This document shows, piece after piece, positions 1 through 64,000 of a stretch of DNA of 64,000 nucleotides. Source of the DNA: Asterias amurensis (lineage: Eukaryota > Echinodermata > Asteroidea > Forcipulatida > Asteriidae); assembly GCF_032118995.1 (NCBI RefSeq), contig NC_092669.1:1-64000 (forward strand), written 5' to 3'. The notes beneath the pieces were generated by a model. That model made no database searches, was not told the DNA's origin, and saw nothing but the letters and a program-made list of their open reading frames with translations. How positions within the stretch are numbered: the first letter of the stretch is position 1; each line of letters opens with the position of its first letter. A program made the translations under genes and the position numbers.

Positions 1-3000
1 TAACCCTAACCCTAACCCTAACCCTAACCCTAACCCTAACCCTAACCCTAACCCTAACCCTAACCCTAACCCTAACCCTAACCCTAACCCTAACCCTAAC
101 CCTAACCCTAACCCTAACCCTAACCCTAACCCTAACCCTAACCCTAACCCTAACCCTAACCCTAACCCTAACCCTAACCCTAACCCTAACCCTAACCCTA
201 ACCCTAACCCTAACCCTAACCCTAACCCTAACCCTAACCCTAACCCTAACCCTAACCCTAACCCTAACCCTAACCCTAACCCTAACCCTAACCCTAACCC
301 TAACCCTAACCCTAACCCTAACCCTAACCCTAACCCTAACCCTAACCCTAACCCTAACCCTAACCCTAACCCTAACCCTAACCCTAACCCTAACCCTAAC
401 CCTAACCCTAACCCTAACCCTAACCCTAACCCTAACCCTAACCCTAACCCTAACCCTAACCCTAACCCTAACCCTAACCCTAACCCTAACCCTAACCCTA
501 ACCCTAACCCTAACCCTAACCCTAACCCTAACCCTAACCCTAACCCTAACCCTAACCCTAACCCTAACCCTAACCCTAACCCTAACCCTAACCCTAACCC
601 TAACCCTAACCCTAACCCTAACCCTAACCCTAACCCTAACCCTAACCCTAACCCTAACCCTAACCCTAACCCTAACCCTAACCCTAACCCTAACCCTAAC
701 CCTAACCCTAACCCTAACCCTAACCCTAACCCTAACCCTAACCCTAACCCTAACCCTAACCCTAACCCTAACCCTAACCCTAACCCTAACCCTAACCCTA
801 ACCCTAACCCTAACCCTAACCCTAACCCTAACCCTAACCCTAACCCTAACCCTAACCCTAACCCTAACCCTAACCCTAACCCTAACCCTAACCCTAACCC
901 TAACCCTAACCCTAACCCTAACCCTAACCCTAACCCTAACCCTAACCCTAACCCGAACCCTAACCCTAACCCTAACCCTAACCCTAACCCTAACCCTAAC
1001 CCTAACCCTAACCCTAACCCTAACCCTAACCCTAACCCTAACCCTAACCCTAACCCTAACCCTAACCCTAACCCTAACCCTAACCCTAACCCTAACCCTA
1101 ACCCTAACCCTAACCCTAACCCTAACCCTAACCCTAACCCTAACCCTAACCCTAACCCTAACCCTAACCCTAACCCTAACCCTAACCCTAACCCTAACCC
1201 TAACCCTAACCCTAACCCTAACCCTAACCCTAACCCTAACCCTAACCCTAACCCTAACCCTAACCCTAACCCTAACCCTAACCCTAACCCTAACCCTAAC
1301 CCTAACCCTAACCCTAACCCTAACCCTAACCCTAACCCTAACCCTAACCCTAACCCTAACCCTAACCCTAACCCTAACCCTAACCCTAACCCTAACCCTA
1401 ACCCTAACCCTAACCCTAACCCTAACCCTAACCCTAACCCTAACCCTAACCCTAACCCTAACCCTAACCCTAACCCTAACCCTAACCCTAACCCTAACCC
1501 TAACCCTAACCCTAACCCTAACCCTAACCCTAACCCTAACCCTAACCCTAACCCTAACCCTAACCCTAACCCTAACCCTAACCCTAACCCTAACCCTAAC
1601 CCTAACCCTAACCCTAACCCTAACCCTAACCCTAACCCTAACCCTAACCCTAACCCTAACCCTAACCCTAACCCTAACCCTAACCCTAACCCTAACCCTA
1701 ACCCTAACCCTAACCCTAACCCTAACCCTAACCCTAACCCTAACCCTAACCCTAACCCTAACCCTAACCCTAACCCTAACCCTAACCCTAACCCTAACCC
1801 TAACCCTAACCCTAACCCTAACCCTAACCCTAACCCTAACCCTAACCCTAACCCTAACCCTAACCCTAACCCTAACCCTAACCCTAACCCTAACCCTAAC
1901 CCTAACCCTAACCCTAACCCTAACCCTAACCCTAACCCTAACCCTAACCCTAACCCTAACCCTAACCCTAACCCTAACCCTAACCCTAACCCTAACCCTA
2001 ACCCTAACCCTAACCCTAACCCTAACCCTAACCCTAACCCTAACCCTAACCCTAACCCTAACCCTAACCCTAACCCTAACCCTAACCCTAACCCTAACCC
2101 TAACCCTAACCCTAACCCTAACCCTAACCCTAACCCTAACCCTAACCCTAACCCTAACCCTAACCCTAACCCTAACCCTAACCCTAACCCTAACCCTAAC
2201 CCTAACCCTAACCCTAACCCTAACCCTAACCCTAACCCTAACCCTAACCCTAACCCTAACCCTAACCCTAACCCTAACCCTAACCCTAACCCTAACCCTA
2301 ACCCTAACCCTAACCCTAACCCTAACCCTAACCCTAACCCTAACCCTAACCCTAACCCTAACCCTAACCCTAACCCTAACCCTAACCCTAACCCTAACCC
2401 TAACCCTAACCCTAACCCTAACCCTAACCCTAACCCTAACCCTAACCCTAACCCTAACCCTAACCCTAACCCTAACCCTAACCCTAACCCTAACCCTAAC
2501 CCTAACCCTAACCCTAACCCTAACCCTAACCCTAACCCTAACCCTAACCCTAACCCTAACCCTAACCCTAACCCTAACCCTAACCCTAACCCTAACCCTA
2601 ACCCTAACCCTAACCCTAACCCTAACCCTAACCCTAACCCTAACCCTAACCCTAACCCTAACCCTAACCCTAACCCTAACCCTAACCCTAACCCTAACCC
2701 TAACCCTAACCCTAACCCTAACCCTAACCCTAACCCTAACCCTAACCCTAACCCTAACCCTAACCCTAACCCTAACCCTAACCCTAACCCTAACCCTAAC
2801 CCTAACCCTAACCCTAACCCTAACCCTAACCCTAACCCTAACCCTAACCCTAACCCTAACCCTAACCCTAACCCTAACCCTAACCCTAACCCTAACCCTA
2901 ACCCTAACCCTAACCCTAACCCTAACCCTAACCCTAACCCTAACCCTAACCCTAACCCTAACCCTAACCCTAACCCTAACCCTAACCCTAACCCTAACCC

Positions 3001-6000
3001 TAACCCTAACCCTAACCCTAACCCTAACCCTAACCCTAACCCTAACCCTAACCCTAACCCTAACCCTAACCCTAACCCTAACCCTAACCCTAACCCTAAC
3101 CCTAACCCTAACCCTAACCCTAACCCTAACCCTAACCCTAACCCTAACCCTAACCCTAACCCTAACCCTAACCCTAACCCTAACCCTAACCCTAACCCTA
3201 ACCCTAACCCTAACCCTAACCCTAACCCTAACCCTAACCCTAACCCTAACCCTAACCCTAACCCTAACCCTAACCCTAACCCTAACCCTAACCCTAACCC
3301 TAACCCTAACCCTAACCCTAACCCTAACCCTAACCCTAACCCTAACCCTAACCCTAACCCTAACCCTAACCCTAACCCTAACCCTAACCCTAACCCTAAC
3401 CCTAACCCTAACCCTAACCCTAACCCTAACCCTAACCCTAACCCTAACCCTAACCCTAACCCTAACCCTAACCCTAACCCTAACCCTAACCCTAACCCTA
3501 ACCCTAACCCTAACCCTAACCCTAACCCTAACCCTAACCCTAACCCTAACCCTAACCCTAACCCTAACCCTAACCCTAACCCTAACCCTAACCCTAACCC
3601 TAACCCTAACCCTAACCCTAACCCTAACCCTAACCCTAACCCTAACCCTAACCCTAACCCTAACCCTAACCCTAACCCTAACCCTAACCCTAACCCTAAC
3701 CCTAACCCTAACCCTAACCCTAACCCTAACCCTAACCCTAACCCTAACCCTAACCCTAACCCTAACCCTAACCCTAACCCTAACCCTAACCCTAACCCTA
3801 ACCCTAACCCTAACCCTAACCCTAACCCTAACCCTAACCCTAACCCTAACCCTAACCCTAACCCTAACCCTAACCCTAACCCTAACCCTAACCCTAACCC
3901 TAACCCTAACCCTAACCCTAACCCTAACCCTAACCCTAACCCTAACCCTAACCCTAACCCTAACCCTAACCCTAACCCTAACCCTAACCCTAACCCTAAC
4001 CCTAACCCTAACCCTAACCCTAACCCTAACCCTAACCCTAACCCTAACCCTAACCCTAACCCTAACCCTAACCCTAACCCTAACCCTAACCCTAACCCTA
4101 ACCCTAACCCTAACCCTAACCCTAACCCTAACCCTAACCCTAACCCTAACCCTAACCCTAACCCTAACCCTAACCCTAACCCTAACCCTAACCCTAACCC
4201 TAACCCTAACCCTAACCCTAACCCTAACCCTAACCCTAACCCTAACCCTAACCCTAACCCTAACCCTAACCCTAACCCTAACCCTAACCCTAACCCTAAC
4301 CCTAACCCTAACCCTAACCCTAACCCTAACCCTAACCCTAACCCTAACCCTAACCCTAACCCTAACCCTAACCCTAACCCTAACCCTAACCCTAACCCTA
4401 ACCCTAACCCTAACCCTAACCCTAACCCTAACCCTAACCCTAACCCTAACCCTAACCCTAACCCTAACCCTAACCCTAACCCTAACCCTAACCCTAACCC
4501 TAACCCTAACCCTAACCCTAACCCTAACCCTAACCCTAACCCTAACCCTAACCCTAACCCTAACCCTAACCCTAACCCTAACCCTAACCCTAACCCTAAC
4601 CCTAACCCTAACCCTAACCCTAACCCTAACCCTAACCCTAACCCTAACCCTAACCCTAACCCTAACCCTAACCCTAACCCTAACCCTAACCCTAACCCTA
4701 ACCCTAACCCTAACCCTAACCCTAACCCTAACCCTAACCCTAACCCTAACCCTAACCCTAACCCTAACCCTAACCTCCTAACCCTAACCCTAACCCTAAC
4801 CCTAACCCTAACCCTAACCCTAACCCTAACCCTAACCCTAACCCTAACCCTAACCCTAACCCTAACCCTAACCCTAACCCTAACCCTAACCCTAACCCTA
4901 ACCCTAACCCTAACCCTAACCCTAACCCTAACCCTAACCCTAACCCTAACCCTAACCCTAACCCTAACCCTAACCCTAACCCTAACCCTAACCCTAACCC
5001 TAACCCTAACCCTAACCCTAACCCTAACCCTAACCCTAACCCTAACCCTAACCCTAACCCTAACCCTAACCCTAACCCTAACCCTAACCCTAACCCTAAC
5101 CCTAACCCTAACCCTAACCCTAACCCTAACCCTAACCCTAACCCTAACCCTAACCCTAACCCTAACCCTAACCCTAACCCTAACCCTAACCCTAACCCTA
5201 ACCCTAACCCTAACCCTAACCCTAACCCTAACCCTAACCCTAACCCTAACCCTAACCCTAACCCTAACCCTAACCCTAACCCTAACCCTAACCCTAACCC
5301 TAACCCTAACCCTAACCCTAACCCTAACCCTAACCCTAACCCTAACCCTAACCCTAACCCTAACCCTAACCCTAACCCTAACCCTAACCCTAACCCTAAC
5401 CCTAACCCTAACCCTAACCCTAACCCTAACCCTAACCCTAACCCTAACCCTAACCCTAACCCTAACCCTAACCCTAACCCTAACCCTAACCCTAACCCTA
5501 ACCCTAACCCTAACCCTAACCCTAACCCTAACCCTAACCCTAACCCTAACCCTAACCCTAACCCTAACCCTAACCCTAACCCTAACCCTAACCCTAACCC
5601 TAACCCTAACCCTAACCCTAACCCTAACCCTAACCCTAACCCTAACCCTAACCCTAACCCTAACCCTAACCCTAACCCTAACCCTAACCCTAACCCTAAC
5701 CCTAACCCTAACCCTAACCCTAACCCTAACCCTAACCCTAACCCTAACCCTAACCCTAACCCTAACCCTAACCCTAACCCTAACCCTAACCCTAACCCTA
5801 ACCCTAACCCTAACCCTAACCCTAACCCTAACCCTAACCCTAACCCTAACCCTAACCCTAACCCTAACCCTAACCCTAACCCTAACCCTAACCCTAACCC
5901 TAACCCTAACCCTAACCCTAACCCTAACCCTAACCCTAACCCTAACCCTAACCCTAACCCTAACCCTAACCCTAACCCTAACCCTAACCCTAACCCTAAC

Positions 6001-9000
6001 CCTAACCCTAACCCTAACCCTAACCCTAACCCTAACCCTAACCCTAACCCTAACCCTAACCCTAACCCTAACCCTAACCCTAACCCTAACCCTAACCCTA
6101 ACCCTAACCCTAACCCTAACCCTAACCCTAACCCTAACCCTAACCCTAACCCTAACCCTAACCCTAACCCTAACCCTAACCCTAACCCTAACCCTAACCC
6201 TAACCCTAACCCTAACCCTAACCCTAACCCTAACCCTAACCCTAACCCTAACCCTAACCCTAACCCTAACCCTAACCCTAACCCTAACCCTAACCCTAAC
6301 CCTAACCCTAACCCTAACCCTAACCCTAACCCTAACCCTAACCCTAACCCTAACCCTAACCCTAACCCTAACCCTAACCCTAACCCTAACCCTAACCCTA
6401 ACCCTAACCCTAACCCTAACCCTAACCCTAACCCTAACCCTAACCCTAACCCTAACCCTAACCCTAACCCTAACCCTAACCCTAACCCTAACCCTAACCC
6501 TAACCCTAACCCTAACCCTAACCCTAACCCTAACCCTAACCCTAACCCTAACCCTAACCCTAACCCTAACCCTAACCCTAACCCTAACCCTAACCCTAAC
6601 CCTAACCCTAACCCTAACCCTAACCCTAACCCTAACCCTAACCCTAACCCTAACCCTAACCCTAACCCTAACCCTAACCCTAACCCTAACCCTAACCCTA
6701 ACCCTAACCCTAACCCTAACCCTAACCCTAACCCTAACCCTAACCCTAACCCTAACCCTAACCCTAACCCTAACCCTAACCCTAACCCTAACCCTAACCC
6801 TAACCCTAACCCTAACCCTAACCCTAACCCTAACCCTAACCCTAACCCTAACCCTAACCCTAACCCTAACCCTAACCCTAACCCTAACCCTAACCCTAAC
6901 CCTAACCCTAACCCTAACCCTAACCCTAACCCTAACCCTAACCCTAACCCTAACCCTAACCCTAACCCTAACCCTAACCCTAACCCTAACCCTAACCCTA
7001 ACCCTAACCCTAACCCTAACCCTAACCCTAACCCTAACCCTAACCCTAACCCTAACCCTAACCCTAACCCTAACCCTAACCCTAACCCTAACCCTAACCC
7101 TAACCCTAACCCTAACCCTAACCCTAACCCTAACCCTAACCCTAACCCTAACCCTAACCCTAACCCTAACCCTAACCCTAACCCTAACCCTAACCCTAAC
7201 CCTAACCCTAACCCTAACCCTAACCCTAACCCTAACCCTAACCCTAACCCTAACCCTAACCCTAACCCTAACCCTAACCCTAACCCTAACCCTAACCCTA
7301 ACCCTAACCCTAACCCTAACCCTAACCCTAACCCTAACCCTAACCCTAACCCTAACCCTAACCCTAACCCTAACCCTAACCCTAACCCTAACCCTAACCC
7401 TAACCCTAACCCTAACCCTAACCCTAACCCTAACCCTAACCCTAACCCTAACCCTAACCCTAACCCTAACCCTAACCCTAACCCTAACCCTAACCCTAAC
7501 CCTAACCCTAACCCTAACCCTAACCCTAACCCTAACCCTAACCCTAACCCTAACCCTAACCCTAACCCTAACCCTAACCCTAACCCTAACCCTAACCCTA
7601 ACCCTAACCCTAACCCTAACCCTAACCCTAACCCTAACCCTAACCCTAACCCTAACCCTAACCCTAACCCTAACCCTAACCCTAACCCTAACCCTAACCC
7701 TAACCCTAACCCTAACCCTAACCCTAACCCTAACCCTAACCCTAACCCTAACCCTAACCCTAACCCTAACCCTAACCCTAACCCTAACCCTAACCCTAAC
7801 CCTAACCCTAACCCTAACCCTAACCCTAACCCTAACCCTAACCCTAACCCTAACCCTAACCCTAACCCTAACCCTAACCCTAACCCTAACCCTAACCCTA
7901 ACCCTAACCCTAACCCTAACCCTAACCCTAACCCTAACCCTAACCCTAACCCTAACCCTAACCCTAACCCTAACCCTAACCCTAACCCTAACCCTAACCC
8001 TAACCCTAACCCTAACCCTAACCCTAACCCTAACCCTAACCCTAACCCTAACCCTAACCCTAACCCTAACCCTAACCCTAACCCTAACCCTAACCCTAAC
8101 CCTAACCCTAACCCTAACCCTAACCCTAACCCTAACCCTAACCCTAACCCTAACCCTAACCCTAACCCTAACCCTAACCCTAACCCTAACCCTAACCCTA
8201 ACCCTAACCCTAACCCTAACCCTAACCCTAACCCTAACCCTAACCCTAACCCTAACCCTAACCCTAACCCTAACCCTAACCCTAACCCTAACCCTAACCC
8301 TAACCCTAACCCTAACCCTAACCCTAACCCTAACCCTAACCCTAACCCTAACCCTAACCCTAACCCTAACCCTAACCCTAACCCTAACCCTAACCCTAAC
8401 CCTAACCCTAACCCTAACCCTAACCCTAACCCTAACCCTAACCCTAACCCTAACCCTAACCCTAACCCTAACCCTAACCCTAACCCTAACCCTAACCCTA
8501 ACCCTAACCCTAACCCTAACCCTAACCCTAACCCTAACCCTAACCCTAACCCTAACCCTAACCCTAACCCTAACCCTAACCCTAACCCTAACCCTAACCC
8601 TAACCCTAACCCTAACCCTAACCCTAACCCTAACCCTAACCCTAACCCTAACCCTAACCCTAACCCTAACCCTAACCCTAACCCTAACCCTAACCCTAAC
8701 CCTAACCCTAACCCTAACCCTAACCCTAACCCTAACCCTAACCCTAACCCTAACCCTAACCCTAACCCTAACCCTAACCCTAACCCTAACCCTAACCCTA
8801 ACCCTAACCCTAACCCTAACCCTAACCCTAACCCTAACCCTAACCCTAACCCTAACCCTAACCCTAACCCTAACCCTAACCCTAACCCTAACCCTAACCC
8901 TAACCCTAACCCTAACCCTAACCCTAACCCTAACCCTAACCCTAACCCTAACCCTAACCCTAACCCTAACCCTAACCCTAACCCTAACCCTAACCCTAAC

Positions 9001-10077
9001 CCTAACCCTAACCCTAACCCTAACCCTAACCCTAACCCTAACCCTAACCCTAACCCTAACCCTAACCCTAACCCTAACCCTAACCCTAACCCTAACCCTA
9101 ACCCTAACCCTAACCCTAACCCTAACCCTAACCCTAACCCTAACCCTAACCCTAACCCTAACCCTAACCCTAACCCTAACCCTAACCCTAACCCTAACCC
9201 TAACCCTAACCCTAACCCTAACCCTAACCCTAACCCTAACCCTAACCCTAACCCTAACCCTAACCCTAACCCTAACCCTAACCCTAACCCTAACCCTAAC
9301 CCTAACCCTAACCCTAACCCTAACCCTAACCCTAACCCTAACCCTAACCCTAACCCTAACCCTAACCCTAACCCTAACCCTAACCCTAACCCTAACCCTA
9401 ACCCTAACCCTAACCCTAACCCTAACCCTAACCCTAACCCTAACCCTAACCCTAACCCTAACCCTAACCCTAACCCTAACCCTAACCCTAACCCTAACCC
9501 TAACCCTAACCCTAACCCTAACCCTAACCCTAACCCTAACCCTAACCCTAACCCTAACCCTAACCCTAACCCTAACCCTAACCCTAACCCTAACCCTAAC
9601 CCTAACCCTAACCCTAACCCTAACCCTAACCCTAACCCTAACCCTAACCCTAACCCTAACCCTAACCCTAACCCTAACCCTAACCCTAACCCTAACCCTA
9701 ACCCTAACCCTAACCCTAACCCTAACCCTAACCCTAACCCTAACCCTAACCCTAACCCTAACCCTAACCCTAACCCTAACCCTAACCCTAACCCTAACCC
9801 TAACCCTAACCCTAACCCTAACCCTAACCCTAACCCTAACCCTAACCCTAACCCTAACCCTAACCCTAACCCTAACCCTAACCCTAACCCTAACCCTAAC
9901 CCTAACCCTAACCCTAACCCTAACCCTAACCCTAACCCTAACCCTAACCCTAACCCTAACCCTAACCCTAACCCTAACCCTAACCCTAACCCTAACCCTA
10001 ACCCTAACCCTAACCCTAACCCTAACCCTAACCCTAACCCTAACCCTAACCCTAACCCTAACCCTAACCCTAACCCT
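1..10077. repeat. Telomeric CCCTAA array
   Basis: About 1,680 head-to-tail copies of the six-base animal telomere unit, with the C-rich strand given 5' to 3', so the window starts at the left end of a chromosome. I saw only two departures from the unit: a T-to-G change at 955 (CCCGAA) and an eight-base unit at 4774-4781 (CCTCCTAA) that shifts the register by two bases. The array stops abruptly at 10077 and non-repetitive sequence follows, with no zone of degenerate repeats. A long Leu-Gly reading frame on the opposite strand is only a translation of the repeat and is not a gene. Confidence 0.99.
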
Positions 10078-10792
10078 GTATTCCTTGTTTGTGCTGTGTG
10101 AAGTTTCAGTGCATCTCTTGTTGGCGGTAACATCTCCAGACACTTCTTCGCCTTATTTACCAAATAGTTGGAGCCTGACAAGGTTGATAATTTTATACTA
10201 AGGTGCACAAGTGTTACCAAACTGCTCAATGAGAACAAGTTCTCCATTACGGCCGATTCCCTTGACACATATTAACTTTGCTTTTCGAAAACTTTCTTTT
10301 CCCAATTGTCATGTAGGAGAGGCTGTGTCGCATCATGTGAGGGCATGTAAGCTGCCATACAGGTTGGCAAGTCTCTCAGTTACTGCAAGTATTAGGTAAT
10401 TGAACGCTTTTAAACACAAGTGACATTTCTCAACCTGAAAAACGTCATCTCTCCTAAAGGACCATGGCTTCCGTAACATAAAGTAACCCCCGCCTGTACT
10501 ATTCCTCATCTTTCGAATTACCGACGTTATCTCATCAAGACGACTTATTTCGTGGAATCAGTTACTTACCGACATATTATTTTGCTAAGTCGACTTATTC
10601 AAAACGATATTTGTAATTGTTGACCGTCCTGCTGACACAAGTATGGAGCAATTCTGTCAGACTTTTAAATGTAGTGACCAGATTATTTAACATGTAGTCA
10701 TCTGTATCCACATCATAACACTATGCATGTATGGGCCACTTCACACTATTTAACTTTTGTTCATAAAGTACTGATCTGTTTAATTCTTGTAG
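10078..10792. other. Subtelomeric non-coding stretch
   Basis: This is AT-rich, apparently single-copy sequence between the telomere and the RhoGEF exon relic. I see no domain, satellite or recognisable transposon in it. If telomeric repeat RNA is transcribed at this end, its promoter would have to lie here or just beyond, but no CpG-rich or 29-bp-type promoter repeat is visible. Confidence 0.5.
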
Positions 10793-11008
10793 CATTTCTT
10801 GGTTCCGTTTGGAGCACTTGGTCTCGTCCCAAGTGAAGATCATCGTACTATTTTTTAGAATGTAACGGCAGTCCAAGCAGTCAATAGAGAGCTACTTTGC
10901 CACATGGAGGAGAAGGGCATCCCAGAGGCTTTCATTCAGCTGGCACCATTTATGAAAGTGTATTGCACGTATGCAAACAATTTTGAGAAGGCTTCACAAA
11001 AATTGCAG
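10793..11008 (+). pseudogene. Orphan RhoGEF (DH-domain) exon with in-frame stop
   Basis: A 216-base stretch, exactly 72 codons, sits between a splice acceptor (ttcttgtag, AG at 10791-10792) and a donor (GT at 11009-11010). Its translation resembles the middle of a Dbl-homology RhoGEF domain: LVPSEDHRTIF, then a TAG at 10856-10858, then NVTAVQAVNRELL and QLAPFMKVYCTYANNFEKA. The phrases on both sides of the stop fit the same domain in the same frame, where families such as FGD have IFxNI and LAPFLKxYxxYVxNF. I find no partner exon on either side: the upstream exons would lie where the telomere now is, and downstream is transposon sequence and then a gene on the opposite strand. It is most likely a fragment of a gene broken by the chromosome end. 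A sequencing error at the stop, or a very short cryptic intron, remains possible. The exact RhoGEF subfamily is not clear. Confidence 0.7.
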
Positions 11009-11343
11009 GTAACAAAATTTATTCCACTTCATGTGTCGACTGTGTTATTATGATGTCTAAAGGCCTTTTCACACTATTGACCTTTAATCGTGTCAAACCA
11101 AATAGGGTCCGTGTTGGTTCAGTAAAATGTCCACAGGGATACAAACAGCTTCGCTTTCACACTAGCTCTGTAGGAAATCAGCTTTTTGGTTACACGTGTA
11201 ACTTTGATTTTGGATATTGTACTCTGCAAGGTCTGGCACGAATCGAAGCAGGACGCGTCGCAGCGTGAGTGGTTGCGTAGATGACGACACGCACATTACA
11301 GCTTTCGATCCGTGTTGGCATCTTTGACACAGATAGAGATTTA

Positions 11344-11643
11344 TCTGTGAAAATTTGAGCTCAATTGGTCGTCGAAGTTGCGAGATAATAATGAAAGAAA
11401 AAAAACCTTGTTATACGTAGTTTTGTGCTTTCGGGATGCTTGATTTCGAGACCTCAAATTCTAAACTTGAGGTCTCGAAATCAAATTCGTAGAAAATTAC
11501 TTCTTTTTCGAAAATTACCTCACTTCAGAGGGAGCTGTTTCTCACAATGTTTTATACTATCAACCTCTCGCCATTACTCGCAATAAAGAAAGTTTTTATA
11601 ATGATAATCATTTTGAGTACTACCAATAGTGTCCACTGCCTTT
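11344..11643. mobile_element. MITE copy A (left end truncated)
   Basis: This is a non-coding element nearly matching the one at 61303-61684, from the shared segment ctgtgaaaatttgagctcaa to the right terminal sequence ccaatagtgtccactgcctt. Its centre is a perfect hairpin with arms tgatttcgagacctcaa and its complement around 11439-11482. The left terminal repeat present in the 61-kb copy is missing here. It has no reading frame, so it is non-autonomous. Confidence 0.75.
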
Positions 11644-11935
11644 AAACGTACACCGTTTGAAGATGATAGTAGAAAGCCAACCTTAAAATATTAGTTGCTG
11701 GGGTGTTGTAGTTTATGAGAAATTATGAGTAAAACAATGTCACAAAAATATGTTTTTTTTACATGCTAAAATATTTATCATCTCATGATCACTGAGACGA
11801 CAATTATTTTCATTACATTGTTTTACTCATTTCTCAAAAACTAAAGCACCTCAGCAAACGATGTTTTTCAGGGAAGCTTTCTACTATCATTATCTTCAAA
11901 CTATGTGCGTTAAATGTAAACCTGTGGACATTGTG
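11644..11935. mobile_element. Second inverted-repeat element, back to back with copy A
   Basis: The left arm (about 11644-11735, including gtttgaagatgatagtagaaag) is an imperfect inverted repeat of the right arm (about 11815-11920, including ctttctactatcattatcttcaaac). The outer ends also mirror each other: gtgtccactgccttta on the left and the complement of a similar string, taaacctgtggacatt, on the right. It is a non-coding foldback element abutting copy A. Confidence 0.65.
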
Positions 11936-12774
11936 TTTTTTGTCCTACAAAAAGTACATAGACCCTTTAAGTGCAAATCAATTGTAGTTGCTTAGCAAAG
12001 TGTGATGTTACAATACATCTGACGATGAATTGAAGTGTTATGTAAAATCTGTCCGCATTTAAACGCAACCTCTTTATATCCAGACACTGTGCGCCCTAAA
12101 ATGTTGTTATTTACATCAAAATTAATATCCACTATGCATATTTAACCTTCATTAAAATTAATGTTCGTTGTTTATTTATTTATTTCAAATTCGAAAACAG
12201 GTCTCACAAATAGGCCATAAATGGGAAATAAGTTACACGGCGTGTAGCAAAGACTGGAAAAAATGGGTCACCGTGGTCAATTAATTATAATGCATCACTT
12301 GCAATCATAATTGTTGTGGGTTCGAAACCACCAAGCTAACCGCTTCAACAAAATTGAATCAGTATTCACATCTAGTTTTGAATCATACTTCGGATGGCCA
12401 TGGTTTTAGCCTCATACCCTTGGCCTCAGAAGATCATCTTAAAATATTCAAGGCCTACACCCCTTGTGATTTTATCAATTTTCATAAGATTTTCACAAAA
12501 ATATGTAATATTTTCAATTTAGCCCATTTTTATAGATAAATACAAGGCCCACACCCTTGTGATTCTGTCAAACTTCAACCCCTTTTTGACAAAAATGTAA
12601 TTTTCATCAGATTCTAACCCATATTTGCAATACTTTTCAACAGTTTCTAGTTCCAATTGTTCCACTACCAGATGATACCAATAATTTGTCCAAGTATTAA
12701 AGAAGTTACTTATGTCTCCCAAACATACCACTATTAGGAGTAAACTATCCACTTTCTTGGGATGATTGATGTAG
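11936..12774. other. Non-coding; probable 3' UTR side of the RFX6-like gene
   Basis: I see no reading frame with a recognisable domain. A segment of roughly 95 bp is present twice in tandem (starting near 12449 and near 12543; aaggcctacacc... and aaggcccacacc..., each followed by a cttgtgatt-type string). On the minus strand several AATAAA matches occur around 12172-12186 and could serve as the RFX6-like polyadenylation signal. Confidence 0.45.
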
Positions 12775-14279
12775 TTACCAAGGGTTACCGGGGCATAGTC
12801 TACTCATGTCATAATCAACAGGTGTCTCATAAGAAGCGGCTTGGTCTCTTCCACTATGAACTATTTCCATAAAACGAGAATTGCTACTCCCTCCAGCAGA
12901 GCTACTGTTTGTGGCTTCATTTTCAACTGTAGATAGTGTGGGTTCTGAAAAAAAAAAATATGAAGAAGAATTGTATTTCACAGATCAATTGTTTTTTTTT
13001 TTTGGGGGGGGGGGGGGGCTAATCATCCTTTAATACTCGCAGCTAAGAGCTGAATTGCGAAGGACGCGGCTAAAACGTGTTCGAGAAGCTGGCATGCAAG
13101 GGCGCGTCAACCCAGTATGACCACGGAGCACAGCCAAAGATCGAAAGTGTTTGATTTTTTTTCCGAGGGAGGAAAACCGGATGGTCTGGAAACCCTTTGC
13201 GGCACAGCAGAGAACCAACACACAACTCAACTCACATATTATGCCCCGACCAGGAATCGAACTGGGGTCACCTTGGTGAGAGGCGATGTTTACACACAGG
13301 CCAACCATGCCACCAATGACGCGCTCCTCAAAGTAATATTATGTGGGTTATTTCTGAATACTGGCGGCACTTGGGGAGAAGACACACAGTGTTACATTTC
13401 ATTGTTATAGATAACCTCAAGTGAACTGGCGGGTTTTTTTTTAAGTTGTTTTTTTTTTGCAAACAATCGACTAGGGAGAAGAGTGCAAACAGTCATTAGT
13501 TTCTCAACCATTAATTGTTGAACACATTTCAAAGTTTAGACTTACCTTGGAAACATCCATCAGAGCTAGGATGGAGCCATGATGGAGCCACAATATGTCG
13601 AGGTTGATATCCTATCATGTCATTATAACTTGAATTAAACCGTAGGTAAGTATGCCGGTGTATATCCTCCAGGGAGTCATTGGGTCTGAAGTTCATGTAA
13701 CAGCCGTCTAATTGTCCGTGAGGTAAATAGCCCGGATGTTGACCTGGAGCTGGAAGCTCATATCTTTTGGTTGTATAGACAGAGTACTCGGGACCTTCTT
13801 CTGAAGCTAAGGTGCACTTGGGATATGTAACAGGGAAGTGATGATGATATTGTTGTCTGCTATTGTAGGATTGGTCTACCAGAGTGGAATGAAGAGGGTA
13901 ATTCCCATAAACAGATGGGTATCCAATTGGTGGCTCATTGTCATTGTATGGCATGTTGCTGTTCACTGGCTGCAGGTTCTTCTTCTGACAAAAAGGCCGA
14001 AATGTACAGCTGTTGACCTGATCTCGTGTGTTAGCTTGGTATGATTCACCGTACTGTTCAAGTAGTGATGCATTATTGACATCATGCTGTGTGTTAATGT
14101 TGATGTCCTCGGTGAACTTGGTTTGAGTGTCTCCAATGAGCGTAGATGGGTCCGTTTTAGAAGGACTTGTTTCTGGAGTAAATAACAAAATACACATCCA
14201 ATACAGTGATTTAGAACTCGGGCCTGTTTTTGTAGAAAATAAACAACAAAACACCAATTGCATTGTTCCATTCCATGTT

Positions 14280-14315
<36 letters not shown>

Positions 14316-17300
14316 ATATTAATACACTTCTCTCTCTCCTGAAGTATTAAGTAACTTACCAGTTTTAGTAGAAAGTTTCCTGCGTTTGTTTTTTGCACCA
14401 TTTGCTGAGGCATTAGAAGGTCTCTGTATAGAAGATCTGATCGTTGATTTGGTACTGATTTCCTCTGTAAATATAATGGCATTATGGGTTGAACAAAGAA
14501 CAATTGACTAGAGATGGATTTAAACCACTGACCACTTGTTTAACGTGTTATAATGTAATATAGGCATAACAACCCCAGTATAACAACCAGTCGGGTTGAT
14601 TATAACATAATGTCTGAACATAAATACTCGTTCATCAGTATTAAATTGAGACCCAAGTTAAAATTGTGGCTCTTTACATACCTGTTTGTTTCATGTTCCT
14701 TTGTACCACATTCACCATACTCTCGTGGGTTTGTTTGTCATGTTGACTTTCTATCACCAAAAACGTATACTCGGTGAGCATCATGTGGACAACGTGGAGT
14801 GATCCTTTATAACATAAAATAAAATCGTAATAATTGCAACGATTATTGGATTTAAAAGTGCAGTGTAACTGAGTAGCAATCTACGGGTAAACTGCAATAA
14901 ATAAACATGGACTAGTTACCGAAACTAACAGCACTTTTCAGAGTCAAATCTCTGACAATCTTCGAAGTGAAGAAAGTCCATTTCAGCATAAAGGAAGCAG
15001 AACGGTCAGAATACTCGGATAGTTTATCATCCTAGAAAGAAGGAAGACACAAGTTGAAGATGTCACTAATAAAAATAACAACAACATGAAAACACATGTG
15101 TGGCAAGGAATAATGACAATTACTAGCCACACTGACTGGTGTGGCAGGGAAAGTTTTTATAGCACTTTCACACAAAGTAATAAGGAACTTATGGGTGCAT
15201 TTTGCAAACAATTTGCAAACAAACTACACAAAATACCCTGGAGTGGTAAATGTTAAACTTTTTACTTTGATGCCATCATGTAGAACTTGGTGAAATAACA
15301 TATTTGTGGTAATTTTCATGCTCAAGAACTTTGGAAAAAAGACGAGGGGCCACGTACCTCCACCAAAGAATAATCTGCAGTTGATTTGTATGTAATTTTC
15401 ATCCTCATTTTATGACTTACCTTCAATACGAATCTGTCAATAAGACTATCAATCCACTCAACAAATGCTTCCAACGGAGCTTGCTTTGACAGAAGACTTT
15501 CAAACTCTCGCAGCACTAAAGAAAATAAAAATTTAAATAGGTATGGTAAAAATGGGCAATAACCAAAGTATGGTGGCCATGAAGGGACATCACATATACG
15601 TATTGACCGTGGTACATTTCACAACATCGTATACAGATGCGCACATTATATTGCGACTCACAGCAACCATAAAAAAAGACTGTTTACGTAAAAACAAAAA
15701 ACAAAAAAAATATTGTAAACCTTACATTCATGGAAACCGTCAGGAGATGGAAATCAACATACATACCTGCTTCAGCGATATTGTTCACTGATTGGCTGAT
15801 ATCTTTGTAGCTGAAGTTTTCGCTCAAGTTCAGTTCAGCGAGATCTCGTGTCATTTGATTGACTGCTTCGTGATTTAACAACACACCTCTAGCTGTCTGT
15901 TTTCAAAGATATATCAGAAGCATGTCGTTTTAGTTTCATTTTAACAATGTTCTTAATACTGTTTGTGAATGACTTTTTGCTCAAAATGAGACCTACTATA
16001 TTCGGTCATAAAAAAACTAACCTGTGCTAAATGAACAAATGAAACTTGTCTGCGCAAACTTCTTACAAATGACGACAACACTGCAATTCAAGAAAACAAA
16101 TACGTTAATTCAAGTCTATACTACATTTTGTGTTTACTTCTCGATTGAAATTACGACTGGGATACCTCAAAGTTGACATGCTACTTGAGTTGACAGAATG
16201 TAATTCAATCACGGAATGTGGCTTTTACTTACAGAATACTGATTTATTCTTACCTTTCATTTTCCGTAGTCGAAGTTTTTTGCTCATTTGATCCAAAGAG
16301 CTGTCTAGCCAAACGGGGAATTTCTTAGCAAATGTTAAGATATCTATACGCAATCCCTCTGGTATATCCTGAATCTTTGATGGTATTAACACATCTATAA
16401 GAACCTGCAATCAAATTATTATTGTTTCAATATCACGTCTTAACAAATTACTGTTTACCAACTATACATTCTTTTTGTGTATTCACTTTCAACGAACTAA
16501 CTGAGTCACAATAGTGTGCTTAAAAACTTACTATTGCTGTGTCCGAATTAGCCTTGATTGTCATGGGACAGTGTGTTATAGGGTAGGATGCCAATAGCAA
16601 CACCCTTAACAACACCATCCATTTCTTTCAGAAGTTAACACACAAAAAAAAACGTTCTCACTTGCAGTTTTACCACTTTTATATTGCATTCCATAAAGCT
16701 GAGTAACGTCAGTTTATAAAAATAAAAATACGCATTTACTTACTTTATACAAAACAGAATCACATAAAGCAATGACGTCAATAATGACGTCACATGACAG
16801 TAGTGGCTGCATATGTTTCGGCATTCCTTGCCAGAAGTGAAGTAAGAAGTTCTGGATCTGGAATGGAATAATAAATTGCACATTCAAAGGACATACTGAT
16901 AATGACATAAAACCTTAATATTTCAGAAAAGTTTGGGTTTTTTCTTGTTAAATTTACCTCTTCAAAGTTTGAAGACACAACGGTGTCTAAAATACGCTGG
17001 CAATGGGTTTGGTACATCAGTAGAAATGTTTCCACCTAAATAAGAAAAACCAACAACTGTTATGTCAAACTTGTCAATAATGGGACAGAGAAAATGGTGG
17101 TTGACTTTGGTTATCGAGATGATATTATGCACAATATGTTTGCGAATTCCGTAAATCGAGGACTTATCTTGGTGATCCCATTATTTCGAATTGTTTAGCG
17201 ACGTTCCCATTGGTTTTGTACTCGGAAAGCAAGTCCTCGCTCTGTCAAACACCCGGATCCGGTCCCTTTTGTTAAAGTCTTCGGTTCCCAAAGAGTAGAA

Positions 17301-19086
17301 ACGCTCAATTTGCATCACACAAACAAACGCACACCCACAGTTACACACCCGTAATTACCTTTTCGGAGCTGTTTTCCTCTTCTACTATCAAATTTCCGGC
17401 CTTCAGAAAATCAGGAAGTAGGGTTCCAGACTTGGAGCTCAGAGAAAATTTACGAGCCGCACCCTTTAACAAGAAAAACCGATTGGCGTGTTGTTGGTAT
17501 CCATAAACGTGATGTCAAAATATTAGAGATGAAAGATATTGTAAAACAGCCTAACCAGCACATTCTCCAAGCCAACAATACATTTCTCGTTTATTGTCGA
17601 AGATGACTTTCCATTATTACTTTCCAGTTCTCGTATTGAACATCTCCCTTAAATGTTTGTTTATTTTGCCTTAGCATCCGTCTCAACTTTGCCGCCTAAG
17701 AATGAATGGTTGGTCATAAAAACTTACCTCAGTCTTAACTTTTGTTTCTGAAAATCTGTGTCGAATAAAGAAAAATAACAAGTTTAACTATAATGGTGGA
17801 TTTATTATAGATACTGGTTTGTTATAATTCACTCTTTACTTGATCGGTTCTTCTCTTTATATGAAATGTTTCTTACCTTGTGAGTCCCTTTCCAGAATAC
17901 ACTGAATGGTAGTAGATAGATGTTTTCTTTATTCCGATGCCATAATAATGGTACCTTTCGAATTAAAAGAAAGAACATCTTGCTAAAACGTCTTGCAGCA
18001 ACAACTAACAATGATGCTCCTTGATGTACTGAGTATACAGTGCTTCATACATCGGTGTATATGGGTAAAAACCAAAAATTAATATTCTTTATCCCCGATG
18101 CAAATTTAACATCTATTAAATGATGCTCCTTGTTTTTGTTTACAATAATTGGTATTTTTAATCATCCTGATAGCAGGAAACACAATTATGTTTAAATTGA
18201 GACTTACTTCGATTGGCCTCGTGTTCCAAGTCGTCGTGTAGTCAGCTTCGGAAACATCTGGCGAATGATCTGACGGGAAAAATTGATAACAACATTTATT
18301 TTCCACGAATTAATAATTAACTCTTGTTTTTACTTTTGCTATTCCACATAACAAAGCGAAGTCAGACTCCAAGTTTGTATAAAGTTTAGAGTAACAATTC
18401 CATATACCTTTCCGAATGTGGCTGCCCCAGCTGGAGTAAACAACCTCTTTTTGCACAAGTCTAGATAATGCGTGTATAATACACATCTTGGAAGACATAC
18501 ACCCTCTGCCCTCTCGTAGTTCTCGTTCAACCTGTAGTTTTCGCAAAACACGAAACAAAATCAATTATTGTGTCCTTTACGTCTGCGTAGACAATTTTAA
18601 ATGCAACCTCTGAAAAAACTACACTCGACATGTTGGTTAAAATATTCAAAGACCAGTATTCTTACTTTGTGTATCGACAACAATGCATACGACAAACCTG
18701 GGAAAATGTTGGCTTAATTGGTCATCGAAGTTGCATGAAAATAATGAAAGAGAAACACCCATGTTGCACAAGTTTCAGATGCAGGAGAAAGCTTCAGGCC
18801 TAAAGTCTTTCTCTTTAGTGAGGAATTACCTCTTTCTCGGTAGAGAAAAACATTTTTTGGTCGAATAAATAATAATAATATTAATAATAATAATAATGAT
18901 AACACAAAACGTGTCCAGTGCCTTTAAGTTTGATCAGCTATTTTATTCTAAATTGATACATAAACAACTAAGTGAATTGTGATACCATTTGAGTGTGTCT
19001 TGGAGTTGGGTCTGTCCAGTCTGGGTTTGTTCACCATCATTATCAATATGTCCCGTCTGGTGTCCATCTTCTTCATTGCTTGGCAT
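12775..19086 (-). CDS. rfx6: RFX6-like winged-helix transcription factor
   Basis: There are seventeen coding exons on the minus strand, in transcript order: 19086-18986, 18531-18408, 18269-18208, 17954-17877, 17755-17728 (28 nt), 17463-17359, 17035-16958, 16857-16744, 16404-16254, 16080-16022, 15896-15767, 15515-15421, 15031-14920, 14804-14682, 14464-14360, 14172-13546 and 12944-12775. The sum is 2,262 nt, or 753 aa. The RFX DNA-binding domain spans about residues 30-105 ([38 protein letters not shown]). The extended dimerisation region follows (about 167-445), with [19 protein letters not shown] and SFVHLAQTAR. These phrases favour RFX6 over RFX4. A basic KNKRRK stretch near residue 480 precedes a long Tyr/Pro-rich tail. 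The ATG at 19086 has A at -3 and an in-frame TGA at 19110-19108. Reading through the donor at 13545-13544 would give a shorter tail ending KSKL. Vertebrate RFX6 acts in the nucleus in endocrine and gut development; the role here is inferred. Confidence 0.93.
13019..13316 (-). mobile_element. tRNA-derived SINE in the last RFX6-like intron
   Basis: Read on the minus strand, the element begins near 13316 with a tRNA-like head. Its B-box-like string AGTTCGATTCCTG lies at 13251-13263 and an A-box-like TGGCCTGTGTG lies upstream. A roughly 200-bp body follows, and the element ends in a C run and then an A run (15 G and 12 T on the plus strand, 12992-13018). This layout of pol III promoter boxes and an A-rich 3' tail is that of a SINE. 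It sits in the intron between the last two RFX6-like exons, in the same orientation as the gene. Confidence 0.7.
14284..14312. repeat. (CT)n microsatellite
   Basis: About 14 CT units lie in the RFX6-like intron between exons 14464-14360 and 14172-13546, on the exon 16 acceptor side. A second short CT run follows at about 14330-14338. Confidence 0.9.
18634..18928. mobile_element. Diverged MITE copy C in RFX6-like intron 1
   Basis: It shares blocks with the elements at 11344-11643 and 61303-61684: caaagaccagt near the left end, ttggtcatcgaagttgc, ataatgaaagaga and gtgtccagtgccttta at the right end. The centre differs, with a ctttctctttagtgagg-type hairpin, and an (AAT)n stretch at about 18866-18898 has grown inside it. 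It makes up most of the 454-bp first intron. Confidence 0.6.
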
Positions 19087-22000
19087 TTTAGCTGATGTTT
19101 GGAGAGATCAGCACTATGACCAGCTCCTCTACAACTGGCAAATAAAAGCAACATTTATATTTAGTTACCCTGATAATCATTTCCCCTAAATTTACTCGTA
19201 CATAAGGAAGCAAACCCGTGAAAAAATGCTTTCAGTTATCCTTGTGGTGTAGCTGAAAATGGGAAACGCACGATAATGTTATGACGTCTGTAGAGGTGTT
19301 TTTAAAAGCTGTTCATTGGACGCCATTGGTCAGCTTTAATAAGATTTTGACTTTCTTCATCTGAAACAATAATTAAAGTTGTTTTTCAACTGATTATACT
19401 ATATGCATTTATTATAATTATACCTTCAAAATGGTATTGAACACTGTTCATAACAGGAATGACTAACTGCTGCAGTAACAACTCTCGATATCATAGTGTG
19501 CCGGCAATGTTTTTGCCAGGCAATTTTGCTAAAACATTGTTATATTCTACAAACGATCAACCAATATTACACGTACCTTGCAAATACTGAGCAGCTTTGT
19601 GGAGGTCTTGATATCATGCAATGTAACGAATGTTCGGTTTTGACGAATGGTAGTGATCAAGCCTCAATAATGAGCACTATGCGGACAGGTTGACTCGTTG
19701 GCCGTCTTATAAATTCAGGCGTGTTTAGAGTATGTGTTCGTTCAATTCTTTAAGAACCAATATTGTGCTACACTTTCCATGTATAGTAATCAGATTAAAT
19801 GGCAGAACATTTTTCAAATACATCAAGCCCGTAGACGCCTAAATGGTCCGATAATTAATCCCCTGAGCAAACTCTCAAATATTGACGAACAAAACCAGGG
19901 TGTTTCGCTTAAACGAATTACGAGAAGAGTGATGACTCTCTTTATATTGCTTTAAATAGTGATTCCATTCCAAGGTATAACATATTAAAACAATTCTAGC
20001 CCATGGTAATGAAAAATACATCCATGACAAACTGATATCCTTTATTTCAAATCAACTTATGGTCGGGACTGAGATTGGTTTTCAAAAATTCATGATAATG
20101 CGTATTAATTCATGAAGACCAGTTTGACTTTTGTACCACTACTCCAGCCCTAGTGACACTAGCGTCACTAATCCCCCAAACCATTCGTCGCCTTCACTAA
20201 TGTCAACATCGGCCCACAATCAAAAGTGCAAACAAGCCTACTCCCAGCTCAATGTTAGTGACGTCACAAGATAATTGTGCCATTTTTACATTGAGTCAGT
20301 TTATTAAATAATTACTTTAGTTGTTTTCGATTACGGATTTACATGTATACAGTTGTGTACTAAACACGTTCAAGTCTTAGGTACAATAAAACCGCTGTTG
20401 TATTTTGTTCACCGAATATTTTCCTCAACACTAATAATGTATTGCAGTATATGAACCAGCTCCACAGAGCTGAATTTCTTCGTGGCTGGTTATGACCATG
20501 GTAGTTTTTAAAATGTAGTGAACAGCACTGTTCGGGACGGGTCTCATGTTTAAAATCGACAGATTAAAATATTCTGCTCGGATACAAAATAATAATATGA
20601 TGATCATGAAACGCAAGCCACAGTGAAAATTAAAATTAGAGCGAAGGCCTGTGACCGCATTATAGAGCATTAAGTTACGACAATATTGATCAAGTTGCTA
20701 ATCAAACAAACCAAGAATTACTCTCGCTTTGTCAATGGATCTTGGATTCCTTTGAAGATTTGGGTCTCCCGCAAGTGAAGATTTGATTCTGATCAACTGG
20801 ATGAAAATGGGCTACTATAGGCAGTGACAACACCTATAGTGTCCTAAAGGCGCTGGGATGGGCTTGCCATGGAGCAATATTGCTATGTTGGTTTGGTAAC
20901 CATACCCTTTGACCTTTTCAACACAGGTCACCTCTTCCTGATTATGCATGCATGCTTCGAGTATCAATCAAAATGTTCTTTTTAGATCTAAGTAGCCTCC
21001 TGAATTTTGCAATCTACTCGCCGTGGCAGATTAATCTATTGCAAAACTTTAAACTGTTTCATTTTTTCATTATACTGAAAATATTAATCGATTGCTTCTT
21101 GCACCTTATTTTTGAATATATTATTGCCCGAAAATAATTATGTTTGGTTTGGTTTTCAAGAGTTAGTATGTGAGCATCCCATAACAATCAATGATTTGTG
21201 AGTTTAATTATTGTGGTGCACCCATTGATCTCAACAACTACAACACAGATAATGCATACACCCCTAACCAAACAATTATTTTGCACTTGTTCCTATCTGC
21301 TGCCCTCATCGTACAACAGATACGGTATCCAAATATCTCGCTTGAGGGCGCCCCTAAACGTGAGACTTATGATTATTTTTGGTCGGTGCTCTATCTTGGA
21401 GAAGCGTGAGTGGTTTGCAAATTAAATCCATTAAAATCATCTATTTATGAACAACATCCAGTCTCGAAATTCAAGGAATGGCCTTTTGAATATCTTAATT
21501 GTAACTCACTGCGACAGTTTCTTCCCGTATTGTATTCCTTTTTGGTAGATGTCCATTGTGCAACTTAAACAATTTGTCGCTTGTACCACGAATTGACCTA
21601 TATCTCGTCCACAGTAAAAACGTGTTGGTGTGAAAATCAAATCTTTTTCGTCGTTTATGTGAAATAAGTGTAATTACCAAACTATCGTTACTTATTACTA
21701 TTAGTTCATGAAACTTGCTGTAAATGTTGTCACTTTGCGTGTTTTAATATATTGTAAAAAAAAAACGAAATCAGAAATGTGCGATTTGTGTCAGTTTGTA
21801 GTGCCAGTGCAGTGGTCGGACTCGGACAATCATGACAATGAAGACCGAAGGAATACAATTACAAGTGACGACAAGTATTCAAAATGACATGACAAGTGTA
21901 GCTAGCATTAAAACAATAATGTGGTTGACCTATTGGATGTACTGGTGTCTACTACTACTAGCTACGCTGGTACTCGGCAAACTGCAAAGTCCTATCATAT

Positions 22001-22221
22001 CTCTATCCTTCTGCTTAAATTTCACATTTTCAATTCCTTATTTATGAATTCAATAAATTAGGACTGAACAAAATAATTTACTCTACAAAAGACATATACC
22101 TTTTTTATTTTGGGTAAAAAAAAAGTGACACCTTAATTCTTATAAATTCTGAGATTTGATGTTCAATTCAATGTATATAAATAAATCAGTTTAGCTTTAG
22201 CCTTAGGGGTTAGTAGAACAC
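19087..22221. other. Intergenic: RFX6-like upstream region
   Basis: About 3.1 kb separates the RFX6-like start codon from a palindromic transposon upstream of the SNRPA-like gene. I see no coding segment with recognisable domains. It presumably holds the RFX6-like promoter and 5' UTR, but there is no clear TATA box or initiator I would defend. The short reading frames here are unremarkable in composition and lack paired splice sites. Confidence 0.5.
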
Positions 22222-22611
22222 TTAAAGGAACACGTTGCCTTGGATCGGACGAGTTGGTCAAAACAAAAGCGTTTGTAACCGTTTTTTATATAATGCATAT
22301 GGTTGGGAAGATGTTTTAAAAGTAGAATACAATGATCCACACAAGTTTGCCTCGAAATTGCGTGGTTTTCCTTCTACTGTGCGAACTAACACGGTCGGCC
22401 ATTTATGGGAGTCAAAATTTTGACTCCCATAAATGGCCGACGTGTTAGTCGACGAGGTAAAAGGAAAACCACGCAATTTCGAGGCATGTTTGTGTGGATC
22501 ATTGTATTCTACTTTTGCAACATCTTCCTACCCATATGCATTTTATAAAAAACTGTTACAAACGCTTTTCAAAGACCAACTCGACCGATCCAAGGCAACG
22601 TGTTCCTTTAA
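22222..22611. mobile_element. 390-bp full-length palindromic MITE
   Basis: Nearly the whole element is one inverted repeat. The left end aaaggaacacgttgcc is mirrored by ggcaacgtgttccttt at the right, and the arms meet at a perfect centre (gagtcaaaattttgactc, about 22411-22428). Both ends are flanked by TTAA (22222-22225 and 22608-22611), consistent with a TTAA target duplication as in piggyBac-type elements, although TTAA could also be part of the terminal repeat. Arm differences are scattered point changes and small indels. It has no coding capacity. Confidence 0.85.
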
Positions 22612-23250
22612 TAAAACATCGGAAAAATACTGCATAGACAGAAGAGAAATAGCAACAACATTCTTAATAGTGAAACCACAGGGAGGTTGTTTGTGTAACG
22701 GATAGATTGAATTGATTGGGCTTCAATCGGGTAGTTGCTTCACATTCATTTGCATTTGGTTTAAAATAAATTTTTACCTTGAATTAACACCTTCGTCCAT
22801 TGTTATCATGGAAATGGTTGACAATTAACATAGTTAAAAAAAAATTGAATTTAGACGAACTAGTTTTACTCTAGCTCTCAATAAATTACATCACCAAAAA
22901 GTTATGACGTCTACATAACCTTAGTCTTGTTCGTGTTGCTGCAGTGCGCTGTTTTACTCCGCACTGCTTTCTGTGGATTTGTGTTTCACCCTGGTTACCG
23001 TGCTCTGTGAGCCATGAATCTACCATGACTGAAAACATCTCTTGAGCGTCACCAAACGTAATTGTGTGACTTATTTTGCTCTCCACAAATGAGCTTGTAT
23101 ATTATAGTAAGTGGAATGGGGAATCTCTGCATGAATAATGTGGTTTTCTGTTTTGAAAATCCTTTCACTTTCGGCAGGTACTTGTGTATTTCGCTAACTC
23201 CAGTTTGTATTTATTTATTTTTCAGAGAAATTGTGAGAATCAGATTCAAA
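22612..23250 (+). other. Upstream region and 5' UTR of the SNRPA-like gene
   Basis: There is no confident coding exon. A pyrimidine-rich tract ending in CAG at 23223-23225 (tatttatttttcag) looks like a splice acceptor, so the first SNRPA-like coding exon probably starts at 23226 with a 25-base untranslated leader and has a non-coding exon further upstream. The likely promoter area is around 22,900-23,100. Confidence 0.45.
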
Positions 23251-26200
23251 ATGAATATTCCTCCGAATCAGACGATATACATCAACAACTTGAATGAAAA
23301 GATTAAAAAAGATGGTAAGTAGGCAGTTTGTTATAAAGGGTCAGTTTGACGGTTATTCAGTTATTAACTTAATCATTGTTGTAAATAATATTCTACATGG
23401 TAAAATGTTTTGTATTAGCTATCCATGTATACAACAATATCTGCATTCTGTAGGCTTTTGTTTCATGTCATGGTCTTAGTATTATTGAACAAACGTTCCA
23501 TCTGTTATTTTAAATGCAACTTAATTACAGTGCACTTTGAGCAGGCTTATTGGTCAACCTAATGACTTCTTAGTTTGTATTAGTGCTAGATTGACTTCGC
23601 TGGTTTGAGGCTTTTAATTGACAGGTCTCTATGTGACTGTTGGTGTAATGATCAGCGTACATCATTCCCCTTATTCTGGAAAAAAAACTTGTTCCAATTT
23701 GTCAAATACTGTACTTGTTTGTCAAAGTGTACCACACTTGTGATAACTGTGGAACATTTTGATTCATTTTGATAATCATTATTGTCTCTTCATATTTTTT
23801 TTGTGCAGAGTTGAAGAAGTCCTTATACGCTATCTTTTCTCAATTTGGTCAAATTTTGGACATTGTTGCTTTGAAAACCCTGAAAATGAGAGGACAGGCC
23901 TTTGTTGTCTTCAAGGATATCAACAGTGCAACTAATGCCTTGAGATCAATGCAAGGTTTTCCATTTTATGAGAAGCCTATGGTAAGTAATTTATTAGAAT
24001 TATTCACGTTCTTTGGGGTGCTCTTATGACAACACTTGATGGTAGTCAAGCTGCAACCGATTTCACGAAACGCTAGGATTAATCTTGAGTTAGGATTAGT
24101 AACCCGTCCTAACTTAGGATGGGTTCAATGCGTCAAACGTCTTTAGATGGGGAACTTGGGCTAACTCGTCTTAAGTCCTAAGATTAATCCTAAGTTAGGA
24201 AGAGTTTGGTGAAATCGACGGCTGATTCCATACAAAAACGAATTTATGTCTTGCACAGGATTTATTTGTTCTTTTCAATGGTAGTTGCATTTTGTTAATG
24301 CACTTTGAGCAGGCTTATTGGTCAAACTAATGACTTCTTAGTTTGTATTAGTGCTAGATTGACTTCGCTGGTTTGAGGCTTTTAATTGACAGGTCTCTAT
24401 GTGACTGTCGATGTAATGATCAGCGTATATTTATTTTAATAGTTATCTCTGAATTATAAAAATGTTTCTCATGAAAACAGGCATTCAGCTGATTTCCTTG
24501 TTTTTGGTTTCTCGGCTGTGCAATTGAAAATTAAATACCACAAATCAGTTTTATTTAATCAGTTTTTAGGAAGAAACATTAGAAGTGGCAAAGCAAAATA
24601 TAGGATGACATGAAGTAGTTTATACCTGATGTAGCTTGCAAAGCAAAATACTAATTCAGCCACAAGGGGGTGGGTCAAGGACCACCACCAATGATAGGAC
24701 GACATGAAATAGTTTATACCTGATGTAGCTTGCAAAGCAATATACAGTCGACTCCCGTTATAACGAGGTCCGCCGGACTGGCCCATTTTCCTCGTATTAT
24801 CCGAATCTCGTCATAAACGCAGCGCGCTAAATATAGATACATACGTCATCATTGTGCATGAACACGTGTACGTGCATATACATGACATAATGGCCGCACG
24901 TGTGTACACAGATGCATGGCAGAGCTGCAATTGACTATACTACTGTGTGCATAGAGTAGTATGTGCGATGTACTGCACAAACAAGCACAACGTGGGGCTT
25001 ATAAAACTGTTTTAACTAAGTTGGTTTAGTTTTAAATTCAATTTTAAAATCAATTTACATTTTACAAGATTGATAAAAAATGTAAGATTTTAACTTGCGT
25101 TCATGTTTTGGGAAGTTTCTCTTACAAAACTTTGGTCGCCGGCAGTTTATTGCCAATGCAATAAATAGAGTCTTGGTTTTCATTGGTAACCACCTGTTTA
25201 ACGCTGGATGGTTCATTGCTGCTGCGAGATACCAGGGGAAATCTTACTGCTGCAATGCATATTGCACACGCTGTGAAAATTTTCAGTCAATAAAATAAAA
25301 GCTGGATTTTCACTGGTAACCACTAGTGTAATAATAGAAGGTTCATTGCTAACGCGAGATACCAGGGAAGACCGTGCTGTTCTGTGCATGTGTGTGCATA
25401 TGCAATACACTCGTCGCAGCAACAAAAAATAGAATCTTGATTTTCATTGGTAAACACTGTCATGTTAGATGGTTCATTGCCAATGTGGGATACCAGGTAA
25501 AATCTTGCTTTTGCATTCAATAATATTGATCACGCAACTAGTTTTGATTGTAAGTTGCGGGTGTTTTTTTTTCTTCTGAAAATTTATAATGCGCTTATAA
25601 ACTCAGTGGATCAGTATCTTTTCTTAAGATTTCTCAAATGTTTGAACCATGCAAACCTCCTAATCCCACCATTGTCCGGAGTTTGGAATTAACAACCTTG
25701 CTTGCTGACTCGTGACTCCCGATTTCGGATTAGTGTTGCTAGCGGTAGTGTCCACTTAACACCTCTATTGTATGTCTTAAAAGCCACAAATATCGACTTT
25801 ACCAGCTGTACAGGTATTTCCTTTGTTGGTTTTTGAATTGTTCTCGTTATAGAAGGGTTTCAAACAATGTTTTGCTCGTAATGGGTCTCCCAAATTACCT
25901 CGTTATAACCGTGTTCTCGCTACTACCGTGCTCGTATAATCAGTATTTTAATGCATTGAAACACGCATGGGGCCGTTCGGGACCGGCAAAAAACCTCGTA
26001 TCAACCGGAACGTCGTAACATGCGAGCTCGTAATAACGGGAGTCGACTGTACTAATTCAGCCACAAGGGGATGGGTCAAGGACCACCACCAATGATAGGA
26101 TGACATGAAATAGTTTATACCTGATGTAGCTTGCTGATACTATTTCAATTTGTTATTTTTAATAAGCGAGTGCAACCTAAAAGTAATAAATTTTATTGAA

Positions 26201-28284
26201 TATGTAGTTAACAACTTGTTTTCATCTTGACTGATTTTGTAGAGAATACAGTATGGGAAATCCACGTCAGATGCTGTTTCCAAACTGCAAGGTACATTTG
26301 TACCAAGAGAAAAGAGACCTGAAAAGAGGAAGCCAGAACCTGCACCAAGTAAGTATTCTAATCCTCAAGAACACAATGTACAAATTACATCGTTTCATTT
26401 GATGCAAGTACACAAGGTACAAGTTGCATCGTTTCAGTGCACTTTGAGCAGGCTTATTGGTCAAACTAATGACTTCTTAGTTTGTATTAGTGCTAGATTG
26501 ACTTCGCTGGTTTGAGGCTTTTAATTGACAGGTCTCTTTGTGACTGTTGGTGTAATGATCAGCGTACATTCATTTCAATAATTATCTCTGAAACAAACAA
26601 ATATAACGATTACTCATTAATAATCCCAAAAAATTGTTGTTGTATTTCAGTTCCAACAAAGAAGAGTAAGAAACTTGAAGCAGCAAAGCAGAGTGCTAAT
26701 CTAGCTGCAGCTGCAGCAGCAGCTTTGGGTCAAGGGCCACCTCCAATGATGGGCCAGATGCCACCTGGTATGATGGGACAACCTCCACCAATGCAGATTC
26801 AACAAACGCCATGTGAGTTGTACAGGCCGAGAACCGTTATCTCTCTCTCTCTCTTAAGACCATTAGGGCATCCATAGCCCGTGGTGGTCCTAGAAATGAA
26901 CTCCCTCCAAGCATTCTGGCTAAAGTCACAATATATTTAAAAGCAAAGTGTTTTATGAAAATATGCAAATCAATGGATATATTTAACCAACTTGACCAGC
27001 TCTCTTTTGAGTCCTGTTGATTTGGGGTTAAACTTTTCTACTATTTTTACAATCCTTTCCAAGGGAACCAGTCAATAAATATTATTTGACCTCGAGCACT
27101 GACTATTGATCACCGGCATTTAATTCTTTCATAAAGAAAGCCAGTTTGCATGTAAATGTAGTTCATTATTTTATTTTTTTGTTACAGCTGCGCCAGTTCC
27201 TGAGGAGCCTAATTCAATTCTCTTCATAAACAATCTTCCTCAAGATACAAATGAAATGATGTTGAAGATGCTGTTTACCCAGTAAGTTGAAGTTTTTCTC
27301 CTTTGTAGTTTTGTGTTCTTTGTATAATCAAGGCCTGGAAGAACCTGGAAGCCACAGAGACAATGGTCTTTGTTGCCCCTGGTCTTGGCCATGGTGTCTC
27401 GCCAAACATTTCCAAAGATTTTTCAATGGAAGTGCCCTTTGCTCAATAAAAATGATCTTGCCCTCTCAAAGGTGTAATTCTATGCCTGATAATCGCCTTC
27501 TGTCACAGTCTTTTGTTATGTGTGGGACTGCATGTCTCGGTCTTCGACTTCAAGGTCTCGACTACAACAGTTTACTTTTCGTTACATAGCTGTTGCTTTT
27601 GGGGGTTGTACATTTTGTCCGTCCATAATTATTTGTACTTATTGTTGTGTTTGCCCTTGTAAGATGTTTAGATTCTTTGTAAAGTTTCCAATCTTACTTG
27701 GAATATTTGTCTTTCTGTTTGTTTTGTATAAGCCATTTTGAAATATGTGGTACATGCCTCAATAGCAGCACAATGTGGTTTGGGTAAATTTGTCTGTATA
27801 CACCCAAACCAAATAGTGCAATCCTATAGTTAAGCCATATTTAAAAAAAAAAAAATGCTAATTGTTTATTTATTATGTATGCCTTCTTGCTCCTTTTTTT
27901 CATGTTCATTATTATTTGCATTTATTTATTAATTGTTGTGTTTGTACATTTTGCGTAGGTAAAATAATAAGTAATTGTAAAACAATTGCTATAACTGTGA
28001 GACATTACATTATCACTTCTGATGTTTGTTTCTGTGGTTTTTATGATGAATATTTGCATGAATCAAGCCGTTTTTATTTCATTAAAAAATAAGCATTTTA
28101 CCAATTATTTGTTTTGCATTGCAGATTCCAAGGTTTCAAGGAAGTACGACTTGTACCTGGACGTCATGATATTGCCTTTGTTGAATTTGAGAATGACACA
28201 CAATCAGCAATTGCTAAGGATGCTCTCCAAGGGTTCAAGATCTCACCAACAGCAGCAATGAAGATTACATTTGCAAAGAAATAA
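23251..28284 (+). CDS. snrpa: U1A-like snRNP protein, two RRMs
   Basis: Six coding exons: 23251-23314, 23809-23981, 26243-26348, 26651-26812, 27188-27281 and 28125-28284, giving 252 aa. The protein belongs to the U1A/U2B''/SNF family, which binds hairpin loops of U1 (and U2) snRNA in the spliceosome. RRM1 has RNP2 IYINNL at residues 9-14 and RNP1 RGQAFVVF at 49-56, surrounded by the family-specific [23 protein letters not shown]2 has RNP2 ILFINNL at 179-185 and RNP1 RHDIAFVEF at 213-221, and the protein ends in FAKK. The linker, mostly from exon 4, has an Ala run followed by Pro/Gly/Met-rich repeats ([18 protein letters not shown]). Length lies between fly SNF and human U1A, and invertebrates commonly have one such protein doing both jobs. 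Introns 1, 2 and 3 each carry a snoRNA-like element. Polyadenylation signals lie at 28411 and 28992. Confidence 0.96.
23531..23664 (+). ncRNA. Candidate H/ACA snoRNA, copy 1 (SNRPA intron 1)
   Basis: A 134-nt element in the host-gene sense. The 5' hairpin is closed by GCACT/AGTGC and has an upper stem of the CAAACTAA/TTAGTTTG type, with one mismatch in this copy. A hinge, tagattgactt, follows. The 3' hairpin is closed by CGCTG/CAGCG with an ATTGACAG/CTGTTGGT upper stem. After the closing stem come one base, ACA (23659-23661) and three more bases. The base of the 3' upper stem lies 14 nt before ACA, as expected for a pseudouridylation pocket. The hinge box AGATTG departs from the ANANNA consensus at one position. 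The same unit recurs in the next two introns. The alternative is a short interspersed repeat. The RNA target is unknown. Confidence 0.65.
24057..24218. mobile_element. Short foldback MITE in SNRPA intron 2
   Basis: Terminal inverted repeats begin cgatttcac at the left and end gtgaaatcg at the right. Inside them, paired blocks such as aggattaatctt and aagattaatcct and several tcctaacttagga-type strings face each other. It is about 160 bp long and non-coding. Confidence 0.75.
24299..24432 (+). ncRNA. Candidate H/ACA snoRNA, copy 2 (SNRPA intron 2)
   Basis: This copy has the same 134-nt unit and orientation and no indel relative to copies 1 and 3. The terminal triplet is ATA (24427-24429) instead of ACA, a variant that occurs in some functional H/ACA RNAs. 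In the 3' hairpin, T-to-C at 24409 and G-to-A at 24411 turn two G-U wobble pairs (with G24388 and T24386) into Watson-Crick pairs, so the changes preserve the fold. The perfect CAAACTAA/TTAGTTTG upper stem of the 5' hairpin is present. Confidence 0.62.
24745..26049. mobile_element. Non-autonomous pogo/Tigger-type element, 1.3 kb
   Basis: Terminal inverted repeats start CAGTCGACTCCCGTTATAAC and end in the imperfect complement, gtaataacgggagtcgactg. A TA lies directly outside each end (24743-24744 and 26050-26051), the target duplication of Tc1/mariner/pogo elements, and the CAGT start with a TTATAAC core is the known pogo/Tigger pattern. The interior has no transposase frame. The related uninterrupted repeat unit just upstream (caaaatactaattc) approximates the empty site. 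Confidence 0.88.
25165..25505. repeat. Three internal units of about 130 bp in the pogo-type element
   Basis: The phrase tttcattggtaaccac (or close variants), then ggttcattgc and gagataccagg, recurs three times with starts near 25170, 25300 and 25430. The units are diverged and non-coding, and are probably an internal amplification of the transposon. Confidence 0.7.
26438..26571 (+). ncRNA. Candidate H/ACA snoRNA, copy 3 (SNRPA intron 3)
   Basis: The third 134-nt copy in the host sense carries ACA at 26566-26568, and its 3' end lies 79 nt before the exon 4 acceptor, a spacing typical of intron-processed snoRNAs. Relative to copy 1 it differs mainly at an A-to-T change in the terminal loop of the 3' hairpin and at the base that restores the 5' upper stem. 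Similarity to copy 2 continues for about 25 nt beyond the 3' end, so copies 2 and 3 probably share the most recent duplication. Confidence 0.66.
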
Positions 28285-31130
28285 ACTCATATCATTGTAG
28301 ATTATTCTTCAGTAGTGCAGATCATCTTGAAAGACCATGTTGTTTTCAATTGCTTGAGTAAGGAAATTGACTTTTGACATTACTTCAGTGTAATGTGTTT
28401 GGTTTATCTAAATAAAGGTAAACAATGTGTCCAATCAAACTAAGGGTGATGTGCAAGATAACTTCAAATGAAGACATTACTTTTGCCTTCTGGTCGACTC
28501 ATTTTAAATTGGTAAAAGCAGATGACAACTGTTTCACTAGTAAATGGTGTTTGAAGCTAGTGCTGAGTTCATATGACTTGGAACAGTGTTGGAACTTGGA
28601 ATATTTGTCTACAACAACCTGTTAGCGGAAGAAACAATTGTGTATATTGGAAATGATTTCTGACATAACCTTTTGTTGTTTGGATGTCAATGTTGCATTG
28701 CACATTTTAGCACATTGGTGTTCAGGATTTTGTCTTTCAGGTGAATTGTACAGTGAACTTCTTCAAACAATTTGCTGCACTTAGATCCCAAGGTGAATAT
28801 CAAGACAAATTAACGTTTCTTAAACTATCAAAGGGTCGGCTTTGATGAGTGTTTCATAACATCCTTGCATTCCTCTCCATGACATTGGTTTTTCTTATAT
28901 ACATGTCCTGTTGAATGTTCATTGCTTTGCTTAATCAAACATTATGTTGAGTGTATTATTTGTGAAAATGGCGAAGAATGTGACCCTCTTCAATAAAGAA
29001 ATTAAAAACATTTATTTTTTTGCAAAAACTGAAGAGATACTGAATGGTGTGAAAGTATTATTGCTTGTATTCAGTTTGGTCTCAATGTGAAACAAATGCT
29101 GTGTCAATTTATAAGTATTGCACACTAGTACATTTGTTCACACTAATATTAAAACATACTTCCACTGAAAACAACGGTTCTTAATCCATTTAAAGATGCA
29201 TCTATCATAAAACGTGTGTATTATACATTAATACATTTATAACAGGCGCATTTTGAGTTCTATGTTAGGCTTTGTGTGGTTGACCTATTTTCCTGATTGT
29301 CAGTGTGACTTTGCACTCTCGGCGCATTGACAATCATCTCTTACAGTTGAATGCACTCAACCTTGGAGAGGTCAAAGGTGATGCGGCTTCAAAGAAGGTA
29401 TGATGACTTAAGTGAAATACACAATGTAGTAATACATACACCTGTTATTGAGTTCTTTTTGTTTTTATGCTGTTGATATTGTAAGTGATAAAAAAAATAT
29501 TGTTATCATAACAATGTCCATTTATGAAACAACTCTAACTTAAAGTAGCTCTCTTGGGGAGTCTGGTAAATGGTTTCTTAAATGTCTAATAGTTTTCACT
29601 CGCTTAAGACACCCCACTATCGATTATTTGATAGCAAAATTACGTTTTCTTTATATGAATACTGTTATAATTATGTGCGAGGTACATGTAGTTAAAAGCA
29701 CCTTAACACTAGCTTGATCCAACGGTCACCAGAAGCCACGCCTATAGGGAATGCATTCAGCAAAATGTTAATACAAAAGTAGTATTTTGGAAGTTCTTGC
29801 AAGATTGACTCCAGATTTTGTTAAAATTAATACAAGGAATGTCTTAGAAAGGTGAAATACGTGTTTTTAATTACACACGAACGTATGCATGGAGATTGCA
29901 AAACCTTGGCGCGTGCTGCAGATAAAAAAGAAACTACTTTCCCCGATTTTGTTTTACTGGGTAGTCCTATGTTTTCATTAAAATAATAGTAACAGTTTTT
30001 TTCGTCGACCAAAGTTCGATAACCATTTAATTTTAAAGTTATTTTTGTTTTCTACATGTAAATGTTTTTTTCTGCGTACCGATCTTGTGTGCGGTTTTTT
30101 GTACAGGAATATTAAAACTAAATTTGTATACAAAAAAAATATTTTGTGTCCATTATCGGACTTGTTTGTCAAGTACTGCGTGTGAGTTGTGAATGGAAAC
30201 GTTAAGGGTTAACGACGTGTACGAAGATTCGGTTATTTTTTCTTCGGCAATAACACAGTTTGGGGAACATTGAAACCATAAGCAACGAGTTTTACAATTT
30301 GCATCTCTGACCTGGACTAATGAATCCCTTGAACATGAACGAATTGGCCGTAAGAAGATGTTAAAAAGTGGCCGTATCAACACCAATCCCGAATAAATAT
30401 TATAACTGCAATGTTCAGAAGCCTCCCCATCCAGTTTTGGGTTATCTATCTTAGTCAAATCGGAGAAAAGGTCACAGGTTCATAGAGTCAACGGTTTATT
30501 GTATTGATGGGGGTCTTGTCTCTATCGCTCGTGGGAGGAATATAGTAATTGTACATGAACATTATGTACATCATTATTGAAATCTGGATGACCAGTTAAT
30601 TCATATCCCGGGGGGGCGCGGGGGTATGCCAACAGTAAACAAAAAGTTTGTAAATGTGTGACAGAAAATGTTGTCAATGGTGGTGGCGGGATTTTCTGAA
30701 CCCCACCCGGAGACTCTGTCGCCACCAGCAACCCCCCCCCCCCCCCCCGAGATTATATCGTGCCCGTCCCCAATACGGCAAACTGTGTACAACATTCTCC
30801 TAAAAGCGACCACTTTGATCCAACTTCATCCTTCATATTACGGGGGACAGAATCTCCTATGACGGTGAATAATATGCACAAAAATATTTAATATTAGAAA
30901 TACAAAGGTAACCCAATCTGAAAGCTTTGGATCCGCTCCTGAATTTAAATATACGGGGCACTTCTCCCATCTGAGCCCTATAGAGGGCGCCATCACTTGA
31001 AAATCCCTTGTATTTTTGGTCAGAATGTACACTGATATTTTTGTATGGCCTAGTACAGTACTGTATAGTACGCTAGTCGCTAGCAGCTGAGATAGTACAA
31101 CTAGTAAGCATTACATAATCAAGCTACAGA
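28285..31130. other. SNRPA-like 3' UTR and intergenic sequence
   Basis: It contains AATAAA at 28411-28416 and again at 28992-28997, either of which could end the SNRPA-like transcript. Beyond about 29,050 I see no gene: short reading frames lack domains and coherent splice pairs. A poly-C run lies at 30732-30748 and a G-rich patch at about 30609-30625. Confidence 0.5.
28697..28751 (+). promoter_or_regulatory. Paired U1A-binding heptamers downstream of the SNRPA-like stop
   Basis: ATTGCAC (28697-28703) and ATTGTAC (28745-28751) lie 48 nt apart on the sense strand, between the proximal (28411) and distal (28992) polyadenylation signals. In vertebrates U1A binds the same two heptamers in its own 3' UTR and blocks polyadenylation. 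The first lies in a possible small hairpin (aatgttgcattgcacatt) and the second inside a GTTCA/TGAAC-closed loop. Function here is inference. Confidence 0.35.
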
Positions 31131-34100
31131 ATGCTATCAATTCCTAAGTGCCTTCAATTGTGTAAACAAACGAGTAGTGTGAGAAATTTTTATCTTCGGG
31201 AGCTGTTGAATGTACAGAATGTAACATTTACTGGATGTCGTAGTTTGGGGGGCATTGTGAAGTTGTGTCAGAAAGAACCAAATGTCAACCTTCCAGATTA
31301 CAATACTAGCGTCAATATTCATCAACACAACTTGAAACGTCAGGATAAACCTTCGAATAAGAGATGGGAAGGATTGAAGGATTTACAAAAGAGGACAGCG
31401 GTAAGTATAGCTAAAAATAATGGTGCATTAATGATATTGATTTGGGCCTTTATTACTAAAGAATTGGTTGCGAGCCCCCCACCAGACTGTGTTCATATAC
31501 ATGTAGTGTGAATGTGTGGTCGGCTCTAGCCTAGGCCTACATGATAAAAACATGGGCTGGGAGAGTCGTTCAACCCTTGCATTTCTCGAGTGCTAGTAAT
31601 GACAACCAATGGGGGAATTTATACCCAATCATACGCACTCCAAACGGGGCCGTCCACGCACTCCCCCTGTTGTGAACCATTTCCGGGTAGTCTTGGTCCG
31701 GTTCCAAAGTGATCGTGGGTTTTTAGTCGTCCCGTAGCCGATACATTATTGGCTTAAACATCGCCCTCTTGTGGACCGAGTTATAGCAAAATCTGCGACG
31801 GAAATCTACGAAAAATGAAGTCAGATTGGCGTTATTGCATTGAATTGAACTCTGAGAATTGCAGGTCAATAACTTTCATTGTCCTTTGGTTGGTGAGCAT
31901 GCTGTTTGCAATCTCGGCCAATTCTTATCTCATAATACAGTTTATGTATAATGTCTAAAATGCCTATATCATAAAACAATATTTGGAGTAATACTTTTTA
32001 CTCTCGCACATTTTGGTATTAGTCCATGGTATCTTGGCTCTATTTATTACAACAACACCACGGTGCTAGTTTGTATCAAGTTCTTTTTTACGATGAACTG
32101 ATGAAAAGGACGATACTTACATTTGTACCTTGAATATTTTTCAAACAGGGTTCACTTATTCCAGAAACTCTTAAAGAAATGGATGTGAACAAGGACTTTC
32201 AGACAACAGCTTCTAATCTACGTAAAATGGGACAGGCCAAGCTTACAAGAGATGAACGGAAGAAGAGACAGAGGGCGCTTGATAACCTTAATATTCCTAC
32301 CTTCCATGAGTTTATAAAGCAGTATAGTCGAGATTCTTCTAAAGGTGAGTTATTATAAACATAAAGCTATCCATGTTATAAATGAGGACTTTTTGGTTTA
32401 CACATGTCGGTGCTGTTTATTGTTTGGCTTATACTTTCAAATAGTGCATTTTCATGTAATTTTGTATGCAAAAAAACGTTGATGAATATGAATATGTTTT
32501 TCTTGATTCAACATCTTACCACAGTTTGACCCCATTGTTTTGTTACAGCAGACTTGGAGAAGCTCCTGCAGAAAACCGATATTGAGGTCTTGCAACTGAA
32601 TATTGGTCTGTATTGCAACCAAGCATGTACTCATTGCCATGTTGAGTCCTCACCAAGGAGAAAGGAAATGATGACTAGAGAGACTGCTGAAAGATGTCTT
32701 GAAATCTTGAAGAATAGCCCATTTGTACATACACTTGACCTCACTGGTAAGAAGGTTTAGCTCTTGAGGTTATGAACTTAACTCACTTTTAAAACGGTTA
32801 GGGTATGGCAGGTCATATTATGTTGCTGCGGAGCTATTGGAAATCTTCACGATTATTTTACCTGACATTTTACTTGAATTGACCACACTGATCGCTAAGT
32901 GCTCTTCGCAAGTATTCACAATGTTAATGTAGTTATTATATTAACGGCCAAGGGTGTTTTGCTTGACGGGTGTCTGTGCATTACTGATCAGACAGTTTGT
33001 GTGAAATCCCAGTTCACACCCCACACAATAAATAAATTGTTTTTGCTTTTGTTTCTTTACTTTACTGCAGGTGGGGCGCCAGAACTTGCAACAGAATTCA
33101 AGTTTCTTGCCAAAGGTGGGCGAGATCTCGGACGTGATGTTATTGACCGATGTAATCTCACTGCACTTCTAGAACCGGGACATGAGAAGACAGCAGAATT
33201 CCTAGCAGAAAATAATATCATTGTTGTAGCTTCTTTGCCGTGTTATAGGTACTAAACATTAGCATAAAGGTTGACGTTTATCTGTCTTGTTATAGGTACT
33301 AAACATTGATATCAGTGATTTAATTAAAATCCAAATAAAATTGTTTTTATTAATAACTCTCTTCCAGTGCGAAGAATGTGAACACACAGCGAGGGAGCGG
33401 TGTGTTTGATAAGAGTATTCAAGCCCTACTCATGCTGAATCAACTTGGATATGGGAAGGAAGATAGTAAGCTCAGACTGGACCTCGTGTATAACCCACTC
33501 GGTAAGAATTTATTATCATAATTTAGGGATCTAAATAATATAGTGATTGACATGAAAAGTTTGACGGTTGACCAAGTCAACATTTTATTGATGAATGAAA
33601 AGGAAACAGTCGGACGAGGAAAGGTTGAACATTTTTCATTCTAAAAAGTAATTCTCCTTCATTTTGGTCTTCCCCTAGGTGGGTTTTTGCCTCCAGCTCA
33701 AGCAGATCTAGAAATGAAATACAAAGAAGAATTGTGGGAAACCTTTGGGATTGAGTTTAACAACTTGTACACCATAACCAATATGCCTATCAAGAGATTT
33801 GCAGACTTCTTATACCGCCGGTGAGTTCATTGCTTGAAAATACAGGTCAAGTGTCTTTACTGAAGAACACACATGGATTGTATTAAAATATGTAATTTTA
33901 TTTGATAGGTGTACTCAAACTTGTATTAAATGATCTGAGTTACTATTTTTGTTTACTTAACAGAAATGAATTAGAAGGATACATGAACCTGTTGGTAAGA
34001 AACTTCAATCCAAGTTCAATGACAGGCCTGATGTGTCGAAACCACCTCAACATAAACTGGGATGGAAAGCTGTTTGATTGTGATTTCAATCAGCAACTGG

Positions 34101-34400
34101 ACCTGCCAATCTATCAACGTCGCTCCAACTCAAAGGGTAGGCCCGGCCATTAATAGATAGTAAACGTTCACTTCGAATGCATGAATTTTTTAGAGTAGGC
34201 CTATGTCAAGCTTGTTTCTTATTGTCTATGTCTTGTTTTATTTATTCCAAGATGCACCAGGAGGCAAGATACAATCTGCTCCATCTGTATGGGATATCGC
34301 ATCGACAGAAGACTTGAAACAATTATACATAGCAACAGATAATCACTGTTTTGGCTGTACTGCAGGCATGGGTTCTAGCTGCCAGGGAACTACAGTGTGA
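31131..34400 (+). CDS. arsS: ArsS-like radical SAM protein (arsenosugar biosynthesis family)
   Basis: Eight coding exons: 31131-31400, 32149-32344, 32549-32746, 33071-33248, 33368-33501, 33679-33820, 33964-34136 and 34252-34400, giving 479 aa. The radical SAM CX3CX2C motif is CNQACTHC (C178, C182, C185), followed by HVESSPRRKEMM, which matches the bacterial ArsS/DUF3641 pattern. DLTGGAPEL follows over the exon 3/4 join. The C-terminal Cys-rich part has MCRNHLNINWDGKLFDCDF (C397, C412) and ends HCFGCTAGMGSSC (C463, C466, C474), positions that would hold an auxiliary iron-sulfur cluster. Bacterial ArsS is thought to add the deoxyadenosyl group to methylated arsenic in arsenosugar synthesis. About 150 residues precede the catalytic part; the first 30 are basic and Ser-rich with no acidic residue until E29, compatible with mitochondrial import. 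Eight introns-and-exons structure argues against bacterial contamination. Confidence 0.92.
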
Positions 34401-36560
34401 TTTATTGGCAGGTTGTTGGAGCTATAAGAGAAAGGACCGTTGGACTATCTCTGTAAACCAGTCTTGTGTTACAATGTCTCTTCAGAGCTCGGTGTTAACT
34501 GCCTGTCATTTATCAGTCAGGGCAGTCTGGTCAGGGCAGAGGCAGAGGCGCAAGTCACTTGGGTTAAAGACGAGTCGCAAGACTTAACAATAGTATTTTT
34601 ATTTTTGAATAATATAACTATACGTTAAGTTTAACTATATTGGTACAATTCATCCATTTGGCCTGCGAGGTACGATTTGTGATTGTTACAATTAAATGTT
34701 ATGATTAAATGATTTATGTTTTCAATTATATTGTGTACCGATGATAAATGTGCAGATTTTACGTTTAAATCATCCGTACCGCCGTAGGGCGAGGCAACAA
34801 TTGTAACAAGTTAAAGTTTGAAAATTGTAAAGTACTAGACAAAATATATAGACCTTTTTGTATCAACGGTTTTTTTTCTCAATTGAGTCCCGAACATTCT
34901 GAGTACCAAAGGTGGAGTACTGTACAGATGGCTGCACTCTAGTCCTATATATAATTTTCTTCCTGCATGGTTAAAGTTTCGTGGCCTAAGTTCAAGTCCT
35001 AGACCATTGGGACTTCGTGAAGTTAAAGTCCCAGTGGTCTGAGTCCCTATGAAGTTAAGTAGTTATTGTACGAAAGCTCATAAATGTTCTGAATCCATGG
35101 AGGTACCTCCATGTTAAAGGCAGTGCCACCACTACCTTCCATGTGTAAAGGTATATGCTTTTTCGGACTTTGTTTTATAACAGATAACATGATTTTGTAC
35201 TTGTGTGGCTGTTAACAGACGTTATTGGTTAAAGGTCTTGCTTGGACACAAAGGGTCAGTCCACGATTAAAAGGAGGGGTGTACAAATTAATAAAGGCTT
35301 TGGCTAAACAGTATTTTTGAATCTGCTTGTCTTCTTAAACATTTTTACTGATGAAATTATTGAAAAGATCTAAAGTATTGTGTTTTTCCGCTAGTAAAGA
35401 CATTCAAAATTATGACACTGTAAAATGTATGTTTCGTGTAACCCCCCCTATGCAATAATAGTCGAGTCTGAGTTGAGTTGTAAAAAACAACTCGCTTCCT
35501 CCGTGATGATGGGCGATTCCAATACATAAACAGGAAATGCGTGTACCGTGATCCCTAATGGATTGCCTTACAAGTGTGTTTTAGAATATCACATGTACAT
35601 GCTTGTCCAGTATACATGTACAAACAGGAAAAATGAAAACATAACATCATGTAACACGGAAATCTTCCTCCACGTGGTAATTGCTTCTTTTCTCTCAATA
35701 AGTTTGGGTTTCTAAAGTTTGAATTAGGAAAAGGTGTTCTGTGTTTGTTTGCTGTTTGTGGACAACGAAAATTGTTTGATTGCCCGAAGGAAATTGGAAT
35801 TCAGATGGTGTGAAAATGGAAGGAGCTGACCTACAGGGGATCAAGAAATCAAAGCATGGTTGGGTGAGTGGTTGGTTTTATTATTTCAAGTTGGTACAAT
35901 CTAAGTCTTGCGAATGTGAGTTGAAATACCATACTCTTTATCTCAAGATCCTTTTCAAAACATTCTTGTTGCAAAGAGAATGTTTCTCGTATAGTAGGCC
36001 TACTTAAGATTTACACCTCTGCACTTAATGACCTTAAAGGTGACCATAAAAACTTCATGTGAACCATGGGGTAGAATTAGTTATACCTAGCTATGTTTGA
36101 ACCCTCCATGTTTGAACCGTAGAAGGGAAACCTCAATAAATAAACTGTGAGTCAATTTCAACAGATATGTTTTATTTTAGAGTAGTCGTGAAGGTTGATT
36201 TGTACGGTTTTAAATCAGAAACACGTGACAAGGAAAGCTCCATGTTGAATTGCTTCGTAAACTTCTAGTCACTAATGTTTGTGTGTTAATAGTGTATATG
36301 AAATGAATAATACTTAATGTCCTAGTTTTTATTCTAATTTTCATTCTCAGATGAAATGATTCTTCAGTTCATACAAAGTCTACGTAGTTGGTGATCACGT
36401 TCTCGTGGACTTTTATGCGTCTATATTATTGGTAATTTGAGCCACTCGACCTACATTACATAAACATGTGACGTCGCTGTCAGTTGCTGTATAAACAATT
36501 GGAACGTTTACTCTTGAGGTCGCACCAGCAGAATAACTATTATTAAGAAAGAAGCCCAGG
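34401..36560 (+). other. Intergenic: ArsS-like 3' UTR and LMO2-like upstream region
   Basis: AATAAA at 35290-35295 is the best polyadenylation signal for the ArsS-like gene. A perfect 16-base palindrome, ATGGAGGTACCTCCAT, lies at 35097-35112. The remaining sequence shows no recognisable gene. A GC-richer patch around 35,780-35,870 ends in a plausible donor but cannot be joined in frame to the LMO2-like exons. Confidence 0.45.
36470..36495 (+). promoter_or_regulatory. Candidate LMO2-like core promoter (CRE-like site and TATA box)
   Basis: TATAAA at 36490-36495 lies 66 bp before the start codon at 36561, with TGACGTCG, a near-match to the cAMP response element, just upstream (about 36469-36476). 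The spacing would give a leader of roughly 40 bases. Confidence 0.45.
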
Positions 36561-38333
36561 ATGGACTCCAATAGCACCATGGCTGATCTTGGAGCTCATG
36601 CTGCCGTTGTGACGAGAATGACGTCAAAGGATCGTGAAGGAGGACAGCAAACAGATTCTAACGGGTATGTAAAGTCTGTACCACTCATTAAAATTACCTT
36701 CACGTTAACCATGAAGCACATGAAGCCGAGTTCTACTCCTTTTTAGTCATTCTTCAGATGCGCAATCCGTATTTACTTGTTTCATTGGGTAGATCCTTGC
36801 TCTTTGTGGTTTGTGGCATTATTTCATTTCTGTATCCCCTGACCCTTCCTCCATGCCATTACCTTTCCTCTACTTTATGCTTACCCTCTCTGTATTAGTC
36901 TTGAAACCAAAATGATGATGACGTTTCAAGATGTTTCTACCCCTGACCTCTTTGCCCACAGACCATCGAGTCATATCTCTATGCCATGGCCATCGAGTTC
37001 TTTCTCTTTATGCTATGACTATTGCACCTCAAAACATCACCCATTATTATCACCCCGTCTTCTAGAAGGTCAGCTCCATTGAAGTTGTTCCCCCGGCCCC
37101 TATCTACACCGTTATTGAGATAGCTTGACCTTTAACCTCGGCCGGCAATCATCAGCGTGTGTCGTGTCCTTTGCGGTGGTATCACATGACAAATCTCAAC
37201 ATGTGTTCCAGACTGATAAACAGTTTGACTCGCACTTTCCCCCATAAATGGGGCAAGATGAAAATTACAAAATGTTTCTCCTGAAAAGAAGTAAACGCTG
37301 AAAAACTGATCATGTGTAATTTTTCCCCTCAAGCGTCATTTAAAAAAGTGAAACTGAGTGTTCTTTTACGAGTGCGTGTCGCTATTTTTATAGTAGACCT
37401 TTACTAACTAACGACACTTTGAAATATAGATCTTCAAATTTGCCGCAGAAATTCTTTATTCAACATTCAAAATAAACAGACAATACGGGAAAATATTATG
37501 CACAAGTGATATGCAGCATTTAAACAATGAAATGTTAATGGAATCCTGTTTATTTTCCTTCTCCACAGAGAGACTGTTGATGAAGTACTAAATGTCCATC
37601 CATCCTTCTTAGAATGTTCCGGTTGCAATGAATCAATTCATGAACGCTACTTCTTACGAGCTATGGATAAATACTGGCATGAAGACTGCTTAGCATGCGA
37701 CCTCTGTCAATGTCGACTTGGTGAAGTAGATTGTTACTTATACATCAAGATGGGTCGGAAACTGTGTAAACGAGATTACCTCAGGTAAGGCCTCTATCTG
37801 TAGAAAGTTGCTCAACTCCTTACTATTAGTATGGGCGTTGGACTTTCTATGGGTAGGAAGAAACTATATAATATTGTTAACTTGCGGGTACAACCATTTG
37901 TAAATCCCTTTTGTGGGAGTGTTGGCCACGTTTCGAACAGTATACTCTGCTTGTCTTCAGGAGAAAGGGGGTGTATTTACTGCCATTGAATGATAACAAG
38001 ATGCAGTTATTTGTCGACTACCTTTTGTCAACTGTTGCTATTCTATTATTCCTATTTTTTTAAGAATATTTTTTAGTCTTTAAATCATTGCTCTATAATG
38101 TATTCATAACGACACATTTTCGTATCTATTATTTCACCTTTAGATTGTTTGCTCCGAGTGGTGTTTGTTCAGCATGTAACCGATCTATACCAGCTTATGA
38201 TCTCGTTATGACAGTTACACCTGGACGGGTGTTTCACCTCGAGTGCTTCAAATGCTCACAATGTGAAAAACATTTCTGTGTTGGTGATAAATATTACCTG
38301 ATGGGATCAAATATCGTCTGTGAGGATCATTGA
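36561..38333 (+). CDS. lmo2: LMO2-like LIM-only protein
   Basis: Three coding exons: 36561-36664, 37569-37784 and 38144-38333, giving 169 aa. A variable Ser/Thr-rich head of about 35 residues precedes two LIM zinc-binding domains. LIM1 ligands are C51, C54, H72, C75, C78, C81, C101 and D104; LIM2 ligands are C115, C118, H138, C141, C144, C147, C166 and H169. Segments [23 protein letters not shown] and YHLECFKC-like FHLECFKC fit LMO2 better than LMO1/3 or LMO4. LMO2 is a nuclear bridging protein that joins LDB1 to bHLH and GATA factors in blood and vessel development; that role is assumed here. The protein stops exactly at the last zinc ligand and lacks the short tail of vertebrate LMO2. A TATA box lies just upstream, and AATAAA at 39151-39156 would give a 3' UTR of about 0.8 kb. 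Confidence 0.94.
37928..37966 (+). repeat. ACGTTTCGA stem-loop repeat, copy 1
   Basis: ACGTTTCGAACAG is followed by a loop and CTGCTTGTCTTCAGGAGA. The parts around the loop can pair (ACAG with CTGC/T-type complement). It lies in LMO2-like intron 2, 180 bp before the last exon. This looks like a tail fragment of an old retroelement. Confidence 0.5.
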
Positions 38334-38470
38334 AGGTTCAGACAACATGGAAACAAAACAAGAAGTCTCAAAATTATAAATGTCTAAGAAGAACAACTTG
38401 TTATAACTTGCGGATATAATCAAGTCCATGTGACAATCTGTTTGGGATGAGTCTGAAAAGATCCGGTGTG

Positions 38471-38512
38471 GTCTCGACGTTTCGAACAGTTTTCTCTGCT
38501 CGTCTCCAGAAT
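38471..38512 (+). repeat. ACGTTTCGA stem-loop repeat, copy 2
   Basis: GTCTCGACGTTTCGAACAG, a loop, then CTGCTCGTCTCCAG. It lies in the LMO2-like 3' UTR region, so the last LMO2-like exon is bracketed by two copies in the same orientation. Confidence 0.5.
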
Positions 38513-40076
38513 GTTCTGAAGACGTGCCCCGCATTTGTACAAAATGATGGTCAGAAAGAGAGCCATTGAAATAGTAGTATGGGACATTGAAGAAGGAACT
38601 GCCATTCACGCTAAAACATGTTTGGTTTGGCTGATAATAACTTTTAGCCTGTGGTTTACTCGTCACTAATAGAGTGCTCCACCCGCCTTCAGTCCTGACA
38701 GATCCAGCCCCTGATAACTGTCTAATCATCGGATGCTACCAGATGTACCTTTTGACCTCGCAATTATTTTACATGGAGATTCGCGGTCAATTCACATGTA
38801 CATTATGCATATAAAACATTACCATGTACAAACAATATGCTCAGGCTGCATACAGACGATCTAAAGTGCAAGGTGACAACTAAAATGTGCATCACCTCGG
38901 ACAATTCAGGAAAGCTTACGTCATTGCACGTTTATCCGATGAGATCAATGTATCATGTTGCGGATAAAGACAGTAGACCAGTTTATATGTGACAACAGAG
39001 GGTGCCACCGCCCCGTCTTATAAATAGCCAGAATCTTTATACTTGTTTTTAGCTACAACCCATTTCACCAAAATGCCCCCCCCCCCCCCAGTAATGCGAT
39101 TGTACAGTTTAAGTACATCTTTAGTGATATTGTATTTTTGATAGTGTTGAAATAAATTTATAAGTCAATACAATGTAAATACAGTCACTGCGTTCGTTGA
39201 ATTCGTTGCTTTTACAATTGAGGGTTTTAAGACGTCAATCCCCCGCTCCCGTCCCCACTACCTTGGTCCATGGTTCGCTGCTAACTAACTCTCTTATGAC
39301 ATTATTTGGTGTTGTCGAATACTGTGCACATTTTTTTTATGGGTGTCTAGTTAAAAATGCAGCTGATGAAAATGAATTATAACTGAAACGAATGATCGCA
39401 TCACTTAGTCCAAGAGGAGGGAAAGATAGAAAGTTGCATGAGATAGAAACAGTTTTTATTACATGAAACTGATGTGCATGAACTCACTAAGAATGACACA
39501 TCCCCATGGTTTATCTAAACTTGCATCCTAGTATAGACAAATATTGTGTGTAACTTATGTTTGGCCTTTTTGTACGCACCATGACCAGTATCTTGGACCC
39601 GAAGAAAACAAAGTGTCGTTTATCTTTGCTTGGACTGGGAGCTTTATATTATTAAGAGAGTTGAGAACAGTTGTCTTTGGTCACATGGTTGCTGGACGCA
39701 TTCTTTTCGGTCCAAATCCAAATGCAGCACACTGCAATTCGAATGGACTAGTTTAGCACCCCGTATTCGGGCCAGGCAGGGGCCGACACTCGTCTAATCG
39801 CAAGTTCGGACTGAGTTGATAGCGCCCTCTGTGGGTTTTTACTGGTCAATATTATTCAACGTTTTCTGAACTACAGTCTTTGCTTTGTGATCAAAGGTCT
39901 TTATTTTGTTTTCCACAGAACTCCGGAAAGTGCTGAGCAGTGCTTACACACAACCGGGTAAGGGTAAAACCAAATGTTGATGTTCTTTATCTGACCTGTA
40001 ATGTAACATATTATATATGAAACAGTGATTAATGTGATGCCACTAGTGTCTTCTTGCTCTATGGTGACACTAACGG

Positions 40077-40253
40077 GCTTAGCTGCTAAGCACGAAAAGC
40101 AGCTTAGCCCTTAAAAATTATGCTTACTGGAATATGGTTACCGGCCTAAATACCATGTCACATGTAACAATTTGTGACTGGTATCTTGCTCATTTCTGCT
40201 TAGCAGAAAATCTTTAAACAACATTTTCTGCTTAAGCAGCTCTGTGAAATTTG
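40077..40253. mobile_element. Probable inverted-repeat transposon fragment
   Basis: It opens with a foldback (gggcttagctgctaagc, facing gcagcttagccc) and closes with gctctgtgaaatttggccc. Internally, tttctgcttagcagaaa and ttctgcttaagcag recur. Repeated CTGCTTA/TAAGCAG blocks in both orientations suggest a MITE, but one terminus is unclear. Confidence 0.45.
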
Positions 40254-41725
40254 GCCCTTGTGTGCTTGTGCCATCGGTTTCAGTTGGAACCCAGTGAGGG
40301 GTAAAAGTCAACGTGATGGGTTTTGTGTTCCTGTGTGTGGTTGAATTGTTCTTTAAGGGGGATCCCTTTGCGCAGTGATCCCGTTGGGCAGCGACTACTC
40401 GGTGATTCATTCTCACAGTGATCTCGTTGCGCAGTGGTAACGTCGCGCAGTGATCCCGGTGCGCAATGCTTGGGCAAACATTTTTATCGTCTGCTTATTC
40501 TGTATCGATTTATCGTTGCCCTTTTTCATTTGCAAAGTTTGTAGGTAGACTTTTTTTAGTCTAATACACAAACAGCCTTATGTACCACATGCAAAGCCAG
40601 TTGTTTCCGGTGTCCCTTTCTTCCTAACCCATTAAAAGAAACACAATTTTGGTTTCCATGTCTAAATCTCCTACTTGAAACCTCATGAATAAGGGTGAGT
40701 GTTTGTCCATTTAAGCGACTTCAGAAGTCACCCAATCAACTCTTAATACCTAACTTAAATACAAACTGGACCCCCATACACTAGTACGTGCTTAAAGGAA
40801 CTAACTGAACCATTGATCAGTGGTTTTCGGATCATGCATGAAGATTTCCATTTCGTTGTTGGAGATTTCATTGATTGATCGGATCAGATTCTTATGTACG
40901 CCCATTATACACTAAGAAGAATACGTAAAAAACATACATGAGAAAGTTAATGCCCGTGGGGTTTCCACAAAAAGAAGACATCAAGATGACCGGTAAGGCC
41001 GTGTAGTAAATTGACCTATCTTCCATTTAAGTTTCTCGATTATTTCTGTTTAGACTTGCCCCCCTCCCCCAGACCGTCCCCTCCTCAAGGTGGTGGTTCC
41101 ATTTCCCGAGCCTCGCCTTGTGATTGTCGACTGTCAACTGTTGAATGTAAAGCCACAATCAATGGTAGACACATTGTTTTGATGTAGTATTTATCTAAAT
41201 GTTAATGGTGGCTGCGTGTTCACGATGAACGACAACTGCTTGAGTTTATCAAATTTTAAAAGAGCTGCAAAGAGTTACTCAATAGTTGTCCTTAATTGGT
41301 GTCTTTGTAACAAACTGGACTTTCCTGTACACAGTTAATTTTAACTGATTTCCCAATGTATGGTGGATGCCATGGGAAGAGAAAGTTTCTTTAAGATTGT
41401 GTATTTAGCTGGAGTGGATAACATCACGAAGGAGTAAAAACACAACACCATTGAAGCTTTACTTTCACGTTATCCTCGGTATTTATCAAGTTGACATTTT
41501 GGCTTTACACCCATTTAAGAATTGTGTTCCCCATTCAGTCCTGGTTTACCCAAAAGATGACCGGTTTGCCGAGGCTACCGTGGAGACAAATAAAGACATT
41601 TTTAGAAGCGATGAGTACACGTCGTTGGTGAAATGAACAATAAAGACTGTTTGGGGCAGTAAAGGGTGGAAGATGGAGACTAATGCGTCTGCATTGATAC
41701 AGTTTGTATAAATAAAATCACAGTT

Positions 41726-41800
41726 AATCAATCAATCAATCAGTCAATCAATCAATCAATCAATCAATCAGTCGATCAAATCAATCAAATCAATCAATCA
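41726..41800. repeat. (TCAA)n microsatellite
   Basis: About 18 mostly perfect TCAA units with a few GTCA/TCGA variants. Confidence 0.92.
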
Positions 41801-44183
41801 TTAGTCAAGTATTAGTTGACAATGTTCAACTCAATTCAATTCATCTTTAATGGTCCCACCATGAAGGAAAATTACTTTTCATACATGCAATACATGAAAC
41901 AATAAACACACAACAGACTTTATATCACTTTTAGTTTGAAGCATATGGCAGGTATTGGTAATCGAATCAGAGCATTCTGATCGGACAAAAACTCTTGTTG
42001 AAGCATTTAATGTACGATAAAAGTGTATTTCGTGCTTGGTTTGTCGATCGTTCCATTAACTGATGAAAGGGCACTGTACGCTGATCCTTCACCTGTAGGT
42101 CTCTTTCACCTTTTTAGTATTCGCATTTTTGAGACCGTTAAAACTGTACCAACAGATAATTAACTCGTTAAACAACAATTATTCGTTTACATAAAGTAAA
42201 AGGTGACGTTGGTTGGATAGTACTTATGATCACAAGCCGATGTTTTCATCATCAGTAGTATTCCCATCACCCAAATACAACAATGTCATTTTATTAGAAT
42301 CAGGTCTAAATACATATACATCGATTGTTGCTAAGAGTTTTCCGGCTTCGTCTCTGCAAGAATTCCTGGTTATTCAATGCTTGGTTGTTCTTTTGTATGT
42401 GCAAAGTTTGCCCAAGTCTTAAACAGCTTGTCAACACAACAACACTAATTGTGTCGTTGTATACAGAAAGCCGTGCTGTACTGCGATTAGCTGTGTTGAC
42501 AGTGTTATTGTACTCATGCCTCCATAATACAGGCTCTTTTTGACAGTGTGACTGTGAAAGACTTATTGTCATAATACATGTCAATCTGAATCATATGTGT
42601 GTTTACTGAGTCTGCTTGGGCCACCATTAACCTAGATCTTACATTCTTGAAGACCAAAACTAGAGATATTGAACTTCAAAATGTAACCAGCGTATACACA
42701 GGCTGGTAATCCTTCATAAATTTCGGTGGAAAGTAATATATAATAAAAGAAGTCTTGGATTTGAAAAGAAATATCTAACCAATAAGTATTAACAACACGT
42801 TTTAAGTGACATATCTTCATCTTTTAATCAATCGCAGGTAGAGTTCACTGCCAAAGTCACTTTAATTATAAAAAAGATGAGTTTGTTCTTTAATGATGAT
42901 AATGTTATGGACATAACTCCCACTTGAGTCAAGCAAACAAAATGATTATGCTGTGTGAAACTTTTATTTCTGAAATAAACCGAGTGATAATAATAATAAA
43001 GATGAATGCAAGACTAAAATGTGTGCATCAATCCCATCAGGAAACCAACCCAGTTCTGCACTATAGATAATTATTCCTGTCTGTATTCAGGCTTAACCGT
43101 CCACATCTATGTATAGAGCTATAATCAACATATAGCTTTGTTATTATGATAAACTCGTTACCAGAAAATTAGAAAGTTGTAACAGCTGTTTTTATAGTCA
43201 CGGTTCAACACTGTATAAAAATTGACTTTATTTGGAACTTTGAAACTTCATCGATTCATATGATGATTTCTATGACTATATTGTATATCATTAACGTTGC
43301 GTGTATATGCAGTGAAAGTCACGTGTCATGATTACGTCAGAAGTCTTATTTCAACAGGTGGTATTCTTCGGACGAAAGTTTCATCTGGAAATTAAAACAA
43401 ATAGAAACAGTTCGTTTCAAATCGAATTATTCCCCATTGCCGTCCCACAAAAGTAATCAAAGTCTATGAAATTTTGCCACTTGGCGATGGATGAGTCGAT
43501 ATGACCATGTGCGCATGAACACCACTTGAAAACTCCTTGACGACCATACCGTTGTCTGCAGTCCGCTCAACAACAAAAATCACACATTTTTCTCGCCAAA
43601 AAGATCAATACCTGTCACTTTGAGATTTGTTGAAGTAAATAACGATGAGATTCAATTAGACAATTATTAAACCTCAACACCATCTGCAACCAATTTAATC
43701 AACTTGTTAACAATGTTACTCGCTGTAGGCAGTTTGGAACCAGTTTGCATTCGTATAGAGTATCAGGGTCTACCAACATAGGACCCTCTACTTGAAAAAC
43801 TTGAATTGAAGTTTATTCTTTTACATTACATCTCAACACTTCTAGAGCAGTTCATTCGCACTGCTGATGACCCTGTTGTAGAAAGTGATTTTCCGTCCGT
43901 AAGGCCTTAAACGCGCTTTTTAGTGTTTAGTTAGGTTAGGTTTGCGGTAACACCATGTGTGTATCTACTTGCCAGGTAGAGTTTGTTCTTAGAGATATGT
44001 TTTGCATTATTCTACTGCCGCGGAGTAGATAATCGGATGTTCGGGAGACTTTTCAGTTCTGAAAAGAACTGTCCTGCTTTTTTTTAAACTATTACCAGGG
44101 CGGATGGTATATAAAACTGACTGGACTACTACTTTAGCTTATAGGATCGTAATTAACTGTACTGCCGCGGAGTCGGTTCTGTT

Positions 44184-44231
44184 TGGTCTCAACGTTTCGA
44201 CTAGCTTGCTTTAGTCATCGTCAGGAGACTG
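44184..44231 (+). repeat. ACGTTTCGA stem-loop repeat, copy 3
   Basis: GGTCTCAACGTTTCGACTAG, a short loop, then TTTAGTCATCGTCAGGAGA. The stem GACTA/TAGTC is perfect, and differs in sequence from copies 1 and 2 while still pairing. An associated tactgccgcggagt string lies immediately upstream (44156) and again at about 44016. Confidence 0.55.
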
Positions 44232-47200
44232 TTTAGTTTTTATTGTTAATCTGGAGGGGCGGGGCAGGCCAATTAATCGGTAGAAATATTCTTTGTTAGT
44301 AGAACGGCCTTATAAAGGTCTGGTCACCTTCCTCCTTGCCACTCATTGGCTCGTTTGTTCTTATAGAATTTTTAATATTTGTTTTTGTGTTTTGCGAGAG
44401 TGAAGTGTAATAAAATACAAATATAAAACATATCAGTGGAAGCTGTTCAAACTGACATGTACATGTAGTTAGAAGTTATTTGAATCTGTTTCAGTCTATA
44501 GTATCGTTTCGGAGTGCCAACCATAACATCTACCATTTTCTTAATGGAAGTTTGAAATAAAGTGTTTTGCCAGCGCTGCATCCATATCAATAAAACACTA
44601 CTGTGACTGTAGGCGCTGGAAAGTGTGAACAGTAAACAATAATTCACATCGGATATTTACAAACCTCACTTTACATTTTATTTATTTATTTTTTTAAATT
44701 AAAAATAGAGACATCTGTTCGTGATTGCTGAGGGTCTTCTTTCATGTTGTGTGAGTCACGTGCACACAGACAGAACTTTGATCTTTTAACTGGAAACATG
44801 AACTCAAAACCTTTTTACTTTATTGATGTATTTATTCATTTAGAAACCTTCTAATTAAAAAAAAAGTTAGTTCCAATAATAATGGAATTTATATGATAAT
44901 TTCGGTATCCATCTGGATCAATGGAATGTTATATATAGTTTTTGTTATAACATGAACTGAGACTGAAATATTCACAATAAGCGTCCACTTATAGACAACA
45001 CATACATTAAAGCACACACAAAGGTTCGCCGTGAATATTTGTTTGAATGTTTACGAGCATTGTGGTTCGTATTAGCAATATTGCACCTTAAACAAGTACA
45101 TCTCATTCAGCTTCAACTGTGCACGTGACTGGCACGCGTAGAGGGTTGCGAGTCATCGTCAACCGAATGTTAGATAAGACATCTAAATTGTAACCCAACA
45201 AAATAAACAAACATGTCGTGTTTTCTCGGTTTTGGCGACAAGAAGAAGTATTGGAATGCTCAAAACAGAAATTTTCTTTTTAAATTAATAATAAAACAAG
45301 AGTGGTCACCAATGGACGTACAAAGACTTAAATGTTTGGCATTATTCCTATAGCAATGAGACCATTGTTGTCCGACATTATGGTTTGCTGCCATTAGTCG
45401 CCCCCCCCCCTAGTCCCCTCCCCTCCCCTCTTCCCGTCAACCCAACACACCAGTTAAATATTAATTCCTATAAACAATTGTCATTGCACGGTGTATGTGT
45501 TTTAATGTGGTACGATACCTAGCTAACGATTTATTTTGTTTACAATTTAAATGTAAATCAATGTTCACATTGTTTTGATTTATGTTTGTGTTTCTTTTTG
45601 CAATGGGTTTAGAGTGACAAAAAAATACTCAGCAAAAAGATAGCGATTTATTAATACTAATGTATTCAAAGATTAGTCTGTGTTTTATTCCAAAACGCCC
45701 AGGCGTATTGCTGATGTTAATTTGACTGGAAATAGCACACTGAGATGTAGACTGAATCCGTCACATGTTGCATTAAAGTAACAAAAGAATAACAAATGGA
45801 ATAATGTATGACCTTTTTGCATTGATATGACAAGTGTTTTATTTCCCATCGGAATCATAGTACACGTGAATAACCAATGAGAATTTCATTCCAAATTAAA
45901 ATACATATTTTCCTGAAAAGAACAAGTTTTATCGAATTATTTCTTTGTGTAATTTCAAGCAATGAAGAAACAGGGGTTTACGTGTTTTAAATGTGGTTTC
46001 CATGTTCTGTCTTTGATGGAGAAGTTCACTTAATAACATGGAGTCATTGTCTTTTTTTTACTCAACCAGAGTCAACCAGAAAAATAGTATGGAAAACTTC
46101 CATATAAATGATTGCATCACAAAAAGACGATTTTACCGAATATGCGTTATTCTCTGTACGATAACTTGTCTACCTGCCCCATAAACCCAAACTAATATAA
46201 AAACAGATCGGTGTTTAATTGCAACTTTTGAAAAGCGATGTTAACCGCAATTGAAAGCGACGAACAAGGCTGGATTTGTTTTTTAACACAACTATCAATA
46301 AAATTGACACTTCATCAAACACGAACAAACCTTGTGGTTTCTTTCTACTTGGGAAAATTGACATATGTAGGTAGCGTAGTTTGACCACTCCTTTCTATTG
46401 CTAGTTTCCTAAAATACTGTTTCTGATTTTGTGTCACTATTAGCTTTGCCTTCCCGTGTTGATTGGGTGTCATTACAAAGATATTTGAAACTGATCAATG
46501 TTAGGTTTAGACAATGATTGACAAATATTGGTTATTTGTCTATTGCGCCAGCTGATCTTGAGCGGGGCTATATCGTAGGCAGAGTGCTTTGCATTGTCCC
46601 CTTCATATTCACTTATTTACTTGCCACTAGACTCTGTTTCTGATGTTGGACCATGTTTACTTGCTTCATCGATAAACCCAACCCGCTTGCGCCTTGCTGA
46701 TCGAGGTACTGGTCGCTTTACATCATGGGGTAACAGCTGGCTTTGCAACACCATTGAACCCTTTAATTCGTCAAAAATACTAACCCATTGCCTACACCCG
46801 TAATATTCAGATGTGAAATATTTATGAGATGATTTATTAAAAAAAAAATTAAAAATAGCAATTTGGTTTCGTCAACTTTTGGGAAATTATTTATAAAGTT
46901 TACTATCACACTTTAATTGGCAATATCAACCAAGTATTTAGTCATTTTATACGCGTTTGTTACTTTCTTAATGAGGGCGCTATTTTTTGTAAAATGATCA
47001 TTAACATCACAACAGATTACTGTATTGCAAATAATTGGTTATTTAATGTTGATAATCCTGAAAGTTATGTATAGTTATAATGATGAGAATAGAATAAAAA
47101 CTGCATCTGTTCGTAATTACCGTCTATCTATTATGAATTCATTTTGGATATTTTTGGATGGAGATGCAATTGCATTAATTGGTTATGGTGTACGAGCCAG

Positions 47201-50200
47201 ATGTCTTTTTTGTTTGTTTGTGGTTTGTGTTGCCTGCGGGTACTAATTCTTGTAACTATTTACAACGATGACATCATCACCTATTATGATCATACGACCC
47301 ACACATAGTAGTAGTAGACCTCGGTTTTTATGGCATTTGAGAACGAGCGCATCAAAGTGTAAAATCATCACCCATAACAGCCAACTAGTGACTTTAGGCT
47401 CAGTACAAATCGAAACGTATAGAGGTGACAAAAATATCCATGTTTGAAACACGCCCCCCCCCCCCCTCCCCAACACACACACAAAGTAGACCTCTAGTTT
47501 GGAACACCCCTTTCTCCGTCCGAGCCTTTGGAACACCCCCCCCCCGCCCCTTTTTCATTCAGAAGTTGTATAAAGGCTCCTGACAATGTTTAGAACGCAC
47601 GCACTGGTGATTCCAGGCAGTTACAAGCAGTATCCTAAAAGCACATTCATTCAAGCTTTGAATGTTCTCAATTTTTTGGGGAGATAGTAAGCGAGTGACA
47701 GCCAGAAGAATGTATCTTGTGATCCCGAAATATTTTCTTTGTAAAGTGTTCCTTGTACATGCGGTGCAGTTCCCCCCCCCCCCAAATAGCCTGAATTGCT
47801 CTGTGTGTCATGACCTTGACTCAACCCTGTATTACTTCCTTGTCCCTTTCAAGACACGTCCTTACCAGTTCCAGGTCTGCTATTGGTCAGAAGCGGCTTG
47901 ATTTAGCTTCTTATGGCTCACAAGTATTGTCCGCTCAAAAAAAAGGAAAAATGCAAGTCAAGAGTTTCATCGAGTACATGTATATATTCTGTCAATTGAA
48001 ACTCAAAGACCACACCCTTGACCCCAATAGTATCTAATCTCCCCCCCCCCCCTTAAAATAAGAAAAAAGAAAATGAATATTGAGTCTAAGCCAGTTTGAA
48101 ATCCTAATCTAAGTTTGCTAGTGATATAATAGTGATAAACTATAGAAAGAAAACACTTTTACAAATTTATTCTGTGACACCAAAGCTGTGTGAGTTGAGT
48201 TAAAGGTGTTATTTCCCACCAATATTAGACGTGTTTGTGTTGTTCGAATGGGGCTAATAAGAGCGACATATCACACTTTACTCGTGGGTCGATCACCACT
48301 TCGCAGTCTCAGTGACATTATTTTAAAAACATCCTTAATGGATTGAAATAATGGTGTTGAAATTTCCCTTGAGTAATCAATTGAATGCACGTGTAGTTTA
48401 TTGTTTAAACGGGACAACAGCTTGCTGAAATGGGTTTTATTGTGGAGAGAACAAAGCTTGTTATAATGGATGAATAATTTGTCGCTTTTAATTGCTTTGC
48501 TGCTCACGTGAAAGCCTCACAAAACAGCATGGGGTATCTGGAGTTAGAAAATACACAAAAGTTGTCCTATATTTATATTCATTTAATTACTTTTATGGGA
48601 TTTATTTTTTTCTGTTGTAAATATATATGATCCGTGACGACGTAGAGTGAAAAATTCAGATTTAGGCTGGACTGATAAAAGGTAGCATTTTATAAGGTTT
48701 AGATTTGTTTATGTTTTTGTTTTGTTTTGTGAGACTCACTTATTATAATGATAATAATGAGTAATATTGGTAGAATCAATCTCAGTGGTTGTGCCTGTAA
48801 CCGTGTCTTTCACGAATACAATGATTAAACGTCCCCGATATTAATTAACAGTTTTAAACAAACTTCGTATAATTTTGTCCACTTTTATTCAGTTTTTGTA
48901 CATGAAAGAAAACTCGACTTTGATGAAACTAATGAAAACTACAAATAAATAACAATACTGAAAAGCTCATAGCAAGCAATGAAAATTACAACAAAATGAG
49001 GAAATTTATCGGAAACCGCAAATAAAACAAGCTGCCTTAAGAACTATTTAAAAATAATTTGTTGATGAAACTGTTTGAACTCGGTCTTGTGACTTATTGT
49101 AGTAATTGTTATATGTAGATCCCAATTAATAGATCGGTTGGGCTCTTGTCAATATTTCACACAAACGTGCCCTTAATCTGTCAGGGTTCCAGACTTCAGT
49201 CTCTATTACTCCCAGGGATTAAGAAACAATGCCTCATTTCCTTTTATCCTTAAGTATTCGGTCTAAAAATTAAAACAACTGTCAGTCCTCTGTTGTTGAT
49301 ATAAAGCATGTTCTGTAGAAACAACATTGTTTCGCTTTGTTTCGTACCCTTGCTCGTATGATGTTGTTGTTATTTTGTACAAAATATATTTATAATTATT
49401 TCAAAAAGACAAATTAATTAAATGTGTAGTTGAAATCAACTCGAGAAAAAAAAACTAATGAATAAAAATACGACTGAATTTAGCATAATTTAAATAGAAA
49501 ACAAGTTCAGAATAATAGCTATTTTCCATTATATTTACATATCAAGATTGCACCATTATAGTATTACAGGTGTAACTTTACTAAAATAAAAACAGCATGA
49601 TTTCTTTTTAATCAACTAGAAGGTTTTGTTTTTCTTTCTTTAGCTTGTTGTATATTGTTTTATTGGAAACCAACTCAAATTAAACTGGTTGACTGCTTTT
49701 AAAGGCAAAGTATACCTTTGGGTTTTTGAACCGTTCAGCTGTTTTAATCCTTTAAATGTTTACAATAAACTAACTTTCGAAAATTTCACTTCAAAGAATG
49801 TGGTCACGTTTTATCGACGGACAATTCAGTGCGATTATGTCACGCAGTAGGAAGGACAATCCGTTGTTGAAACACGCTGGTGCCAGTCTGAGAAACATTT
49901 AACAGTAACGCTTCTCAGATTCAGTTTTTGGTTCACAAAATGCTTTATTTTACCCAAAAAATGCTGTAGGCTTCTAACCAATAACTTTGTATCGCCATTA
50001 ATTTGTTGAGTGATTACCAAAATACCTTCCCTAACAACGAATTATAAAATGTAAACTGCCGCTTTAAACGACTTTGAGAATGAGAGGCGAAAAGAAACCG
50101 TTTATATCCAGTAGGTTACCAACTAAATCTTATGCACAACATTAAATGGAGTTTGGAAGCATCCTCAATGCACAGATCTGTTTTAAAAATCACGCAAAGA

Positions 50201-50273
50201 CATATGAAAATAACTTATTCGTAAATTTTGATCAATAATCATTTGATGTTAATAATTAAACTATTTACAATGT

Positions 50274-50279
50274 TTTATT
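50274..50279 (-). promoter_or_regulatory. DBX1-like polyadenylation signal
   Basis: AATAAA on the minus strand, about 150 bases past the DBX1-like stop codon. It is the first such signal downstream. Confidence 0.6.
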
Positions 50280-50427
50280 GCTCTTTAAGTATCGAAGAAA
50301 TGATAATTGTTGACGTCATCTTGATTTATCTAAAACATCAATGTCATCCTCCGAAAACCTTTACTCCATGACGTCACAAACTATGTTCTGTTAGAACCAG
50401 CGGCAATGTTCCAAGATGTTTACAACA

Positions 50428-53400
50428 TCACATGACATCCACATCTTTCTCGTCTTCTTGAAACTCTTCTCTTTCGTTGACCATTGGGCTTCTTCGCACA
50501 TCCTCTGTAACCTGGTCACCTAGCAACGGACTGGAACATGGGCTACTTCCAGGTGACTCCATCTCTTCTATGTCAGAGTTTGTATCTCTTAATCTAACTA
50601 CATCCGGGCTCTCTTTATCTTCAGCTACGTCACTAAGGTCTGGATTGGGATTGGACTTATTTGGCAAGGTAGACTCACGTGACCCTCCTGATGAAAGTAG
50701 TTCCCTCTCTTTGGAATTACGCCATTTCATTCGACGATTCTGAAACCAGATTTTGACCTGAAACGAAAAGGAAATTTACCAAAAATAAGATTTACTGTTT
50801 CTTATAGCATAGAGGTGGTCAATTATCTATGCTTGTGGCGTCTTAAAAATGGACTTTTCTGTAATGGATTAAATAAGTGTCAAGAAAGGGAGAATTTTTG
50901 AGATTTTTATTTTTGGTTGTTAATCCCAGTCTCTGTTTGTTGCAGCCAGTGTTTTTGAACTCGCCGGTTCACCTAACTGTAAAATATCTGGACATCCAAG
51001 CCTCGCTATTTACCCATCAACAAACCCCATGGGGCCTCTCTTTAATTACAATCCACATCGGATCCTGTTTGTAGACGACAACACGATAGTTGTTGTTTGA
51101 ATAGTAAAACGACACAATCCATGTAAATATATCTGGGTTAGCAAGCACATAGGGATGGCTCCAAAAACAATACGCAATCTGATTGGTTGGTTTTAGTGGG
51201 ACGACTGGGCATAGCTTGAGCAACCACTTAAAGCAATGAGGTATACCTTACAATTCACGGACTAAGCACATTCATGAGCAGGTCTGGTGTGGGTTTATTT
51301 GGCATTATTTCCACACTAATTTAATCGCACTTTTACCACAAAATTCGATACCAGCCAAAACAGAATTTATCCTATGAATGTTTCAAAAGGGGTCAGTGTG
51401 GAATGCATAACTTGTATCGGGTTTAATCACTACTCATTTAAATATGAACGGAAACTTAAAACAGAATCTTAATTGGTTTTGACGAAGCAAATAGTTCTAG
51501 ACATTTAAACTGATCGCAGCAGACCGAAAAGGGGTCGGTTTCCCCTACCCCCCCCCCCCCCCCCCCCCCCGTCCCCGGCGGAGTGCAGTACTTGGAGTTC
51601 AAATAAGTTCACATTATGAACATCCAACTCATTTTATCAAGAGTAAGCTATGAAAGTGATTCTTGGTTCTAGAATTATAGCTGCAGTAGTCGATGGATTA
51701 AATTTGACTTTGCTTAAAAAGAAAATGAGAAATATAGAGACGGATTTTCAGATCTCAAATTAAATGATTTATGTTTTGTATTAGAGTCATTATGCCATTC
51801 TTTGATAATCTGAAGGTAAACAAAGCTTTAATTATCTAGTACTAACATTTTATATCGACTAAAATCTGCCTGATTTATAGAGTGTTTGTAAATAATACAC
51901 TAATAGTGTAACCAATAAAACTTAATATTAGTAGGTCGATCAGAATCTGTATTCATAATAATTTCATAACAGCGAGGATGAAATGGACACTACTTCAATA
52001 AGTTAACCAATAATGTAGTATCCTCACTTACACAGACGCTGTACCGACTCCCAAATAATAAGTTACCCAATAAAATTCATGTTGCAATCTTAGAATAGCC
52101 GCTCCACTAAACACCCATCCCCCGTTCCGATTGAGCATAATAATTTATAGCTTGGCCCATAAAACAAGATTTTACAGTTTATAGCACCATACTGCACGGA
52201 CAATGCGCACATAGATTTGTTGCTATTGCACATAATAGAATGTGTCTTTTGTCCCTCTATTGTGTTTATCATTTTCTTTGTGTTAATAAGTGGACGACCA
52301 ACGTGTTGCTATAAACACTTATTGTTTCGTGACGTCATGCTACGTCATCAGGTTTGGGTCGAGATATACAGTCAGATGAAGAAGTTCGAATGCATTTAAA
52401 CGAGCAAGACGAAACGAGATTCCAAATTAAAACTAAGTCAAATTTTACTGATTTGAAAATGATTTATAGCAAATGAAACCCACCTTCTTTGATTGTAATA
52501 TTGCACTGCCACTCATTAATCTATTAATTTATCTGATCATCAAATAACACACAAACAAACCAATGTTCATTAATAAGACATTTTATTGCGAACCAAAATA
52601 CTGATTTGTTCAGCACGAAGCAGTCTTTTGTACATCTCGTAAAGGTCACTGCGCAATGACCTTTATCTTGAGACTATGGAGCGGCAGCCCGCGCAGACAT
52701 TTTTACCAGTTCGCTGGTGTAAAACTTTACGACTTTCTGCTCTTTGCATCCAAGGAAGCACCCGTCCCTGAATTAATGAGACCAACAGTCTTTTCCAAAC
52801 CTCAACTTGACCAAAACAAAATCAAGCTTAACTGATCTGTGCGTGTGTTGTGTGTTTAAAGTAAAGCATGCTTTTATTTGTTCACAATCCGTCATTAAGG
52901 TTTTCATTAGCATACCGTACCACATGTTGATTTAAATGATACAATATTGCTCACTTGTAACAACAATCATAAAAATTGTATTGTGAACTTGGGTGATGTC
53001 TCTTTTACTCTGTCTATACCTTTAAAAGTTTCTTTGTCTTCAAAATTAACTCAATATAAAGTTATTTTTAGAAAATGGCTTATTTTGATCTAGGCTTGTT
53101 TCCATGATATAAAGTTTCATCTTGCTGGGGGCAAGACGCAGTATATATAGGCCGTTTATTGTTAAGTTGGGTACTATTCTGTAGGTGCTGATATGTTTAC
53201 CAAGTTATCACCACATAACTTAGAAAATCTGTTAAGATGTCGTGAATTATTGCAGTAAGTAATTAAATGCTGTTAGACATGCGTGAAATTCATCAACCTG
53301 TGAGATTAGAAGACATAAAGTGAAAAGTTGGATGTGTGTCGCGTGCTTGGATCGGGTTCGCATTTTCATCTTGCAATGTGTATCTGATGTTGATTGATAT

Positions 53401-56400
53401 ATCGGGCGGTCGCTTTGGGAATTATTGTCTTGCGGTTACAAATTAGCCTTTCTATTTGGTTAAAGGACATATATCACACCAATTAACGTCTAAGACCACT
53501 TTTGTAAATCAGTGTCAATTTGTCAATGAAGGTTGTAAACCATTGTGCCCGAAACTAGACCTTTCTGTCATCGCAAAAGAAAAGATCGAGTCGAACAAAA
53601 ATAATCATTCGTAAAAAAACAAAAAACAAAAAGCTAGCGACAGAAACATATAAACTTTGTTTTTAGTTTTACGTTTAGTTTTACGAAAATAAACTTATTA
53701 AGATTAATCAACCAACCTGTGAGTCTTTGAGTCCCAGTTTTGCAGCCAGCTTCTTCCTGTCCGGCTTACTAATGTACTTCTGTTGCTGAAATTTCTTTTC
53801 CAGTCCTTTCCGCTGAGCATCAGAAAACACCGCCCGCCGCAACATCCCTCGGCGGGGTTTACCCCTCGCTACTCCCGGCCAAGGAAATGTCCCTGGAACG
53901 GGTATTACCGAAGATGGAGTCACTTTAAAAAACAAATACAGAAGAAAAGTTCAACCTTAAATTGGGTCACACATAAACAAGCACAACATTATAAAAACGC
54001 TCAGAAAAAAATGGTCTCTCTTATTTTTGTCCAACGACTGTGTGGCCACTCAGGTACTTCGTCAAACGGCCCATGTCAGTCTGAGGGTGTGATTCCGTTT
54101 AGTAGATAAAGAAAATTGGCATAATAGATCAATTGATTAGTAAATCATCAAAAAAAAACATTAATTATAATAATTTTTATTATAGTATTCTTTAAAGATT
54201 TGTGTGTTTATTGAAGTAAGTTTAAATCTCACCCAATGCCACAGCAAATCACGTGTGATAATTGTACTTCATTCTTTAAAAATTAATTTAGACATTTTTA
54301 TAACAACTTGTTATTTATGTTGCTGAAACTAAAATGACCCTATTTGTCAAGTTTTGGCCTATTGAGATTTATGGCGATGTTAGAGGTGGATTGATGGGCC
54401 AGGCGTATGGTCCAGTCATGGATAGTAATTACCAGTTACACCATGGACACTAAACTTGTACAGGTTATCGGCACTACGTTCGGTAAAGCACAAACATGTT
54501 CAGAGCTAACTCAAGGGGGCGGGTGGCATGACCCCCTGGTTTGGTTACAATGATTAAATTACAACGATACATGGACAGTCTGTCGCTATAAATGAATCAT
54601 ACACCAAAGTCCTTGCTCTATAATTGAACAAGGACGCTAAGCTGGAGAAGTATATAACTGATGTACCATGCAACTATAAAACATCATGTTTACTTGGCTA
54701 ATTGGTCAGTTCACAAAACAATCTCTTTTATACTTTTTGAAAAGTTTGGTTTTCCCTTTGTCCTTTTCGAACAGATTTTCATCATTATCATAATGAAGCC
54801 GATTTTATTTTGATTTTCTTTTAGAAAGTTAAAAACAAACTGAAATTCAGAGATTTTAATTGTGTATATACTTTCTAAAAAGCAGCCAAGCAAGGTGCGC
54901 CAACAAGGAGAATAGTAATACAGAGCGCTACGCAGTCTCTGAAACATTGTCATTTTAATTCTTTATTTAGCAATGGGTTGTTGATGGATTTGTCAGTGTA
55001 CAATGAAGAGTAGACATAACGTCCACTTGAGATGGGCGGAGTTGTAACAATAGAAGGTACTTGAGAACTGACGTACCATGAAGCAAGTTAGCAATCCATC
55101 TAATTCCTTATGCTTCAACAAGCTTTTGTCTGGTTTCATGTATGCTCGCTACCAGTTATATAACAAGTGCACAAGAGGTCCGACTACTTTCCCTTCTAAC
55201 CTCGGTTTCACTAACTATATTTTTCAATCAGAAAGCAATGGTGTTAATCACTTTCAATTTGTCGTTATTGGGCTTCAATTGCATCCACCTCTCCCACCCA
55301 TTCCACATTGTCACAACGTGAGTGTATCTTAGAGTTGTAAATGTTTAAAACCAACGATCAATTTTTGTCCAAAATTTGAAAAGAACCATTTATACGATCG
55401 GGAAAACACAGATTACCCTAACATAGCACGAACCAGTTCATTGTTTAATTACCACAAACGCCCAGTGTGCAATGCGGTCATCATGTAAAACAGGCAATAC
55501 ACGTGTTGCATAATGCTTTAAAAGAACAACGATATTATGGAACTCCTAGCCCCCAAAAAACAATAAATCAGACTAGGGAATCCCTGGAAACGCATTTACT
55601 TTATCAGTCTCCTCGACCTTCCCACCATGTGTCAAAACTCATTTCATAATTAAAGGAAATAAGAGAATGCATTAAAAAATGGCATGTTGGTTAACTCAAC
55701 CATCCCCCGGGTCCACCCTCACGATATAACGAGTAAAACTGTGTACACTGTCTACTGCTTTTACGTGCAGAGAAGCGTGCATAACTTTTTATGGTAGCTG
55801 TCACGAAAATCATCAACTGAAGACCATAAAAATTAACTTGTTTTGGTTGGAATGAAAGTGCAGAAATGAACCGTTATTGCATCTGCAAAATGAGTATCAA
55901 ATACTCCCGATTTATTTGAATGAGACTATCTGGGTTTCTTATTGTAGTTGTTTATTGTAATGGTTTAACCAGTTGCTGGACGCAGGAAGTTGAATTAAAT
56001 TAATTTTGACAAATGATTTGGGCCAATAATGTAATTTTCTCAACTGTGTTGAATCGAATTTGTTATGATTTAAGCTGGAAAGTAAATAAATTATTATAAA
56101 AAAAAGAAATTAAAACATTTATTGTGTACTTAGGTTTGAAGCCAGCACCAATAGATTCTGTTCTTGGTTATTGCTAAACTATGTCTTGAAGAAAACACGA
56201 ACCTGGTAAGAATGGGTTTCTAGCCATTGATGACGTCATACCTGAACCATAGATAGGTCTACTAGTAAGATGTGCAAGAGATGTTCCAAGATGTTTGTAA
56301 CCACTCAGTGTAGATGTTGTAGATGTTGGTGCACCTATAAATGGAAAACAGTGACGACAATAGTTATACAAGAAACTGAAGACAATCTCAAAAATAAGCC

Positions 56401-58824
56401 ACACCCAAATAAGTATTGACTTCTGAAATCTTACTGGGATGTTATTTGAATATCATGTATGCCTATTAAGAAATTCGTTTGATGCCATGATATGTATCTT
56501 CTAAATTAATTTGTTTTTTGAGTAAATTCCAAAACACAAAACGAAAGTGATTTTTATTGATTTAATGTCGAGCGATTGAAGTGAAAGAAATCAGTTTGTT
56601 TCAATGTCAGTAGGTCAAATATTGCCACATAAAGGATGTCAAATGTGATCACAATACGAAACAACACGGATGTTAAGCGATATTTTTAGTCTTAATCAGT
56701 CTTATCAAGCCCACACTCCTCACACCTCGAGAGACAAAAGTAAATTGTTTTGAAAACTGAGTGAGGTGTTTTCCCTCGCATGAGATAAGAAATTCAAGTT
56801 GGTGGTTTGTTTTCAGGAAATGGAGATGGGAAATTTGCAACTTGAAGTCAATATGATCCTTGATATACAAGTCTCAAATGAAAGTTAAAACGGTCTGAAC
56901 ATTGGTTTATTTTATAATATTTATTACGTTCATTATAGTTATGTTAATGACTAGTACAGAAAGCATTCAGATAAAATGGTCGCTTTTGTGTTCAAGCTGT
57001 TTGTAGTATTAAAGAAAAAAACAAATTAACAGCCAATCACAGTAAGGCTTATAAGAGGTTGACAGCTGGCGTCCATTCACAGAAGAGCTTATATATCAAC
57101 TCGGATTTAATAAAGGAGCATTCAACCAATAGTCTTTGGTTGCAGTAAGCCACGCTGGGCGTGGATTTACCGTGCACAGCGACTCAAGCCCCGCCGTCAT
57201 TTCACGATTCTTAACGGTAGATAATTAGCAATACAACACCAGCTACCGTACACAGCGTCCAAAACGGACGTATTAACCAATACATCACACAACCCTAAGG
57301 CTCAATTCTTATACCCATAATTTAATTACGTTAATACGCGTTTTATATTGAGCGTGCGAGGGGCGCTAACGGCAAGGATGTTTTACTCAGTCGTTTGATA
57401 TTAAGATACCAATTGCACTTTGTAAATCTCAAGATTAATAAACGAACATGGTGTTTGCACTCACAGCGAAAAATACGGCAGCCGAAAAGAGACAAAATTA
57501 AATGGTTTGATTTGAGTGATCATAATTACGACGAAATTAGTAGAATTTTAGCAACAACTAAATCTAATAATTGGCTTATAATATTTATTTTATAAACTTA
57601 CATTTTAATGGTGATTTTTAAAATTCAGTACATGCGAAAAACCATCACTCCCATGGTTCAATAATAAGGACAAGATGCAAATTTAGAAATGACGAAAAAT
57701 GACGGAGAGAGCATCGGTTGTGACTAAAAATATTGTTTTGAAAGCTGATGAAAAACACTACCTCGACAAATAAACTATGAGCTCTATCGTGTATAGGGCT
57801 TTTCGGTTACGACTTGAGCTGTTGAAGCATTTAAATACTAACAAAATAAATAAAAGGACAAGCTTTTGAAGTTGCACTGATTTTAAAGTAAAAGTAATGA
57901 ACGGTCAAGAACCAACACAAGGCATAGGTATACTCCGAAGCCAACTAAATCAATATAAAGTTCCCCAAATTCGGCAAACTTAAGCATTATAAAGATCAAC
58001 AATTCAAATAACATGAAAGCAACAAAACAGAAACAAACAACAAATTGGAAAACAATGCAAACAATGAAAAAGACTTGCGCGTTGGGCGCAAGGGTTTTGG
58101 ATTGGGAAGTTATATCAAAGTTAATGAGTGTCGTTGGCGCATCTAACACATTTACTACTATCATAAGACTAGATAGAAACAAGTACCACATCAAACATTT
58201 TTGTGTGTGACTGTTTAGTTATTTGCTGATTTATTTACAAAGTAGAAAGTACATACCTTGTGATGAGCGGGCTTCTGCTGACAATATTGCATTGACGCCG
58301 AATTTAAGACCAAAGCCATGTTCACAAGCAGCCACACCTGCCGCGGGTGAGGCACTCCCTTCCCCTCGGCTACCACCACTTCCATTCCGCTGTTGTTGCT
58401 GAGTTTGCCGTAGGCAATTACAGGTGGTACAAGAAGCTGGATGTTTGGGGATGGGTTTATGGATTGGAGTTCTTTGAGATAGAATGTCTTTGACGAGAAA
58501 TGATGTTGTAGAGGCAGGTGCCTGAACTTGCTGGTTATTCTGCTGATTGTTTGAAAGATGATGATGATGACGGGGGAGTTGTAATGAACCAACACCAGGC
58601 ATAGGTACTCCAAAAGCTTGGGGTCTAAAGACTGTATGGTAGAGTGGGGAAGGGGCAAGTAAACCACCAAATGGGGGTTTATCTTCCCCACGGTCTCGAT
58701 CAAGTCGACATAAAAGATGAGGTACATGCAGACTATGTTGAGCATGTAGACTAGCTATGGAACTTGCCGGTGCATAGGTGTATGGAGGCTCCCCTGCTAT
58801 GGTTCGGGCGTCTACAGTTGTCAT
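50428..58824 (-). CDS. dbx1: DBX1-like homeobox transcription factor
   Basis: Four coding exons on the minus strand, in transcript order: 58824-58257, 56334-56203, 53922-53717 and 50757-50428, giving 411 aa. The homeodomain covers residues 259-318, with F8, L16, F20, W48, F49, N51 and R53 all present (KIWFQNRRMKW). It is preceded by IPVPGTF and RGKPRRGMLRRAVFSD and followed by RNSKERELLSSGG, all diagnostic of DBX. An intron splits it between homeodomain positions 44 and 45. FLVKDIL at 109-115 is an eh1-type Groucho-binding motif, and FGVNAIL at 175-181 is the second conserved DBX N-terminal block. The N-terminal half is long and His/Gln-rich; the C-terminus is acidic. DBX proteins are nuclear repressors that pattern interneurons. 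The exon 2 donor is the weak form GTTCGT. Introns are large (1.9, 2.3 and 3.0 kb). Confidence 0.97.
51548..51570. repeat. Poly-C run in DBX1-like intron 3
   Basis: A run of 23 C on the plus strand. Length in the assembly may be unreliable. Confidence 0.85.
57909..57936 (-). repeat. Fragment of DBX1-like exon 1 duplicated in intron 1
   Basis: The string gaaccaacacaaggcatagg with the following eight bases matches exon 1 at 58586-58611 (gaaccaacaccaggcatagg plus six), with one substitution and a two-base TA insertion, in the same orientation. No longer homology is evident on either side. Confidence 0.5.
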
Positions 58825-61800
58825 TTTTCCTCACTCTTTTTCACTTGTTTTGCGTTAATTTATTGCGTCTTGGAGCGTATCCCACGTGCAGAAACCAAAA
58901 CGGTAATAAATTCCAGATATCTGTACCGACTGTCTGCCGTGCACATTACAACTGTTTGGATCGGTATAAGTTGCCCTGCCCTATGAATTATACACGCACT
59001 GGTATCCACTACAAGTTTGGCTTTTTAATGCCGCGCCTCGTGATTGACAGCAGATATAAGCTCTCTGATTGGTCAATGAGTCGATGACGAGTGCGGATCC
59101 TGACACTTCTACTGCAGGAGTTTCAATGAAAGAGGGCGTGGCCTTTGGTAAGGTAACCAAGTACCGTATTTGACGACATGTTTATATACACTGGCTAATA
59201 GTAATACACCAATCGCAATTAACATCATAATACCAGTGATAATATGACCCAATGTATATATGTGTGTCTAAGGTATTATAAGCCCCTTGTGTAGTATGCG
59301 CTTGTCGTGATTTGGTCGCGTGTGGGCGCTGTAGGGGGCGAGCAGAGCTCAAATCGTACGGCGTGATTTTCAAGTGTCGCCCCATTCACGTAGCAGAGCA
59401 ATCTCGCTTGGGCTTACCGGGTAGTTTCAGGCGGGGCGTAGGGGGTGCGCCATGTACTAGAAAACGCCGTACAGTATCCGGTCTACAATCGATCATGATT
59501 GTACATGTGCTTGTATTATATTGCCAAGCACATGTCACTATCTTCTGCATTTAGTGATCCATTTTAATATTGCAGAAACACTAGTGGCTGTGTTCAGGAA
59601 ACAGACAATAAAAGCTACACAATGGAACTGGGTGTATGACAAGAAACTCAAATGAACCAGAAGAGAAACAAAACATTATTAGGTTTCAAACTTGGTGTGG
59701 TTTGAGCCGATCTTTCACTTTCTCTTTTCAAATCATTCAATTGTCCACATGTCATTTTCAAGCGCGCTGTTTCAGCCTGTTGTATGTGTGTGCTCGTTTT
59801 TGGTTAGTTTGTCTGTTTGTTGGGGGTGGGTGTTCGTTTGTTGTTTGTTTTTTCCATTTTCCCCAACAAATAATAAATTGGAAATTAAATTTGTACAAAC
59901 AAAATGACACAATAAATAAAATAATTCGTAAATCAAACAGTTTCAGTTTGCGTTACACAATTTGTCCTGAATCTCTCTACCATAAAGTTGAGAGAGAGAA
60001 CATTATTTCTTATTGTTTACATCTGATTAAGTCTTCATTTAGGATCTTTTTTTCACGATGTCCTTTTGTCTCATAAGTTTTAACCGACCAAAAAGTGCAA
60101 CCGATACATTAAACAGTCGTAGGTTTTAAACAACCTGTTGTTGATTTTGTTAAATGTTAAAGTCCAAGTGGAGTAATTGTCGAATACTGCGCAGTATGAG
60201 GTAATCAGTAATCAATTGGTCCTTGTCTCTTGTAAACAGCCCCTTCATTGGATTAAATTATAAACCAACAACATTGGTTCTTTCTTTTCTCAACCCGGGA
60301 ATTCTTTGCTGTATAACTCTTCAACTGATTGGGTCTAAACGCTGTGCCAGTCTCAATACGTAGTTTACTTACACTGTTAAGTTTTGACTGTTGTGTTTGT
60401 TTTAGTTTGTGTACAAATTACAATCCTGCCTGTGAATGGAATAGTTGTGTGGTCAAGTGTATGCTTTGGTTGACATTTCGTTGTGCAGTCTTCATGAAGT
60501 CGCAACACAAAGGATTATAATTTATATTACTCCGCTGACATTTTGACAGCCTTTCTTTTACGCGGGAAATTAATGTGGTCTTTTCATTCACTACAAGATT
60601 GTGTATACAGCCACTGCAATGTGATTTATCATACTGAAATACGTGGTTAACAAACTGCTTCTTTTGTCATGAACTCTCTCAATGTCTGGTGGCACAAATT
60701 CTCAAGTGCTAAGATAAGAACTTTCTAAATTAACATCAAGTCCGCAGCTTGGCTTTTCGGTTGAGTTTCATTAACAAAGCGGCACTGGGTAAATGTCTTG
60801 TCTTTAGTGTTTATATTCTTGGTAATTTAAACATTGGGATGCTGTCTGTAGATAATAAGTTCTCTTTCAGAATAATGGAACCTTTCCAAAGTTTTCCGAC
60901 GCTTCTTTTTTGTAATGTTCCAAACATAGCCTTTTCCTGGCGTCATCCATATCATAAGGATTTCACAAAGTGAACGCATGATTTTTTTTCAGTCAAGATA
61001 AAGTATTTGAATCTTGCCATAATTAATTGATGTGTATGCATAGCGGCCTAGACTTTTAACATTAGTCTTATTCCATTCTTATGTTCCATATGGTTTCACT
61101 GCTGTATAAACTTCTAAAACATTATGCGCGTGCCGAACACGAGCCAACAGTACAATGATAGTGTGCCCTCAACGTTCATAATAAAATTGTAGCCTAAGGC
61201 ACCGCCATCTTAAACCGCTCTTGGTTAACAATACCATGGGAAGTTTTACTTCGACGGTTTGAGGTCATCTTATAATGATAGTCAAGGGTCTATATTAATT
61301 GCTTAAAGACACTGGACAATGTTGGTAATTGTCAAAGACCAGTCTTTACACTTGGTGTATCTCAACATATGCATTAAATAACAAACCTGTGAAAATTTCA
61401 GCTCAATCGGTCGTTGAAGTTACGAGATAATAATGAAAGAAAAAACACCCTTGTCACACAAAGTTGTGTGCTTTCATATGCTTGATTTCGAGACCTCAAA
61501 TTCTAAACTTGAGGTCTCGAAATCAAATTCGTGTAAAATTACTTCTTTCTCGAAAACTACATCACTTCAGAGGAAGCCGTTTCTCACAATGTTTTATACT
61601 ATCAACCTCTCCCCGTTCCTCATTACCACGTAAGGTTTTATGCTAATAATTATTTTGAGTAATTACCAATAGTGTCCACTGCCTTGATCTTGTTGGTATG
61701 CGACTTTAACAAGGTGAAATGTTTGAGTGTTGAAATATGACGTAATGAAACAGTAGACAACTCACTGTAGCAAAGATGGGTGTAGACTAATCATTAATGT

Positions 61801-64000
61801 CGTATTGTAGAAGGATGCCCACACTAACAGTAATACATGAATTCACCAGGACAGCACATTGAAGTAAAAAAACACTTTCTTACTTTCAATTCTTCTTTTT
61901 CTGAAAAACGAAAATCCCTTGACACAACAAACATTTGGGAGCACGACATCACATTTATATTAGTTATGATCTAGAGAGCGGCGAAACCCTAAGACTTGGG
62001 CAGAATGATATTAATATCACTTCGATGTCCAACAATATTCACTCTATCAACTTTAAGGAACATGTTGGTAGTCAGAGAGTAGCAAACTACATTTTCTAAG
62101 TCTTTGGATGGCATCCTCTCATCCAGGTTTCACCAGCATGTTTATTATGAAACGCGAACTGCCTTTTTTTTTTATATATTACTTTCAAAAAGCTTTCAAG
62201 TGAATTGTCTATAACAAGCCTAGGCTTATTTCCAAAATAAATCAAAATGGTTTTTCAATAAATTCACGACGACGCATTAAGTCAGAAAATAACCACGATC
62301 TATATAATGTTTTACTCTAACATAAAATATAAGGTGTTTGTTCTTATGAAGTAACTCAGAATTTCCTGTACGTTGTATAGCTACGAGGGTCAGTAATGCA
62401 TCAAAAATGTGTACTATAGTCAAGAATCATGGGTGCATATCGCGCCCAAAAGCCCGCAGGGCACGAGCGGGCAGCGCACGCTAGGTACGCCGTGCTCTTC
62501 ACTGCGATCCACCGCCATTCCGCATCAGAAAACACGCTAGTGTGAATTCCGACCATCACTTCGTATTAAACATAACCAAGTTAAAAGGAACACCGCGACT
62601 CACCATCTCTACTATAAAACTCCAAAATCCCGTCCAAACAAGTCACACTTTAATCAGATTCCTTGCCTCTTCCTATCAGAAATGCGGGAAATGTGGAGGA
62701 TGTTTTAGGTTTTTTTATGATTTGAGAGTTTGATCAATTAGTAGTATCGGTGCTATGTAACGGGTGTTTCAATGCTGATAATATCGCTATCGTCTACTGC
62801 ACACCAATAGAACACGTGTCTACTGTGATTTCCTATACCTGTGGGGCTCTTCGCGCTTTTCTGCTCTAAAAATCAAAATATCTTGTGCAGAGAGAGACGG
62901 AGAGAGTGCCGCCACCATATAATGCACGTGCATTCTGATATATTAAAATGAATGAGTATCAATACCAAATGAAAATGGAGTGCGAATGAAATTACCAACT
63001 TTTTGCTTCACTTCATCTGAAGGCAGACGGCCAGAACGTAATTGACTGGTATCCACTATCATTAAAGCTATATCAAAACACTGGTATCAATGTACTTTCT
63101 TGACTCAGAGCAGTCACTTAATTCAGTTCCTTTAGCGGTCTCATTCCCCTACCAAAGAGGCTGTTTTTATAAGATTTCAAACTGAGATCCGTGGGTTTTC
63201 CTCTCCGATAGCTCAATATTTTTCAATTTGAATCCATAAAGTTGCGACGGTCAGCTTTAGATAGCTTTGATGTCATTATACAGATTGCACTTTGATGGAG
63301 TTACTGCTCTTGAACAAAACGAGTCGGATTGCTCAATTCAAACCAAAAGTTTTTACCAAAGTGCGCGATGCAGGAGCGCAATATTAACAAACTGCACCCT
63401 TGTTTGTCAGTCCGTTTATAAATTGAGAAGATCAATTAATATCGCTCGATAATTAACCGTTTTGTGACCTTACTTCTGACTTCACACCAGTTTAAACTTT
63501 GAAACTGAAGAGAAATCACGTCACAAAACAAGCAAGGTCTGCGCGCTCATGTGCAACTCCATTTTCAGGCTCTCGCTTGAGTAAGCACTGGTTATGGAAT
63601 TAGAATACGGCCCATTATTATGACTATGACCCTCAGTAAATTGAAATGCATTGAGGTGCTGCTTGGTTAAGAACCCCGTGGAGTTAAGGCAGCTTGATAT
63701 CGACCAATCAGAGGCAGAAAAAGGTGCTTAAAAGAGCAGAAAATATGAGTGATTAATGGACAGAAAAGCTCAATTGGGCTCATAGGACACAGCATGGTGT
63801 TGGATCAAATGCCTTTTATATTGTGACCAGTCATGTATATTGCCTGGGGAGCGGTGAGTGCCAAGGGGTTTGGTTAATTTAAATACTGACCATGAAATTA
63901 CTTCTCTTTCCTGATGTCACTGGTGACGTTTAACCATAGAATGGTGATCACTCTTTAATTCAAATAGTGAGAGAATACCAAATAATAACATTGGCATCCG
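58825..64000. other. DBX1-like upstream region
   Basis: There is no recognisable gene in this 5.2 kb. The first part must hold the DBX1-like promoter. A CpG-rich patch lies at about 59281-59480 and a smaller one at 62,430-62,520; the rest is AT-rich. A MITE occupies 61303-61684. The short reading frames show no domains and no coherent splice structure. Confidence 0.5.
61303..61684. mobile_element. MITE copy B, full length
   Basis: About 380 bp with terminal inverted repeats (left aaagacactggacaatgttg, right caatagtgtccactgcctt) and a perfect central hairpin (arms tgatttcgagacctcaa around 61482-61525). It is the most complete member of the family also seen at 11344-11643 and, more diverged, at 18634-18928. 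It has no reading frame. Confidence 0.82.

Follow-up and report, generated by a model that had tools for sequence, protein, structure and literature searches.

Host gene and position of the element

The window, by which we mean the whole stretch of 64,000 nucleotides analysed here, contains at 23251-28284 (forward strand) the coding region of a U1A/U2B''-type protein of 252 amino acids, divided into six exons by five GT-AG introns. The protein possesses RRM domains and matches the solved chains of U1A and U2B'' with E-values of 9e-92 and 2.4e-88, respectively. The introns are numbered 1 to 5 within the coding region. Each of the first three holds one copy of a 134-nt element on the coding strand, just as the original prediction had placed them, and no copy was found by BLAST in coding introns 4 and 5 within the window. 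The coordinates are as follows.

23251-23314, forward strand: host exon 1, coding part only
23315-23808, forward strand: coding intron 1, holding copy 1
23531-23664, forward strand: H/ACA-like element copy 1; hinge AGATTG at 23588-23593, ACA at 23659-23661
23809-23981, forward strand: host exon 2
23982-26242, forward strand: coding intron 2, holding copy 2
24299-24432, forward strand: H/ACA-like element copy 2; hinge AGATTG at 24356-24361, ATA replacing ACA at 24427-24429
26243-26348, forward strand: host exon 3
26349-26650, forward strand: coding intron 3, holding copy 3
26438-26571, forward strand: H/ACA-like element copy 3; hinge AGATTG at 26495-26500, ACA at 26566-26568
26651-26812, forward strand: host exon 4
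27188-27281, forward strand: host exon 5
28125-28284, forward strand: host exon 6, coding part only

The distance from the copy to the acceptor site is about 144, 1,810 and 79 nt in introns 1, 2 and 3, respectively. The copies are colinear without any insertion or deletion, as first described, and differ at 4 (copies 1 and 3), 5 (copies 2 and 3) and 6 (copies 1 and 2) of 134 positions. The variable positions are 28 in the 5' loop, 101 in the 3' loop, 111 and 113 in a stem, 130 in the box, and 133 and 134, the last two bases.

Two further features lie in or beside the host gene. Intron 2 carries a transposon-like insertion of about 1.3 kb (24745-26049) flanked by TA, with terminal inverted repeats in which 24 of the 30 outer bases match and with internal repeats about 130 nt apart; its CAGT...-type ends recall pogo/Tigger elements. 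Upstream of the gene, at 22222-22611, there is a large imperfect palindrome with arms of 129 nt (88% complementary) and 38 nt (97%).

Predicted fold and box elements

A hairpin-hinge-hairpin-tail fold is predicted for all three copies, with modest z-scores of -1.69, -3.05 and -1.93. For the hairpins of copy 1 taken alone, the z-score is -3.16 for the 5' hairpin and -1.08 for the 3' hairpin with its surroundings. In the free fold, some of the 5' hairpin pocket is paired. The last position of the 3' upper stem is element position 114 and the first of the box is 129, in agreement with the 14 nt between them claimed before and within the 13-16 nt or so expected between pocket and box. The box follows directly after the 3' stem, the 3' end being predicted, and reads ACA in copies 1 and 3 and ATA in copy 2. 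The originally proposed hairpin-hinge-hairpin-ACA arrangement is therefore retained for the fold of every copy, but for the ACA only in copies 1 and 3. ATA in place of ACA is rare in box H/ACA RNAs, in which the box lies 3 nt before the 3' end. The hinge is AGATTG in each copy, agreeing with the H box ANANNA in five of six letters; it had rightly been singled out as a weak point, and since it is one letter off the consensus, the element is termed H/ACA-like in this respect.

The differences among the copies spare the pockets and preserve the fold. Both stem changes, at positions 111 and 113, occur in copy 2 and convert G-U to G-C and U-G to U-A. Pairing is kept in 111 of 111 cells across the three copies, a figure to be read with the structure having been derived from these same three sequences, in which no pair is changed on both sides and true covariation is thus absent.

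A descriptor requiring two closed hairpins (-14 kcal/mol or lower), a hinge ANANNR, and ACA or ATA gave four matches on both strands of the 64-kb window, three of which are the element copies; it was shaped after the element had been seen and admits the imperfect hinge and the ATA. The fourth match, 25967-26119, lies where the intron-2 insertion ends. Shuffled windows (n=24) gave 0 to 2 matches with a mean of 0.46, so that four exceed what chance would give. When applied to two SNORA9-like control loci from elsewhere in the genome (see below), the descriptor found both, with one match per 3.1-kb locus and on the plus strand only.

Copy number, duplication and constraint

A DNA search of the whole genome (491,506,623 bases in 23 contigs) returned three copies, all within the host gene, at E<=0.001 as well as at E<=10; for repeats and large families, searches of this kind give minimum counts, and divergent copies could escape. 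The identity had been described as ending sharply in unrelated flanks. This is true at both ends of copy 1 in comparison with the others, but copies 2 and 3 have flanks in common, of about 17 nt on the upstream side and 31 nt on the downstream side, each with 6 differences, or 12 in 48 nt together. Copy 1 has no flank left for comparison with the other two. The traces in intron 2 are the following.

24433-24463, forward strand: 3' flank of copy 2, matching 26572-26602 beside copy 3 with 6 differences in 31
24630-24706, forward strand: worn copy of part of exon 4 in intron 2, aligned to 26676-26760, a trace of duplication

The worn exon-4 piece reaches a local score of 27, against 18.5 for the best of 200 shuffles, and includes 28 nt at 89% identity. 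The shared flanks together with this piece point to a duplication of DNA that included the neighbouring exon; judged from these traces, copies 2 and 3 are related through duplication inside the host gene. Between the two copies, 5 of 134 positions of the element differ, compared with 12 of 48 in the flanks that can be aligned (Fisher p 7.6e-5), the identity of the flanks being an upper bound since their ends were picked by similarity. Since the duplication, the element of copies 2 and 3 has changed less than its own flanks. Gene conversion could have added to the likeness of the copies.

Comparison with known families

The covariance-model search recommended at the outset was carried out, and Rfam gave no family in the window at the gathering threshold. 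At E<=5, the region 23400-26700 gave just two microRNA-type matches, on the opposite strand and far below threshold. At E<=10, five matches were obtained on 151 nt.

SNORA9 (RF00411): 14.1 bits, E 0.75, full-length weak alignment
S. pombe snR93 (RF01448): 15.6 bits, E 2.4, chance level
SNORD108: E 2.8
SNORA35: E 3.7
DdR1: E 6.7, opposite strand

The hinge stretch GUGCUAGAxUGA of snR93 resembles that of the element, and its printed consensus leaves ANANNA at the same place; the likeness as a whole remains at chance level. In the Asterias amurensis genome paper, small RNAs are described as annotated by Rfam, with 27 H/ACA RNAs (PMC10625585). As the element falls below every Rfam threshold, it is probably absent from these 27.

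The match to SNORA9 deserves a closer comparison. SNORA9 is listed for 28S U1683 and U1782 (PMC12288042), which by our assignment, through a 13-nt offset, correspond to Psi1670 and Psi1769 in the human table (PMC6182160), and for the chicken ACA9-type RNA 5+5 pairs are given for the guide of the 5' hairpin and 6+4 for that of the 3' hairpin (PMC2653536). A starfish SNORA9 (ACA9) guiding these two sites is what the full-length alignment, the stretch UGCUAGA common to the hinges and GUUUGAGGC common to the 3' pockets might suggest, and the 3' hairpin of the element does pair 7+3 with Psi1769. The likeness lies in short identities at the hinge and on the left side of the 3' pocket, whereas the right guide of SNORA9 is unlike that of the element, which makes only 3 pairs at Psi1769; Psi1670 is outside the five best sites listed for either hairpin. 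Moreover, the 14.1 bits of the element compare with a gathering threshold of 85 and are not the best in the genome. A SNORA9 search of the genome gave two loci, separated by 2.6 kb on contig C10, with 37.9 and 32.3 bits, both also below the threshold.

L038 1501-1642 (contig C10): SNORA9-like control locus, plus-strand descriptor match, 6+4 guide to 28S Psi1769
L039 1501-1638 (contig C10): SNORA9-like control locus, plus-strand descriptor match, 6+4 guide to 28S Psi1769

The 3' hairpins of both loci place Psi1769 first, with 6+4 pairs and a score of 23 against 15 for the next site. These loci are better SNORA9 candidates than the element, which is accordingly not taken for SNORA9; in view of them and of their clean Psi1769 guide, orthology is very improbable and was rejected, and Psi1769 was rejected as a target of the element. 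The C10 pair is a further example of H/ACA RNA duplication in the same genome.

Candidate targets of the two hairpins

The pockets were scanned against 99 sites in all. These comprise 38 of 42 human Psi positions in 18S (4 were dropped for having no U in the starfish), 10 of 11 sites in the 28S stretch 1523-1849 (1 dropped for the same reason), 16 and 24 further 28S sites in human segments, and 11 of 13 sites in U2. The human segments include the Psi4441 stretch, which is therefore not starfish sequence. Outside the scan were 28S 2495, 2619, 2826, 2830, 3616, 3618, 3674, 4937, 4966 and 4975, two 5.8S sites, and U1, U4, U5 and U6.

With loose geometry, the best site for the 3' hairpin is 28S Psi4441, with 4+7 pairs and a score of 23.5, which falls within the range of the shuffles (median 20.5, 90th percentile 25) and is not significant. 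Under a strict geometry, which demands at least 4 pairs per side and a distance of 13-14 nt between right guide and box, Psi4441 alone of the 99 sites is matched (4+7 bp) and is equalled by 24 of 1000 guide shuffles, a nominal figure since the strict geometry was chosen after the loose scan. In the SNORA9-like control loci, the right guide lies at the same 13 nt from the box. Pairing with Psi4441 leaves the lower and upper stems intact, the left guide standing 3 nt and the right guide 1 nt away from the upper stem, whereas the control guides abut the stem. The 3' pocket (element positions 80-83 and 116-122) would open on the uridine equivalent to human Psi4441, which we tentatively regard as the most likely target of this hairpin, somewhat short of an even chance.

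26517-26520 (left) and 26553-26559 (right), forward strand: proposed 3'-hairpin guide in copy 3, tentative

In vertebrates, SNORA1 (RF00408) is listed as guiding 28S U4471 (PMC12288042), which we equated with Psi4441 of the Taoka numbering through a 30-nt offset (table of PMC6182160). Its target is then the same as the one proposed for the element. For the chicken ACA1-type site, 28S-3926, a 5+6 guide in the 3' hairpin is given (PMC2653536). SNORA1 is absent from the Rfam matches of the element at E<=10, with no detectable sequence relation between the two, and the SNORA1 model gave no match in the whole genome at E<=10, although this model may be too vertebrate.

For the 5' hairpin, 18S Psi93 gives 5+6 pairs with a score of 21.5 and U2 Psi37 gives 7+6 pairs with a score of 20.0, and both scores stay at or below 21.5, the 90th percentile of the shuffles. 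The CAB-type motif UGAG is absent from the terminal loops. Two further candidates were rejected. Psi4659 comes first for the 3' hairpin when mismatches are allowed, but both of its sides contain a mismatch and it is outside the five best sites with contiguous pairing. A supposed pairing of the 5' hairpin with 28S beside the sarcin-ricin loop would fall on a uridine absent from the human Psi table (PMC6182160). Scanning every uridine of starfish 18S, 5.8S and U2 and of the 5' portion of 28S found nothing above 20 shuffles; the 28S core was scanned without shuffles.

Proposed function and alternative explanations

By far the best reading of the element is a new intron-encoded box H/ACA guide RNA in three copies, to which we give a probability of roughly 85%. 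The structure, the box spacing, the intronic place on the sense strand, and the constraint relative to the flanks all support the H/ACA snoRNA-like assignment of the original prediction. Once expressed, the guide RNA would be freed from the introns after splicing of the U1A/U2B''-type pre-mRNA, would be bound by the H/ACA proteins dyskerin, NHP2, NOP10 and GAR1, and would direct the pseudouridylation of a uridine in another RNA. The relation between copies 2 and 3 is one of DNA duplication within the host gene.

Repetition and the sharp ends of copy 1 could also be produced by a SINE or snoRNA-derived retroposon inserted three times in the host gene. A SINE had been envisaged with hundreds of copies throughout the genome. 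The genome has at least three copies, all in the host gene, and as the searches return these three only, the element is no SINE; a dispersed family is refuted at the sensitivity of the search, and the DNA flanks common to copies 2 and 3, together with the exon trace, speak against retroposition, whose probability we consider negligible. Unlikely, though less so, is a conserved intronic structure that acts in cis, for example by controlling how the U1A pre-mRNA is spliced, and from which no stable RNA is released. The presence of single copies in three introns in a row and a constrained structure would suit such a role, but the H/ACA box spacing and the two-hairpin plan would be unexpected, and the distance to the splice site varies more than tenfold.

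Within the H/ACA explanation, whose class assignment is unaffected by the choice of target, there is about an even chance that the RNA is functional but either has a target other than Psi4441, for example 18S Psi93 or U2 Psi37 reached by the 5' hairpin only, or is an orphan. The 5+6 and 7+6 pairs of the 5' hairpin are in line with this variant, whereas the scores within the shuffled range and the loops lacking UGAG argue against it. It is also conceivable, though only as a long shot, that the tripled guide modifies both 28S Psi4441 (3' hairpin) and U2 Psi37 (5' hairpin), having replaced SNORA1 in starfish, in which case the supply of a U2 snRNP protein would be tied to U2 modification through the shared transcript.

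The closest parallel to the proposed guide RNA is chicken GGgACA4, described with three isoforms in introns 6, 7 and 10 of PABPC4 (PMC2653536). As far as that description goes, the two have in common the H/ACA plan, intronic hosting on the sense strand, three copies in three introns and duplication within the gene; the starfish element differs in sequence, host gene, probable target, its imperfect hinge and the ATA in one copy. The kind of RNA, the intronic hosting and the duplication inside a host gene are thus already well known. As far as Rfam and open-licence PMC titles tell, the RNA itself and its host gene appear to be new; among the snoRNA titles listed there, none concerns a snoRNA in SNRPA introns or this element, and three passages of PMC4802181 contain nothing on hosting. 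The element adds a probable echinoderm H/ACA RNA without database match and provides a clear case of snoRNA copies nearly unchanged after duplication within a gene, even as the DNA around them decayed. Should the proposed target be true, a site served by SNORA1 in vertebrates would have an unrelated or unrecognisably diverged guide in the starfish.

Observations on the U2 and 28S genes

Two side observations concern these genes. Of 36 genome matches to U2 snRNA, 31 lie in one array on contig C9, at about 17.755-17.911 Mb, many of them about 5.4 kb apart. The one array unit that was read (L012 206-399, 968-1014 and 2142-2187) also contains two histone 3' stem-loops, and on C9 the genes for U2 seem to be intermingled with histone genes. 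The 28S gene is interrupted in locus L021 near position 4120, within a stretch resembling the target site of the R2 retrotransposon.
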